Positions 1-38,069 of a stretch of DNA of 38,069 bases are shown here, piece by piece. Every line of letters starts with the position of its first letter. Position 1 is the stretch's first letter. A program made the position numbers and the translations under genes. The notes beneath the pieces were generated by a model. The model did not search any database and had not been told where the DNA came from. It saw only the letters and a list, made by a program, of their open reading frames with translations. This DNA is from a virus. The stretch spans positions 1 through 38,069 of IMG/VR virus record IMGVR_UViG_3300049215_000117; one strand, written 5' to 3'.

Positions 1-38
1 GACCAGGTTCTTGGTCGAGCCCAGATATCTACTGATAG
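1..38. other. Divergent left flank; possible attL/host junction
   Basis: These bases do not match the sequence before the right copy of the terminal repeat, apart from the nonamer ctactgata (29-37) shared with 37933-37941. Position 38 is G where 37942 is A. Everything to the right (39-165) is identical in both copies. On the minus strand a GTG at 42-40, preceded by a GGGGGA ribosome-binding-like motif (bases 52-47), opens a frame that runs off the left edge (V-A-I-S-R-Y-L-G-S-T-K-N-L-V); the same frame at the right copy stops after 13 codons. The flank may therefore be host chromosome joined to phage DNA, or an assembly or strain variant. I cannot identify the truncated reading frame. Confidence 0.5.
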
Positions 39-165
39 CCACGAAAAATCCCCCGTCAAGCTCTGCGCTTCGGCTGTGTGTTCGAGGTCCAGAGAGAGTG
101 TGCCGAGCGGGATATCCGGTAAGTGCTCCCCGCGCCGCAACGCCGTAGAGACGCTAACGCAGTGG
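39..165. repeat. Left copy of 127-bp exact terminal direct repeat
   Basis: Identical base for base to 37943-38069, which ends at the last base of the window. The exact match is 127 bases, a common largest k-mer in de Bruijn assemblers. The simplest reading is that the right end of the contig joins position 166, making a 37,904-bp circle, rather than a biological 127-bp duplication. The segment holds no tRNA-like fold or recognisable gene. It ends just before the ribosome-binding site of the first plus-strand gene. Confidence 0.85.
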
Positions 166-178
166 AGGGGACCACACC

Positions 179-406
179 ATGCCCGCACGCCGCCGATGGC
201 CGCTCACGGCCATCCTGGACGAGTACCTGCCCATGCCGGCCCGCTTGCTCCTGACGCTCGTCGCGCTCATGCTCGGCCTGTGCGTCGCCGGCCTCACCTG
301 GCCGCCGCTGCCCGACGCGACGCCGAGCACGGCCGCCGTCGTCGTCATCACGCCCGACGACCCCGCCGCGGCGACGCCCACGCCTGCCGCGGAGCTCGGC
401 CGGTGA
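179..406 (+). CDS. Small single-pass membrane protein, 75 aa
   Basis: First gene of a three-gene plus-strand operon beside the attachment region. The ATG follows a GGAGGGG ribosome-binding site about eight bases upstream. The protein has a basic N-terminus, one hydrophobic segment at about residues 22-43 (rich in Leu, Ala and Val) and an acidic Pro/Thr/Ala-rich tail, as expected of a membrane protein with a short exported or cytoplasmic tail. Its stop overlaps the next start (GTGA), indicating translational coupling. No family is recognised. Position between the attachment site and a regulator pair suggests a lysogenic-conversion or accessory role, but a lysis-related role (spanin-like) cannot be excluded. 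Confidence 0.65.
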   Translation: MPARRRWPLTAILDEYLPMPARLLLTLVALMLGLCVAGLTWPPLPDATPSTAAVVVITPDDPAAATPTPAAELGR

Positions 407-606
407 ACACCCTGACGGACATCCTCGCCGCCCCGTTCGGCTTCGCGTTGCTCGCCTTCACCACCTGGCGGGGATGGGCGATCTGGCTGGCCGTCGTCAC
501 CGGGGTCGCCATCGCCTTCCGTCACGAGCTCGCCGTGATCGTGACCGGCCTGCGGACTGCGGGAAGTAACGCTCTGCGATCCATCCGCCGAAAGGACCGG
601 TCATGA
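403..606 (+). CDS. Small hydrophobic protein, 67 aa
   Basis: GTG start overlapping the previous stop by four bases (GTGA); its own stop overlaps the next gene's ATG (ATGA). Two hydrophobic stretches, about residues 9-20 and 23-42, are followed by a basic C-terminus (R-R-K near the end), so one or two membrane passes with the positive tail inside. No family recognised. The tight coupling argues that it is expressed with the membrane protein before it and the lipoprotein after it. A longer frame in the same phase starts upstream at 76, but the coupled GTG is the better start because the upstream part merely shadows the previous gene. Confidence 0.6.
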   Translation: MNTLTDILAAPFGFALLAFTTWRGWAIWLAVVTGVAIAFRHELAVIVTGLRTAGSNALRSIRRKDRS

Positions 607-1151
607 CCTTCCGCACTCTGTTCGCCGTCGCCGCTCTCGGCGTCGTCGCGCTCGCCGCCTGCTCCACACCCAGCACGCCCGGACCGACCGCCGCAGGCTC
701 GACGCCGACCAGCTCTGCCACGCCGGCCGCTGCCGCGGTTGACGGCAGCGCCGACCACCCGCTCGCGTTCGGTGCCACCTGGGGCAACGACAGCCAGATC
801 CGGATCACCCTCGGCGCGCCGGCCCCGTACACGCCGTCGCCCTCGGCCTTCATCCCCGGCGGCCGCGCCGCCAGGGCCGTCGCCCTCGACGTCACGATCG
901 TCGTCCCGGCCGGCCTCGGCAAGGCGTTCCCGGCGATGCTGCTCACCACCCAAGCCACCGCCGGTACCGCGCAGGCCCAGAGCATCGAGGACGTCGGCAA
1001 CGGCGTCGGCACGCCGACGGCCAGCGTGCTGCCCGGCAAGTCGCTCACGTAGAAGATCGCGTTCGCCGTGCCGACCACGCCGAGCGACTTCACCGTGCAG
1101 GTGAGCACCGCGATCGGCGGCCAGCCCGTGTTCTTCACCGGCAAGGTCTGA
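603..1151 (+). pseudogene. Lipoprotein with DUF4352-like domain, interrupted by in-frame TAG
   Basis: Signal peptide of a lipoprotein: charged start, hydrophobic core, and lipobox L-A-A-C with the modified cysteine at residue 20, then a low-complexity Ser/Thr/Pro/Ala linker to about residue 45. The remainder is beta-rich and resembles surface immunoglobulin-like DUF4352 domains. A TAG at 1050-1052 ends the product at 149 residues, but the same frame continues for 32 more codons with typical phage codon use and a natural domain ending (K-I-A-F-A-V-P ... F-F-T-G-K-V) to TGA at 1149-1151. The intact protein would have 182 residues. The likeliest cause is a CAG-to-TAG nonsense change; suppression or a shortened functional protein are less likely. 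Coupled to the upstream gene by ATGA. Confidence 0.7.
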
Positions 1152-1181
1152 CCGCGTAGCCTTCGCGCAGGTCGACCTACG

Positions 1182-1218
1182 ACAGGACCCCCGGCACCAT
1201 GATTGCCGGGGGTCCTGT
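1182..1218. terminator. Bidirectional hairpin terminator
   Basis: Perfect 15-bp stem (acaggacccccggca pairing with tgccgggggtcctgt) and a 7-base loop. It lies between the end of the plus-strand lipoprotein operon and the end of the minus-strand DUF397 gene. On the plus strand it is followed by a short T-rich run (tttcggttct). The convergent arrangement makes a two-way terminator the natural reading. Confidence 0.85.
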
Positions 1219-1225
1219 TTCGGTT

Positions 1226-1405
1226 CTACTGCTCGGTCTTCTTGACGGCCGCGAGCAGGCGGCCCACCGCACCCGGCGGGAAGACGAGCTCGGGACCCTG
1301 CGGGTTCTTCGAGTCACGTACGGCGGTCAGGGTGGAATCCAGCTCAACGCAGCCACCCCCACCCCCATTGGTCGAATAGCTCGACTTCTTCCATATCCTG
1401 ATCAT
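1226..1405 (-). CDS. DUF397 protein, 59 aa
   Basis: The reading frame begins M-I-R-I-W-K-K-S-S-Y-S and continues with G-C-V-E-L, V-R-D-S-K-N-P and a final G-R-L-L-A-A-V segment, the classic DUF397 layout (about 60 residues, WxKSSYS start, CVE core, VRDSK motif). The ATG overlaps the stop of the XRE-DUF5753 gene (ATGA), so the pair is translationally coupled. In Streptomyces, XRE-DUF5753 and DUF397 proteins work as partners (the Scr1/Scr2 type) and have been described as toxin-antitoxin-like. Here the pair is probably a lysogen-expressed regulator module. A run of five glycines (residues 14-18) is encoded by a G-rich tract. Confidence 0.9.
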   Translation of the reverse strand: MIRIWKKSSYSTNGGGGGCVELDSTLTAVRDSKNPQGPELVFPPGAVGRLLAAVKKTEQ

Positions 1406-2265
1406 TTGTTCTCCATCCTGTCGGCCAACTTCTCTGTGACCTTCTCGGCCGACAACTGTGGGCTCAACGCGGCGGCGAGAGTCCGTTCTGCCGCGTCAGT
1501 CTGTTCGAGGACATCAGCCTCCTCGTGAAGGAACATGCCGCTCAAGCGAGTTTCGGTGTGGACAATGGGACTTGCTGCCGAGAACTCGAAGATGGCGAAA
1601 TTCTGAACCATCAGCGGCACATAGTCGCTGTCCGTCGGAATGATCCGCACATCGACGTTGGGCAGCTCGGCCATCTTCGCGAGATGCTGCAGCTGCCCGA
1701 TCATCACCTCGCGGCCGCCGATGTTGCTGTCGAGCGCCGGCTCGCCGATCAGCGCAATGAGCTGCACAGGGTCGGCCCGGTACAGCACCTTGCGCCGGCC
1801 GAGCCTCATCGCGACCCGAGGCTCAACGTCCGCCGGCTGGGACTCCTTCGAGATGATCGCCCGCATGTACGCCTCGGTCTGACACAGGCCGGGCACGATG
1901 CCCCAGACGCCCTCGGTGATGCGCGTCGCGGTGTGCTCGAACTCCAGATACGCCGCGAGGTGCGAGGTCTGCTCCGGAATCGTGATCGGCGACCAGCTGT
2001 GCCCGTTGTCGGGCTCGGCCGCTAGGGCGATGATGCGCTCTCGCGTGGCTGGCGGCACGTCCAGCGCAGTCAGGATCGTCGCCACGTCCTCCGGCTTGGC
2101 CTGACGCTCGCCGCTCTCGAACCGCGACAAGGTGGATGCCTGTCCGGCGGTCCAACCCAGCCGTCGGGTCAGCTCGCGCAGGCCGAGGTTTGCCGCCTCG
2201 CGGGCCTTGCGGAGCTCGGCACCGATCGCGCGGGCGCGTGGTGTACCGGAAGTGTTGCCAGCCAT
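1402..2265 (-). CDS. XRE-family regulator with DUF5753 sensor domain
   Basis: 287-residue protein. Residues about 12-66 form a Cro/CI-type helix-turn-helix (R-E-L-T-R-R-L-G-W-T-A-G-Q-A-S-T-L-S-R-F-E near 28-48); residues about 95-280 are DUF5753, recognisable from the P-G-L-C-Q-T-E-A-Y segment, R-R-K-V-L and the L-x-x-L ... V-D-V-R-I-I-P core. The frame is open further upstream, but the ATG at 2265 begins a normal N-terminus and lies seven bases after a TACCCT -10-like hexamer, implying a leaderless transcript. An inverted repeat overlaps this start, so the protein probably regulates itself and the divergent operon at 2381. Partner gene: the downstream DUF397 gene. Similar pairs are abundant in actinomycete chromosomes, so acquisition from a host is plausible. 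Confidence 0.9.
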   Translation of the reverse strand: MAGNTSGTPRARAIGAELRKAREAANLGLRELTRRLGWTAGQASTLSRFESGERQAKPEDVATILTALDVPPATRERIIALAAEPDNGHSWSPITIPEQTSHLAAYLEFEHTATRITEGVWGIVPGLCQTEAYMRAIISKESQPADVEPRVAMRLGRRKVLYRADPVQLIALIGEPALDSNIGGREVMIGQLQHLAKMAELPNVDVRIIPTDSDYVPLMVQNFAIFEFSAASPIVHTETRLSGMFLHEEADVLEQTDAAERTLAAALSPQLSAEKVTEKLADRMENK

Positions 2266-2272
2266 GCAACAC
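2252..2272. promoter_or_regulatory. Operator-like inverted repeat over the regulator start
   Basis: GTGTTGC, a 7-base spacer, then GCAACAC: a perfect 7-bp inverted repeat overlapping the initiation codon of the XRE-DUF5753 gene and touching its -10-like TACCCT (minus strand, 2278-2273). The half-site GTTGC is shared with the two palindromes at 2324-2365, supporting a common binding protein, most simply the XRE regulator. Confidence 0.65.
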
Positions 2273-2319
2273 AGGGTAGGCCCTGAACGGCCGGTTTCGG
2301 GCATGACCCGATCGGGGCA

Positions 2320-2365
2320 TTGCCGAGGTGTTGCGCAACGCCGCACACTGTTGCGCAACACCTCG
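2320..2365 (+). promoter_or_regulatory. Promoter with paired palindromic operators
   Basis: Two copies of the palindrome GTTGCGCAAC (2330-2339 and 2350-2359) lie inside a perfect 16-bp inverted repeat (2324-2339 against 2350-2365, spacer 10). Palindrome centres are 21 bp apart, two helical turns. A -35-like TTGCCG (2320-2325) and -10-like CACACT (2344-2349), 18 bp apart, place one palindrome in the spacer and the other just after the -10, the usual geometry of a repressed promoter for the plus-strand genes from 2381. The whole repeat could also form a stem in RNA. Confidence 0.65.
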
Positions 2366-2380
2366 ACGGAAGGAGCGGCC

Positions 2381-2728
2381 ATGGTTCACCTGAGCGCCCG
2401 CCGTCGTCTCCCTGACCACGCGGCTTCAGCGACCTTTGCCGCGTGGGGATCCCTGGCCGGTCGGGCCAACCACCTGCCGGTCAGGGCCTCAGCCCCGACG
2501 CTGTTCACGCTCCCCGGCGTGAGTAGCGTCGGCCCCAAGTCCCGCCCCGATGCCTCCTCGCCTTCCAACCCCCCCGTCGGGGCGGGGTTCCTCGGCATAC
2601 GTGCCGCCGAGGAGACGACCGTCGTCGGCGGCCGGCCGCTGGCCGGCGGCGGTCCCAAACTCACCGCGGCGACGGGTGAAACCCCGAGCCCCGTCGCCGC
2701 GGTGCCTCACCAGGCCGGTGCGCGGTGA
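2381..2728 (+). CDS. Hypothetical protein, 115 aa, low complexity
   Basis: ATG five bases after a clear GGAAGGAG ribosome-binding site and directly downstream of the operator-bearing promoter. The product is rich in Ala, Pro, Gly and Ser, without hydrophobic segments or recognisable motifs. Its stop overlaps the next gene's GTG (GTGA). The start signals and coupling support expression, but composition is unremarkable for a GC-rich open frame, so it might act mainly as a translated leader for the next gene. Confidence 0.45.
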   Translation: MVHLSARRRLPDHAASATFAAWGSLAGRANHLPVRASAPTLFTLPGVSSVGPKSRPDASSPSNPPVGAGFLGIRAAEETTVVGGRPLAGGGPKLTAATGETPSPVAAVPHQAGAR

Positions 2729-3015
2729 CCGCCTACTGGGCATGGGCTGCCGACGGCAGCGCCATGCACGCCTGGCCGCTCACTGCGGAGCAGGTACAGC
2801 AGGCCAAGGCGGAGGAGACCGCGCACACGACGATCTGCGGCTGGATCAGCGGCATCGGCGAGCGACCCGTCCAGCCGCCGCACATCGAGGCCGAGCGGAA
2901 CCACTGCTCAGCGTGCTGGTCGGCGCTGCACCCGCCGGCCAATACCCCGTTCATCGCGGCGCTGGTGTTGTCCGACATCCCGCGCGCCGACACCCAGTGG
3001 AGGCGTAGCGGCTGA
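2725..3015 (+). CDS. Hypothetical Cys/His-containing protein, 96 aa
   Basis: GTG start coupled to the previous stop. The N-terminus (T-A-Y-W-A-W-A-A-D-G-S-A-M-H-A-W-P-L-T) is followed by H-T-T-I-C-G-W and later by H-C-S-A-C-W-x-A-L-H, a possible zinc site made of a lone Cys, a CxxC and nearby His. Similar compact proteins with N-terminal W-x-L/A and C-terminal CxxCW-x-L-H are commonly found beside XRE-DUF5753 genes in actinomycetes, as far as I can recall, but I know no function. The neighbouring divergent regulator probably controls it. Confidence 0.65.
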   Translation: MTAYWAWAADGSAMHAWPLTAEQVQQAKAEETAHTTICGWISGIGERPVQPPHIEAERNHCSACWSALHPPANTPFIAALVLSDIPRADTQWRRSG

Positions 3016-3069
3016 TCTTCCGCCGGGCCGAGCACGACAGCAGTCCCAACTAGGAGAGGTGAGTACGCG

Positions 3070-3150
3070 ATGGCGGCGTGTGGCGCATGCGGCGGTAGCG
3101 GCTGGGTCTGGGTCGACGGCTGGTGGAAGCCGTGCTCCTGCGGCAAGTAA
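3070..3150 (+). CDS. 26-residue zinc-ribbon-like miniprotein
   Basis: ATG eight bases after GAGGTG; product has C-x-x-C-G-G-S-G-W-V then W-W-K-P-C-S-C-G-K, i.e. a CxxC knuckle and a CxC knuckle separated by a tryptophan-rich hairpin, similar to the CxxCxGxG elements of DnaJ zinc domains. Last gene of the small plus-strand operon, 54 bases after the previous stop and immediately before the terminator. Too short for ordinary gene callers, but start signal, motif and position agree. Confidence 0.6.
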   Translation: MAACGACGGSGWVWVDGWWKPCSCGK

Positions 3151-3167
3151 CTCCCCGGACACGCGAA

Positions 3168-3206
3168 AACGGCCCCACGCTCCCGAGGGGAGAGCGTGGG
3201 GCCGTT
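3168..3206. terminator. Intrinsic terminator ending the late operon
   Basis: Perfect 15-bp stem (aacggccccacgctc with gagcgtggggccgtt), 9-base loop. Read on the minus strand the stem runs into TTTT (3169-3166), a proper intrinsic terminator 17 bases after the holin stop codon. It also closes the convergent plus-strand operon. Confidence 0.88.
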
Positions 3207-3222
3207 CGCTGTGCGGGCTGGA

Positions 3223-3420
3223 TCAGGCGGTCGGGGGTGCCGGCGGCTTGGCGTTCGGGACGACGGCGATGATGCCGGCCCCGCCGAGCACGGCGATGGC
3301 GATCGTGACCCATTCGGTCGTGGTGACGGTGCCATCGGCCAGCGCCGGCGTGAGCGCGGCGACGCCGGCCGCGAGGCCACCGGCGACAGCCTTGGCGTAG
3401 CGCAGGATCGTGGACAGCAT
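3223..3420 (-). CDS. Holin-like protein, 65 aa
   Basis: Two hydrophobic segments (about residues 8-28 and 38-55) separated by a short polar turn (A-D-G-T-V-T-T-T-E-W), and a short Pro-rich tail ending in P-N-A-K-P-P-A-P-P. This matches small actinophage holins of the kind with a conserved T-x-x-E-W before the second helix. Last gene of the late operon, directly downstream of the hydrolase gene. In that role it would make the membrane permeable so that the endolysin reaches the cell wall. Confidence 0.75.
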   Translation of the reverse strand: MLSTILRYAKAVAGGLAAGVAALTPALADGTVTTTEWVTIAIAVLGGAGIIAVVPNAKPPAPPTA

Positions 3421-3429
3421 GGTCGCTCC

Positions 3430-4275
3430 TCAGTGCTGGGCCGGCGCGTCCGGCACCAGCGTCAGCTCGTAGTGGCCAGTGGACGGGTTGAGCTGGGCCT
3501 GCTGCGGCTGGCCGTTGATGGCCACGGTGACCTGCGGGGCCATGACCTTGGCCTCGGCGCCGAACCGGGTCACCAGGTCCTGCCAGCGGCCCATCGCGTC
3601 GGCGTCGCTCGCGCCGTCGTTGAGGTTGCTGTACGCCTGAGCGGCCCGGACCGAGGCGGGGATCGGCAGGCCGAGGAACGCGCCGTTCTCGAGCAGTAGC
3701 CCGGAACCCACCTCGTTGCCGCCCTGCGAGACGGCGAACCAGTTGCCCATGTCGATGTCCTTCGTCTTGGCGGGGATGGCGGTGTCGACGCCAGGCCAGT
3801 AGTCGGCGACGACGCTGAGGTCCCAGTGGCCGCCCGAGGTGATCGGGTCAGCGAACTGGTGGGCCACCGCACCCACATGCAGCGCGGGGCTGCCGTCCGG
3901 GTTCTGCGGCCCCGGGTAGGCGGCGATCCACCAGTGCGGTTCGGCGACGCCGGCCGCGGCGAACGCGGCCCGGACCGTTGGCCACAGCGACTGTGAGCAG
4001 TAGACGGTGGGGTCGGCGCCGGCCGCTCGCCGCCGCTGCACCCAGCCGGGCGCCTGGTTCGGCTGGGCCGCGCCCTGCTCGACGTCGAGCACGTGGCCGT
4101 CGTTGGTGGCCGGGTTCAGTGCGATCCGGACGTGCACGCTGTTGGGGAACCGCGCCCATGCGGAGTCGGGCCAGCGCGGGACGCCGTCGATGTAGCCAGC
4201 GACCAGCGCCGGCGGCCGGCCGTTGATGGACGTCGGGATGTCGGTCGGGGTCACCGAGTCGTACATCGTGCGCAT
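3430..4275 (-). CDS. GH25-like glycoside hydrolase, probable endolysin
   Basis: 281 residues. ATG at 4275 follows GGGAGGT by six bases; an upstream extension is only a shadow of the previous gene. Residues about 1-175 look like the GH25-like TIM-barrel found in actinobacterial phages: early strand V-A-G-Y-I-D-G, the acidic pair in V-L-D-V-E-Q-G (residues 63-69), later P-H-W-W-I-A-A-Y and A-H-Q-F-A-D with G-H-W-D-L-S, the counterpart of the GH25 Q-Y ... D-x-N ending. Such enzymes cleave peptidoglycan glycan strands (muramidase). The C-terminal ~90 residues may be a wall-binding or oligomerisation part. It sits just before the holin. A structural wall-degrading protein is an alternative. Confidence 0.75.
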   Translation of the reverse strand: MRTMYDSVTPTDIPTSINGRPPALVAGYIDGVPRWPDSAWARFPNSVHVRIALNPATNDGHVLDVEQGAAQPNQAPGWVQRRRAAGADPTVYCSQSLWPTVRAAFAAAGVAEPHWWIAAYPGPQNPDGSPALHVGAVAHQFADPITSGGHWDLSVVADYWPGVDTAIPAKTKDIDMGNWFAVSQGGNEVGSGLLLENGAFLGLPIPASVRAAQAYSNLNDGASDADAMGRWQDLVTRFGAEAKVMAPQVTVAINGQPQQAQLNPSTGHYELTLVPDAPAQH

Positions 4276-4277
4276 GA

Positions 4278-4934
4278 CTACCTCCCGATCCGGATCGCCG
4301 GCGGCAACGAGCTCGAGGTCTGCGGTGCCTGCGCGCAGCTGTAGGTCGGCGCCGAGTCCGGCGAGCCGGCGTCGCGGGTGCACCGGTAGGTGACGCCGGC
4401 GGGTGAGGTCCATGTCCAGCTGGCCGGCGGCTGGCCGTTGACACCCGGCGGACCCGGTGGCCCAGCTGGGCCTGCCGGGCCGGCGGCACCTGCCGCGCCG
4501 TCTGTCCCGTTGGCCCCGGGCTGACCGTCCGCGCCGGGCGCGCCGACGGCGCCTGACGGGCCCGCGGCACCGCTCGCGCCCGTTGGGCCCGGCGGTCCAC
4601 TCGGCCCGACAGGACCAGGTGGGCCCGGCGGCCCGGTCGCGCCCTGCGGCCCGACGGCGCCGGTGACCGCCGGCGGCTGCACAGCCGGCGTCCCACCGAG
4701 CCGCAGCACCTGATCGGCCAGCGCCTGCGCCGCCGAATGGTTGTCGGCCGCCGAGGTGGTCAGCTCGTTGATCTGCGCCTGCTGCGTGGCCGATCGCAGC
4801 AGCATCAAGCCGGCCAGGACCAGAATGCTCAGTACCGTCAGCGACCAGGCCACCCAGATCTTGCGATGGCCGCCGACGTCCCGGGCGCGCTGGGCGGCTG
4901 GGGCCACGATCGTCTCTCGCGCGTCGTCAGTCAC
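4278..4934 (-). CDS. Membrane-anchored collagen-like protein
   Basis: 218 residues. Residues about 26-48 form a transmembrane helix, followed by a short helical segment (to ~80). About residues 90-165 are Gly-X-Y triplets ([11 protein letters not shown] and so on), a collagen-like rod of roughly 25 triplets interrupted by a few imperfect units. The C-terminal 50 residues contain [13 protein letters not shown] and a second Cys, a probable small disulfide-bonded head. The ATG overlaps the upstream stop (ATGA). Position in the lysis cluster between two membrane proteins and the hydrolase suggests an envelope-spanning role; a virion fiber is less likely given the membrane anchor. Confidence 0.75.
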
Positions 4935-5164
4935 TGACCGAGCCCCTTCCGGTCGTCGCGAATGTGGCGCAGGCGTTCGATCTCGGCGTCGGAAAGGTTC
5001 CCGTCGGCGGCGGCGTCCAGTAGTTCCTCGAGGACTTCCTCGGCCGCACGCTCCCGCTCGCGGGGACTGGTGCGGCGCAGGGCCATGATGACGCCGGCGA
5101 CGCTGCTGCCGACACCGGTGATGACGGCCGCCAGCGCGGTGAGCAGCGTGGCCAGATCAACCAC
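4931..5164 (-). CDS. Small membrane protein with charged helical tail
   Basis: 77 residues. One hydrophobic segment (about residues 5-28, rich in Ala, Val and Gly) is followed by a strongly charged, helix-forming tail ([16 protein letters not shown], then [15 protein letters not shown]). A single helix with a charged C-terminus is a pattern of small phage lysis proteins (accessory holins, antiholins). It is the first gene of the lysis-like cluster, 27 bases downstream of the tail fiber gene and overlapping the collagen-like gene. Confidence 0.65.
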
Positions 5165-5191
5165 GGCACCCCCTCTGTCTCTTGTGGACGA

Positions 5192-5935
5192 TCACGACTG
5201 CCGCAGGTAGCAGCCGAACACCTGCGCGCCGACCACGCCGGTACCGCTAGACACGGCCTTGAGTTGAACCTGGACGCTCTCGTTCCCGAACACGCCGCTG
5301 ATGTCGAACGGTCCCTTTCTGGCCACCTCGAGAGTGCCGTTCTCGGTCCATGTGCCCACCACGCTGCCGCCGACGTAGAGCTTGAACGTGGTGTTGTTGC
5401 TGCCAGACCCTTGTCCCCACACACCATCGATGCTGATCCGCGGGTGACTGCCGAGCGGGATGCGCCCTTCCCACAGCGCCGTCTCGGTCGTGATGGCGCT
5501 GACGTTGACGGTGTTGTACGCAACGACCGAACCGGCGGCGACATTGGTTGTGAACAGCGGATACATCGGCACCGCGAGGTACGGAAAGGCCAGGCCGCCG
5601 GTCTGGATATCGTCCGCGAAGATGATGTGCCCAAGCCAGTCCCGGATGGCCGTGAAGTAGCGGCCGCTGGGAACGTCGAGCTGAGTAGCCATGATGGCCG
5701 CGCCGCCGGGCCGCCACAGCTGGAAGATCTGGTTTCCGCCGGCGTCCGGTCCGATGTAGACGACCAGGTGGCCGGCGTTGTCGTCCATCTCGAAGAACGC
5801 ATTGTTCGTAATGGTCAAACCACCACGCGAGATCGTCGCCGACGACAGGCCGACCGCGCGGCGCAGCTCGTCAACCTGTCGCTGTAGGTCGGCGACCTTG
5901 CTGATCAAGTCTTCCGGCTGGTTGACCTGCCCCAC
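5192..5935 (-). CDS. Tail fiber or receptor-binding protein
   Basis: 247 residues. The N-terminus (about residues 8-30: L-I-S-K-V-A-D-L-Q-R-Q-V-D-E-L-R-R) is a short coiled coil, a usual trimerisation element; the rest is beta-rich with repeated Gly, Thr and aromatic strands. The last 100 residues resemble a jelly-roll with G-V-W-G-Q-G and G-G-S-V-V-G-T-W. Last structural gene before the lysis cluster, where host-recognition proteins are usually found. No sequence family is recognised. Confidence 0.65.
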   Translation of the reverse strand: MGQVNQPEDLISKVADLQRQVDELRRAVGLSSATISRGGLTITNNAFFEMDDNAGHLVVYIGPDAGGNQIFQLWRPGGAAIMATQLDVPSGRYFTAIRDWLGHIIFADDIQTGGLAFPYLAVPMYPLFTTNVAAGSVVAYNTVNVSAITTETALWEGRIPLGSHPRISIDGVWGQGSGSNNTTFKLYVGGSVVGTWTENGTLEVARKGPFDISGVFGNESVQVQLKAVSSGTGVVGAQVFGCYLRQS

Positions 5936-5944
5936 GATGCCCCC

Positions 5945-7078
5945 TCAGTAGACGTCGCCGAGCAGCGGCGCCAGCGTCAGCTGCACCGACTCCTCGCCAC
6001 CCTCGTCGGCGACCGTCACGTCCAGCCCGATGATCCGGGACGAGGTGTCGAGGCCGGCGGTGAAGAACTCGTCCTTGATGACCAGGCGGCAGTCGTCGCC
6101 GACCGAGAAGTCGTCGATGGTCGGCGACAGCGCGCCGTTGACTTTGATCGTCGGTAGCACCACCGGCAGCCGGTTCACGAACTGGTCGGACGTGGCATGG
6201 TCGATCAGCGTCCGCGACTGGCTCACGCCGCTGTACTGCTGGGCGCCCTCCAACAACGGCCAGCCGTACGAGTAGCGGGTGAGGTCCTCGGCGACGCCGA
6301 TCGGCGTGCCCTCGGCGGTGCCGTCCGACGTCGCGAACGCCCTGGTTTCCATGCGGGTGCCGTCGCTGGGCCACACGTATGACCTCATGTTCCCGCCGAG
6401 CTCCCACACCCACGGCGATCCCTGCTGGCCGAGGTGCGGCGTGCCGAGCCGCAACAGCTTCGTCGGCCGACCCTGGCTGTCGGTCGGCCCGACGTCAAAC
6501 AAAACGTCGGGCCCGTTCAGCACGTTGCATAGGTCCTGCAACGCGCTGCCGATGTCCTTGAGCTGGTACCCGTAGTAGGACCGGTCCCGGTAGATCCCCG
6601 ACGACGAGCTGTCGAGCGTGATGCCGATGTCGCCGCCGGTGTGCGTCGCCGCCTCGATGAGAAGGTTACGCGCCAGTTGGTTCTGTTCGACGCCGGTGTA
6701 CACAGTGGACAGGCCAGCGACGTAGGCCGTGTCCGTGTAGGCCGTACCGGACAGCGCCGGCAGGATGTACCGGTGGTTGTAGTACGACCACCAGTCCGCC
6801 GCGCCGATGCTGAGCACCTTGGACTCACTGTCAAATTTGCGGGTCCAGATGATCCCGCCCCACACCGGGTTATCGCCGCGCAGCACGTAGATCGCGCGGG
6901 ATGTCGGCGTCGTCAGCTGGTACGGGTTCAGCGCCTGGATCTTCGGTGTGATGATCGTCTGGCCCTGGAAAGTGCCGCTGTCGCACAGCTTCTGTGACCA
7001 CTTCACGCTCGCCAGCGGCAGCTCGCCGAGGATCGTGTTGGTGCGCAGATCGGCGATCAGGTAGCTGTACTGGCTCAC
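5945..7078 (-). CDS. Siphovirus minor tail protein (gp37-like)
   Basis: 377 residues. The start (Y-S-Y-L-I-A-D-L-R-T-N-T-I-L-G-E-L-P-L) and the phrase V-W-G-G-I-I-W-T-R (residues ~72-80) match the ReqiPepy6 gp37-like family of actinophage minor tail proteins, which correspond to the tail-associated or baseplate hub component below the distal tail protein. The C-terminus ends in a typical G-L-D-V-T-V and L-T-L-A-P-L strand set. It lies two bases from the next tail gene in the same operon. Confidence 0.75.
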   Translation of the reverse strand: MSQYSYLIADLRTNTILGELPLASVKWSQKLCDSGTFQGQTIITPKIQALNPYQLTTPTSRAIYVLRGDNPVWGGIIWTRKFDSESKVLSIGAADWWSYYNHRYILPALSGTAYTDTAYVAGLSTVYTGVEQNQLARNLLIEAATHTGGDIGITLDSSSSGIYRDRSYYGYQLKDIGSALQDLCNVLNGPDVLFDVGPTDSQGRPTKLLRLGTPHLGQQGSPWVWELGGNMRSYVWPSDGTRMETRAFATSDGTAEGTPIGVAEDLTRYSYGWPLLEGAQQYSGVSQSRTLIDHATSDQFVNRLPVVLPTIKVNGALSPTIDDFSVGDDCRLVIKDEFFTAGLDTSSRIIGLDVTVADEGGEESVQLTLAPLLGDVY

Positions 7079-7079
7079 C

Positions 7080-8354
7080 TCAGTGCGCCTTCGTGACCAG
7101 CAGGCCCGACGGACCGTCGTCCTCGACCCAGACGCCCACGAGGTTGGTGCTGGCCGAGCCGCCGCCCTGGAACTGGATCGTGCCGCTACCCACCGCGGTC
7201 AACGACGCGCTGATGAAGAATGCGGCGTTTTCGGCGGCGGATGTTTCGTACGTCGCCGTGATGTCGTCGGTGTAACCGAGGACGGTGCTCTTGATCTGCA
7301 CGACGTCCTGTGCGATCTGCGTGGCACCAGAAAGAGCAACGCTCGTGTTCTTATAGAGATTGATCACGAAGTTATCGTTTGCGGTGTTACCCTGGTACTT
7401 CATTCGGACGTGAACGATGTATCGGCGGTTCGCGAGCAGGCTGAGCACGCCGGAGTTCATATCGGTCGGAATGGTCTCCGTGCCGCCGATCGCGCCGCCG
7501 AGGTTTCCGCTGCCCGTGATCTTCTGGCCGCCGATGACGCCGAGCGGGCCGGACGGGTGCCACGCGCCACCGTAGTACAGGTAGGTGACGCCGGCCGTGG
7601 TGGTGGCGAACTGGCCGTTGTACGGCGTGGTGACGTTGGCCTGGATGTCCGCGAGCGTCGAGCCGAACGCGTCCTGAACCGCCCAGCCAGACAAGCCCAG
7701 GCTATAGATCTCAAGCCACGATCGGTCGATGCGCCAGATGGTCATGCCCTCGTAGGGCGTCAGCGTGGCGCGGTCCGTCGCGTCCTTCACCGGCAGGATG
7801 CCGCCGAGCGCGACGGCCCACGGCGGCCGCAGGTCGTCGATCATGCCGCTGGTGATGGTCGTCGCGCCGGCGGTCACGCGGACGCGCGCGAGCTTGTAGT
7901 AATCCGTCGAGCCTGTGACGGTCGGATCCGCCGGCGTGCCGGACGGCGTGCCGACGACCTGGATCACGGACCAGGTGTTGTTCCCGTCGCCGTAGGTGGT
8001 GTCGTTCTGCTGCGCGACGATGAGGTCGTTGCGCTGCAACGAGGGGTCGGCCGGGTGTGCGGTCAACAGATCGAGGTTCGTGGCCACGTCGAGGCACTGG
8101 AGGTAGGTGCCGGCGCCGCGGGCCGTCTGCATGAACGCCTGAAACGCGTTGATTTTCACGGTCTTGTCCGGCGTGGACTGCGCCGCGACCAGGCCGGGCG
8201 AGGCGGCCGCCGTCGATCCACCGGGCCGCAGACCGATGCGGCTCTTGACGTTCGTGCTGCCCGGCGTCACGAGCGAGCCGATGTGCAGCCGGCTGTCCTC
8301 GGTCGTCAGGATGCCGCCAGCGGTCGACACGGCCCAGCTGTTGCGTGCTGACAC
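7080..8354 (-). CDS. Minor tail protein, 424 aa
   Basis: Beta-rich protein between the distal tail gene and the gp37-like gene. Residues about 60-180 carry I-N-A-F-Q-A-F-M-Q-T-A-R-G and N-T-W-S-V-I-Q-V-V-G followed by Y-Y-K-L-A-R-V-R-V, a pattern seen in actinophage baseplate/upper-tail proteins. The second half has repeated aromatic/Gly strands (V-T-Y-L-Y-Y-G-G-A-W-H-P-S-G-P) suggesting a short fiber or receptor-binding part. Function within the tail tip is inferred from order. Confidence 0.65.
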   Translation of the reverse strand: MSARNSWAVSTAGGILTTEDSRLHIGSLVTPGSTNVKSRIGLRPGGSTAAASPGLVAAQSTPDKTVKINAFQAFMQTARGAGTYLQCLDVATNLDLLTAHPADPSLQRNDLIVAQQNDTTYGDGNNTWSVIQVVGTPSGTPADPTVTGSTDYYKLARVRVTAGATTITSGMIDDLRPPWAVALGGILPVKDATDRATLTPYEGMTIWRIDRSWLEIYSLGLSGWAVQDAFGSTLADIQANVTTPYNGQFATTTAGVTYLYYGGAWHPSGPLGVIGGQKITGSGNLGGAIGGTETIPTDMNSGVLSLLANRRYIVHVRMKYQGNTANDNFVINLYKNTSVALSGATQIAQDVVQIKSTVLGYTDDITATYETSAAENAAFFISASLTAVGSGTIQFQGGGSASTNLVGVWVEDDGPSGLLVTKAH

Positions 8355-8369
8355 GGTGAAACCTCCGGA

Positions 8370-9248
8370 TCAGGCGGCGGCGTCGCGCCAAGAGACGGTG
8401 AGCGTTGCGGCCGGGTCGTACGTGCCGAGCTGCGCGAAGTCGATCCGCGTCGGAACGCCCGGCAGCAGCGGGAACCACGACCGCGTGAACAGCTGGCCGT
8501 TGGCCTGAACGCCTTGCAGCGCGACCTGGCGCAGGTCCGTGTCGATGGTCAGCTGCTGGCCGGCAGCCACGACGAACGACGGGTTGAACATGAGGCGGTC
8601 GCCGGTGTCGTGGTTGGTGATCGTCGGGCCCGTCACCGGGCCGGTGATGCTGAACTGCGGCCAGGCAGCCACCCATCCGGCATTCGTGACGCCGGACAGG
8701 TAGCCACCGGTCGGGCCGGAGCCGAAGTCCAATGGAAACTGGAGCGGGAACACCAAGCCGGTGCTCGCCGCCGTCGCCAGGCCGGTCGACATCGTGTGCA
8801 GTGACGGCGAGTAGAGCTTGGGGTCGGTCGCCTCCCACTGGAGCGCGAGCGTGGTGTAGCCGACGGCGTACACCTTGTCGACGTTCAGCGCCCGCTTCTT
8901 CAGCCTGGCGTTGCACAGCCACTTCTGGCCGTTGAGCTGGATGACCAACGGCTCCTCGACCGGGGACTCACTCGGCGCGGTCAGCGCCTGGAGCGCCGCC
9001 ACACCGCCCGGGAAGCCCGACAGTGCAACACCCTTGGTCTGGAACGTGGCCGTGACGACCCGCTTGGACATCAGGGTCGCATTCGGGAACATCCCGTGAC
9101 GGCTCGGCCGCGGCTGGTCGTCTCCTCGGAAGTCGGGGAGATCGAGCCAGCCGGACAGCGTGTCGAGCCGCCACATTGAGGTGCCGCCGAGGATCGTCGA
9201 GCGCCACTCGACCTGTCCGTCGGTGGTGAGCAGGTCGCCCGCGGCCAC
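8370..9248 (-). CDS. Distal tail protein (Dit-like)
   Basis: 292 residues, directly downstream of the tape measure gene, the invariant position of Dit in siphophages. The N-terminal half contains a barrel-like run (R-V-V-T-A-T-F-Q-T-K-G, then L-V-I-Q-L-N-G-Q-K-W-L-C-N-A-R-L-K-K-R) and L-A-L-Q-W-E-A-T-D-P-K-L-Y-S, a hallmark of actinophage Dit proteins. The C-terminal half (I-T-N-H-D-T-G-D-R-L ... L-T-I-D-T-D) is the usual jelly-roll. It forms the ring joining tail tube to baseplate. Confidence 0.8.
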   Translation of the reverse strand: MAAGDLLTTDGQVEWRSTILGGTSMWRLDTLSGWLDLPDFRGDDQPRPSRHGMFPNATLMSKRVVTATFQTKGVALSGFPGGVAALQALTAPSESPVEEPLVIQLNGQKWLCNARLKKRALNVDKVYAVGYTTLALQWEATDPKLYSPSLHTMSTGLATAASTGLVFPLQFPLDFGSGPTGGYLSGVTNAGWVAAWPQFSITGPVTGPTITNHDTGDRLMFNPSFVVAAGQQLTIDTDLRQVALQGVQANGQLFTRSWFPLLPGVPTRIDFAQLGTYDPAATLTVSWRDAAA

Positions 9249-9249
9249 G

Positions 9250-11409
9250 TCAGCCTCCCGCCTTCGCTAGCCACGACATCTCCCGCGCGATGTCGGCCGG
9301 GCCCTGGCCGGCGTATGCGTGGAAGTTCTCGATGTTCAGGCCGTTGCCGCTCGACGCGAACGGTCGGGCGTTGCCGAGCAGCGGGCCGCCGGTCGGTCCG
9401 AAGTCGACACCGATCGAGCCGCCGACGTTGTTGATCTGGTTCGTCAGGCCGGTCAGGTAGTCGGTCAGCGGCCGCTGACCGTTCTTCAGGCCGGCGAGCA
9501 GGCCGGACATGATGGCGTTGCCGTGCGGCGTGAGCAGGGTCCGGTCGTAGCTGATCGGTCCCTTGTGGTCGGCTATCCAGCTGCCGATGCCGCCCACGAA
9601 TGACGTGATGCCGTCCCATGCGGCCTTGAGGCCAGACAGCAGACCGTCGAGGATCGCCTTACCGGTGTTCCACAGCAGGTTGCCGAGGTTGCCGATGCCG
9701 GCCAGGATCCGGCCGCCGATGCCGCTGACGAAGTCGACCACGGCGTTGATCGCGAACGAGACGCTGTCCTTGATCTGGTCCCACGCGGCGCCGAGGACTT
9801 CCTTGATGCCGTTCCAGGCGCGACCCCAATCACCGGTGATCAGGCCCATCACGATGTCGATGACGCCCTGCACGGCGTGCATCACGTTCGTGATGGTGTC
9901 CTTGATGAACCCGAACACGTCCTGCACGACCGGCAGTAGCGCGTTGATGATCGGAATCAGCAGGTCGGCGATCAGGTTAATGACCGGCACCAGAACCGGC
10001 ACCAGCGCCGCGATTGCCTGCGCTACCACGACGAGCACCGGCGTCAGGGCCTGAATGATCGTGACCAGCGGCGGCAGAAGCGCCATCGCCAACTGGACGA
10101 TCGGCGGCAGGATCGGCAGCAGCGCGCCCAGGATCTGAAGGAACGCCGGCGCGAGCGCCTGCAGCACCTGCAGCAGCGCGTTGCCCAACGCCGCCACCAG
10201 TTGTCCGACGACTGGCAGCAGCGGCATCACCGCGTGCAGCACCATCATCAGTGCCTGCGCCAGCGTCGACTGCAGCACGCCGGCGATCTGAGAGACGATC
10301 GGCAGCAGCTGCAGCAGGATCGGCGACAGGCCGGACGCGAGCTGAGCGATGATCGCCGCGAACGCGGGGATCAGTGGGGTGATGGGGCTCAACAGGTTGG
10401 CCAGCGCGGGAATCAGCGGCTGCACGGCCTGCACCAGGCCGACCAGGACTGGCGCGAGCGACATGAGCACGCCGCCGAGCTGCTGGCCGAGGGACACGAC
10501 CACCGGGCCGATCGCCGCGAACAGCTGGCCCAGCGCGACGCCGAGCGGTGCGAATGCCTGCACCACGTTGACCACGACCGGGCCGAGCTGCTGCACGACC
10601 GGAATCAGCGTGCCCACCAACGACGTGACGAGCTGCTGAATGATCGGCATCAACGCGGCGATGATCGGGCCGCCGACCGAGGCCAGCGCGCCGATCAGCT
10701 GACCGAGCGGGCCGAGGATCGAGCTCACGCCCTGCAGCAGCGCGTCGATCGCCTGCTCGGCCCCGCCGGCTCCCGAGGTGAGCCCCTGCAGGAACTGCGC
10801 CAGGCCGCCGCCGAGGCTCGCGATGCCGTCCGCCAGCGCGCCGACCACCGGCCCGGCGACCTGCGCCACGGCCTGAATACCCGGCATCAGCTGCGAGACG
10901 AAGCCGGCGACGCCGTGCGCCAGGTCCGTGATCATCGGACCGACGGACTGGAAGATCGACGCCAGCGCGGGCTGGATCGAGTCGAACGTCTGCGTGGCCA
11001 GCTTCGCCACGCCCTGCAGCACCGGCACGAGCGGCGCCGCCGCCTGCGCCATGCTGGTCTGCACGTGCTGCGCGAGGTCGCTGAACGACTGCTGCACCGC
11101 GGCGTTGCTCTTGACCGCCATGATGCCAATGGCGCCAATGGCCAGCGGGACCGCGGCGAGCGACGCGCCAGCGACGACACCAGCGGCCGCTGCCGCGCCG
11201 CCGAACATCGCCATGTACTTGCTGAGGCTGAGGATGCCCTCGCCGGAGCTCTTGGCCTGTCCGCCGATGTAGTCGGACAGCGCGGCGAACGTGCCCCTGA
11301 TCTCAACGGCAGTGGCGGCCATCTTCGTCTTGGCCATGTCCAGGCCGCGATCGAACTTGCTTCCGTCGAGGCCGAGGTAGGCGACGAGATCGCCGACAGT
11401 GAGCGCCAC
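9250..11409 (-). CDS. Tape measure protein, 719 aa
   Basis: Longest structural protein. GTG start at 11409, 13 bases after the frameshifted chaperone frame ends. The N-terminus ([15 protein letters not shown]) is the usual tape-measure opening. Residues ~70-100 form a hydrophobic Ala/Val helix, and ~110-500 are near-continuous amphipathic repeats ([18 protein letters not shown]), the extended helix that sets tail length. The C-terminal part ([20 protein letters not shown]) is typical. At 1.5 angstrom per residue the tail would be about 108 nm. Confidence 0.92.
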
Positions 11410-11422
11410 GGTTCACCGCCCC

Positions 11423-12090
11423 TCACAGGCCGGCCATCGCCTGCCGCGCCTGCTCGTCTGTCGCCACCGGACCGTCATCGGCGATGGCCTGCATGAACCG
11501 GGATTGCGGGCTGAGACCGATCAGCAGGAACCGGAACTCCCGCGTGGTCAGGTCGGGGATGCCGGCGCTGGGGATGTCGTACTCGCGCCGGAAGTCGGCG
11601 ACGATCAGCGGCCAGTGCGCCCGGACGCGCGGGTCCGCGAGGATGCCCTGCGGGCCGCACGGTTGAGTGGCACCGGCGCTTTTCCCGCGGCGTCACGCTC
11701 TCTGGCCTTCTCGACGATCTCGGCCGCCTCGGCGAACGTCGTTGGCTGCCCCTGCCCGTTGGCCATGCCCCACGCGAGAATGACCTGCAACTGCTCGCCG
11801 GTTGCCCCGTTGGCGACCCACTGCTCCAGCGGGTCCGAGCCGAACAGCCCTTCGAGCAGGAACTTGACCGAGTCCGGATCGGACGATCCGATGCGCTCGG
11901 CGACGTCGTCGTTGAATCGCAGCGGAACGTCGTGCGGCACCTTGACCGCAACGCCGATGATCGTCTTGGTCTCGGCCGGCTTGCCGGGCCTGCTGGCCCA
12001 GTAGCTAAGGAAGTCATCCTCGTCCGGCACGAGCTCGACGTACTCGTGGGTGCCGTCGACGACCTTGACGGCCTTCTGCCCGGCGGTCAC
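11423..12090 (-). CDS. Frameshifted tail assembly chaperone (GT product)
   Basis: Expected product when ribosomes slip -1 at the GGGAAAA heptamer (minus strand, 11686-11680). The first 137 codons are those of the upstream chaperone; 85 codons then follow in the new frame (S-A-G-A-T-Q-P-C-G-P-Q-G ... ending M-A-G-L before TGA at 11425-11423), total 222 residues. The extension reads as a proper chaperone T domain (H-W-P-L-I-V-A-D-F-R-R-E-Y, E-F-R-F-L-L-I-G-L) and has no start of its own. The G/GT pair coats the tape measure during tail assembly in phage lambda and relatives. Confidence 0.85.
11605..12090 (-). CDS. Tail assembly chaperone (G-type, zero-frame product)
   Basis: 161 residues, GTG start overlapping the major tail protein stop (GTGA). 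Acidic helical protein (V-D-G-T-H-E-Y-V-E-L-V-P-D-E-D-D-F, then L-E-G-L-F-G-S-D-P-L-E-Q-W, V-I-L-A-W-G-M-A-N-G), as usual for the first chaperone between major tail and tape measure genes. After the slippery site it continues 24 codons in the zero frame with an Arg-rich meaningless tail (R-A-A-R-R-A-S-S-R-T-R) before TGA. Confidence 0.88.
   Translation of the reverse strand: MTAGQKAVKVVDGTHEYVELVPDEDDFLSYWASRPGKPAETKTIIGVAVKVPHDVPLRFNDDVAERIGSSDPDSVKFLLEGLFGSDPLEQWVANGATGEQLQVILAWGMANGQGQPTTFAEAAEIVEKARERDAAGKAPVPLNRAARRASSRTRASGRTGR
11680..11686 (-). promoter_or_regulatory. -1 ribosomal frameshift site GGGAAAA
   Basis: On the minus strand the heptamer G-GGA-AAA is aligned with the zero frame of the chaperone gene (G ends codon 135, then GGA and AAA), the canonical X-XXY-YYZ arrangement. 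Slipping one base back opens the 85-codon T frame. Conserved -1 frameshifting between tail chaperone genes is established for long-tailed phages. Confidence 0.88.
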
Positions 12091-12539
12091 GGGGCGGTCG
12101 CCGTGGTGGCCGCGCCGGACCGGGTGACCTTCATGCCCCACGCGGACTCGTCGTTGGTCTTGCCGCCGAACTTCTGCTCCTCGAACACGGCGGTCCACAC
12201 CTGCCACAGGCTGTCGGCCGGGTGCCGGTAGCGGATCTGGCCGAGGCTCGCCTCGCCGGTCGCCTTGGCGAGCGTGACGCAGCGCGCCTGACCCGTGTCC
12301 TGGACTCCGGTCGTGTCGTCCTTGACGAGGTAGCCGCTGAGGTCCAGCTGGGCGCCGCGCTGCATGGCGCGCGCCTCGTAGGACCCGTTGCTGTCGAAGG
12401 TGGTCACGTCGGCGACGGCAGCGTTGGCGGACCGGTCGACCGTGACCTCGCTCAGTGACGAGATCGGCAGCCAGGTCACGTTGTCGGCGGCCAGGACCTG
12501 CACGATGATCGAGCGCGCAGGGATCTTGACGGCAGTCAT
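12087..12539 (-). CDS. Major tail protein
   Basis: 150 residues. Begins with a beta strand region (I-I-V-Q-V-L-A-A-D-N-V-T-W-L-P-I) followed by D-V-T-T-F-D-S-N-G-S-Y-E-A-R-A-M-Q-R-G, a common tube-protein signature (T-T-F-D/ S ... R-G), and ends in W-G-M-K-V-T-R. Located between the tail terminator and the chaperones, the fixed position of the tail tube subunit. Short but within the range of actinophage tube proteins. Confidence 0.82.
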   Translation of the reverse strand: MTAVKIPARSIIVQVLAADNVTWLPISSLSEVTVDRSANAAVADVTTFDSNGSYEARAMQRGAQLDLSGYLVKDDTTGVQDTGQARCVTLAKATGEASLGQIRYRHPADSLWQVWTAVFEEQKFGGKTNDESAWGMKVTRSGAATTATAP

Positions 12540-12567
12540 GTCTGGTCCTTTCGGGACGAGTGCCAGA

Positions 12568-12990
12568 TCACTGGCGCTGCGCGGACTGGTTCCGGATCTC
12601 CATCCGGAAGTTCACGGTCCACTCGAAACGGTTCTTCAGGTCGGGCCCGATGTAGACCGGGCCGCCGTTGGTGCCGATGCACAGCACCAGGTACGTGCCG
12701 CCCGGCAGGACGCGCTGCATCATGCCGTGCAGCTGGTCGTAGATCTGCTGGGCCAGCGCCTCGGGCGCGGACGCGTCGGCGTCGGTGCCGCGTACTCGGA
12801 TCTGAAGCGTCGGCTGGTCGTAGCCGAGCAGGCTGTCCGACTCGATCCCGCCGTACCGGGCGACGGTCAGCGCGACGTCCGGCGAGTCGGCCGACTGCGT
12901 CAGGAAGATGTTGCCCGTGCCGCCGGTGTCGTCGTAGGTGCCGAGGCCCAGCTGCGCGAGCAGCCGCGCCACCTGCTCCGTGATCGTCAT
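12568..12990 (-). CDS. Tail terminator protein
   Basis: 140 residues, ATG at 12990 overlapping the preceding stop (ATGA). N-terminal helix (I-T-E-Q-V-A-R-L-L-A-Q-L-G-L-G-T-Y), then beta strands G-N-I-F-L-T-Q, L-Q-I-R-V-R-G, and a helix rich in Gln/Leu (A-L-A-Q-Q-I-Y-D-Q-L-H-G-M), ending with F-E-W-T-V-N-F-R-M-E-I. This is the pattern of the minor-capsid/tail-terminator family that caps the tail at the head end. The order connector, gp10-like, terminator, major tail supports the call. Confidence 0.75.
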   Translation of the reverse strand: MTITEQVARLLAQLGLGTYDDTGGTGNIFLTQSADSPDVALTVARYGGIESDSLLGYDQPTLQIRVRGTDADASAPEALAQQIYDQLHGMMQRVLPGGTYLVLCIGTNGGPVYIGPDLKNRFEWTVNFRMEIRNQSAQRQ

Positions 12991-13343
12991 TCCAGCGCCC
13001 TCCGCAACTGCTCGGCGATGAGCGCGACCATGACGTCGTTCTCTTCCTGGGCGGCGAGTTCGAGCCACTTCGCGCGCCGGCCCGGCGCGTGCCGGTTCTG
13101 CAGCCGCTCGTGTTGGTACACGGCATAGACGGTGTCGTAGCTGACCGCGCCCTTGAGCTCGGAGTCATCGACCTGGGCGACGCCGGACCGAAGGAGCGTG
13201 CCCTCTTCGAGCGGGACGGTCCGGTTGGCGGTTTCGAGCAGGTGCTCGGTCGCCAGCTTCAGCCCGCGCACACCGCCCTCGCGGGCACGAGCTTCCGCGT
13301 ACGGGCCGTTCCAATGCATCTCGACCCGCACGTCGTCGCTCAC
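12987..13343 (-). CDS. HK97 gp10-like head-tail protein
   Basis: 118 residues, GTG start overlapping the previous stop. Contains L-E-T-A-N-R-T-V-P-L-E-E-G-T-L-L-R-S-G and V-S-Y-D-T-V-Y-A-V-Y-Q-H-E-R, the typical gp10-like motif (helix, P-x-x-x-G-x-L-x-x-S, then Y-A-x-x-Q/H-E). It ends in a helix of charged residues. These proteins act at head-tail joining or tail completion. Confidence 0.8.
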   Translation of the reverse strand: MSDDVRVEMHWNGPYAEARAREGGVRGLKLATEHLLETANRTVPLEEGTLLRSGVAQVDDSELKGAVSYDTVYAVYQHERLQNRHAPGRRAKWLELAAQEENDVMVALIAEQLRRALE

Positions 13344-13660
13344 GTCGTCATCACTTCCAGGTGACTCGGAACCGGCAGCCTGCCGCCGTCCTGCTGGTTG
13401 GCGACCAGCACGATTGCCGTGCGCCCGTCGGCGAAGGTGATGCGGCTGCCCACCGGACACACCAGGCTCAGCCTGAACAACACCGTGGCATTCACGGTGA
13501 CCTGCTCGGCATTCTGGCCGCGCGTCAGCCGCTGTCCGTTCGAAACGAAGCATGGCACGTCGACGACCTTCGGGCCGTACGTCGGCCCCTTGCCGCCATG
13601 CCCGGTGAGTGGTTCAACCGACACCGTGTCCTGTAACAACCACGCGGGGATCTCGGCCAC
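13340..13660 (-). CDS. Head-tail connector (stopper-like)
   Basis: 106 residues. The GTG at 13660 follows an AAAGGGGG ribosome-binding site; the open frame upstream shadows the previous gene. The protein is a compact beta-rich domain (D-T-V-S-V-E-P-L, V-L-F-R-L-S-L-V-C-P, I-T-F-A-D-G-R-T-A-I-V-L-V) consistent with a stopper that closes the portal channel after packaging. Called from fold impression and gene order between the adaptor and gp10-like genes. Confidence 0.65.
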   Translation of the reverse strand: MAEIPAWLLQDTVSVEPLTGHGGKGPTYGPKVVDVPCFVSNGQRLTRGQNAEQVTVNATVLFRLSLVCPVGSRITFADGRTAIVLVANQQDGGRLPVPSHLEVMTT

Positions 13661-13671
13661 AGCGACCCCCT

Positions 13672-14082
13672 TTACCACCAGGTGGTGATCGTGCCCGGCG
13701 TGAGACCGGCGGCCTTGAGCGGTCCGCCGATGTACGGGCAGACGCGCGGCAGCGGATCGGACCCGTTCGACCCAGATCCGCGGTTGAGCGTCACCGATCC
13801 GATTGAGACGGACTGGTATTGCATGGCCTGTCCCGATTCGGTGCCCTCGTTCTGCAGCCACCACACGACTTGCATGCAGGTGGCGTTGCTCAGCGCCGTG
13901 ATCACGTCGGCGTCGACGGGCATGCCGTTGTCGTCGGTGTCGTAGACCGCCGACAGCAGTACGGTGTCGACTTCCTCCGAGGCGCGGGTGAGCATCCGGG
14001 TCGCCTCGGGTTCGGCCGGCACCGTGACGTCGGCCGGCGCGTAGGCGGTGAGCGCGGTCCGGTCGGCGTAGACCCGGGCCAT
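13672..14082 (-). CDS. Head-tail adaptor
   Basis: 136 residues. Mostly helical N-terminal half (A-D-R-T-A-L-T-A-Y-A-P, then R-M-L-T-R-A-S-E-E-V-D-T-V-L-L and A-T-C-M-Q-V-V-W-W-L), with an acidic D-T-D-D-N-G-M-P-V-D between helices, like gp6/gp15-type adaptors docking under the portal. Ends V-C-P-Y-I-G-G-P-L-K-A-A-G-L. First of the connector genes after the capsid cluster. Confidence 0.7.
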   Translation of the reverse strand: MARVYADRTALTAYAPADVTVPAEPEATRMLTRASEEVDTVLLSAVYDTDDNGMPVDADVITALSNATCMQVVWWLQNEGTESGQAMQYQSVSIGSVTLNRGSGSNGSDPLPRVCPYIGGPLKAAGLTPGTITTWW

Positions 14083-14085
14083 GGC

Positions 14086-14430
14086 TCAGCCCTGGATCAG
14101 ATAGGCCGTCACCGAGGCGCTGGCCGAGTAGTCGACGTACACGTTGCCGTCGGCCTGCAGCTCGGTGTTGGCCTCGGTGATGACGCGGACGGCACCGGCG
14201 GCGACGGCGACGACCTTGTCGGCGATGGCGGTGCCGTCGACCAGGGTCGCGCCGGTGGTGGCCCGGACGGTGACGTTGACCGGCGAGCCGGACGCGTTGT
14301 TGACGACCAGCTTGTTCTTGCCGCCAGCGAAGGCGAACTGCTCGCCGTTGGTGTTATCGACGGTCCACGGGCTGATCAGCGCCGAGGGCTGGGCCAGCGC
14401 GTTGACCGCGGTGCGGGTGGTGCGTGCCAT
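14086..14430 (-). CDS. Head decoration-like protein, copy 2
   Basis: 114-residue beta-rich protein that aligns along its length with the product of 15100-15468: both start M-A-R-T, have N-V-x-V-R-A in the middle, a D-x-x-V-x-V strand, Q-x-D-G, and end in A-S-x-x-x-T-A strands. Gene order within the capsid module and the small beta fold suggest a capsid decoration or minor head protein. Two divergent paralogues in one head module imply an old duplication. Confidence 0.6.
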   Translation of the reverse strand: MARTTRTAVNALAQPSALISPWTVDNTNGEQFAFAGGKNKLVVNNASGSPVNVTVRATTGATLVDGTAIADKVVAVAAGAVRVITEANTELQADGNVYVDYSASASVTAYLIQG

Positions 14431-14435
14431 GGCGG

Positions 14436-14720
14436 CTACTCCTCGGTGTGGTCACCGGACGTGTCCGGCTCGTCGTGCTGCTCGATGTCGGGGTCGCCGG
14501 TGTCCAGCTCGTTTCCCTCGACACCGTCCGGCTGGGCCGGCTCCTGAAATACGGGCTGGGTGTCGGCGATCACGGGCTCGCCGTGCTCGCCGACGAGCCG
14601 CCATGGGCTGTCCTGATTGGACGCCGCGTGCGAGAGCTGGGCGTCCAACGGCGTGCCGTGGAAGGTCACGCTGCGCTCGACGACAGCCCCAGCGTCGTCG
14701 AGCTTCTCGTAGGTGGGCAC
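14436..14720 (-). CDS. Acidic head-module protein, 94 aa
   Basis: GTG at 14720 is preceded by AAGGA with a five-base gap. The first 50 residues (Y-E-K-L-D-D-A-G-A-V-V-E-R-S-V) are a small mixed domain; the tail is very acidic (E-G-N-E-L-D-T-G-D-P-D-I-E-Q-H-D-E-P-D). No family recognised. Conserved small acidic proteins in this position often attach to the capsid or act as assembly helpers. Confidence 0.6.
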   Translation of the reverse strand: MPTYEKLDDAGAVVERSVTFHGTPLDAQLSHAASNQDSPWRLVGEHGEPVIADTQPVFQEPAQPDGVEGNELDTGDPDIEQHDEPDTSGDHTEE

Positions 14721-14779
14721 GGTGGTCCTTTCCGTGAGGGTGCCGGGCCGGCCGAGGGGACGAACCGGCCCGGCGGCTC

Positions 14780-15094
14780 TCACTGGCCGAAGCGCTCCTG
14801 CATGTCCTTGACGGTCATGGCCTGCGCCTCGTCGACGGTGACCGGGTGCTCGGCGCCCTCGGTGAGGCGCACGACGTAACCCACCCACTCGTCCTTGCTG
14901 GCGTTCTTCGCCGGGACCTTCGGCTCGATGACGGCCGGCACGTCGGAGTCGACCCGCTCGACGTACGGCTCGCCGTCCTCGGTCACCCGGCGCAGCTCGC
15001 CGCGGGTGACCTGGGCCTGCACGGACTCGTGCGGCGGCCAGTCCAGCGCGATGACCTGCCCGCCCGGCCCGCGGTAATGGCGCGTCTCGGTCAT
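14780..15094 (-). CDS. Head-module protein with SAP/Rho-N-like C-terminus
   Basis: 104 residues. The N-terminus (Y-R-G-P-G-G-Q-V-I-A-L-D-W-P) is followed by a charged linker. The last 40 residues (K-N-A-S-K-D-E-W-V-G-Y-V-V-R ... A-M-T-V-K-D-M-Q-E-R-F-G) match the helix-extended-helix pattern of SAP or Rho-N-like mini-domains often attached to phage head proteins. Such domains bind DNA or protein; the role in the head is unknown. ATG at 15094. Confidence 0.65.
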   Translation of the reverse strand: MTETRHYRGPGGQVIALDWPPHESVQAQVTRGELRRVTEDGEPYVERVDSDVPAVIEPKVPAKNASKDEWVGYVVRLTEGAEHPVTVDEAQAMTVKDMQERFGQ

Positions 15095-15099
15095 GTCGA

Positions 15100-15468
15100 T
15101 CACGTGTTCCGGGGGATCGAGAACGCTGTGATCGTTCCCGCGAAGCTGGCCGCGAAGTCGATCGACAGGCTGCCGTCCTTCTGGACGAAACGGCCGGACT
15201 CGAACGGGCCCAGGAACACCACGCCGGTGGTTGCCGGAACGGAGACGGTCAGGTCGCCGAGCGACGCGGCGATGTCCGGCGGGTTGACACCCGCGCGGAC
15301 GATCACGTTGTGCGGCGCGCCGTCCGTGTTGGCCACGCGCAGTACGGTCAGCTCGGGCTTGGCCTTGGCAATGGTCATGCCGTTGGCCTGATCGACGGCG
15401 GTGCCTGCCGGGTTGGACAGACTGGAGTTGGGAACGAGCGGGCTGTACGCAACAACGGTGCGTGCCAT
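15100..15468 (-). CDS. Head decoration-like protein, copy 1
   Basis: 122 residues, directly downstream of the major capsid gene, the usual place for decoration proteins. Beta-rich with L-T-V-L-R-V-A-N, N-V-I-V-R-A-G-V-N-P-P-D and D-F-A-A-S-F-A-G-T-I-T-A-F. Homologous in appearance to the product of 14086-14430. ATG follows GGAGT. Confidence 0.65.
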   Translation of the reverse strand: MARTVVAYSPLVPNSSLSNPAGTAVDQANGMTIAKAKPELTVLRVANTDGAPHNVIVRAGVNPPDIAASLGDLTVSVPATTGVVFLGPFESGRFVQKDGSLSIDFAASFAGTITAFSIPRNT

Positions 15469-15485
15469 GGTGAGTACTCCTCGAC

Positions 15486-16352
15486 TCAGGCGGTCGCGCC
15501 GTCGACGTAGGCGACGGCCAGGTTGTCGGGGCGGACCAGCTTCGCGCCGTACAGGGCCAGGCCCTTGACGGCGTCGGCGAAGCGGTCCTGAGGCCGGTAC
15601 GCCTCGGTCTTGTTGATCTGCTCGGCGAAGCTGATCGCCGAGTTGGTGCCGGCGATGATGGCCTGCACGGTGCCGGTGGGCACGGGAGTGTTGTTGGACT
15701 CCAGGATGTCGAAGCCGGCGGCGCGGCCGACCATGCCGTTGCGCAGCGCCTGGCCGCCGTCCCCGGCCTCATTGACCTTGATGAAGCGGGCGTCCTTGAG
15801 CAGCGCCGAGTGGAACTCGGGACTGACCACGACGTAGCGGCCGGCGGTCGGCACGTTCGCCTTGGACAGCTTGGTACGCAGCGGCACGAGCACCTTGTCG
15901 TAGGCGTCGGACGAGGTCGCCAGGGACTGCGGCGCGCCGGACGACGCCACGGTGTTCGCGGACGGGGCACCGGTGTAGAAGCCGGCGACGTACTGGTCGA
16001 TCACGTCGGCCAGGGCGTAGGCGGCCTCGTCCATGGCCTGCGGCATGACGTTGCCCTTGGCCTGGCGCGCGTCCACGTCGTCGACGAAGAACGCGAAGTA
16101 CTTGCTCTGGTCCACCACCAGGGTCCGCTGCGCGTCGGTCAGCTCCTCGGGAGCGATCGACGTGCTGTTCGGGTTGTACGTGGCGATGGTCGGCCGGGAG
16201 ATCGAGGTGATACGGACGGTGTCGCCGGCCTGCGTGATCTCGCCCTCGTAGTCGCGGTTGACGATGGTCGGGCCCGCGTAGACCAGCTGCTTGCGCAGGG
16301 CCACGAGCAGGGTCGCCGACCAGATTTCGGGACGGAACCTGGTGATGGACAT
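15486..16352 (-). CDS. Major capsid protein (HK97 fold)
   Basis: 288 residues. Opening F-R-P-E-I-W-S-A-T-L-L-V-A-L-R-K-Q-L-V-Y, an early N-R-D-Y-E-G-E-I loop, then D-T-V-R-I, F-A-F-F-V-D-D-V-D-A-R-Q and the C-terminal R-Y-V-V-V-S-P-E-F-H-S-A-L-L-K, followed by G-F-D-I-L-E-S-N-N-T-P. This is the P22-coat-like subgroup of HK97-fold capsids common in actinophages, with no N-terminal delta domain. Assembly is therefore likely guided by the separate scaffold encoded just upstream. Confidence 0.88.
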   Translation of the reverse strand: MSITRFRPEIWSATLLVALRKQLVYAGPTIVNRDYEGEITQAGDTVRITSISRPTIATYNPNSTSIAPEELTDAQRTLVVDQSKYFAFFVDDVDARQAKGNVMPQAMDEAAYALADVIDQYVAGFYTGAPSANTVASSGAPQSLATSSDAYDKVLVPLRTKLSKANVPTAGRYVVVSPEFHSALLKDARFIKVNEAGDGGQALRNGMVGRAAGFDILESNNTPVPTGTVQAIIAGTNSAISFAEQINKTEAYRPQDRFADAVKGLALYGAKLVRPDNLAVAYVDGATA

Positions 16353-16370
16353 GGACGTTGCCTCTCTCGG

Positions 16371-17084
16371 TTACCCGCCGAGCAGGGTGCGAAGCTGGCC
16401 CTTCTGCTGGGCCTCGACGATCTGCTCGGGGGTCATGGTCTTGAGCTGGTCCTCGGTGATCTGGTCCGGTGCGCCGGGCGCCCCGGTGAACTGGCCGCCG
16501 GACCGGGCGGGACCAGCAGGCGCGGTCTTCAGCAGCGGGTTCGCCCCGACGGCCGCCGTGATCGCGGCTTCGACCTGGGCGGCGAAGTCGGGCGCGCTGG
16601 GGTCGAGTTCCTTGGTGGCGTTGGCGAAGCCGACGGAGTCGAGCAGCGCGGTCGCGTTCGCGCCGAGCTGGCCAGCGGCCTTGTAGACGGCGAGCTGCAC
16701 GGCGGACTGCCGGGCGGCCGTGGTCTGCGCGGTGAGCTGCTCGGTGAGCTTGGCCGGGTCGGCGTTGTCGTCAGTCTTCAGCCCGAGCGCGACGGCCAGC
16801 TTGTCCAGCTGGGCCTTCTGCGCCTGCTCGGCAGCCGTCAGCTTGGTGCGGTTGCCGGCCGCCTCTGCGCGGAGATCGCTGATCAGCTTCTGCACGGGCT
16901 CGGCCAGCGTCGACAGGTCGACCTGGCCGGTGGTGGGCTGCGCCGGGGCGGCGGCCGGCTGGGCCGGTGCTGCCGGGGCAACAGGTGCCGCGGGCTGGAC
17001 GACGGCGGGCACCTGGCCCGGGTCAGTCGTTGCCGGTGCGGCGGGGGTGGTCGGCGCGGGCGCGCCAGCTGCTGGAGCGGTCAC
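16371..17084 (-). CDS. Capsid scaffolding protein
   Basis: 237 residues. GTG at 17084 follows GGAAGGA by six bases. The N-terminal ~55 residues are Pro/Ala/Thr-rich and unstructured; the middle is a long helix of A-E-Q-A-Q-K-A-Q-L-D-K-L type; the C-terminal segment (I-T-E-D-Q-L-K-T-M-T-P-E-Q-I-V-E-A-Q-Q-K-G) is the conserved scaffold tail that binds coat protein. Position immediately before the major capsid gene agrees. Confidence 0.8.
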   Translation of the reverse strand: MTAPAAGAPAPTTPAAPATTDPGQVPAVVQPAAPVAPAAPAQPAAAPAQPTTGQVDLSTLAEPVQKLISDLRAEAAGNRTKLTAAEQAQKAQLDKLAVALGLKTDDNADPAKLTEQLTAQTTAARQSAVQLAVYKAAGQLGANATALLDSVGFANATKELDPSAPDFAAQVEAAITAAVGANPLLKTAPAGPARSGGQFTGAPGAPDQITEDQLKTMTPEQIVEAQQKGQLRTLLGG

Positions 17085-17188
17085 GATGGTCCTTCCGTCG
17101 ACTCGGGCACCTGGCCGTCGTCGGTGATGTGCACCGCGGCACCTGGCCAGCGGTGTGGTGCTGCCCCGACACCCGGTCAGGGACGTCT

Positions 17189-18313
17189 TTAGCGCGCTGT
17201 GCCGATCTGCTCGCGGTGGCGCTGCCGGAACAGTGTCGTCACGGAGGTGTCGGCGACGTGGTCGCGGATCTGCTGCTGGATCGCGCGGACCTTGGCCTCG
17301 GCCTGCTTGCGTCCCTCGCCGGTGATCGCGGCCTGCGCCTGCGTCTTCGCGATTCGGACGTTGCGCTCCAGCTGACGCAGCTTCTGTCGCGCGGCGTCGC
17401 CCTCGGGATCCTCGGTGTTCGTGATCGGCTTGGTCGCGCCAGGCAGGAAGCCGTTCGAGTTGTGCCGGCAGTTCGGGTGGAATAGGCCGGCGTCGATGGC
17501 CTCGTCGAGCGTGCCGGCGATTTCGATCGTCAACATCTTGTCGGACACCATCGACTGCCGCTCGATGGTGCGTGCGCCGGGCGGCCCGGATGTGGCGAGA
17601 ACTTTGCCTTCCCATGGCCGGCACCGGATGCACTCCTGCGGCGAGTCGGAGATCAGCCTCAGGTCGACGCCGGCCGCGTTGAGCCGGTCGTTGTGCGCCT
17701 CGATCGCGGCCTGTGCGACGCCGGTCCTGGTCGCCATCTCGACATAGCTGGCGAGCTGCCAGCGCCGACCGCTCTTGTCAACGAACCCGGTGATGCCGCG
17801 TGAGAGGAACTGGTCCCATGCGGTCTGTGCCGCGGCGAGCCGACTCTTGGTGCCCATCAGCACGGGCGTGAGCGCGGTCCTGGCGATGACCTCTCGGTAG
17901 GCGTCCAGCGGCCAGCGCAGCACCTGCAGGTGCGTGCCGCGCAGTGTGGTGACCAACGCCTTGACGAGCACGTTGATGGCCTCGGCGCCAGGCAGCGCCT
18001 GACGGAGCGCCGCCATCTCGGTCGGATCGAGGTAGCGCTTCAGCTCGTCGAGCGCCGCGTTGCCGCCGCGTTGCCAGGCCAGCACTATCGCCTGGTGCGC
18101 CGTGCCGGTGGTGTCGGCGTCGAGCCTGGCGACGATTCGCCGGGTGGCGTTGCGGAGGTCGTTGATCGCGCCCAGCTTCGCCGGTGCCGACACGTCGCCG
18201 GCGTTGCGCCGCAGCTGCCGTGCGACCTCCTGTGCGATGCGCACGGCAGCGTCGTCGTACAACGCGACCAGCGTGCCCGCCAGGTCCTCCGCAAGGGTCC
18301 GGTCGACGGGCAC
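17189..18313 (-). CDS. Minor capsid protein 2 / MuF-like
   Basis: 374 residues between portal and scaffold. Helical N-terminus; at residues ~225-290 the hallmark C-I-R-C-R-P-W-E-G-K and later L-F-H-P-N-C-R-H of the phage minor capsid (Phage_min_cap2/MuF) group, in which Cys and His residues form the conserved core. C-terminal ~80 residues are a charged coiled coil (K-L-R-Q-L-E-R-N-V-R-I-A-K). Such proteins associate with the portal and may be injected with DNA. 104 bases without a recognised gene follow it. Confidence 0.83.
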   Translation of the reverse strand: MPVDRTLAEDLAGTLVALYDDAAVRIAQEVARQLRRNAGDVSAPAKLGAINDLRNATRRIVARLDADTTGTAHQAIVLAWQRGGNAALDELKRYLDPTEMAALRQALPGAEAINVLVKALVTTLRGTHLQVLRWPLDAYREVIARTALTPVLMGTKSRLAAAQTAWDQFLSRGITGFVDKSGRRWQLASYVEMATRTGVAQAAIEAHNDRLNAAGVDLRLISDSPQECIRCRPWEGKVLATSGPPGARTIERQSMVSDKMLTIEIAGTLDEAIDAGLFHPNCRHNSNGFLPGATKPITNTEDPEGDAARQKLRQLERNVRIAKTQAQAAITGEGRKQAEAKVRAIQQQIRDHVADTSVTTLFRQRHREQIGTAR

Positions 18314-18326
18314 CGCGCACCTCCCG

Positions 18327-20006
18327 TCAGCCGGTGGCCGGCTGCGGCCCAGCGTTCAGGCCGACGCCATCTGCGGTGTAGCTCGGCGCGGACGGCGAGG
18401 GCTGTGACGTGCCCGGCTGTGGGCCGAGCTGCTGGCCAGTGACTGCGATCGGGCCGCCGGTGAAGGCGCCCGGGTCGGTGAGGTTCGCGCCGGGCTGCTC
18501 GCCCTGGATCAGCGCGACCTCTTCCTTTACCTGCGTCTCGTCCCAGTCTGGGTGCAGCATCTGCACGCGGGTCTTGGTACTCGCGGCCTGGGCCGCTTCG
18601 AGGAGCTGCAGCGTGCGGGCGACCGACTCGGGATCCTGTGACACGGCGTCGCCGAAGCCGAGGTCGGGCTCTTCCGGTGTGATGCCGCTGCCGAACTGGG
18701 CGACGTCGACGAGCATCAGCGTCTCCAGCAACTCGCTGAGCTCGGGCTTCCAGTACTCAATCTTCCGGTCGCGGGTGGTGGCGGACTGCTTATCCCGCGA
18801 GTTGACCTCGGTGGCGGTGGTCGCCCCCCTCGGGCCTGGGTCCATGCCGAACGTCTGCAACGAGTAGCCGGCGTCGCTGATGATCCGGGCCAGCATCTCC
18901 TTCGCGGTACGCGAGTGCTCCTCGACGCGGATGGCGAACTGGACGATGGACATCTGCGGCGGCCCGCCGGGCTGCGGCAACAGGTTCAGCGTCTCGTACA
19001 CCTCGCGGTCGACGTTCCAGCGCGCGCCCTTGCCGGGCCCGTTCGAGTCGAGGTACACGTCCGGGATGATGACGCGGCCCTTGGCCAGGCGGATGTCCCG
19101 CATCCACGACGACCACGTCTCGTCGAGCGAGTCCATGAGCGGCTCGACACCGGAGTAGTCGGACCGACCGAGACCCGAGGCGGCGGCGTTCGCGCGCCAC
19201 AGCCGATTCGGCTTCATGTTCGGGATGTAGACGGCGGTGAGCCGGCCCGGCACGCCGGTGTCGATGATGTCGCCCGGGAGCATCTGCTCGTCGACGAGAT
19301 ACGCGGTGGCCGGGTGGTCTTCCAGCGCCATGCGGATGCCGAGCGTGTCTGGGGTGCCCTTGTACAGGCCGTGCATGATGAGGCCCGGCTCATGCCGTTC
19401 GAGGTGTCGCCAGACGGTGTCGCCGTCGACCTCGACGACCCGCCAGAACGTGACCGCGCCGAGCGAGTCGTAGCACCACTCGGGCACGGCGGCGTCGGCG
19501 TGGACGGCGGAGATCCACGGGCCGTCGGGGCGTTCGTCCTTGTCCCAGCACACCCGCAGATACACGCCACCGAGCGCCGCCTGCACTTCGGCCGCTTCGA
19601 GCAGTCGGGCGTGCAGACGCCGGTTCAGCTTGTCGAGGCGCTGCTGGGTCTTGGCGTTCTCGACGGTGATCGTGGGCGGCTCGGAGAACAGCTGATCGGC
19701 GCTCGTCGAGGCGAGATCGCCGGCGATGGGGATGTGCAGCTTGGTGCGACGCTCGCCCATCGGCGTGCGCGCGCCCCAGAACAGTCGCTGCAGCCAGCCG
19801 GACACGCCGCCGCGGTGCGCCCAGCCGCCCTTCTCGCTGGCGAAGAAGCCGGTTCCGGTGGGGTCGTAGCCGGACTGTCCTCCGTAGACGGCGGAGAGCT
19901 GGTCGGGGTCGCCAGAGTACCAGGCGGACCAGGCGGCCATGCGGTTCTGCACGGCGCCCAGCTCGCGGGGCGGCCACGGGGTCTTCCCGCCGAGGGGGAG
20001 CGGCAC
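18327..20006 (-). CDS. Portal protein
   Basis: 559 residues with GTG at 20006 six bases after AGGAGG; a longer open frame upstream lies over the protease gene in another phase and is spurious. Recognisable SPP1-type portal features: W-Y-S-G-D-P-D-Q-L near the start, A-S-T-S-A-D-Q-L-F-S-E-P-P, the central L-G-G-V-Y-L-R-V-C-W-D, L-D-E-T-W-S-S-W-M-R-D-I-R-L and the C-terminal R-D-R-K-I-E-Y-W-K-P-E-L. Pro/Gly/Ser-rich tail from ~520. Forms the dodecameric DNA entry channel. Confidence 0.9.
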   Translation of the reverse strand: MPLPLGGKTPWPPRELGAVQNRMAAWSAWYSGDPDQLSAVYGGQSGYDPTGTGFFASEKGGWAHRGGVSGWLQRLFWGARTPMGERRTKLHIPIAGDLASTSADQLFSEPPTITVENAKTQQRLDKLNRRLHARLLEAAEVQAALGGVYLRVCWDKDERPDGPWISAVHADAAVPEWCYDSLGAVTFWRVVEVDGDTVWRHLERHEPGLIMHGLYKGTPDTLGIRMALEDHPATAYLVDEQMLPGDIIDTGVPGRLTAVYIPNMKPNRLWRANAAASGLGRSDYSGVEPLMDSLDETWSSWMRDIRLAKGRVIIPDVYLDSNGPGKGARWNVDREVYETLNLLPQPGGPPQMSIVQFAIRVEEHSRTAKEMLARIISDAGYSLQTFGMDPGPRGATTATEVNSRDKQSATTRDRKIEYWKPELSELLETLMLVDVAQFGSGITPEEPDLGFGDAVSQDPESVARTLQLLEAAQAASTKTRVQMLHPDWDETQVKEEVALIQGEQPGANLTDPGAFTGGPIAVTGQQLGPQPGTSQPSPSAPSYTADGVGLNAGPQPATG

Positions 20007-20032
20007 GGCTGGCCTCCTCTCGGTCGGGCGTG

Positions 20033-20749
20033 TCAGCGCCGCGGGATGGTGACGTCGGCGTGCTGCTCGACGAGCGCGCGCCACGTGGTGACGGAGAACC
20101 GGAACTGACCGTTGACGCCCCAGCTGCTGCCCCACGAGTTGTCGGCGATCAGATAGCTGTTGTCCTCGGTGGTGCCGTGCTGGTAGGCGCGGATCAGGAA
20201 CTCGTGGCCGCCGCGAACCTCGCCGGTCGGCTGCACGACACCGTGCTCGTCGGGCCGGTCGAAGCCGGTCAGCCACGGCACACCGACGATGACGGGTCCG
20301 AACTGGAGCGCGTGCAGCAGGCCGTTGACGGTGAGCGCGTGGTGGTAGGCGCTGATCAGGCCGAGGTTCTTGGCTGCCTTGCACGCGGCCAGCCCGGTCG
20401 AGCCAGTGTCGTCCGGCGGGTAGGTGCCGGGCACGTTGTCCAGCACGGTGGCGTGCGAGTACAGCGACACGGCGAACGCCTCGTCGAACCGCGCGGCGTC
20501 CGCCGCGGTGGTGACGTCCGGCGAGCAGCCGAGCCAGCCGGCCATGGCGTTGCCGGTGCAGCTGCCGAGGTCGCCCTGGTCGAGGATCGGCGAGAAGCGC
20601 TGCCAGCTGACCGTCTTGGGCGGCAGGATGTCGGCAATCAGGTGCTCGACGGCATAGGCGAGCGAGCGCTCGTCGTGCTCGATGTGGCGGCCGAGCCGGC
20701 CGGCGAACTCGTCGATCCGCTCGGGGAGTAGTTCGGTGTGGACGGACAT
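20033..20749 (-). CDS. Papain-like (C1-type) cysteine protease
   Basis: 238 residues using ATG 20749 (GGAG four bases upstream); an ATG 13 codons earlier lies within a hairpin and lacks a ribosome-binding site. Complete papain-type active site: oxyanion Gln58 and Cys64 in D-Q-G-D-L-G-S-C-T-G-N-A, His182 in R-G-G-H-E-F, Asn204 in A-D-N-S-W-G-S-S-W-G. No signal peptide or membrane segment. Set between the fiber-like gene and portal in the head module, unusual for this family. Possible roles: maturation protease for head or fiber proteins, or a peptidase packaged in the virion. No S14/U35-type prohead protease was recognised nearby. Family assignment is secure, role inferred. Confidence 0.88.
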   Translation of the reverse strand: MSVHTELLPERIDEFAGRLGRHIEHDERSLAYAVEHLIADILPPKTVSWQRFSPILDQGDLGSCTGNAMAGWLGCSPDVTTAADAARFDEAFAVSLYSHATVLDNVPGTYPPDDTGSTGLAACKAAKNLGLISAYHHALTVNGLLHALQFGPVIVGVPWLTGFDRPDEHGVVQPTGEVRGGHEFLIRAYQHGTTEDNSYLIADNSWGSSWGVNGQFRFSVTTWRALVEQHADVTIPRR

Positions 20750-20788
20750 GTCGCTCCGATCGGTCAGCTCGTGATTGCTGTTCGACAT

Positions 20789-20825
20789 CGACCAGGCCGA
20801 GGTTGATCACGCCTCGGCCTGGTCG
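20789..20825 (-). terminator. Hairpin before the protease gene (attenuator-like)
   Basis: Perfect 14-bp stem (cgaccaggccgagg with cctcggcctggtcg), 9-base loop, in the 135-base gap between fiber-like and protease genes. No T tract follows on the minus strand, so it may weaken rather than end late transcription, or protect mRNA ends. Confidence 0.55.
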
Positions 20826-20884
20826 CGCGATCCCGGATCAGTAGCGGCCGGGCCCTTCCTTTTTGGGGGTGCTCGTGATCGACG

Positions 20885-22102
20885 TCAGCCGAGGAACATC
20901 GGGACCATGAACCCGGCCGTGCCTTGCAGGTCGACGCCAGGACTGAAGCTCGACGGCCACGCCGAGTAGGCGACCTGCTTGTATCGCGACCGGTAGTTGC
21001 CGGCGTCCGACAGCACGGACACGCCCGCGAAGTTGGCGAACGGGAAGTTGGGCGGCGGGCTGTAGCCGTGGACGGAGAGTGCGACGCGGTACCAGGTGCC
21101 GGCCGCCTGCGCGGCGATGTTCGGCGTGACCGCCTTGGACACCTCGCCGGCAACGGTCCACATGGTGTCGTCCGAGGTGGACGACCAGAGCAGGCCGCCG
21201 GCGTCGGAATAGATCGCGAAGCCGTTGAGGCCGGTGCTGCTGAACGTTCCGGCCGTGCGCAGGAACACGCCGACCTTGGTGATGGCGTTGCCCGCGGGCA
21301 CCCACACGCGGCTGAACCACTGCTCGCTGATGGTGGACTGCTGAGTTGCGGTCTCCAGCGGGCAGGCTGCGCTGTGGTAGCCGTAGCCGGCGGGCGGGAA
21401 CGGTGTACCGAGCGCGGATGTCACGCTGGCCGGCACTGACTGGAGCGCGGTGTTGGCTAGGCCGAGGCTGGTCTGCACCGCGGCGGACATGTCGGTGGAC
21501 GGGATGCCGCCGCCGGGCTTGACGTACTTCGCGGCCAGGTCGGTAGCAAGGTTGGTCACCTGCGACTCGGCGATTGCGCCGACGCGGACGGTCGGGTTGG
21601 CAGGCGTGCCGCCGATGACGATCGTGCTGTCGCCGGCCGTGACCGTGAGAACGCCGCTGCCCGCCGGCAGGTACTGCGACGGGATGTGGTTGGTGCCATC
21701 GAGCGGCACGACGCCGTTGGGCTGACCCTTGTCCGTCAGCGGCACGAACGTCGCGGGCGGCGTCGGGTCGACGACGACGGCGATCCGGTTGAGGTAGTTG
21801 ATGCTCGGCGAGCTGGGCACCACGGCGTCGAACTCGTAGAACAGCTGGTCGGTTCGGACGACCACGTGGTAGGCCCAGCCCTGCGGCTGCACGTTCGGCG
21901 AGTCGTTCGCGGGCACCTGCATCGAGAGTGCGCCGCCCACGAGCGTGCCGATGATCGGCTTGGTGCCAAGTAGCACGTTGTCGCTGGCATCCCTGAGCAC
22001 GTACGGCGGGTAGAACTCGACCTGGCCGGCCGCGAGCGCGCCGGCCGGACCTTCGACGGTGCCGCCGATAGTGACGAGGTTGAGCGCGGCGGGCCACGGC
22101 AT
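20885..22102 (-). CDS. Fiber-like structural protein, 405 aa
   Basis: Beta-rich protein encoded between terL and portal. Residues ~1-110 form a domain with I-G-G-T-V-E-G and V-V-R-T-D-Q-L-F-Y-E-F-D-A-V-V-P; ~115-170 contain L-D-G-T-N-H-I-P-S-Q-Y-L-P, a frequent tail-fiber linker motif; a shaft-like stretch (A-I-A-E-S-Q-V-T-N-L-A-T-D-L-A-A-K-Y-V) precedes a C-terminal jelly-roll (Y-S-D-A-G-G-L-L-W-S, T-W-Y-R-V-A-L-S-V-H). It is most like minor tail or head fiber proteins. The position in the packaging/head module, rather than with the tail genes, is unusual. Confidence 0.7.
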   Translation of the reverse strand: MPWPAALNLVTIGGTVEGPAGALAAGQVEFYPPYVLRDASDNVLLGTKPIIGTLVGGALSMQVPANDSPNVQPQGWAYHVVVRTDQLFYEFDAVVPSSPSINYLNRIAVVVDPTPPATFVPLTDKGQPNGVVPLDGTNHIPSQYLPAGSGVLTVTAGDSTIVIGGTPANPTVRVGAIAESQVTNLATDLAAKYVKPGGGIPSTDMSAAVQTSLGLANTALQSVPASVTSALGTPFPPAGYGYHSAACPLETATQQSTISEQWFSRVWVPAGNAITKVGVFLRTAGTFSSTGLNGFAIYSDAGGLLWSSTSDDTMWTVAGEVSKAVTPNIAAQAAGTWYRVALSVHGYSPPPNFPFANFAGVSVLSDAGNYRSRYKQVAYSAWPSSFSPGVDLQGTAGFMVPMFLG

Positions 22103-22114
22103 GACGACCTCCCG

Positions 22115-22264
22115 TCAGGCGCCGAGCGGGACGAGCACGACGGCGACGCCGAACAGCACGGTGCCGGCGATGATGAAGGCGCGTCCGACTTGGCCACTGA
22201 TGAGCAGGCCGAGGCCGATGAGCAGGCCAGCGAGTGGGACGAGGAGAGCGCGGAAAACGCTCAT
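22115..22264 (-). CDS. Two-helix membrane miniprotein, 49 aa
   Basis: ATG overlaps the terL stop (ATGA). Nearly the whole protein is hydrophobic: L-L-V-P-L-A-G-L-L-I-G-L-G-L-L-I and A-F-I-I-A-G-T-V-L-F-G-V-A-V-V-L, joined by S-G-Q-V-G-R. Two membrane passes with a short turn, holin-sized, though far from the lysis genes. Role unknown. Confidence 0.65.
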   Translation of the reverse strand: MSVFRALLVPLAGLLIGLGLLISGQVGRAFIIAGTVLFGVAVVLVPLGA

Positions 22265-23559
22265 GCTGCGATCGCCTCCATGATGTGCGGCCGCCAGGCG
22301 GCCTCGGTGGTGCGGAGCACGTACCGCCCGCCGTCGAGCGAGTGGTCGTCCGCCTTGACGGGCTGGTCGATGCCCTTGGCGGCGGCTTTGTCGTCCCAGC
22401 TGTAGCCGCCGGCCTCTTCGATCCAGCCGGCGCACGACTCGTGCACGCCGAGCTGGTCGCCGGCCAAGAGCGAGGAGACGAGCCGGATGCCGTCGAGCAC
22501 GCTGTTGTCGGCCAGCGTGGGCGTGAGCCCGTCGCGGTAGAGCTGGGTGACGAACGATGCGGCCGAGGGGTCGACGACGGTCCATTCGGGCCGGACGCCG
22601 ATGACGCTCGGCGAGCCGGGGTGCGGGATGCGGGCTAGCCACTCGCGCAAGCGTTGCGAGTACTCCAGGTCGGTGAGCTGCCGGCGCGCGGTCCTGCTCT
22701 CGTAGCGGTACTCGTTGGTGAAGTACAGCTTGCTGTCCGCGCCCATGCCGAGGAGCAGGCCGGCGAACGGGTTGACCGTGCCGTAGTCGACGCCGAGCCC
22801 GATCCAGCGGTCGATCCGCGGCAGCTGGCCGCGCACGACGTGCCGCTCGGGATCCCACATGTCGTAGATGGCGCCCTGGGCGAGCACCCATTCGCCGAGG
22901 ACGAACCGGCGGTAGAACAGGCCGACGTACTCGCGCTTGAGCGCCTCGACGTAGGCGTGCGACAGGGTCGGGTTGTCGGCGAGCTGGAACGTGAAGCGGT
23001 GCAGGTCGAGCGCATCGGGCGACGCGGACTCGACGATGCGGCCCTCGCGGGTGAGGTGCAGCTTGGCCCGGTCGAGGTAGTTCTTCTTGAACCAGTGGTT
23101 GGGGCCTTCGGGGTTGGTGGTGCCGAACCACTGGGCGTCGTCGACGGACAGCCGGGTTCCGAGCATCGAGAAGAACGACTCGGGGTAGGTGGTGACCTCG
23201 TCGCAGTAGGCGCCGGCGAGCGTCATGCCCTTGATCTTGTCGGCGGCGCGTTCGTCGTTGGCGCCGGCGACGTAGATGGTGCGGCCGAACAGGTCGAGCT
23301 CGCCGGCTCCGACGCGGTAGCGGCATCGGCGCTGGCCGACCATCTCCTGAATCGGGTCGATGATGTTCCGCTTGAGGCTGCGCTCGGTCTTGCCGGTCAT
23401 GAGCAGGTTGCCACTCGGTCCCGTTCGGACGTAGCGCAACCAGTGCAGCATGCTGCACACGGTCTTCGAGGAGCGGACCGCGCCTTCCCAGATGTTGCCG
23501 CGGGCGGTGGCGAGCCGGACGCTCTCGCGCTGCTTGCCGACGAGCGGAACGACGGCCAT
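22261..23559 (-). CDS. terL: Terminase large subunit
   Basis: 432 residues. Walker A-like E-G-A-V-R-S-S-K-T (residues 25-33), Walker B and catalytic acid in L-A-G-A-Y-C-D-E-V-T-T-Y-P-E, coupling motif region W-F-G-T-T-N-P-E-G-P, and nuclease strand L-G-V-D-Y-G-T-V-N-P-F-A. This is the Terminase_3/SPP1-PBSX-type packaging ATPase-nuclease, suggesting headful (pac) packaging, though the packaging mode cannot be read from sequence alone. Preceded by the small subunit 11 bases upstream. Confidence 0.93.
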   Translation of the reverse strand: MAVVPLVGKQRESVRLATARGNIWEGAVRSSKTVCSMLHWLRYVRTGPSGNLLMTGKTERSLKRNIIDPIQEMVGQRRCRYRVGAGELDLFGRTIYVAGANDERAADKIKGMTLAGAYCDEVTTYPESFFSMLGTRLSVDDAQWFGTTNPEGPNHWFKKNYLDRAKLHLTREGRIVESASPDALDLHRFTFQLADNPTLSHAYVEALKREYVGLFYRRFVLGEWVLAQGAIYDMWDPERHVVRGQLPRIDRWIGLGVDYGTVNPFAGLLLGMGADSKLYFTNEYRYESRTARRQLTDLEYSQRLREWLARIPHPGSPSVIGVRPEWTVVDPSAASFVTQLYRDGLTPTLADNSVLDGIRLVSSLLAGDQLGVHESCAGWIEEAGGYSWDDKAAAKGIDQPVKADDHSLDGGRYVLRTTEAAWRPHIMEAIAA

Positions 23560-23570
23560 CGCGCCCCCGT

Positions 23571-24038
23571 TCAGTCTCCGATCATGTCGCGCAGCCAGGC
23601 GTCGACGGCGGCCAGGCCCTGAGTGTCGGAGTCGTGCTGCTCGATGCGCAGGCTGCCGTCGAGTGCGGCCTTCGCGGCCTGCACGATCTTCAGCTGGCTA
23701 GCGAAGTCGGGCTTGTCGTGCCACATCTCGGCGTAGGTGTTGTCCTTGCCGCCGAAGCTGTAGACCAGGGCTGGTTGCCAGAGCTGCTCGCGGATCTTCG
23801 CGGCGTCGTCGAGGAGGTCGTTGGCGAGCTGGGTCCGCTTGGCCTTGGCGTCGATCTGCGCGGCTTCGACGGCGGCCTTGGTGGCGGAGCGGTCGAACGA
23901 GAGGCCGAGCTGCTTGCAGACCTTGGTGACGACGCCGGCGGATCGGCCGAGCTCGGCGGCGATGGCGTTGCGACTGAGTCCCTCGGCGTGGAGCTGGCGG
24001 ATGCGCTCGCGGTCGTCGTCGGTAAGGGGCGCGGCCAA
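23571..24038 (-). CDS. terS: Terminase small subunit
   Basis: 155 residues from TTG 24038, eight bases after GGGGAGG; a GTG at 24077 in frame would add 13 residues without a clear ribosome-binding site. N-terminal helix-turn-helix (I-R-Q-L-H-A-E-G-L-S-R-N-A-I-A-A-E-L-G-R-S), then a long helical oligomerisation segment and C-terminal tail that contacts the large subunit. Recognises phage DNA to start packaging. First gene of the late operon. Confidence 0.82.
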   Translation of the reverse strand: MAAPLTDDDRERIRQLHAEGLSRNAIAAELGRSAGVVTKVCKQLGLSFDRSATKAAVEAAQIDAKAKRTQLANDLLDDAAKIREQLWQPALVYSFGGKDNTYAEMWHDKPDFASQLKIVQAAKAALDGSLRIEQHDSDTQGLAAVDAWLRDMIGD

Positions 24039-24252
24039 GGCAACCACCTCCCCGCGGCGGCCAGTGCGCGCAACCACCGGCGTGACTGGTCACCGGCGGT
24101 GGTCGCGGTTCGAGGTGATCCAGATGCGGCGAAGCCCCAGCCGGCCCCGAACCAGCTGGGGCTTCGTGCTCGTCGGTGGGCACATCTGTTCCCACTGCAC
24201 GCGATCGTGACAGACCGTCGCTGAATCAGCAAGAACGCAGGTCAGACGGTGC
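24039..24252. promoter_or_regulatory. Early/late operon boundary with hairpin
   Basis: 214 bases without a gene between the early operon's last gene and terS. They hold a 12-bp stem at 24130-24166 (cgaagccccagc with gctggggcttcg, 13-base loop) and, on the minus strand, TTGCTG followed 16 bases later by TCACGA, a weak -35/-10-like pair. A late promoter or partial terminator here is plausible; neither signal is strong, and the hairpin lacks a T tract. Confidence 0.45.
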
Positions 24253-24516
24253 TTATTCGTGTCGTCGCGGCGGCCGGGCGCAGGTGCGACAGACGGGGCT
24301 GTCGCAGCGCTGGCCGGTGAACTGCACCTGCTCCCACTCCTCGACGACGATCACGCGACGCATGTAGACCTCGCCGCCTTGACGGAGGATGTGGCAGATC
24401 CGGCCAGCCATGGGGGCGACTCGTTCGACCTCGGGGTTGTCGTTGAGGACGAACATGTTGCCGCCGCTGTAGAGCTGGGCGTACTCCTCATGGACGTCGT
24501 CCTTGGCCATGGTCAT
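24253..24516 (-). CDS. Small Cys-containing early protein, 87 aa
   Basis: ATG at 24516 overlaps the upstream stop. Acidic N-terminus, central strand-rich part (R-R-V-I-V-V-E-E-W-E-Q-V-Q-F) and a C-terminal C-D-S-P-V-C-R-T-C cluster with basic tail, a possible zinc knuckle. Last gene of the early operon. No function known. Confidence 0.6.
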   Translation of the reverse strand: MTMAKDDVHEEYAQLYSGGNMFVLNDNPEVERVAPMAGRICHILRQGGEVYMRRVIVVEEWEQVQFTGQRCDSPVCRTCARPPRRHE

Positions 24517-25367
24517 CCTGCCTTCACGGTGCGGTCGGGGTCGAGGATGTCGCGCACGTCGCCGACGCAGTACCGGGGCCATCGCTCACCCTTGCGCGGC
24601 GGGTACTGCGCGATCTTCCCGCGCTCGGCCCACTTGCGCACCCGCTCGACCTTGAGATCCTGGTCGGCATAGGCGGCCAACGCCTGGCTGATCTCGGCCG
24701 CGGTGCCGAGCTGGTCGTCGACGGCGTCGAGCAGGATCCGCCGGCGCACGGCGACGTCGTGCACGGCCTCGCAGGCGCGGCAGGTGACGGTGGTTCGGTC
24801 CTCGATGGCGTACAGGTCGGCGGCGCAGTAGATCGGCCGCGGCGGGAAGCCGGGCGGCACGACCGCGACGACGTCGAGCGGGTCGAGGAGCGCCGAGCAC
24901 ACGCCGAGGTACCGCTTGTCCGGCCGCCGGTCGGTGATGCGCCGGGCCTGCCCGGTCAGGTCGTGGATCTCCTGCCACAGCTCGGCGACGGCCTCGTGCC
25001 GGCGAATCTCGCGCTCGTGCAGCTTGAGCCAGGCGGCGAGGTCGAGCGGGTGGTTGCGCACGTCGAGCGGCAGCGCGTTGTCCTCGGCCAGCACCCGCAC
25101 CCACCCGCCGAGCGTGTTGTGCAGCTGCCGCAGCAGGTCGCCAGCCCTCTCGTCGAACCCGATGCCGCGCGCGGCCGTCCTGATCACGATCCCGATCGGA
25201 CTGCCGCCAGTCTTGCCGAGTCCGGCGAGGGTGCGGTCGAGGTCGTAGATGAGCGACTCGACGAGCTCGGTCAGGTCGTGGTCGAGGTCGGCCCAGCAGG
25301 CCGAGCACAGGTTGCCGTCGGTGTGGACGGGCCGGCCGTCGACGGCACACAGCGGGTGGTTGGTCAC
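24513..25367 (-). CDS. Zinc-binding/HTH DNA-binding protein, 284 aa
   Basis: GTG at 25367 overlaps the previous gene's stop. N-terminal knuckle L-C-A-V-D-G ... L-C-S-A-C-W-A-D; middle helical domain with W-V-R-V-L-A-E-D; a second Cys group Y-C-A-A-D ... T-C-R-A-C-E-A-V; C-terminal winged or MerR-like helix-turn-helix (A-A-Y-A-D-Q-D-L-K-V-E-R-V-R-K-W-A-E-R-G-K-I-A-Q-Y). Proteins with this design are common at the end of actinophage early operons and are annotated only as HTH proteins; a switch to late expression is conceivable. Confidence 0.65.
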   Translation of the reverse strand: MTNHPLCAVDGRPVHTDGNLCSACWADLDHDLTELVESLIYDLDRTLAGLGKTGGSPIGIVIRTAARGIGFDERAGDLLRQLHNTLGGWVRVLAEDNALPLDVRNHPLDLAAWLKLHEREIRRHEAVAELWQEIHDLTGQARRITDRRPDKRYLGVCSALLDPLDVVAVVPPGFPPRPIYCAADLYAIEDRTTVTCRACEAVHDVAVRRRILLDAVDDQLGTAAEISQALAAYADQDLKVERVRKWAERGKIAQYPPRKGERWPRYCVGDVRDILDPDRTVKAG

Positions 25368-25720
25368 GTCGTGCTCCTGTGGTTCATCGCGGAGTACTGC
25401 CCACGTCTCGTCCCGCCGGTGACGTCGAAGTGGCTGTCGCACTTGTGCGGCGTGTGGAAGCCGACCAGGTCGCCGCAGGCCCAGCACGGACGGTTGGCAG
25501 CCTCAACGAGTTGCCGTTGCCGGTCGATCTCGGCGTGCATGGCGTCGGCGATCTCAGCGTCCCGCCACTCGCGGGCGACGACCTGCGGGAAGCCGTAGTC
25601 GATGCCGACGACGGGCGCGTCCGGCCGCTCGTCGGGCCAGAGGTAGGCGGCCGGCGGCGGCTCATCCCGCTCGATGTGGCGGCCGAGGATGGCGGCGAGC
25701 AGCCGCAGCACGGCGCTCAC
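25364..25720 (-). CDS. Hypothetical protein with C-x-x-C/H-x3-C site, 118 aa
   Basis: GTG at 25720 overlaps the nuclease stop. Residues ~35-60 (P-V-V-G-I-D-Y-G-F-P-Q-V-V-A) may be a strand-helix unit; near residue 78 C-W-A-C-G-D-L-V-G-F-H-T-P-H-K-C-D-S-H-F suggests a zinc site. Ends in a basic tail. No family recognised. Confidence 0.6.
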   Translation of the reverse strand: MSAVLRLLAAILGRHIERDEPPPAAYLWPDERPDAPVVGIDYGFPQVVAREWRDAEIADAMHAEIDRQRQLVEAANRPCWACGDLVGFHTPHKCDSHFDVTGGTRRGQYSAMNHRSTT

Positions 25721-26208
25721 AGCATGACCGCCGGTTCGGTGCCGAAGCCGTTGATCCGGAGCAGACGCGCCACGGTGCCGAGTTCGAGGCGGACGGGGTG
25801 CTCGCCGAGCTCCTTGCCGCCGAGCGGGTGCCCGTATGCAGCGAGGTCGAGCAGGCATTCGAGCGGGATCCAGCACCACCAGCGGCCTACGTCGGCGTTG
25901 CCGGGCCGCCGGGTGATGAGCATGCCGTAGGTGGCGTTGGCCTTGCTGCGCTGCTGTTCGGTCTCGAACAGCCAGTTGGCGATCTGCTCGCGCTTGCAGT
26001 CCTTGACCTGCCATACCAGGCCGGGCGTGCCGGTGAGGTCGCCGGGGTCGGGGATGACGCGGTCGCTGCCGACGTAGGCGGCGCGGATGGCCCGTTCGGC
26101 TCCGGGGAAGCCGTTGGCTCGGAGCCACTTGGCGACGGCGCGCTCGGCGTCGGCTCCCTTGCGGCGGTTGGCGCGGCCGAGCTTGGCGCGGTCGACGGGG
26201 GCGGTCAC
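25717..26208 (-). CDS. PD-(D/E)XK nuclease, Holliday junction resolvase-like
   Basis: 163 residues, GTG start coupled to the previous stop. Opening helix N-R-R-K-G-A-D-A-E-R-A-V-A-K-W-L-R with the conserved Glu, then D-P-G-D-L-T-G (metal-binding Asp) and V-W-Q-V-K-D-C-K (the Q-V-K element of archaeal-type Hjc resolvases). Small nucleases of this class sit among actinophage recombination genes and would cut branched DNA before packaging. An unspecific endonuclease is an alternative. Confidence 0.72.
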   Translation of the reverse strand: MTAPVDRAKLGRANRRKGADAERAVAKWLRANGFPGAERAIRAAYVGSDRVIPDPGDLTGTPGLVWQVKDCKREQIANWLFETEQQRSKANATYGMLITRRPGNADVGRWWCWIPLECLLDLAAYGHPLGGKELGEHPVRLELGTVARLLRINGFGTEPAVML

Positions 26209-26456
26209 TCGGTCGCCTCGCTTGCCGGTGCGGGCTGACGGAAGGCCAGCGGGTGTTCGGCGGGCAGCTTGTGGCGCAGCCAGCCGGCGATGGCCCCCCA
26301 GTGCCGCGCGTCACCGACGCCCTCGTCCCAGACGGCGCGCCGGTTCGCGTGCGCCTCTCGGACGAGTTCGGCCAGCAGGAGCGTGCGCTCGTCCCAGCTT
26401 TCGCCCTGAGCGGGCTTCTGCGCCTCGCTGTCGCCCTCTCGGGTGTCCTCGGTCAT
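26205..26456 (-). CDS. Hypothetical acidic protein, 83 aa
   Basis: Acidic disordered start (T-E-D-T-R-E-G-D-S-E-A-Q) followed by helical W-D-E-R-T-L-L-L-A-E-L-V-R-E-A-H-A-N and H-W-G-A-I-A-G-W-L-R-H-K-L-P. No family. Overlaps both neighbours by four bases, so it belongs to the early operon. Confidence 0.6.
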   Translation of the reverse strand: MTEDTREGDSEAQKPAQGESWDERTLLLAELVREAHANRRAVWDEGVGDARHWGAIAGWLRHKLPAEHPLAFRQPAPASEATE

Positions 26457-26755
26457 GATCGGCCTTTCGGCTCGCTGGTGGCCGCGCTGGGCGGCGGGAA
26501 TGTGGGTTCTTGATCGGCTTGCGCCGCGCGGGCGGCGTCCTCGATGCGGGTGTCGTGCGGGGCCTTGCGGCGCACGCGGCCCCTGCGGCCGGGCCGGACG
26601 CAGGGCTCGCCGACGACGGCGCCGCAGGAGGTGACGCGGCAGACGACGAGCAGCGGGTTGGGGCGGATCTCGGCGGGCTGGATGTCGCCGGCGCGGGTGT
26701 CGGTCCAGTTCCAGAGCCCGTCTCGGCTGGACACGTGCCGGCGTCGGCGGCTCAT
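26453..26755 (-). CDS. Phage zinc-finger protein, 100 aa
   Basis: ATG at 26755 overlapping the upstream stop. Residues ~41-56 (V-C-R-V-T-S-C-G-A-V-V-G-E-P-C-V) followed by basic G-R-R-G-R-V-R-R and H-D-T-R-I-E-D-A match the C-x(4)-C-x-A-x-x-G-x-P-C ... H pattern of DNA-binding zinc fingers common in actinophages. Basic start and acidic, Pro-rich end. Likely nucleic-acid binding. Confidence 0.65.
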   Translation of the reverse strand: MSRRRRHVSSRDGLWNWTDTRAGDIQPAEIRPNPLLVVCRVTSCGAVVGEPCVRPGRRGRVRRKAPHDTRIEDAARAAQADQEPTFPPPSAATSEPKGRS

Positions 26756-26967
26756 GGCTCCATCCCCGGGTCGTAGCGGCGGAACTCGGGCGGGACGCCT
26801 TTGCCGCGGATGTCGCGGGCGCAGGCTGGGAGCCACTGGCCGGTGCGGCTGGGGTTCTCGGGTCCGAACCAGCGCCAGCCGACCGAGGGCGCGTCGCAGT
26901 GGCCGCAGTCGCACGAGCGGCCGTCGGCAGGCTCGGGCGGCTCGACCGGCGGCAGTCGGCGGCTCAT
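26752..26967 (-). CDS. Small Cys-rich protein, 71 aa
   Basis: ATG at 26967, overlapping the initiator stop by four bases. Contains S-C-D-C-G-H-C-D-A-P-S-V-G-W-R-W-F-G and later P-A-C-A-R-D, giving four Cys and a His in zinc-knuckle spacing. No family recognised; one of several such proteins in the early operon. Confidence 0.6.
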   Translation of the reverse strand: MSRRLPPVEPPEPADGRSCDCGHCDAPSVGWRWFGPENPSRTGQWLPACARDIRGKGVPPEFRRYDPGMEP

Positions 26968-27842
26968 GTCGACCCCTTCCGAGCCCTGGCAGCGGCGACG
27001 GCGGCCCGGCCGCGTGCTGCCCGGTCGGCGGCGTCGGGGTCGTGGTCGCAGAGGACGCGGCCGACGTAGCCGTTGTCGTCGCAGAGGTCGCAGCCGGCGA
27101 CGGCGATGGCGCGGGCCTGGGCCTGGCGCTCCAGCGCGGTGGTGTGCGCCCGCTTGGCGACGGCGGTCCGCTCGGCCTGCCACGCCTCACGGGTCCGGCG
27201 GGCCTCGGCGCATCCGCCGCAGGGCGGCGGGTTGTCGTCGTCTCGGTGCTTGGGGCATCGGGTGGGGGGCTCGTCGACACGCGCGTCTACTTCAGTTACT
27301 ACCCCCCCTAAAGAACCACTAGAAGAAGACACAGACACAGACACAGACACGTCTGGATTCCGGTCGGATTCCTGTTGGACGGCGGATGGATTCCGGCTGG
27401 AGTCCGGTCGGACGTTTGGCCGGTTGACCTGCGATGTCCCGTTTGGACGTCCATTCTGGTCGTCCGTTCCCGCCGAAACGGGGGGAAGATCAACAGGGTC
27501 TCTTAGTTTGGGAGATACCGCTTTTCTCGCGGCGCGCTTCCGCTCGGCGTCGGCCTTACGGTTGGCCTCGATGCGGGCCTTGGTCAGGTTCCGCGCCTCC
27601 CACTGATGGAAGACGTAGCCACCCTTCCTTCGCCTCCACAACCCTCGGCTCACCAGTTCGTCAGCGACTTGGGCGCTCGACCGTAGGGTGTGCGCGAGCA
27701 CGTCCTCGGAGACGAAGCCGTCAGTGGACTTCGCCGCGGAGAACGAGCCGGCGCGCACCCAGAGCGAGAACGCAGCGTCGGACATCCCGGTGACTTTCGG
27801 GTGGTCGTAGAAGTCGGGGTCAACCTGGAATCGAACGGGCAT
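26964..27842 (-). CDS. Replication initiator / helicase-loader-like protein
   Basis: 292 residues, ATG at 27842 overlapping the upstream stop (TGATG). N-terminal ~100 residues form a winged-helix domain (V-D-P-D-F-Y-D-H-P-K-V, A-A-F-S-L-W-V-R-A, L-R-S-S-A-Q-V-A-D-E-L-V, G-Y-V-F-H-Q-W) typical of phage replisome organisers. A polar linker (~105-175) is followed by a Cys-containing region (R-C-P-K-H, P-P-C-G-G-C, C-D-L-C-D-D-N-G-Y-V). The linker-coding DNA carries six 11-bp repeats and a lower-GC segment (27285-27420), as when a phage origin lies within its initiator gene. It would recruit the host helicase. Confidence 0.7.
   Translation of the reverse strand: MPVRFQVDPDFYDHPKVTGMSDAAFSLWVRAGSFSAAKSTDGFVSEDVLAHTLRSSAQVADELVSRGLWRRRKGGYVFHQWEARNLTKARIEANRKADAERKRAARKAVSPKLRDPVDLPPVSAGTDDQNGRPNGTSQVNRPNVRPDSSRNPSAVQQESDRNPDVSVSVSVSSSSGSLGGVVTEVDARVDEPPTRCPKHRDDDNPPPCGGCAEARRTREAWQAERTAVAKRAHTTALERQAQARAIAVAGCDLCDDNGYVGRVLCDHDPDAADRAARGRAAVAAARARKGST
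27285..27420. other. Candidate replication origin: 11-bp iterons plus low-GC segment
   Basis: Six consecutive 11-bp units start at 27355, 27366, 27377, 27388, 27399 and 27410, each beginning GGA. Units 1, 2, 4 and 5 follow GGAKTCCKGYY (GGATTCCGGTC, GGATTCCTGTT, GGATTCCGGCT, GGAGTCCGGTC). The 11-bp period is not a multiple of three, so it does not come from amino-acid repetition. Beside it, 27285-27350 is visibly poorer in GC than the rest of the window and includes a short (acagac) repeat. Iterons next to an unwinding region inside the initiator gene is the lambda-type origin layout. No binding data. Confidence 0.6.
27328..27350. repeat. Hexanucleotide repeat (gacaca)n and adjacent C7 run
   Basis: Almost four copies of gacaca, encoding Val-Ser repeats on the minus strand in the initiator linker. 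A seven-C run lies 20 bases to the left (about 27302-27308). Both are slippage-prone; six-base changes would keep frame, one-base changes in the C run would not. Confidence 0.8.
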
Positions 27843-28105
27843 CAGGCCGCGGCTCCTTTGGGTCGGCATGGCAGCCCGAGCCGCGTGCGGATTGCGGCTG
27901 CCGTGTAGGTGGTGAGTCGGGTGTGGACGGCGACCTCCACGTCGGTCCAGCCGAGTGCCCACAGTTCGTGGACGAGCACGGCGCGGGCGACTCTCGTCAG
28001 CGCTTCGGCGGGCTCCAGCCCGTCGCGGCACCGGCGGTAGAGGTAGTCGTCGGAGACGGGCCGGGTCGGGATCGGTCCGTCGGTGCGACGGAGGCGGATG
28101 GACAT
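27842..28105 (-). CDS. Small HTH-like protein, 87 aa
   Basis: Starts M-S-I-R-L-R-R-T-D-G with AGGAGG about 15 bases upstream. Helical; A-V-L-V-H-E-L-W-A-L-G-W-T-D-V-E-V-A-V-H-T-R-L-T-T-Y-T-A-A-A-I-R-T-R-L-G-L looks like a two-helix DNA-recognition unit (W-T-D-x-x-V-A ... T-x-x-T-A-A-A-I-R). Precedes and overlaps the replication initiator. Likely DNA-binding accessory or regulator. Confidence 0.6.
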   Translation of the reverse strand: MSIRLRRTDGPIPTRPVSDDYLYRRCRDGLEPAEALTRVARAVLVHELWALGWTDVEVAVHTRLTTYTAAAIRTRLGLPCRPKGAAA

Positions 28106-28134
28106 CCGGTGCCTCCTGGTGGTTCGGTGGTGGT

Positions 28135-28165
28135 GCGCCGGCCCGGGTGTCAGCCGGGCCGGCGC
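28135..28165 (-). terminator. Hairpin after the methyltransferase gene
   Basis: Perfect 12-bp GC-rich stem (gcgccggcccgg with ccgggccggcgc), 7-base loop, just past the methyltransferase stop codon. It lies in one of the few gaps of the early operon. No T tract, so perhaps partial termination or mRNA stabilisation. Confidence 0.55.
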
Positions 28166-28170
28166 GGTGG

Positions 28171-28887
28171 TCAGGCTGCGGCGAGGATCGGTCGGCCGAT
28201 GTGCTCGGCGACCTGGGGGACGACGGCATTGCCGAGGGCACGACGTCGGTCCACCCCGGCGGGAACTCCATAAGCCACTCGATCCACTCGGGGTTCACGG
28301 GCCCACCAACCGCGTCGCTCAGGTCCACGCCCGTCTGCGAGCCCGCCAGGCGGCGGTGCAGCGCCTCCTCGGACAGGCCGCCACGGGCACTGTCCTTGGT
28401 TTTCGTTGTGGGCCAGAACGAACAGACGGCGGCGTGGGTGTGGCGCACCCAATGCACAAGCGGAGGCGTCTCCGGTGCGGACTCGGTAGCCGGCGGATTC
28501 GAGGTCGTGGTGAACATCGGCAAGTCCGCGCCGGTGCAGACCGGGCACGTTCTCGACGATGACCCAGGTCGGTCGGACGTCGAGGACGACGGTGAGCATC
28601 GATCCCCAGAGCCATCGTTCGTCGTCCTGCGCCAGTTTGAGACCCGCGTCGCTGACCGGCTGACAGGGTGGACCTCCAGCGACAACGTCAACGGCAGGTC
28701 GGGGCTGGGACTGCCACCATTCGACGGCCGTTCGGACGTCGTCATGCCGCGGCACCTCCGGCCAGTGTCGAGCCAGCACGCGCCGGCAGTACTTGTCGCT
28801 CTCCACCTGGCCGACGACGGTCATGCCGGCGCGTTCGAGGCCGAGGTCGAGGCCACCGATGCCGGAGAACAGCGACAGGACGTTCAT
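28171..28887 (-). CDS. dcm: C5-cytosine DNA methyltransferase
   Basis: 238 residues from ATG 28887. Motif I L-F-S-G-I-G-G-L-D-L-G-L-E-R-A-G (SAM binding), motif IV G-G-P-P-C-Q-P-V-S with nucleophile Cys75, motif VI V-E-N-V-P-G, motif VIII P-H-P-R-R-R-L-F-V, motif X R-A-L-G-N-A-V-V-P-Q-V-A-E. Target-recognition region (~165-210) is very short, so the enzyme is small for the family but has all core motifs. No restriction nuclease is adjacent; an orphan phage enzyme protecting DNA from host restriction is the simplest role. Gene symbol indicates family only. Confidence 0.92.
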   Translation of the reverse strand: MNVLSLFSGIGGLDLGLERAGMTVVGQVESDKYCRRVLARHWPEVPRHDDVRTAVEWWQSQPRPAVDVVAGGPPCQPVSDAGLKLAQDDERWLWGSMLTVVLDVRPTWVIVENVPGLHRRGLADVHHDLESAGYRVRTGDASACALGAPHPRRRLFVLAHNENQGQCPWRPVRGGAAPPPGGLADGRGPERRGWWAREPRVDRVAYGVPAGVDRRRALGNAVVPQVAEHIGRPILAAA

Positions 28888-29060
28888 GCCCTCACCTCGA
28901 TGCCGGTGCCGCGCAGGAGCCGCTTCGCCTCGGCGAGCCAGTCCTCTTGGTCCTGATGGGAGAGGTCGCGCCAGGGCCGGTCGAGGTTGTGGCGGTCGCG
29001 CAGCTTCTCGGCGATGCGGTGCAGGTGCGTGTAGTTGACGACGGGGCGGCCGGCGGTCAT
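28884..29060 (-). CDS. Hypothetical protein, 58 aa
   Basis: Overlaps both neighbours by four bases. Helical and charged: Y-T-H-L-H-R-I-A-E-K-L-R-D-R-H and S-H-Q-D-Q-E-D-W-L-A-E-A-K-R-L-L. No family recognised. Just upstream of, and coupled to, the methyltransferase. Confidence 0.6.
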   Translation of the reverse strand: MTAGRPVVNYTHLHRIAEKLRDRHNLDRPWRDLSHQDQEDWLAEAKRLLRGTGIEVRA

Positions 29061-29284
29061 GACCCACCGAGCCGATCCCGCTTGTCGCGGTGCCGCTGGA
29101 CGACGTCGACGAGCAGCTCCAGCTCCTCGGCGTGCCCCTCGCTGCCGGCCCCCTCGTGTGCGGGCCCGTCGTCGCGGTGACGGCCCTGCGGCTTGCGGTG
29201 TTGACCGCGCGCCGGGAGCAGGTAGAAGAGGAGCAGACCGCCAGCGCACAGGCCGGTGAGCACGACCACGGTGATGCCGATCAT
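29057..29284 (-). CDS. Single-pass membrane protein, 75 aa
   Basis: Hydrophobic residues 3-23 (I-T-V-V-V-L-T-G-L-C-A-G-G-L-L-L-F-Y-L-L) with no leading charges, then a highly charged tail (Q-H-R-K-P-Q-G-R-H-R-D-D, later E-E-L-E-L-L-V-D-V-V-Q-R-H-R-D-K-R). An N-out/C-in membrane anchor with helical cytoplasmic tail. Overlaps the 32-residue membrane peptide gene upstream (ATGA). Confidence 0.6.
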   Translation of the reverse strand: MIGITVVVLTGLCAGGLLLFYLLPARGQHRKPQGRHRDDGPAHEGAGSEGHAEELELLVDVVQRHRDKRDRLGGS

Positions 29285-29379
29285 TGCTTACCCCCATCGG
29301 TGAAGTGGCGGACGATCTCGACGACGCCGCCGATGAGTAGGCCGCCGAGGATCAGCATGGCGGGCAGGAGGTCAAGCAC
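29281..29379 (-). CDS. Membrane micropeptide, 32 aa
   Basis: GTG at 29379 overlaps the 3' end of the preceding gene by eight bases, with GAGGTG ten bases upstream; stop overlaps the next ATG (ATGA). Sequence is almost wholly hydrophobic (L-P-A-M-L-I-L-G-G-L-L-I-G-G-V-V-E-I-V) with a polar end. Start at the internal ATG 29358 is possible. Chain-coupled to the next membrane protein, so both may act together. Confidence 0.5.
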   Translation of the reverse strand: MLDLLPAMLILGGLLIGGVVEIVRHFTDGGKQ

Positions 29380-30928
29380 AGGTGCTCATCACCTCGACGA
29401 GCTCGCCGCAGTCGCCGAACAACGACTTCCAGGCCATCCGGTAGCCAGGGCTGTTGCTCCGCTGCCAGCCGCCGGCAGGGTGTCGCGTCCACGTGGGACC
29501 GCCCGGCTTCCTGTCGGGCAGGCCGACGACAGTGCCGACCTCGGGTTCGGGGCTGTGCGCATAGAAGCGGCGCGGCTCGGCCGGCTTGGCGATCTCATGC
29601 GGCCAGGTCGCACCCTGATCGGGGTCCTCATGCAGGCCCCAGTGACCAGCAGCGCGCTGGCACCGCAGTTCGGAGTAGTCCCCGTTCCCCACGCCGCAGA
29701 CGGGCTCGGCGTCGCCGGCGACCCAGCGGCGCGGCTCGGCTGCCGCGTCGAAGTCGAGGGTTTGCTGGGCGATGAGCTCGAGCCTGCGCCGCAGGTCGTC
29801 CCGCTCGGCCTCGACGCGCTTCGATCGAAGCTGCCAGTACTCCGTGGAGAGCTTCGCGCGTGCCCCGTCCAACGCCTGACGCAGGCGGTCCCGCTCGGAG
29901 CGGGCCTCGTCCCGCTCTCCGCGCCTCTGGTCCAACTCGAACAGGTAGCGCTCAACCGCCGATCGCACGGCCTCCTGCTGCTGGGCGGGGACGCCAACAA
30001 GCTCGGCGATCTCCTCGAATCGCGCCCGCAGCCGGGTCACCTCGGCGGCGGCGAGCTCCCACTCCTCGCGAGTCTCGTTGCGCTCGTTGGTGGCCTTGAT
30101 GGCCTGCTCGTTGGCCCGTTCCATGTCGGCCTTGACGGTGGCGTTCTCCGCGCCGAGGCGAACACACTCGGCGCGGTACTCCGCAGAGGTGCTCGCGATG
30201 CAGTTGATCAGCGTCCGCACATGGGCGATCGTGACCTCAGGGAGACCGCACGGACCGTTGTCCTCGATCGCGTGTAGCTCGTCGGCCAGGCCGCGGAGCT
30301 CGGCGTCGCGCGGGTCGGGCTCGCCGAACACGTTGAGGAGCTGCTGACCGAGCGAGGCCAGCTGTTCCTTGGTCGTGCGCCGGCTGGTGACGCCCGCGCG
30401 CTGGTCGGCGTCCGAGGTGGACACGCACACGTAGTGCTCGCCCTTGACGTGGTCGTAGGCGAAGGACACCTTGCACCCAAATGACAGATCCCAGCCGATG
30501 CCGTCGACGCGCATGGCCTCGACATCCTCGTCCCACTCCATCTCAATGCCAGGCTCGCTATGGACCGGCTTCCGCTCGACGGCCTGGATCTGGACGTCGG
30601 CCGGGATGAGGCCGGCGGCCACGAGCCCCTGACGGAACTGCCAGAGCGGAACCGCGCGGAAGCTGTCGACAACCGCGTCACGGATGGCATTGAGCGCGAG
30701 CGTGAACACGGACGGCACCTCGATGTGCCCCTTGGTGCCGACCTTGGCCGTGGTCGTCTCGGCGTAGCTCAGCTCGACGTCGCCGCTATCGAGCCGGACG
30801 GCCTGCGAGAAGTCGACATTCCGCTTGGCCTGGAAGGTCTTGGCGACCTCCAGCAGGTCGGCGGCCGAGGGCTCGACGATGGTGTGGGCCATGTCCTCAA
30901 GATGCTCGGCGAACTGGGCCTGAGACAT
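29372..30928 (-). pseudogene. DUF2303-like fragment fused to coiled coil and Cys/His tail
   Basis: 518 codons from an internal ATG that lacks a ribosome-binding site; in-frame codons extend 31 positions further upstream (G-W-R-D-H-R, W-E-R-W-N-K-F) and continue the DUF2303 protein whose start lies in the neighbouring frame. Residues ~1-80 (F-A-E-H-L-E-D, E-P-S-A-A-D-L-L-E-V-A-K-T-F, V-P-S-V-F-T-L-A-L) are typical DUF2303. Beyond that I do not recognise the usual ending; instead comes an unrelated segment, a long coiled coil (~225-375) and a C-x(n)-C-x4-G-H-x2-H motif (R-C-Q-R-A-A-G-H-W-G-L-H) found in actinophage zinc-like proteins. Probably a gene fusion as well as a frameshift. Confidence 0.65.
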
Positions 30929-31340
30929 GAGCGTGGCGTTGAACTTGTTCCACCGCTCCCAGTCGGCGTCGCCGCGCAGCTGCAGGCGGACGCGGTGGTC
31001 GCGCCAGCCGGCGGTCTGGTGCTGCGTGGTCGTTGAGCACCGCGGTCACGCGGCTCTGGTCGACGTCGGCCCACACGGTGGTGTGGCCGGGCGTCATGAG
31101 CCGGTTGACGTAGGCGGCGAAGTGCTTGTGGTCGTGCAGGACGACCTCGCCGCGCGGGGCGAGCGGCGCGGCCAGGTGGTGCTCCAGCGACTCGACGGTG
31201 AGCTTCTCGTCGTGGCGGACGCGGACGACGACGAGCGGGTCAGCGGCCGAGGAGAGCGGGAAGGGCTCGACCAAGGTCGAGACGCGGCCGAGCGCGGCGG
31301 CGGACTCCGTGTCGGTGCGGTGCTGCGGTGCGTCGGTCAC
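30897..31340 (-). pseudogene. DUF2303 N-terminal part, frameshifted near 31022
   Basis: GTG at 31340 follows AAGGAG and overlaps the previous stop. The first ~105 codons are DUF2303 (T-E-S-A-A-A-L-G-R, V-V-L-H-D-H-K-H-F-A-A-Y-V-N, T-V-W-A-D-V, V-T-A-V-L-N-D-H). At about 31022 one extra base throws the frame: the true continuation (H-Q-T-A-G-W-R-D-H) lies one frame over and leads into the 29372-30928 frame, while this frame degrades into Arg/Pro-rich residues. Frameshift mutation, assembly error and programmed +1 shift are possible in decreasing order. DUF2303 proteins usually sit beside phage recombination genes, as here. Confidence 0.75.
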
Positions 31341-31726
31341 CGGTTGCTCTCCTTGTGGGTGTCGAAGATGGACGGCTGGTGCGGGTTGTTGCGGACGAGC
31401 TCGTGCCCGTCGGTCACGAAGAACACCGACGAGGCGCGCTCGCCGCGCGGGACCTTGCGGACGATCTCGTCGAGCACGACGACCATGTGCTCGTTGCCGG
31501 CCTGCGGCTTGACGGTGACCTTGTAGCTGATCGATCCGGGCTTGCCGGTGCGCAGCACCTCGGCGACCAGCTCCTGCAAGCCGCGGGACAGCTCGTCGTG
31601 CGAGCGGCCCTTGTTGGTCTCCAGCAGGAAGGTCGCGAAGGGACGCGGCTCCTGCTCGGTGGTGTCCTGCTTGGACTCGGCCACGGTGTGTGGCTCCTCT
31701 CGGGTGGGGATCGTGGGTGCGGCCAT
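31337..31726 (-). CDS. Hypothetical early protein, 129 aa
   Basis: ATG 31726 overlaps the upstream stop (TGATG); an in-frame GTG at 31684 has the better ribosome-binding site (AGAGGAG, nine bases away) and may be the true start, giving 115 residues. A compact alpha/beta domain: F-A-T-F-L-L-E-T-N-K-G-R-S-H-D-E-L-S, helical L-Q-E-L-V-A-E-V-L, strands I-S-Y-K-V-T-V-K-P and M-V-V-V-L-D-E-I. Commonly seen upstream of DUF2303 genes in actinophages; function unknown. Confidence 0.7.
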   Translation of the reverse strand: MAAPTIPTREEPHTVAESKQDTTEQEPRPFATFLLETNKGRSHDELSRGLQELVAEVLRTGKPGSISYKVTVKPQAGNEHMVVVLDEIVRKVPRGERASSVFFVTDGHELVRNNPHQPSIFDTHKESNR

Positions 31727-31863
31727 CACTGGCACGCTCCCGGCAACGGGCAGTTGTGCAGGCCGCACAGCGGGCAGAGGATCGGCGTCGCGGCGGGGGC
31801 GACCTCGACGACGGGCCGGGTGTCGAGCGGCGGCGGCATGACGAACTCGCCGTAGGAGGGCAT
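31726..31863 (-). CDS. 45-residue zinc-knuckle-like protein
   Basis: ATG and stop overlap those of both neighbours. Pro-rich start (P-P-P-L-D-T-R-P), then C-P-L-C-G-L-H-N-C-P-L-P-G-A-C-Q at the end: C-x2-C-x3-H-x-C-x5-C. Small enough to be missed by gene callers, but coupling and motif support it. Function unknown; possible nucleic-acid or protein adaptor. Confidence 0.6.
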   Translation of the reverse strand: MPSYGEFVMPPPLDTRPVVEVAPAATPILCPLCGLHNCPLPGACQ

Positions 31864-32267
31864 CAGAACGGGAACCTCTCGTCCGGGAAGGCCACGTCGC
31901 GGATCTCGGACAGCACGCTGCGAACGTCCTCGATCGGCACGCCGACAACGTAGTAGGCGCTGGTGGCGTTGGGGTAGATCCGCAGGTGCAGTTCGCCGCT
32001 GATCAGCTGCGCCTCGAAGCGGGACGAGGCGCCCTCGCGCAGGTCGCTCTTGTAGACGGTGACCGGGCCGGACGACTGCTTGGCCGGCGGGTCGACGTGG
32101 TTGGCCTGCGCGATGAGCTCGGCCGCGACCTCACGCGCGGCGATGGGGGTGAGGTGGCAGCTGGGCCCGTCGCTGGGGCGCCCGATCCATAGCTCGATGG
32201 TCTTGTCGCCATCCTCGAATTCCTCGACGACAAGGGCGGTGTTGCGGGCGGACGACCAGGTTGCCAT
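31863..32267 (-). CDS. Hypothetical protein, 134 aa
   Basis: Between RecT-like and zinc-knuckle genes, overlapping both. Strand-rich N-terminal half (T-I-E-L-W-I-G-R-P-S-D-G-P) followed by helix A-A-R-E-V-A-A-E-L-I-A-Q-A-N; second half L-H-L-R-I-Y-P and V-P-I-E-D-V-R-S-V-L-S-E-I. No family recognised. Possibly associated with recombination by location only. Confidence 0.65.
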   Translation of the reverse strand: MATWSSARNTALVVEEFEDGDKTIELWIGRPSDGPSCHLTPIAAREVAAELIAQANHVDPPAKQSSGPVTVYKSDLREGASSRFEAQLISGELHLRIYPNATSAYYVVGVPIEDVRSVLSEIRDVAFPDERFPF

Positions 32268-33310
32268 CAGGCACCGGCCTCGACTGGCTCGCTGGCCTCG
32301 GCCTCGTACTGGCCGAGCAACGCGTCCAGCGCGCGGCCCGGGTCGTCGGTCTCGGACAGCCCGGCCAACGTGTCGATCACCTGCGACGCCTCGCGCTTCG
32401 TCAGGTCGCTCGACGAGGTCAGCTCGCGCCGGGCCAGGATGCCGACCATCTGGAGCTTGTCGGCCCGCTCGGTGACGCCGAAGTCGTTCAGCGACACGTG
32501 CAGCTTGTTCAGCTGGGCGCGGGTGGCCGGGCCGTCGACGGGCAACTCGGCCTGCTTGGGCTCGGCCGGCGCAGCGTCCTCGTAGCCGTCCTCGCCCGGC
32601 AGCGGTGGCGCGGTGTAGGTCTTGGCCCCGCTGTTCTCGTCCAGTTCGGGCGGCGCGAACTCCTCGGCAGCCCGGACGACACCGGACCGTGTCGCGGTCG
32701 CACGCTTCGCCTTGCGCTTGGGGGCCTCGGCCTGCGCCGGCGAGGTCGGGCGCTCGTCGTCGAAGTCGCCGTCCTCCAACTCCTCGATCGTCGCCACGAT
32801 GCCGCCAACCACGTCAGCGAACTTGCGGCGGCACAACCGGGTCGTGGCGCGGGCGTACAGCTTGTCCTCCGGATAGCCGCCCAGCTGGATCTGCGCCCGC
32901 TTCGCCTGGTCGGCGGTGAACTGGACGCGGGTCCACAGCTCTTCGCCGATCCGGCGCCCTTCCAGGATCACGCGGGTGTCGTTGGCCTCGACCTCACGGA
33001 GCTGGTGGCCGGCGGCCAAGACGAGCGCCCGCATGATCTCGGCGCTCTTGCCGGGCTTGCCCTTGACGATGTGAATGTGCTGCAACGAGGTCATCGGGCC
33101 GAGGCCCATCTCGCGGCCGGTCAGGATCGCGGCGGTCACCGCGGCCGGGTTGCCGCGCATGGACACCGGCACGAACTCGGTGTCGGCGATCTGGTTGGCC
33201 AGCGTCGAGACGTCGCGTACGACCTCGACCCATGTGTCCAGCTCGGTGGCCGTCCGGCGCTGCTCGCGCACGGCGGGCGCGGCCGGGGCTTGGTACTGCT
33301 CGACGGTCAC
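32267..33310 (-). CDS. recT: RecT-family ssDNA annealing protein
   Basis: 347 residues, GTG at 33310 overlapping the exonuclease stop (GTGA). Residues ~35-190 have the RecT core: F-V-P-V-S-M-R-G-N-P-A-A-V-T-A-A-I-L-T-G-R-E-M-G-L-G, then L-Q-H-I-H-I-V-K-G-K-P-G-K-S-A-E-I-M-R, W-T-R-V-Q-F-T-A-D-Q-A-K and A-R-A-T-T-R-L-C-R-R-K-F-A-D. C-terminal third is an acidic, Pro-rich linker plus a small helical end. It anneals complementary strands exposed by the partner exonuclease. Symbol denotes family. Confidence 0.88.
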   Translation of the reverse strand: MTVEQYQAPAAPAVREQRRTATELDTWVEVVRDVSTLANQIADTEFVPVSMRGNPAAVTAAILTGREMGLGPMTSLQHIHIVKGKPGKSAEIMRALVLAAGHQLREVEANDTRVILEGRRIGEELWTRVQFTADQAKRAQIQLGGYPEDKLYARATTRLCRRKFADVVGGIVATIEELEDGDFDDERPTSPAQAEAPKRKAKRATATRSGVVRAAEEFAPPELDENSGAKTYTAPPLPGEDGYEDAAPAEPKQAELPVDGPATRAQLNKLHVSLNDFGVTERADKLQMVGILARRELTSSSDLTKREASQVIDTLAGLSETDDPGRALDALLGQYEAEASEPVEAGA

Positions 33311-34098
33311 ATCGACTCCTGAAGTGCGGGCGGCAGCAGCGCGTCGCCGACGAGGTCGCGGGACTCGGCGCAGAAGTTCGCGACCTGCTGCACGTAGAGC
33401 AGGGCGCGGAACTGGTCCGGGCCGGCCTCGACGGGCACCAGGTCGTACCCGTCGGCGCGGACGTGGATGACGCCGGTGCGCTGCACCACGGGCACGGTCT
33501 CCTCGTGGCCGGCGCCGTTGAGGAAGAAGTCGGCGTAGCGGTAGCCGGCCAGCTGCAGGGCGGTCTCGCCGTAGACGCCGGACCGCGAGGTCTTGACGTC
33601 CAGCAGCCAGCGCACGCGCTCGCCGGGCCGGTCCGGGTCGACGAGGTCGGCGATGAGGTCGCCGGTGCCGGCGTAGCCGCGCTTGTGGGAGACGACCACG
33701 AATTCGGTCAGGACTGGCTGCACGTCCCATTCGTCGAGGAAGCGCACGTAGGACTCGACGTGACCGGCGAGCTCGTCGGGCACGGTGACTTCCTCGCCGT
33801 GGACCAGCTTCTCGGCCAGCGCGTGCACGGCGGTGCCACGGTTGGCGGCGGCGTCGCGGTCGGCGTAGCGGGCTTCCTTGAGCTTGGCCAGCCGGACGGA
33901 CGGGGACATCTCGGTGAGCTCGTCCCAGTGGTCGATGGCGTAGCCGGCGGTGGTGTTGGCCGCCCAGTTGATGAGCGCGGGCTTGGGCACGCCGTTGCCC
34001 ATGATGGTGGTGACGCCGGGGACCTTGGCCCCGTTGGCGTCCACGTAGGAGTGCCCTCTGCCGCGGTTGACGCGGCGCACGGGCGGGGCGTAGGGCAT
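33307..34098 (-). CDS. Cas4/RecB-like exonuclease
   Basis: 263 residues. PD-(D/E)XK core: R-G-T-A-V-H-A-L-A-E (conserved His), G-T-G-D-L-I-A-D-L (Asp), W-L-L-D-V-K-T-S-R (D-x-K), and L-A-G-Y-R-Y-A-D-F with L-Q-L-A-G-Y (QxxxY-type motif). No Cys cluster of true Cas4 is evident. As the nuclease partner of the adjacent RecT-like gene it would degrade DNA ends to single strands for annealing, the phage equivalent of RecE. Confidence 0.85.
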   Translation of the reverse strand: MPYAPPVRRVNRGRGHSYVDANGAKVPGVTTIMGNGVPKPALINWAANTTAGYAIDHWDELTEMSPSVRLAKLKEARYADRDAAANRGTAVHALAEKLVHGEEVTVPDELAGHVESYVRFLDEWDVQPVLTEFVVVSHKRGYAGTGDLIADLVDPDRPGERVRWLLDVKTSRSGVYGETALQLAGYRYADFFLNGAGHEETVPVVQRTGVIHVRADGYDLVPVEAGPDQFRALLYVQQVANFCAESRDLVGDALLPPALQESM

Positions 34099-34102
34099 CG
34101 AG

Positions 34103-34321
34103 CTACCTCGTTCGAATCGCGTTGCGTGAGTACGAAATCTGGGGGCGCACGGGGTGCAGGAAGATGAGGACGATCACGCCGATGGCGAGCGACCACGCGC
34201 CCCACAGCACCAGCACGGCAATGAGCGCCGAGGGCTGCACGAGCGCGACCGCCAGGCCGAGCGCGAGCGGCATCAGCACGGCCAGGGCGATGGCGGCGAC
34301 GTTCAGGGCGCGGTCAGCCAC
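34103..34321 (-). CDS. Two-helix membrane protein, 72 aa
   Basis: GTG at 34321, four bases after GAGGTG, overlapping the previous gene by eight bases. Two hydrophobic helices (A-L-N-V-A-A-I-A-L-A-V-L-M-P-L-A-L-G and A-L-I-A-V-L-V-L-W-G-A-W-S-L-A-I-G-V-I-V-L-I) with a basic tail. Located between early unknown genes; function unknown. Confidence 0.6.
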   Translation of the reverse strand: MADRALNVAAIALAVLMPLALGLAVALVQPSALIAVLVLWGAWSLAIGVIVLIFLHPVRPQISYSRNAIRTR

Positions 34322-34595
34322 GGGACACCTCGCGGGCGTATGGCGGGGTGAACAGGTCGAAGCGGGCGGTCGGCTCGCCGGGCTGCCAGCGCATGAACTC
34401 GCCGCTGCACACAACACCGCCCCGCGAGAACTTCGGGCCGATGCAGTCGCACCAGCACTCGCCGTCCTCGCTGGAGTCGAGCTGATGAACGAGCTCGAAC
34501 ATCGGGCGCACGCGCTCGCCGTCGTTGACGTCGTCCGGCGGCACGATGGGGATACCGTCGACCTCCTCGTCGATCAGTCCCGTGTAGACGTTCAC
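34314..34595 (-). CDS. Hypothetical protein, 93 aa
   Basis: GTG at 34595 coupled to the previous stop. Acidic N-terminal half (I-D-E-E-V-D-G-I-P-I-V-P-P-D-D-V) followed by G-E-C-W-C-D-C-I and G-G-V-V-C-S-G-E-F-M-R-W, four cysteines that could bind metal. No family recognised. Confidence 0.6.
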   Translation of the reverse strand: MNVYTGLIDEEVDGIPIVPPDDVNDGERVRPMFELVHQLDSSEDGECWCDCIGPKFSRGGVVCSGEFMRWQPGEPTARFDLFTPPYAREVSRG

Positions 34596-34993
34596 GCGGC
34601 ACCGCCGAGGAGCAGTGCCACGTCGATCGGCTGGTACTCGTCGAACTCCGGATCGAGCGCGGCCAGCAGGGCGGAGTGCAGGTCCGAGTGGCGCTCGGGG
34701 CTGGCGCAGAAGACGACGCAGAGCGGCCGCTCCGCCGCGACACCCAGCACCTCGACGTGCAGCGAGTCCTCGCTGTACACCTCGGCGAGCGCGGTGACGT
34801 CGTCGAGCGACGCGATCCAGCTCAGCAAGGTGGGGTGCTGGTAGACGTGGACGACCACGCGGTCCCGGGCGGCCTCGCACGAGACGCCGCCGAGGCGGAT
34901 GCCGATGACGTCGTCGGCGAGGTTGTAGCGGTCGAGGTGGTCAGCCAGTCCGCGCAGAGCGGTCGTGAGGCTGAGCTTGGTTGTGGTGGTCAT
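34592..34993 (-). CDS. Hypothetical protein, 133 aa
   Basis: Helical opening (T-T-A-L-R-G-L-A-D-H-L-D-R-Y-N-L), then alternating strands (V-V-V-H-V-Y-Q-H, H-V-E-V-L-G-V, L-C-V-V-F-C-A) and a Leu-rich C-terminus. Compact alpha/beta domain, no recognised motif. Overlaps both neighbouring genes by four bases. Confidence 0.65.
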   Translation of the reverse strand: MTTTTKLSLTTALRGLADHLDRYNLADDVIGIRLGGVSCEAARDRVVVHVYQHPTLLSWIASLDDVTALAEVYSEDSLHVEVLGVAAERPLCVVFCASPERHSDLHSALLAALDPEFDEYQPIDVALLLGGAA

Positions 34994-35136
34994 CTGCTCT
35001 CCCAGTAGCCGGACATCTCGTCGGCGGAGTCGCGCTCCGCCTTGGTGGCCTTGTCCCAGTCCTTCTCGGCGTTGTCCTCGACCTGCTGCTTGACGAGCGC
35101 CTTCAGCTCCTCGTCGGTGAGCTTCTTGCCGCCCAT
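34990..35136 (-). CDS. Small charged helical protein, 48 aa
   Basis: ATG follows AAGGAG by five bases although the gene starts 34 bases inside the preceding one. Almost entirely helical and charged (K-K-L-T-D-E-E-L-K-A-L-V-K-Q-Q-V-E-D-N-A-E-K-D-W). Stop overlaps the next ATG. No family recognised. Confidence 0.6.
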   Translation of the reverse strand: MGGKKLTDEELKALVKQQVEDNAEKDWDKATKAERDSADEMSGYWESR

Positions 35137-35282
35137 CGCCGCTCCTTCGGGAAGAACTGGTCGACGATCTGCTGGACCTCGGGGTAGCGGTCGGTCTTGT
35201 CGGGGTCCTTGGTCACCGGCACGTCGGGCTTGCTGTGCTTGCCGGGGCCGCTGGACGCGGGCGGTACGGTCGGTCTGGCCAT
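35103..35282 (-). CDS. Hypothetical protein, 59 aa
   Basis: ATG at 35282 with AGGAG nine bases upstream. Pro/Ser-rich start, then D-K-T-D-R-Y-P-E-V-Q-Q-I-V-D-Q-F-F-P and a basic end. Overlaps the next gene by 34 bases, longer than the usual four in this operon; the natural C-terminus is uncertain. Confidence 0.5.
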   Translation of the reverse strand: MARPTVPPASSGPGKHSKPDVPVTKDPDKTDRYPEVQQIVDQFFPKERRWAARSSPTRS

Positions 35283-35350
35283 GGAGGTGCTTCTCCTGTG
35301 GTCACGCGGGTCGTCCGGTGGCTGCCGGGCGGCCCGCCCTGGTGATGGGG

Positions 35351-35614
35351 TTATGCGGCCGGCTTCTTGCCGGTGCGCTTGGCGCGGGCGCGGGACGAGG
35401 CGAACGCCATCCGCTGCATGTGAGCCCGCCGGGCGTTCTCCGCCCGCTTGACGCGCTCGACGGCCGGCAGCGTGCCGTCCGGGTCGACCTGCTTCTCGAA
35501 CCGGTCGAGCGCGGCCTTGCGTGCGGCGGCGGTGCGCTCGGAGCGGTCCGGCGTGCGGGCCCACATCTCGTTCGCGGCGAGACTGGCGCGCATCCGGCGC
35601 TGCTCGGGCGTCAT
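35351..35614 (-). CDS. Basic helical protein, 87 aa
   Basis: Strongly Arg/Lys-rich (E-Q-R-R-M-R-A-S-L-A-A-N-E, A-A-A-R-K-A-A-L-D-R-F-E-K, R-V-K-R-A-E-N-A-R-R-A-H, R-A-R-A-K-R-T-G-K-K), all helical, so likely nucleic-acid associated. Coupled to the Cro-like gene upstream by an ATGA overlap. No family recognised. 68 bases without a gene follow. Confidence 0.6.
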   Translation of the reverse strand: MTPEQRRMRASLAANEMWARTPDRSERTAAARKAALDRFEKQVDPDGTLPAVERVKRAENARRAHMQRMAFASSRARAKRTGKKPAA

Positions 35615-35850
35615 GCGGCCACGTCCTTGACCAGCTGCTCGCGGTCGTCCTCCGCGATCCCGAGGGCGTCGCAGATCCGGGCGAAGACCTTCGGGCTGAC
35701 CGTCCTGCGTTGACCGAGCTCGATCTGGCTCAGGTACTGGACGGAGATCTGAGCCTTCGGCGCGAAGGTGACCAGGTCGTCGCCCTTCAGCTGGCGACGC
35801 CTACGGACGTCCCCGCCGTCGATGAGTACTCCAGAGGGGGGGTTCTGCAT
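35611..35850 (-). CDS. Cro-like XRE helix-turn-helix protein
   Basis: 79 residues from ATG 35850; the frame is open farther upstream, but this start sits 11 bases after the -10-like TATGTA, implying a very short leader. HTH: L-V-T-F-A-P-K-A-Q-I-S-V-Q-Y-L-S-Q-I-E-L-G-Q-R-R-T-V-S-P. First gene of the leftward early operon and divergent from the repressor candidate at 36004, the position of Cro in temperate phages. It would repress the repressor gene and tune early transcription. Confidence 0.78.
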   Translation of the reverse strand: MQNPPSGVLIDGGDVRRRRQLKGDDLVTFAPKAQISVQYLSQIELGQRRTVSPKVFARICDALGIAEDDREQLVKDVAA

Positions 35851-36003
35851 GCTGCGAACGCTACATAGTTCAGCAAGGTTCCACAAGTCACAGCAACGCA
35901 ACGCAGCGATATGCGTCTGTCTGTGTGCATGTGGTCGCCATGCGTGGCCTTGTTCTGCAAGAATCCGCTACGTTCAGCTCGTCTACGGGGAGGGCAGCTG
36001 CTG
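35851..36003. promoter_or_regulatory. Divergent immunity-region promoters
   Basis: 153 bases between the divergent HTH genes. Leftward: -10-like TATGTA (35867-35862) with TGTGAC about 19 bp upstream. Rightward signal is less clear; TTGTTC occurs near 35950 ahead of the repressor candidate. I found no strong palindromic operator, so sites for the two HTH proteins must be short or imperfect. Short repeated words such as gttcagc occur on both sides. Confidence 0.5.
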
Positions 36004-36471
36004 ATGCCTGGGGACGATGTGCCCTCGATGGAGGCGCGACGCGAGCTCGCGCGGCTTGTGCGCGCCCGACGCGGCGAGCTCAAGCTGAGCGTCTCGCGCG
36101 CCGCAAAGCTCGCACCTGTCGACAGGGCCACATGGACCGGCGTGGAGGACGCCACCAGAGTCCCGCAGTCACACAACCGGGCCGCCATCGAGAAGGTGCT
36201 GGGTTGGACATCGGGATCGATCGACAGGATCCTTGCCGGCGCCGGCGGCCCACAGGTTGACGAGCCCTCTCCGACACCTACGCCGTCAAGGGCCCGCTGG
36301 CAGACCTACCGGGTGACTGCCGAGGAGACGCTGAACCTGCTGCGAGTCGCGTTCGAGATGTACGGTGACGGCGGCTTCTGGCAGGCCTTTGACGACATCT
36401 ACTTCGGCCGCGAGAACACGCAGCGCACATCCCGCCAATCGCCTAGTGATCAGCAGGGCCAATCGGCCTAA
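36004..36471 (+). CDS. Candidate immunity repressor (XRE-type HTH)
   Basis: 155 residues from ATG 36004, nine bases after GGGGAGG; an upstream open extension is disregarded. Residues ~10-75 form an XRE-like domain (L-A-R-L-V-R-A-R-R-G-E-L-K-L-S-V-S-R-A-A-K-L-A, then W-T-G-V-E-D-A-T-R-V-P and I-E-K-V-L-G-W-T-S-G-S-I). Residues ~95-135 make a second small helical part (Y-R-V-T-A-E-E-T-L-N-L-L-R-V-A-F-E-M-Y). Rightward and divergent from the early operon, in the expected place for the lysogeny repressor. It lacks a protease domain of the LexA/CI type. Confidence 0.7.
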   Translation: MPGDDVPSMEARRELARLVRARRGELKLSVSRAAKLAPVDRATWTGVEDATRVPQSHNRAAIEKVLGWTSGSIDRILAGAGGPQVDEPSPTPTPSRARWQTYRVTAEETLNLLRVAFEMYGDGGFWQAFDDIYFGRENTQRTSRQSPSDQQGQSA

Positions 36472-36581
36472 AACTCACCCGGTCGGCGGTGGCTAACGTC
36501 ACATAGCCGGCGTTCGATGAATCCCTAGTAACCGGGACGCACGGCGGGGTTGGACGGCGTGCCAGCAAGAGGGGAGCCAGG

Positions 36582-36899
36582 GTGGAACGAGTGTGCGTCA
36601 TCGCGTTCGCCGCAGCAGCGCTACTCACTTTGATAGTGCTGCCATTGGACGCCTGGGCCATCGCCGACTGGCGGCAGAACGCGATCGACACCGCCGGCAT
36701 AGTGACCTCCGCATTCTGCGTAGGCACGTGGCTATTCGCCGGCACGGCATGGCTGAATCTGAAAACCCGTCGCCTGTTGGGCGACATGTTCGGCAAGGCG
36801 AAGCGAGAGACGAAAGCGGCCAGAACGCTCAGACGCCTGTCAGTGGATCAGCCAACCATGCCGCTGACGGTGCCGCCGAATCTCCGCAGCGTGAAGTAG
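36582..36899 (+). CDS. Two-helix membrane protein, lysogeny region
   Basis: 105 residues, GTG after AGGGGAG. Hydrophobic helices at ~6-28 and ~38-58, then a basic, charged tail (R-R-L-L-G-D-M-F-G-K-A-K-R-E-T-K). Same strand as the repressor candidate and between it and integrase, a usual site for genes expressed by the prophage, such as superinfection-exclusion proteins; that role is inferred. The 110 bases between the two genes show no clear second promoter. Confidence 0.6.
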   Translation: MERVCVIAFAAAALLTLIVLPLDAWAIADWRQNAIDTAGIVTSAFCVGTWLFAGTAWLNLKTRRLLGDMFGKAKRETKAARTLRRLSVDQPTMPLTVPPNLRSVK

Positions 36900-36905
36900 A
36901 CGCCA

Positions 36906-36943
36906 CGTGCCGTCGCCGCCCGGACCCCTCGGCGGCGGCACGG
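36906..36943. terminator. Imperfect hairpin between convergent genes
   Basis: cgtgccgtcgccgcc and ggcggcggcacgg can pair with one bulge around a ~10-base loop, between the membrane protein and integrase ends. Convergent placement suggests a terminator; the stem is imperfect and there is no strong T tract. Confidence 0.45.
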
Positions 36944-36946
36944 CGG

Positions 36947-37837
36947 TCACAAGTCCCCAAGGTTCAGGCGATGCGCCTCGTCCGTCGCGCGCGTCTGCTT
37001 CGTGAACTCGGTGTAGCGCTTGAGCATGTCGAGACTCTCCCAGCCGGCGACCGCCATCAGCCCCACCTCGCTGCCGCCCGCGGCAAGCCACCGGGTTGCG
37101 CCCGTGTGTCGTAGCCGGTGCGGGTGAAAGTCCTCGATACCCGCGGCCTCGGCGCGAGCCATCAGCGCCTTGTACAGCGCGACGTACGCGAAGCCCTTGC
37201 CGCCGCCGCCGAGCCAGAACGTGTCCGTGTTGGCCAGGCGGTGCTTCTTGCGGGCCCGCAGGTAGCGGTCCAGGGCGACCGCGGTCTGCGGCCCGAACGG
37301 CAGGATCCGCGGCTTGTGCCCCTTGCCGATGACCGTGGCCGTGCCGCCCCGGATGTTCGTGCCGCTCACGGTCATGGTCAGCGTGTCGTTGGCGCGGCCG
37401 GCCGTCTCGGCCATCAGGCGGGTCAAGGCGGCGTCGCGGACGTCGACGAAGCGCGTGCCCTGGCAGGCCGCGAACAGGGCGCGCAGCTGCTCCTCGTCGA
37501 GCGGCTTCAGCGGCTGAACGTGGATCTTCGGCTTGGCCATGCCGGCGAGCTCGTCGACGTCCAGTTCGCCCTCCTTGTGCAGCCAGGCCGAGAACAGCTT
37601 CAGCGCTGTGACGCGACTCGCCGCCGTGCTGCCCTCCATGCCCCCGGCGATGAGGCTCGCGACGTACTCGGTGACCTGCTTCTCGCTCAGCGTCGGTGCG
37701 ACGCCGGCCGCCTCACACCAGGCGAGGTACATCCGCACGCCGGTGCCATAGGTTCGGATCGTGTGCCGGCTCAGCGCGCGGGCCGTGAGGTGCAGCGTCC
37801 ACGACTCCAGCAGCTCAGGCAGGTCGGCGGCGTCCAT
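36947..37837 (-). CDS. int: Tyrosine-family integrase
   Basis: 296 residues. N-terminal SAM-like core-binding domain (L-S-R-H-T-I-R-T-Y-G-T-G-V-R-M-Y-L-A-W, residues ~10-105), catalytic domain from ~112. Active-site residues: Arg148 (A-G-R-A-N-D-T-L), Lys172 (G-K-G-H-K), His240 and Arg243 (H-R-L-R-H-T-G-A-T), Trp266 (V-A-G-W-E-S) and nucleophile Tyr275 (K-R-Y-T-E-F). XerC/D-like in size, without an extended arm-binding domain. Catalyses recombination of phage and bacterial attachment sites; the phage site lies just upstream. Confidence 0.93.
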   Translation of the reverse strand: MDAADLPELLESWTLHLTARALSRHTIRTYGTGVRMYLAWCEAAGVAPTLSEKQVTEYVASLIAGGMEGSTAASRVTALKLFSAWLHKEGELDVDELAGMAKPKIHVQPLKPLDEEQLRALFAACQGTRFVDVRDAALTRLMAETAGRANDTLTMTVSGTNIRGGTATVIGKGHKPRILPFGPQTAVALDRYLRARKKHRLANTDTFWLGGGGKGFAYVALYKALMARAEAAGIEDFHPHRLRHTGATRWLAAGGSEVGLMAVAGWESLDMLKRYTEFTKQTRATDEAHRLNLGDL

Positions 37838-38069
37838 GGCCGATATCTTGACTTGTAGCTCTGCGCTTGTCTACTCTAGGCTACCTGACCGGGAAATGAG
37901 CTGGTCAGAGACGTTGCGGACGGGTCGGCAAACTACTGATAACCACGAAAAATCCCCCGTCAAGCTCTGCGCTTCGGCTGTGTGTTCGAGGTCCAGAGAG
38001 AGTGTGCCGAGCGGGATATCCGGTAAGTGCTCCCCGCGCCGCAACGCCGTAGAGACGCTAACGCAGTGG
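37838..38069. other. Attachment (attP) region, including right copy of terminal repeat
   Basis: Intergenic sequence upstream of integrase. A 12-bp direct repeat agctctgcgctt occurs at 37857-37868 and 37963-37974, flanking the conserved nonamer at 37933-37941, and ctgacc/ggtcag form an inverted pair between them (near 37895-37920). This arrangement fits integrase arm sites around a core. Bases 37943-38069 repeat 39-165 exactly. On the minus strand TAGAGT, about 35 bases before the integrase ATG, is a -10-like hexamer. No tRNA gene overlaps the region. Confidence 0.65.

Follow-up and report, generated by a model that had tools for sequence, protein, structure and literature searches.

A replication initiator gene in the virus record IMGVR_UViG_3300049215_000117 contains short repeats that follow one another at a step of 11 bp. 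Do these repeats only reflect the encoded protein, or do they act as DNA, and could they be the place where copying of the phage genome starts? We analyzed the whole stretch of this record, 38,069 nt long, which is called the window below.

Repeat Array in the Initiator Gene

Six GGA triplets occur at positions 27355, 27366, 27377, 27388, 27399 and 27410 of the window (array 27355–27420), with a spacing of exactly 11 bp. The repeat word is the dyad GGANTCC with a 4-bp spacer. The following elements were distinguished:

27355–27361, plus strand: iteron GGATTCC, unit GGATTCCGGTC, pattern match
27366–27372, plus strand: iteron GGATTCC, unit GGATTCCTGTT, pattern match
27377–27383, plus strand: degenerate iteron GGACGGC, unit GGACGGCGGAT, in register
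27388–27394, plus strand: iteron GGATTCC, unit GGATTCCGGCT, pattern match
27399–27405, plus strand: iteron GGAGTCC, unit GGAGTCCGGTC, pattern match
27410–27418, plus strand: half-site GGACGTTTG (coding strand CAAACGTCC), unit GGACGTTTGGC, in register
27424–27432, minus strand: GCAGGTCAA, found repeatedly in close relatives a short distance upstream of the iterons

The initial annotation described GGA every 11 bp over 66 bp and four units of the form GGAKTCCKGYY. Both statements are accurate: exactly four units of the array fit this pattern with zero mismatches, and there is no other such site in the 38-kb window. Its count of six iterons holds only in part, as four units are good, whereas the unit at 27377 is degenerate and that at 27410 is a half-site sharing only GGA with the other units. 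In relatives, the place of this half-site is often occupied by WTTGTCCG (the TTGTCCG half-site). When the DNA beside the iterons was inspected for a DnaA box, only the partial TTGTCCG element was found, and it can also be read as an iteron half-site. The recurrence of GCAGGTCAA near the iterons may have a protein-level cause (Gln-Val).

TRF assigned the array a period of 11 and 5.4 copies. The self-match of the array at lag 11 is 30/44, and the runner-up lag-11 window in the 38 kb reaches 23. Over lags 7–25 not divisible by 3, the array again has the top score in the 38 kb, the next best being 27. We shuffled the synonymous codons of the initiator gene so that the protein was preserved. None of 5000 shuffles reached the lag-11 score of the array, and none of 1000 reached its score across all lags not divisible by 3. 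Since such shuffles never reproduce the score, the 11-bp period is not attributable to protein coding, as had initially been argued. A blastn search with the array gave only chance-level matches. GC-skew, which had been suggested as a check, shows no turn at the array and is uninformative for the start of replication.

Initiator Protein

The gene that contains the array and the parts of its product are as follows:

26964–27842 (stop codon included), minus strand: replication initiator gene, 292 aa, assigned by PHROG 2447 and tblastn
27504–27842, minus strand: N-terminal winged-helix domain, residues 1–113 (AlphaFold pLDDT about 93–95)
27288–27467, minus strand: disordered linker, residues 126–185 (AlphaFold pLDDT under 50 for nearly all)
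26973–27257, minus strand: C-terminal helical domain containing cysteines (AlphaFold), also found in other phages

The whole protein matches the PHROG 2447 profile "replication initiation protein" (E 2.3e-54, residues 5–288). Pfam and NCBIfam gave no match for the initiator, and a PDB sequence search with the profile of its family gave none either. Using tblastn, we found relatives in 332 phage records, with hosts among Gordonia, Mycobacterium, Streptomyces, Microbacterium, Propionibacterium, Arthrobacter, Rhodococcus and others. The N-terminal domain, a putative iteron binder, aligns with the model of a phage "replisome organizer" at TM 0.88 and 22% identity. The C-terminal domain, also present in other phages with unrelated N-terminal domains, may serve in replisome recruitment. 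The iteron array codes for approximately residues 141–163. It thus lies within the linker, which the initial annotation had correctly called unstructured: pLDDT is under 50 over nearly all of residues 126–185, and the winged-helix and helical domains flank this segment.

Conservation in Close Relatives

The set of close relatives included 20 sequences: the window itself, virus contigs and loci in Amycolatopsis genomes, one pair being nearly identical. The linkers of this set contain 70 GGANTCC sites, whereas synonymous shuffling predicts 11.5 (maximum 21 in 500). Pairs of sites exactly 11 bp apart number 43, compared to 1.1 under the same null (maximum 6). Between consecutive sites, the spacing is 11 bp in 43 cases, 12 bp in three, 22 bp in three and 35 bp in one. 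Outside the initiator gene, the density of GGANTCC is 0.15 per kb. Related initiators with equal linkers and no 11-bp periodicity would have contradicted the initial annotation. The relatives did not contradict it: 18 of the 20 carry at least one pair at 11 bp in the corresponding linker.

It had also proposed to examine whether the period is kept in relatives, and it is kept regardless of the codon frame. GGANTCC falls into the three frames 13, 28 and 29 times and is read as Gly-Ile/Val, Glu/Asp-Ser or Arg-Asn/Thr-Pro. Therefore, the linker peptides cycle through three types of motif. While the spacer bases diverge between close relatives, GGANTCC itself persists.

Hexamers and Unstable DNA beside the Iterons

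Next to the iterons, the window contains further elements:

27327–27350, minus strand: hexamer array (GTGTCT)x4, one 4-bp iteron spacer past the last iteron
27286–27336, no strand assigned: candidate DNA-unwinding element, ranking second among the least stable 50-bp stretches of the window (z +4.5)
27475–27525, no strand assigned: further unstable stretch, flanking the iterons on the opposite side, the sixth least stable 50 bp (z +3.5)
27264–27308, minus strand: G7 and C6 tracts that could pair with a 32-nt loop, of uncertain function

The candidate unwinding element overlaps the GTGTCT hexamers and adjoins the iterons. An unstable stretch and a short tandem array beside iterons are as expected of an origin. 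In close relatives, TCT makes up 86 of the 97 Ser codons in xSxS tracts, compared to 4.6% of the Ser codons in other open reading frames of the window. In other groups of relatives, the place of the hexamers is taken by 5-bp arrays (CCCGA, CCCAA, CCCTT, CCCAT, CCCGT). We compared 34 representatives whose initiators share less than 60% identity over the N-terminal domain. Tandems with a 5-bp unit and a length of at least 15 bp were present in 13 of the 34 linkers, compared to one in 121 kb of surrounding DNA used as a control. In 23 of the 34, it was the linker that contained the 50 bp of lowest stability in the gene, with about a third expected. As a family-wide element, the hairpin of the G and C tracts was rejected, being found in 6 of the 34 with a synonymous null of 2.9 (maximum 8), which is not significant.

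Several other features were seen near the short tandem arrays of relatives. A GTTACGT box, often GGTTACGTNAGTA, lies past the array in L085, L086, L087, L015, L081, L083, L091, L100 and L103. It spans different codon frames and different N-terminal domains, and its density is 0.165 per kb in the box-bearing initiator genes versus 0.009 in the background; the window has only a diverged form. Linkers with CCCGA, CCCAA or CCCGT arrays (for example, those of L094, L085 and L088) have GGGTCGGGTCGGG... on the complementary strand. This could form a G-quadruplex beside the iterons and is absent from the GTGTCT array of the window. Tight hairpins with stems of 8–12 bp follow the short tandem array in L058, L059, L062, L067, L077, L080, L089 and L092. 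Several have loops of the CTAACG or TTCG type, and such hairpins occur in many relatives without GGANTCC.

Repeat Words in Distant Relatives

In distant relatives, the linkers carry other words, and several of them keep a step of 11 or 12 bp. In L036, ATGRCAA occurs at 366, 376, 387, 398, 409 and 420. In Streptomyces phage Raleigh, GCGAW occurs at 382, 393, 404, 415, 427, 436 and 447. The lag-11 score was above all 300 synonymous shuffles in L036, Raleigh, L035 and L040. The words of further groups are GTGANTCAC, GTGGAC/GTCCAC, GTAAC/GTTAC, GAACG/CGTTC and CTAGCAC, often at a 12-bp step. As 12 is a multiple of three, the 12-bp arrays alone do not prove a constraint at the DNA level; therefore, we put weight on the 11-bp cases, the use of codon frames and the turnover of words. 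In the synonymous-shuffle test, about half of the distant relatives gave no significant period except multiples of 3. Thus, the 11-bp rule is firm for the group of the window and some others, not for all relatives.

The phages William, Gambino, Wizard, Tortellini, Obliviate and Whack, as well as prophiT49-1, have an unrelated N-terminal domain, the same C-terminal domain and other arrays; in Whack, this is AACCCTTC at 12 bp. Because the unrelated N-terminal domains carry arrays of their own, the DNA-binding domain and the repeats appear to change together. Judging by the sequences, an N-terminal domain and its repeats may thus be exchanged together, as one unit. In some relatives, GTAAC/GTTAC clusters twice per gene, in an insertion of the N-terminal domain and in the linker (L046:2001-2951; L039, L041, L043–L045). 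Both clusters of L046 have identical internal spacing (12, 8, 16).

Alternative Explanations of the Array

The array could be an operator, at which the initiator or another DNA-binding protein of the phage controls the early genes at the level of transcription or expression, with replication starting elsewhere. Helically phased dyads suit cooperative repressors too. We nevertheless consider this unlikely. The array is deep within the gene rather than at a promoter, short tandem arrays and a stretch prone to melting accompany it, and initiators that differ in the N-terminal domain also differ in their words. Autoregulation could still accompany origin function.

It is quite improbable that the array is a partition (centromere-like), packaging or other DNA site located in the initiator gene by chance. 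Such a site has a precedent in mycobacteriophage RedRock, where direct repeats of an 8-bp motif form parS (PMC7157519). However, the window encodes an integrase, ParA/ParB were not found among the open reading frames tested, and the repeats accompany the initiator gene in phages whose neighboring genes differ. Least probable of all is an origin of the repeats from microsatellite slippage or from protein-level selection for low complexity of the linker. The disorder of the linker and the slippage-prone look of the GTGTCT and CCCGA arrays would fit this, but synonymous shuffling never reproduced the array, GGANTCC occupies all three frames and outlasts its spacers, and the preference for TCT in the xSxS tracts is not that of the other frames of the window.

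Comparison with Known Replication Systems

The iterons of phage lambda are longer than the 11-bp GGANTCC unit of the window. The lambda ori lies in the middle of gene O, an AT-rich unwinding region adjoins its iterons, and extra iterons lengthen the protein (PMC7466680). The window has the same arrangement, with the repeats in the middle of the initiator gene and a candidate unwinding region beside them. The neighbor of the iterons is different, since the lambda unwinding region is AT-rich and here, in a GC-rich phage, the GTGTCT or pentamer array takes this place. No sequence relation between the two systems was detected. Thus, the comparison with lambda O made in the initial annotation was apt, and RepA of plasmid pSK41 is an equally good analogue (PMC5703833).

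The N-terminal winged helix of pSK41 RepA binds Rep boxes located centrally in rep (PMC5703833). In the RepA_N plasmids pSK41 and pTZ2162, the origin codes for a linker that is dispensable as protein, the C-terminal domain contacts the replication machinery, and there is a known chimeric initiator in which the N-terminal domain is a different one (PMC5703833). For the most part, iterons of the RepA_N type are direct repeats that are semi-palindromic (PMC7145576). The likeness to pSK41 is that the iterons occupy the linker-coding segment between the DNA-binding and C-terminal domains; the iteron unit and the second array of the window are not like those of RepA_N replicons. When the fold of the N-terminal domain was compared with that of pSK41 and pTZ2162 RepA, Z was 6.4–7.2 and rmsd 3.2–3.6 over about 80 residues; these scores are tied with those of unrelated winged helices, and the Foldseek E is about 0.2. 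By profile, the initiator does not belong to RepA_N (PF06970): neither the window protein nor 30 aligned members gave a match to the Pfam profile at E up to 1.

In phage SPP1, the phage-coded replisome organizer G38P binds the origin (oriL) and thereby brings about loading of the helicase (PMC5615212). Similarly, phage Blett has its genes in the order initiator, loader, helicase. However, G38P has a further site of action, oriR, a counterpart of which was not seen here, and no sequence match of the window initiator to G38P was seen.

An actinophage initiator, RepA of Miko/Jeeves, has been proven necessary and sufficient for plasmid replication; its origin is suspected within or beside repA, where the authors did not find repeats (PMC7157519). 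We examined Miko repA and found no strong 11-bp array. Homology of the window initiator to Miko RepA was rejected. The best profile E is 0.01, over 37 residues of a single target, and tblastn with Miko RepA retrieved only nine Mycobacterium phage records, none from the family of the window initiator. The shared label "RepA-like" therefore provides no experimental backing for the window initiator. By analogy, the Miko work supports no more than the general notion that initiator genes may contain the origins of actinophages.

Proposed Origin and Its Mechanism

Lambda ori with gene O and RepA_N plasmids such as pSK41 have this layout; therefore, we propose that the array is a phage replication origin placed in the DNA that codes for the linker of the phage's own initiator. 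Because this layout recurs in related actinobacterial phages despite the changed words, the array is very probably the start of phage DNA copying. The initial annotation had also interpreted it as a phage origin, and the conservation of the 11-bp step, the word turnover and the unstable neighbor with its tandem array support this.

Apparently, the N-terminal winged-helix domain would bind the GGANTCC dyads. At an 11-bp phasing, all dyads are on one side of the helix, so that bound initiators could contact each other, bind cooperatively and form a compact nucleoprotein complex. The resulting strain would open the adjacent unstable stretch 27286–27336, possibly assisted by single-strand binding to the GTGTCT hexamers. 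The C-terminal domain may then help to bring in the replicative helicase, which is phage-coded in some relatives and is probably that of the host in the window phage.

A wider reading is also conceivable, and we put it forward tentatively, with somewhat less than even confidence. A broad superfamily of actinobacterial phages would share one modular origin in coding DNA, with swappable winged-helix domains that have their own 11–12-bp words. The 5–6-bp array would be a new element for unwinding or single-strand loading that replaces the AT-rich one in GC-rich genomes.

In the open-access literature that we searched, we found neither a published description of this origin nor a mapped origin for the phages bearing these initiators. 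Hundreds of actinobacterial phages (of Gordonia, Mycobacterium, Streptomyces, Microbacterium, Arthrobacter and Propionibacterium) carry relatives of the initiator, often annotated as hypothetical. The sequence rule, 11–12-bp repeats in the linker and then a 5–6-bp array, predicts the origin for many of these phages together. With this rule, one can test how iterons are recognized and how origins melt in GC-rich phages; the rule may also provide new replicons for actinobacterial genetics.

Genome Setting

The phage probably has an Amycolatopsis-like host, given that some close relatives of the initiator are found at loci of Amycolatopsis genomes. Among its other genes, the window has those for a C5 methyltransferase, RecT, an exonuclease, a portal, a tape-measure protein and an integrase (36947–37837). 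Neither a helicase nor a helicase loader was recognized among the tested neighbors of the initiator gene. In Blett, the order is initiator, helicase loader, DnaB-like helicase and SSB, and in Dardanus it is initiator, helicase and SSB; both orders fit the origin reading.

A DNA methyltransferase gene is located close upstream of the initiator in the window (28171–29067) and likewise in L081, L083, L086, L087, L088, L090, L092, L098 and L102. Two overlapping frames of the window on the minus strand, 29372–30928 and 30897–31340, match different parts of DUF2303/PHROG 210, which suggests a frameshift, either in the gene or by sequencing error.
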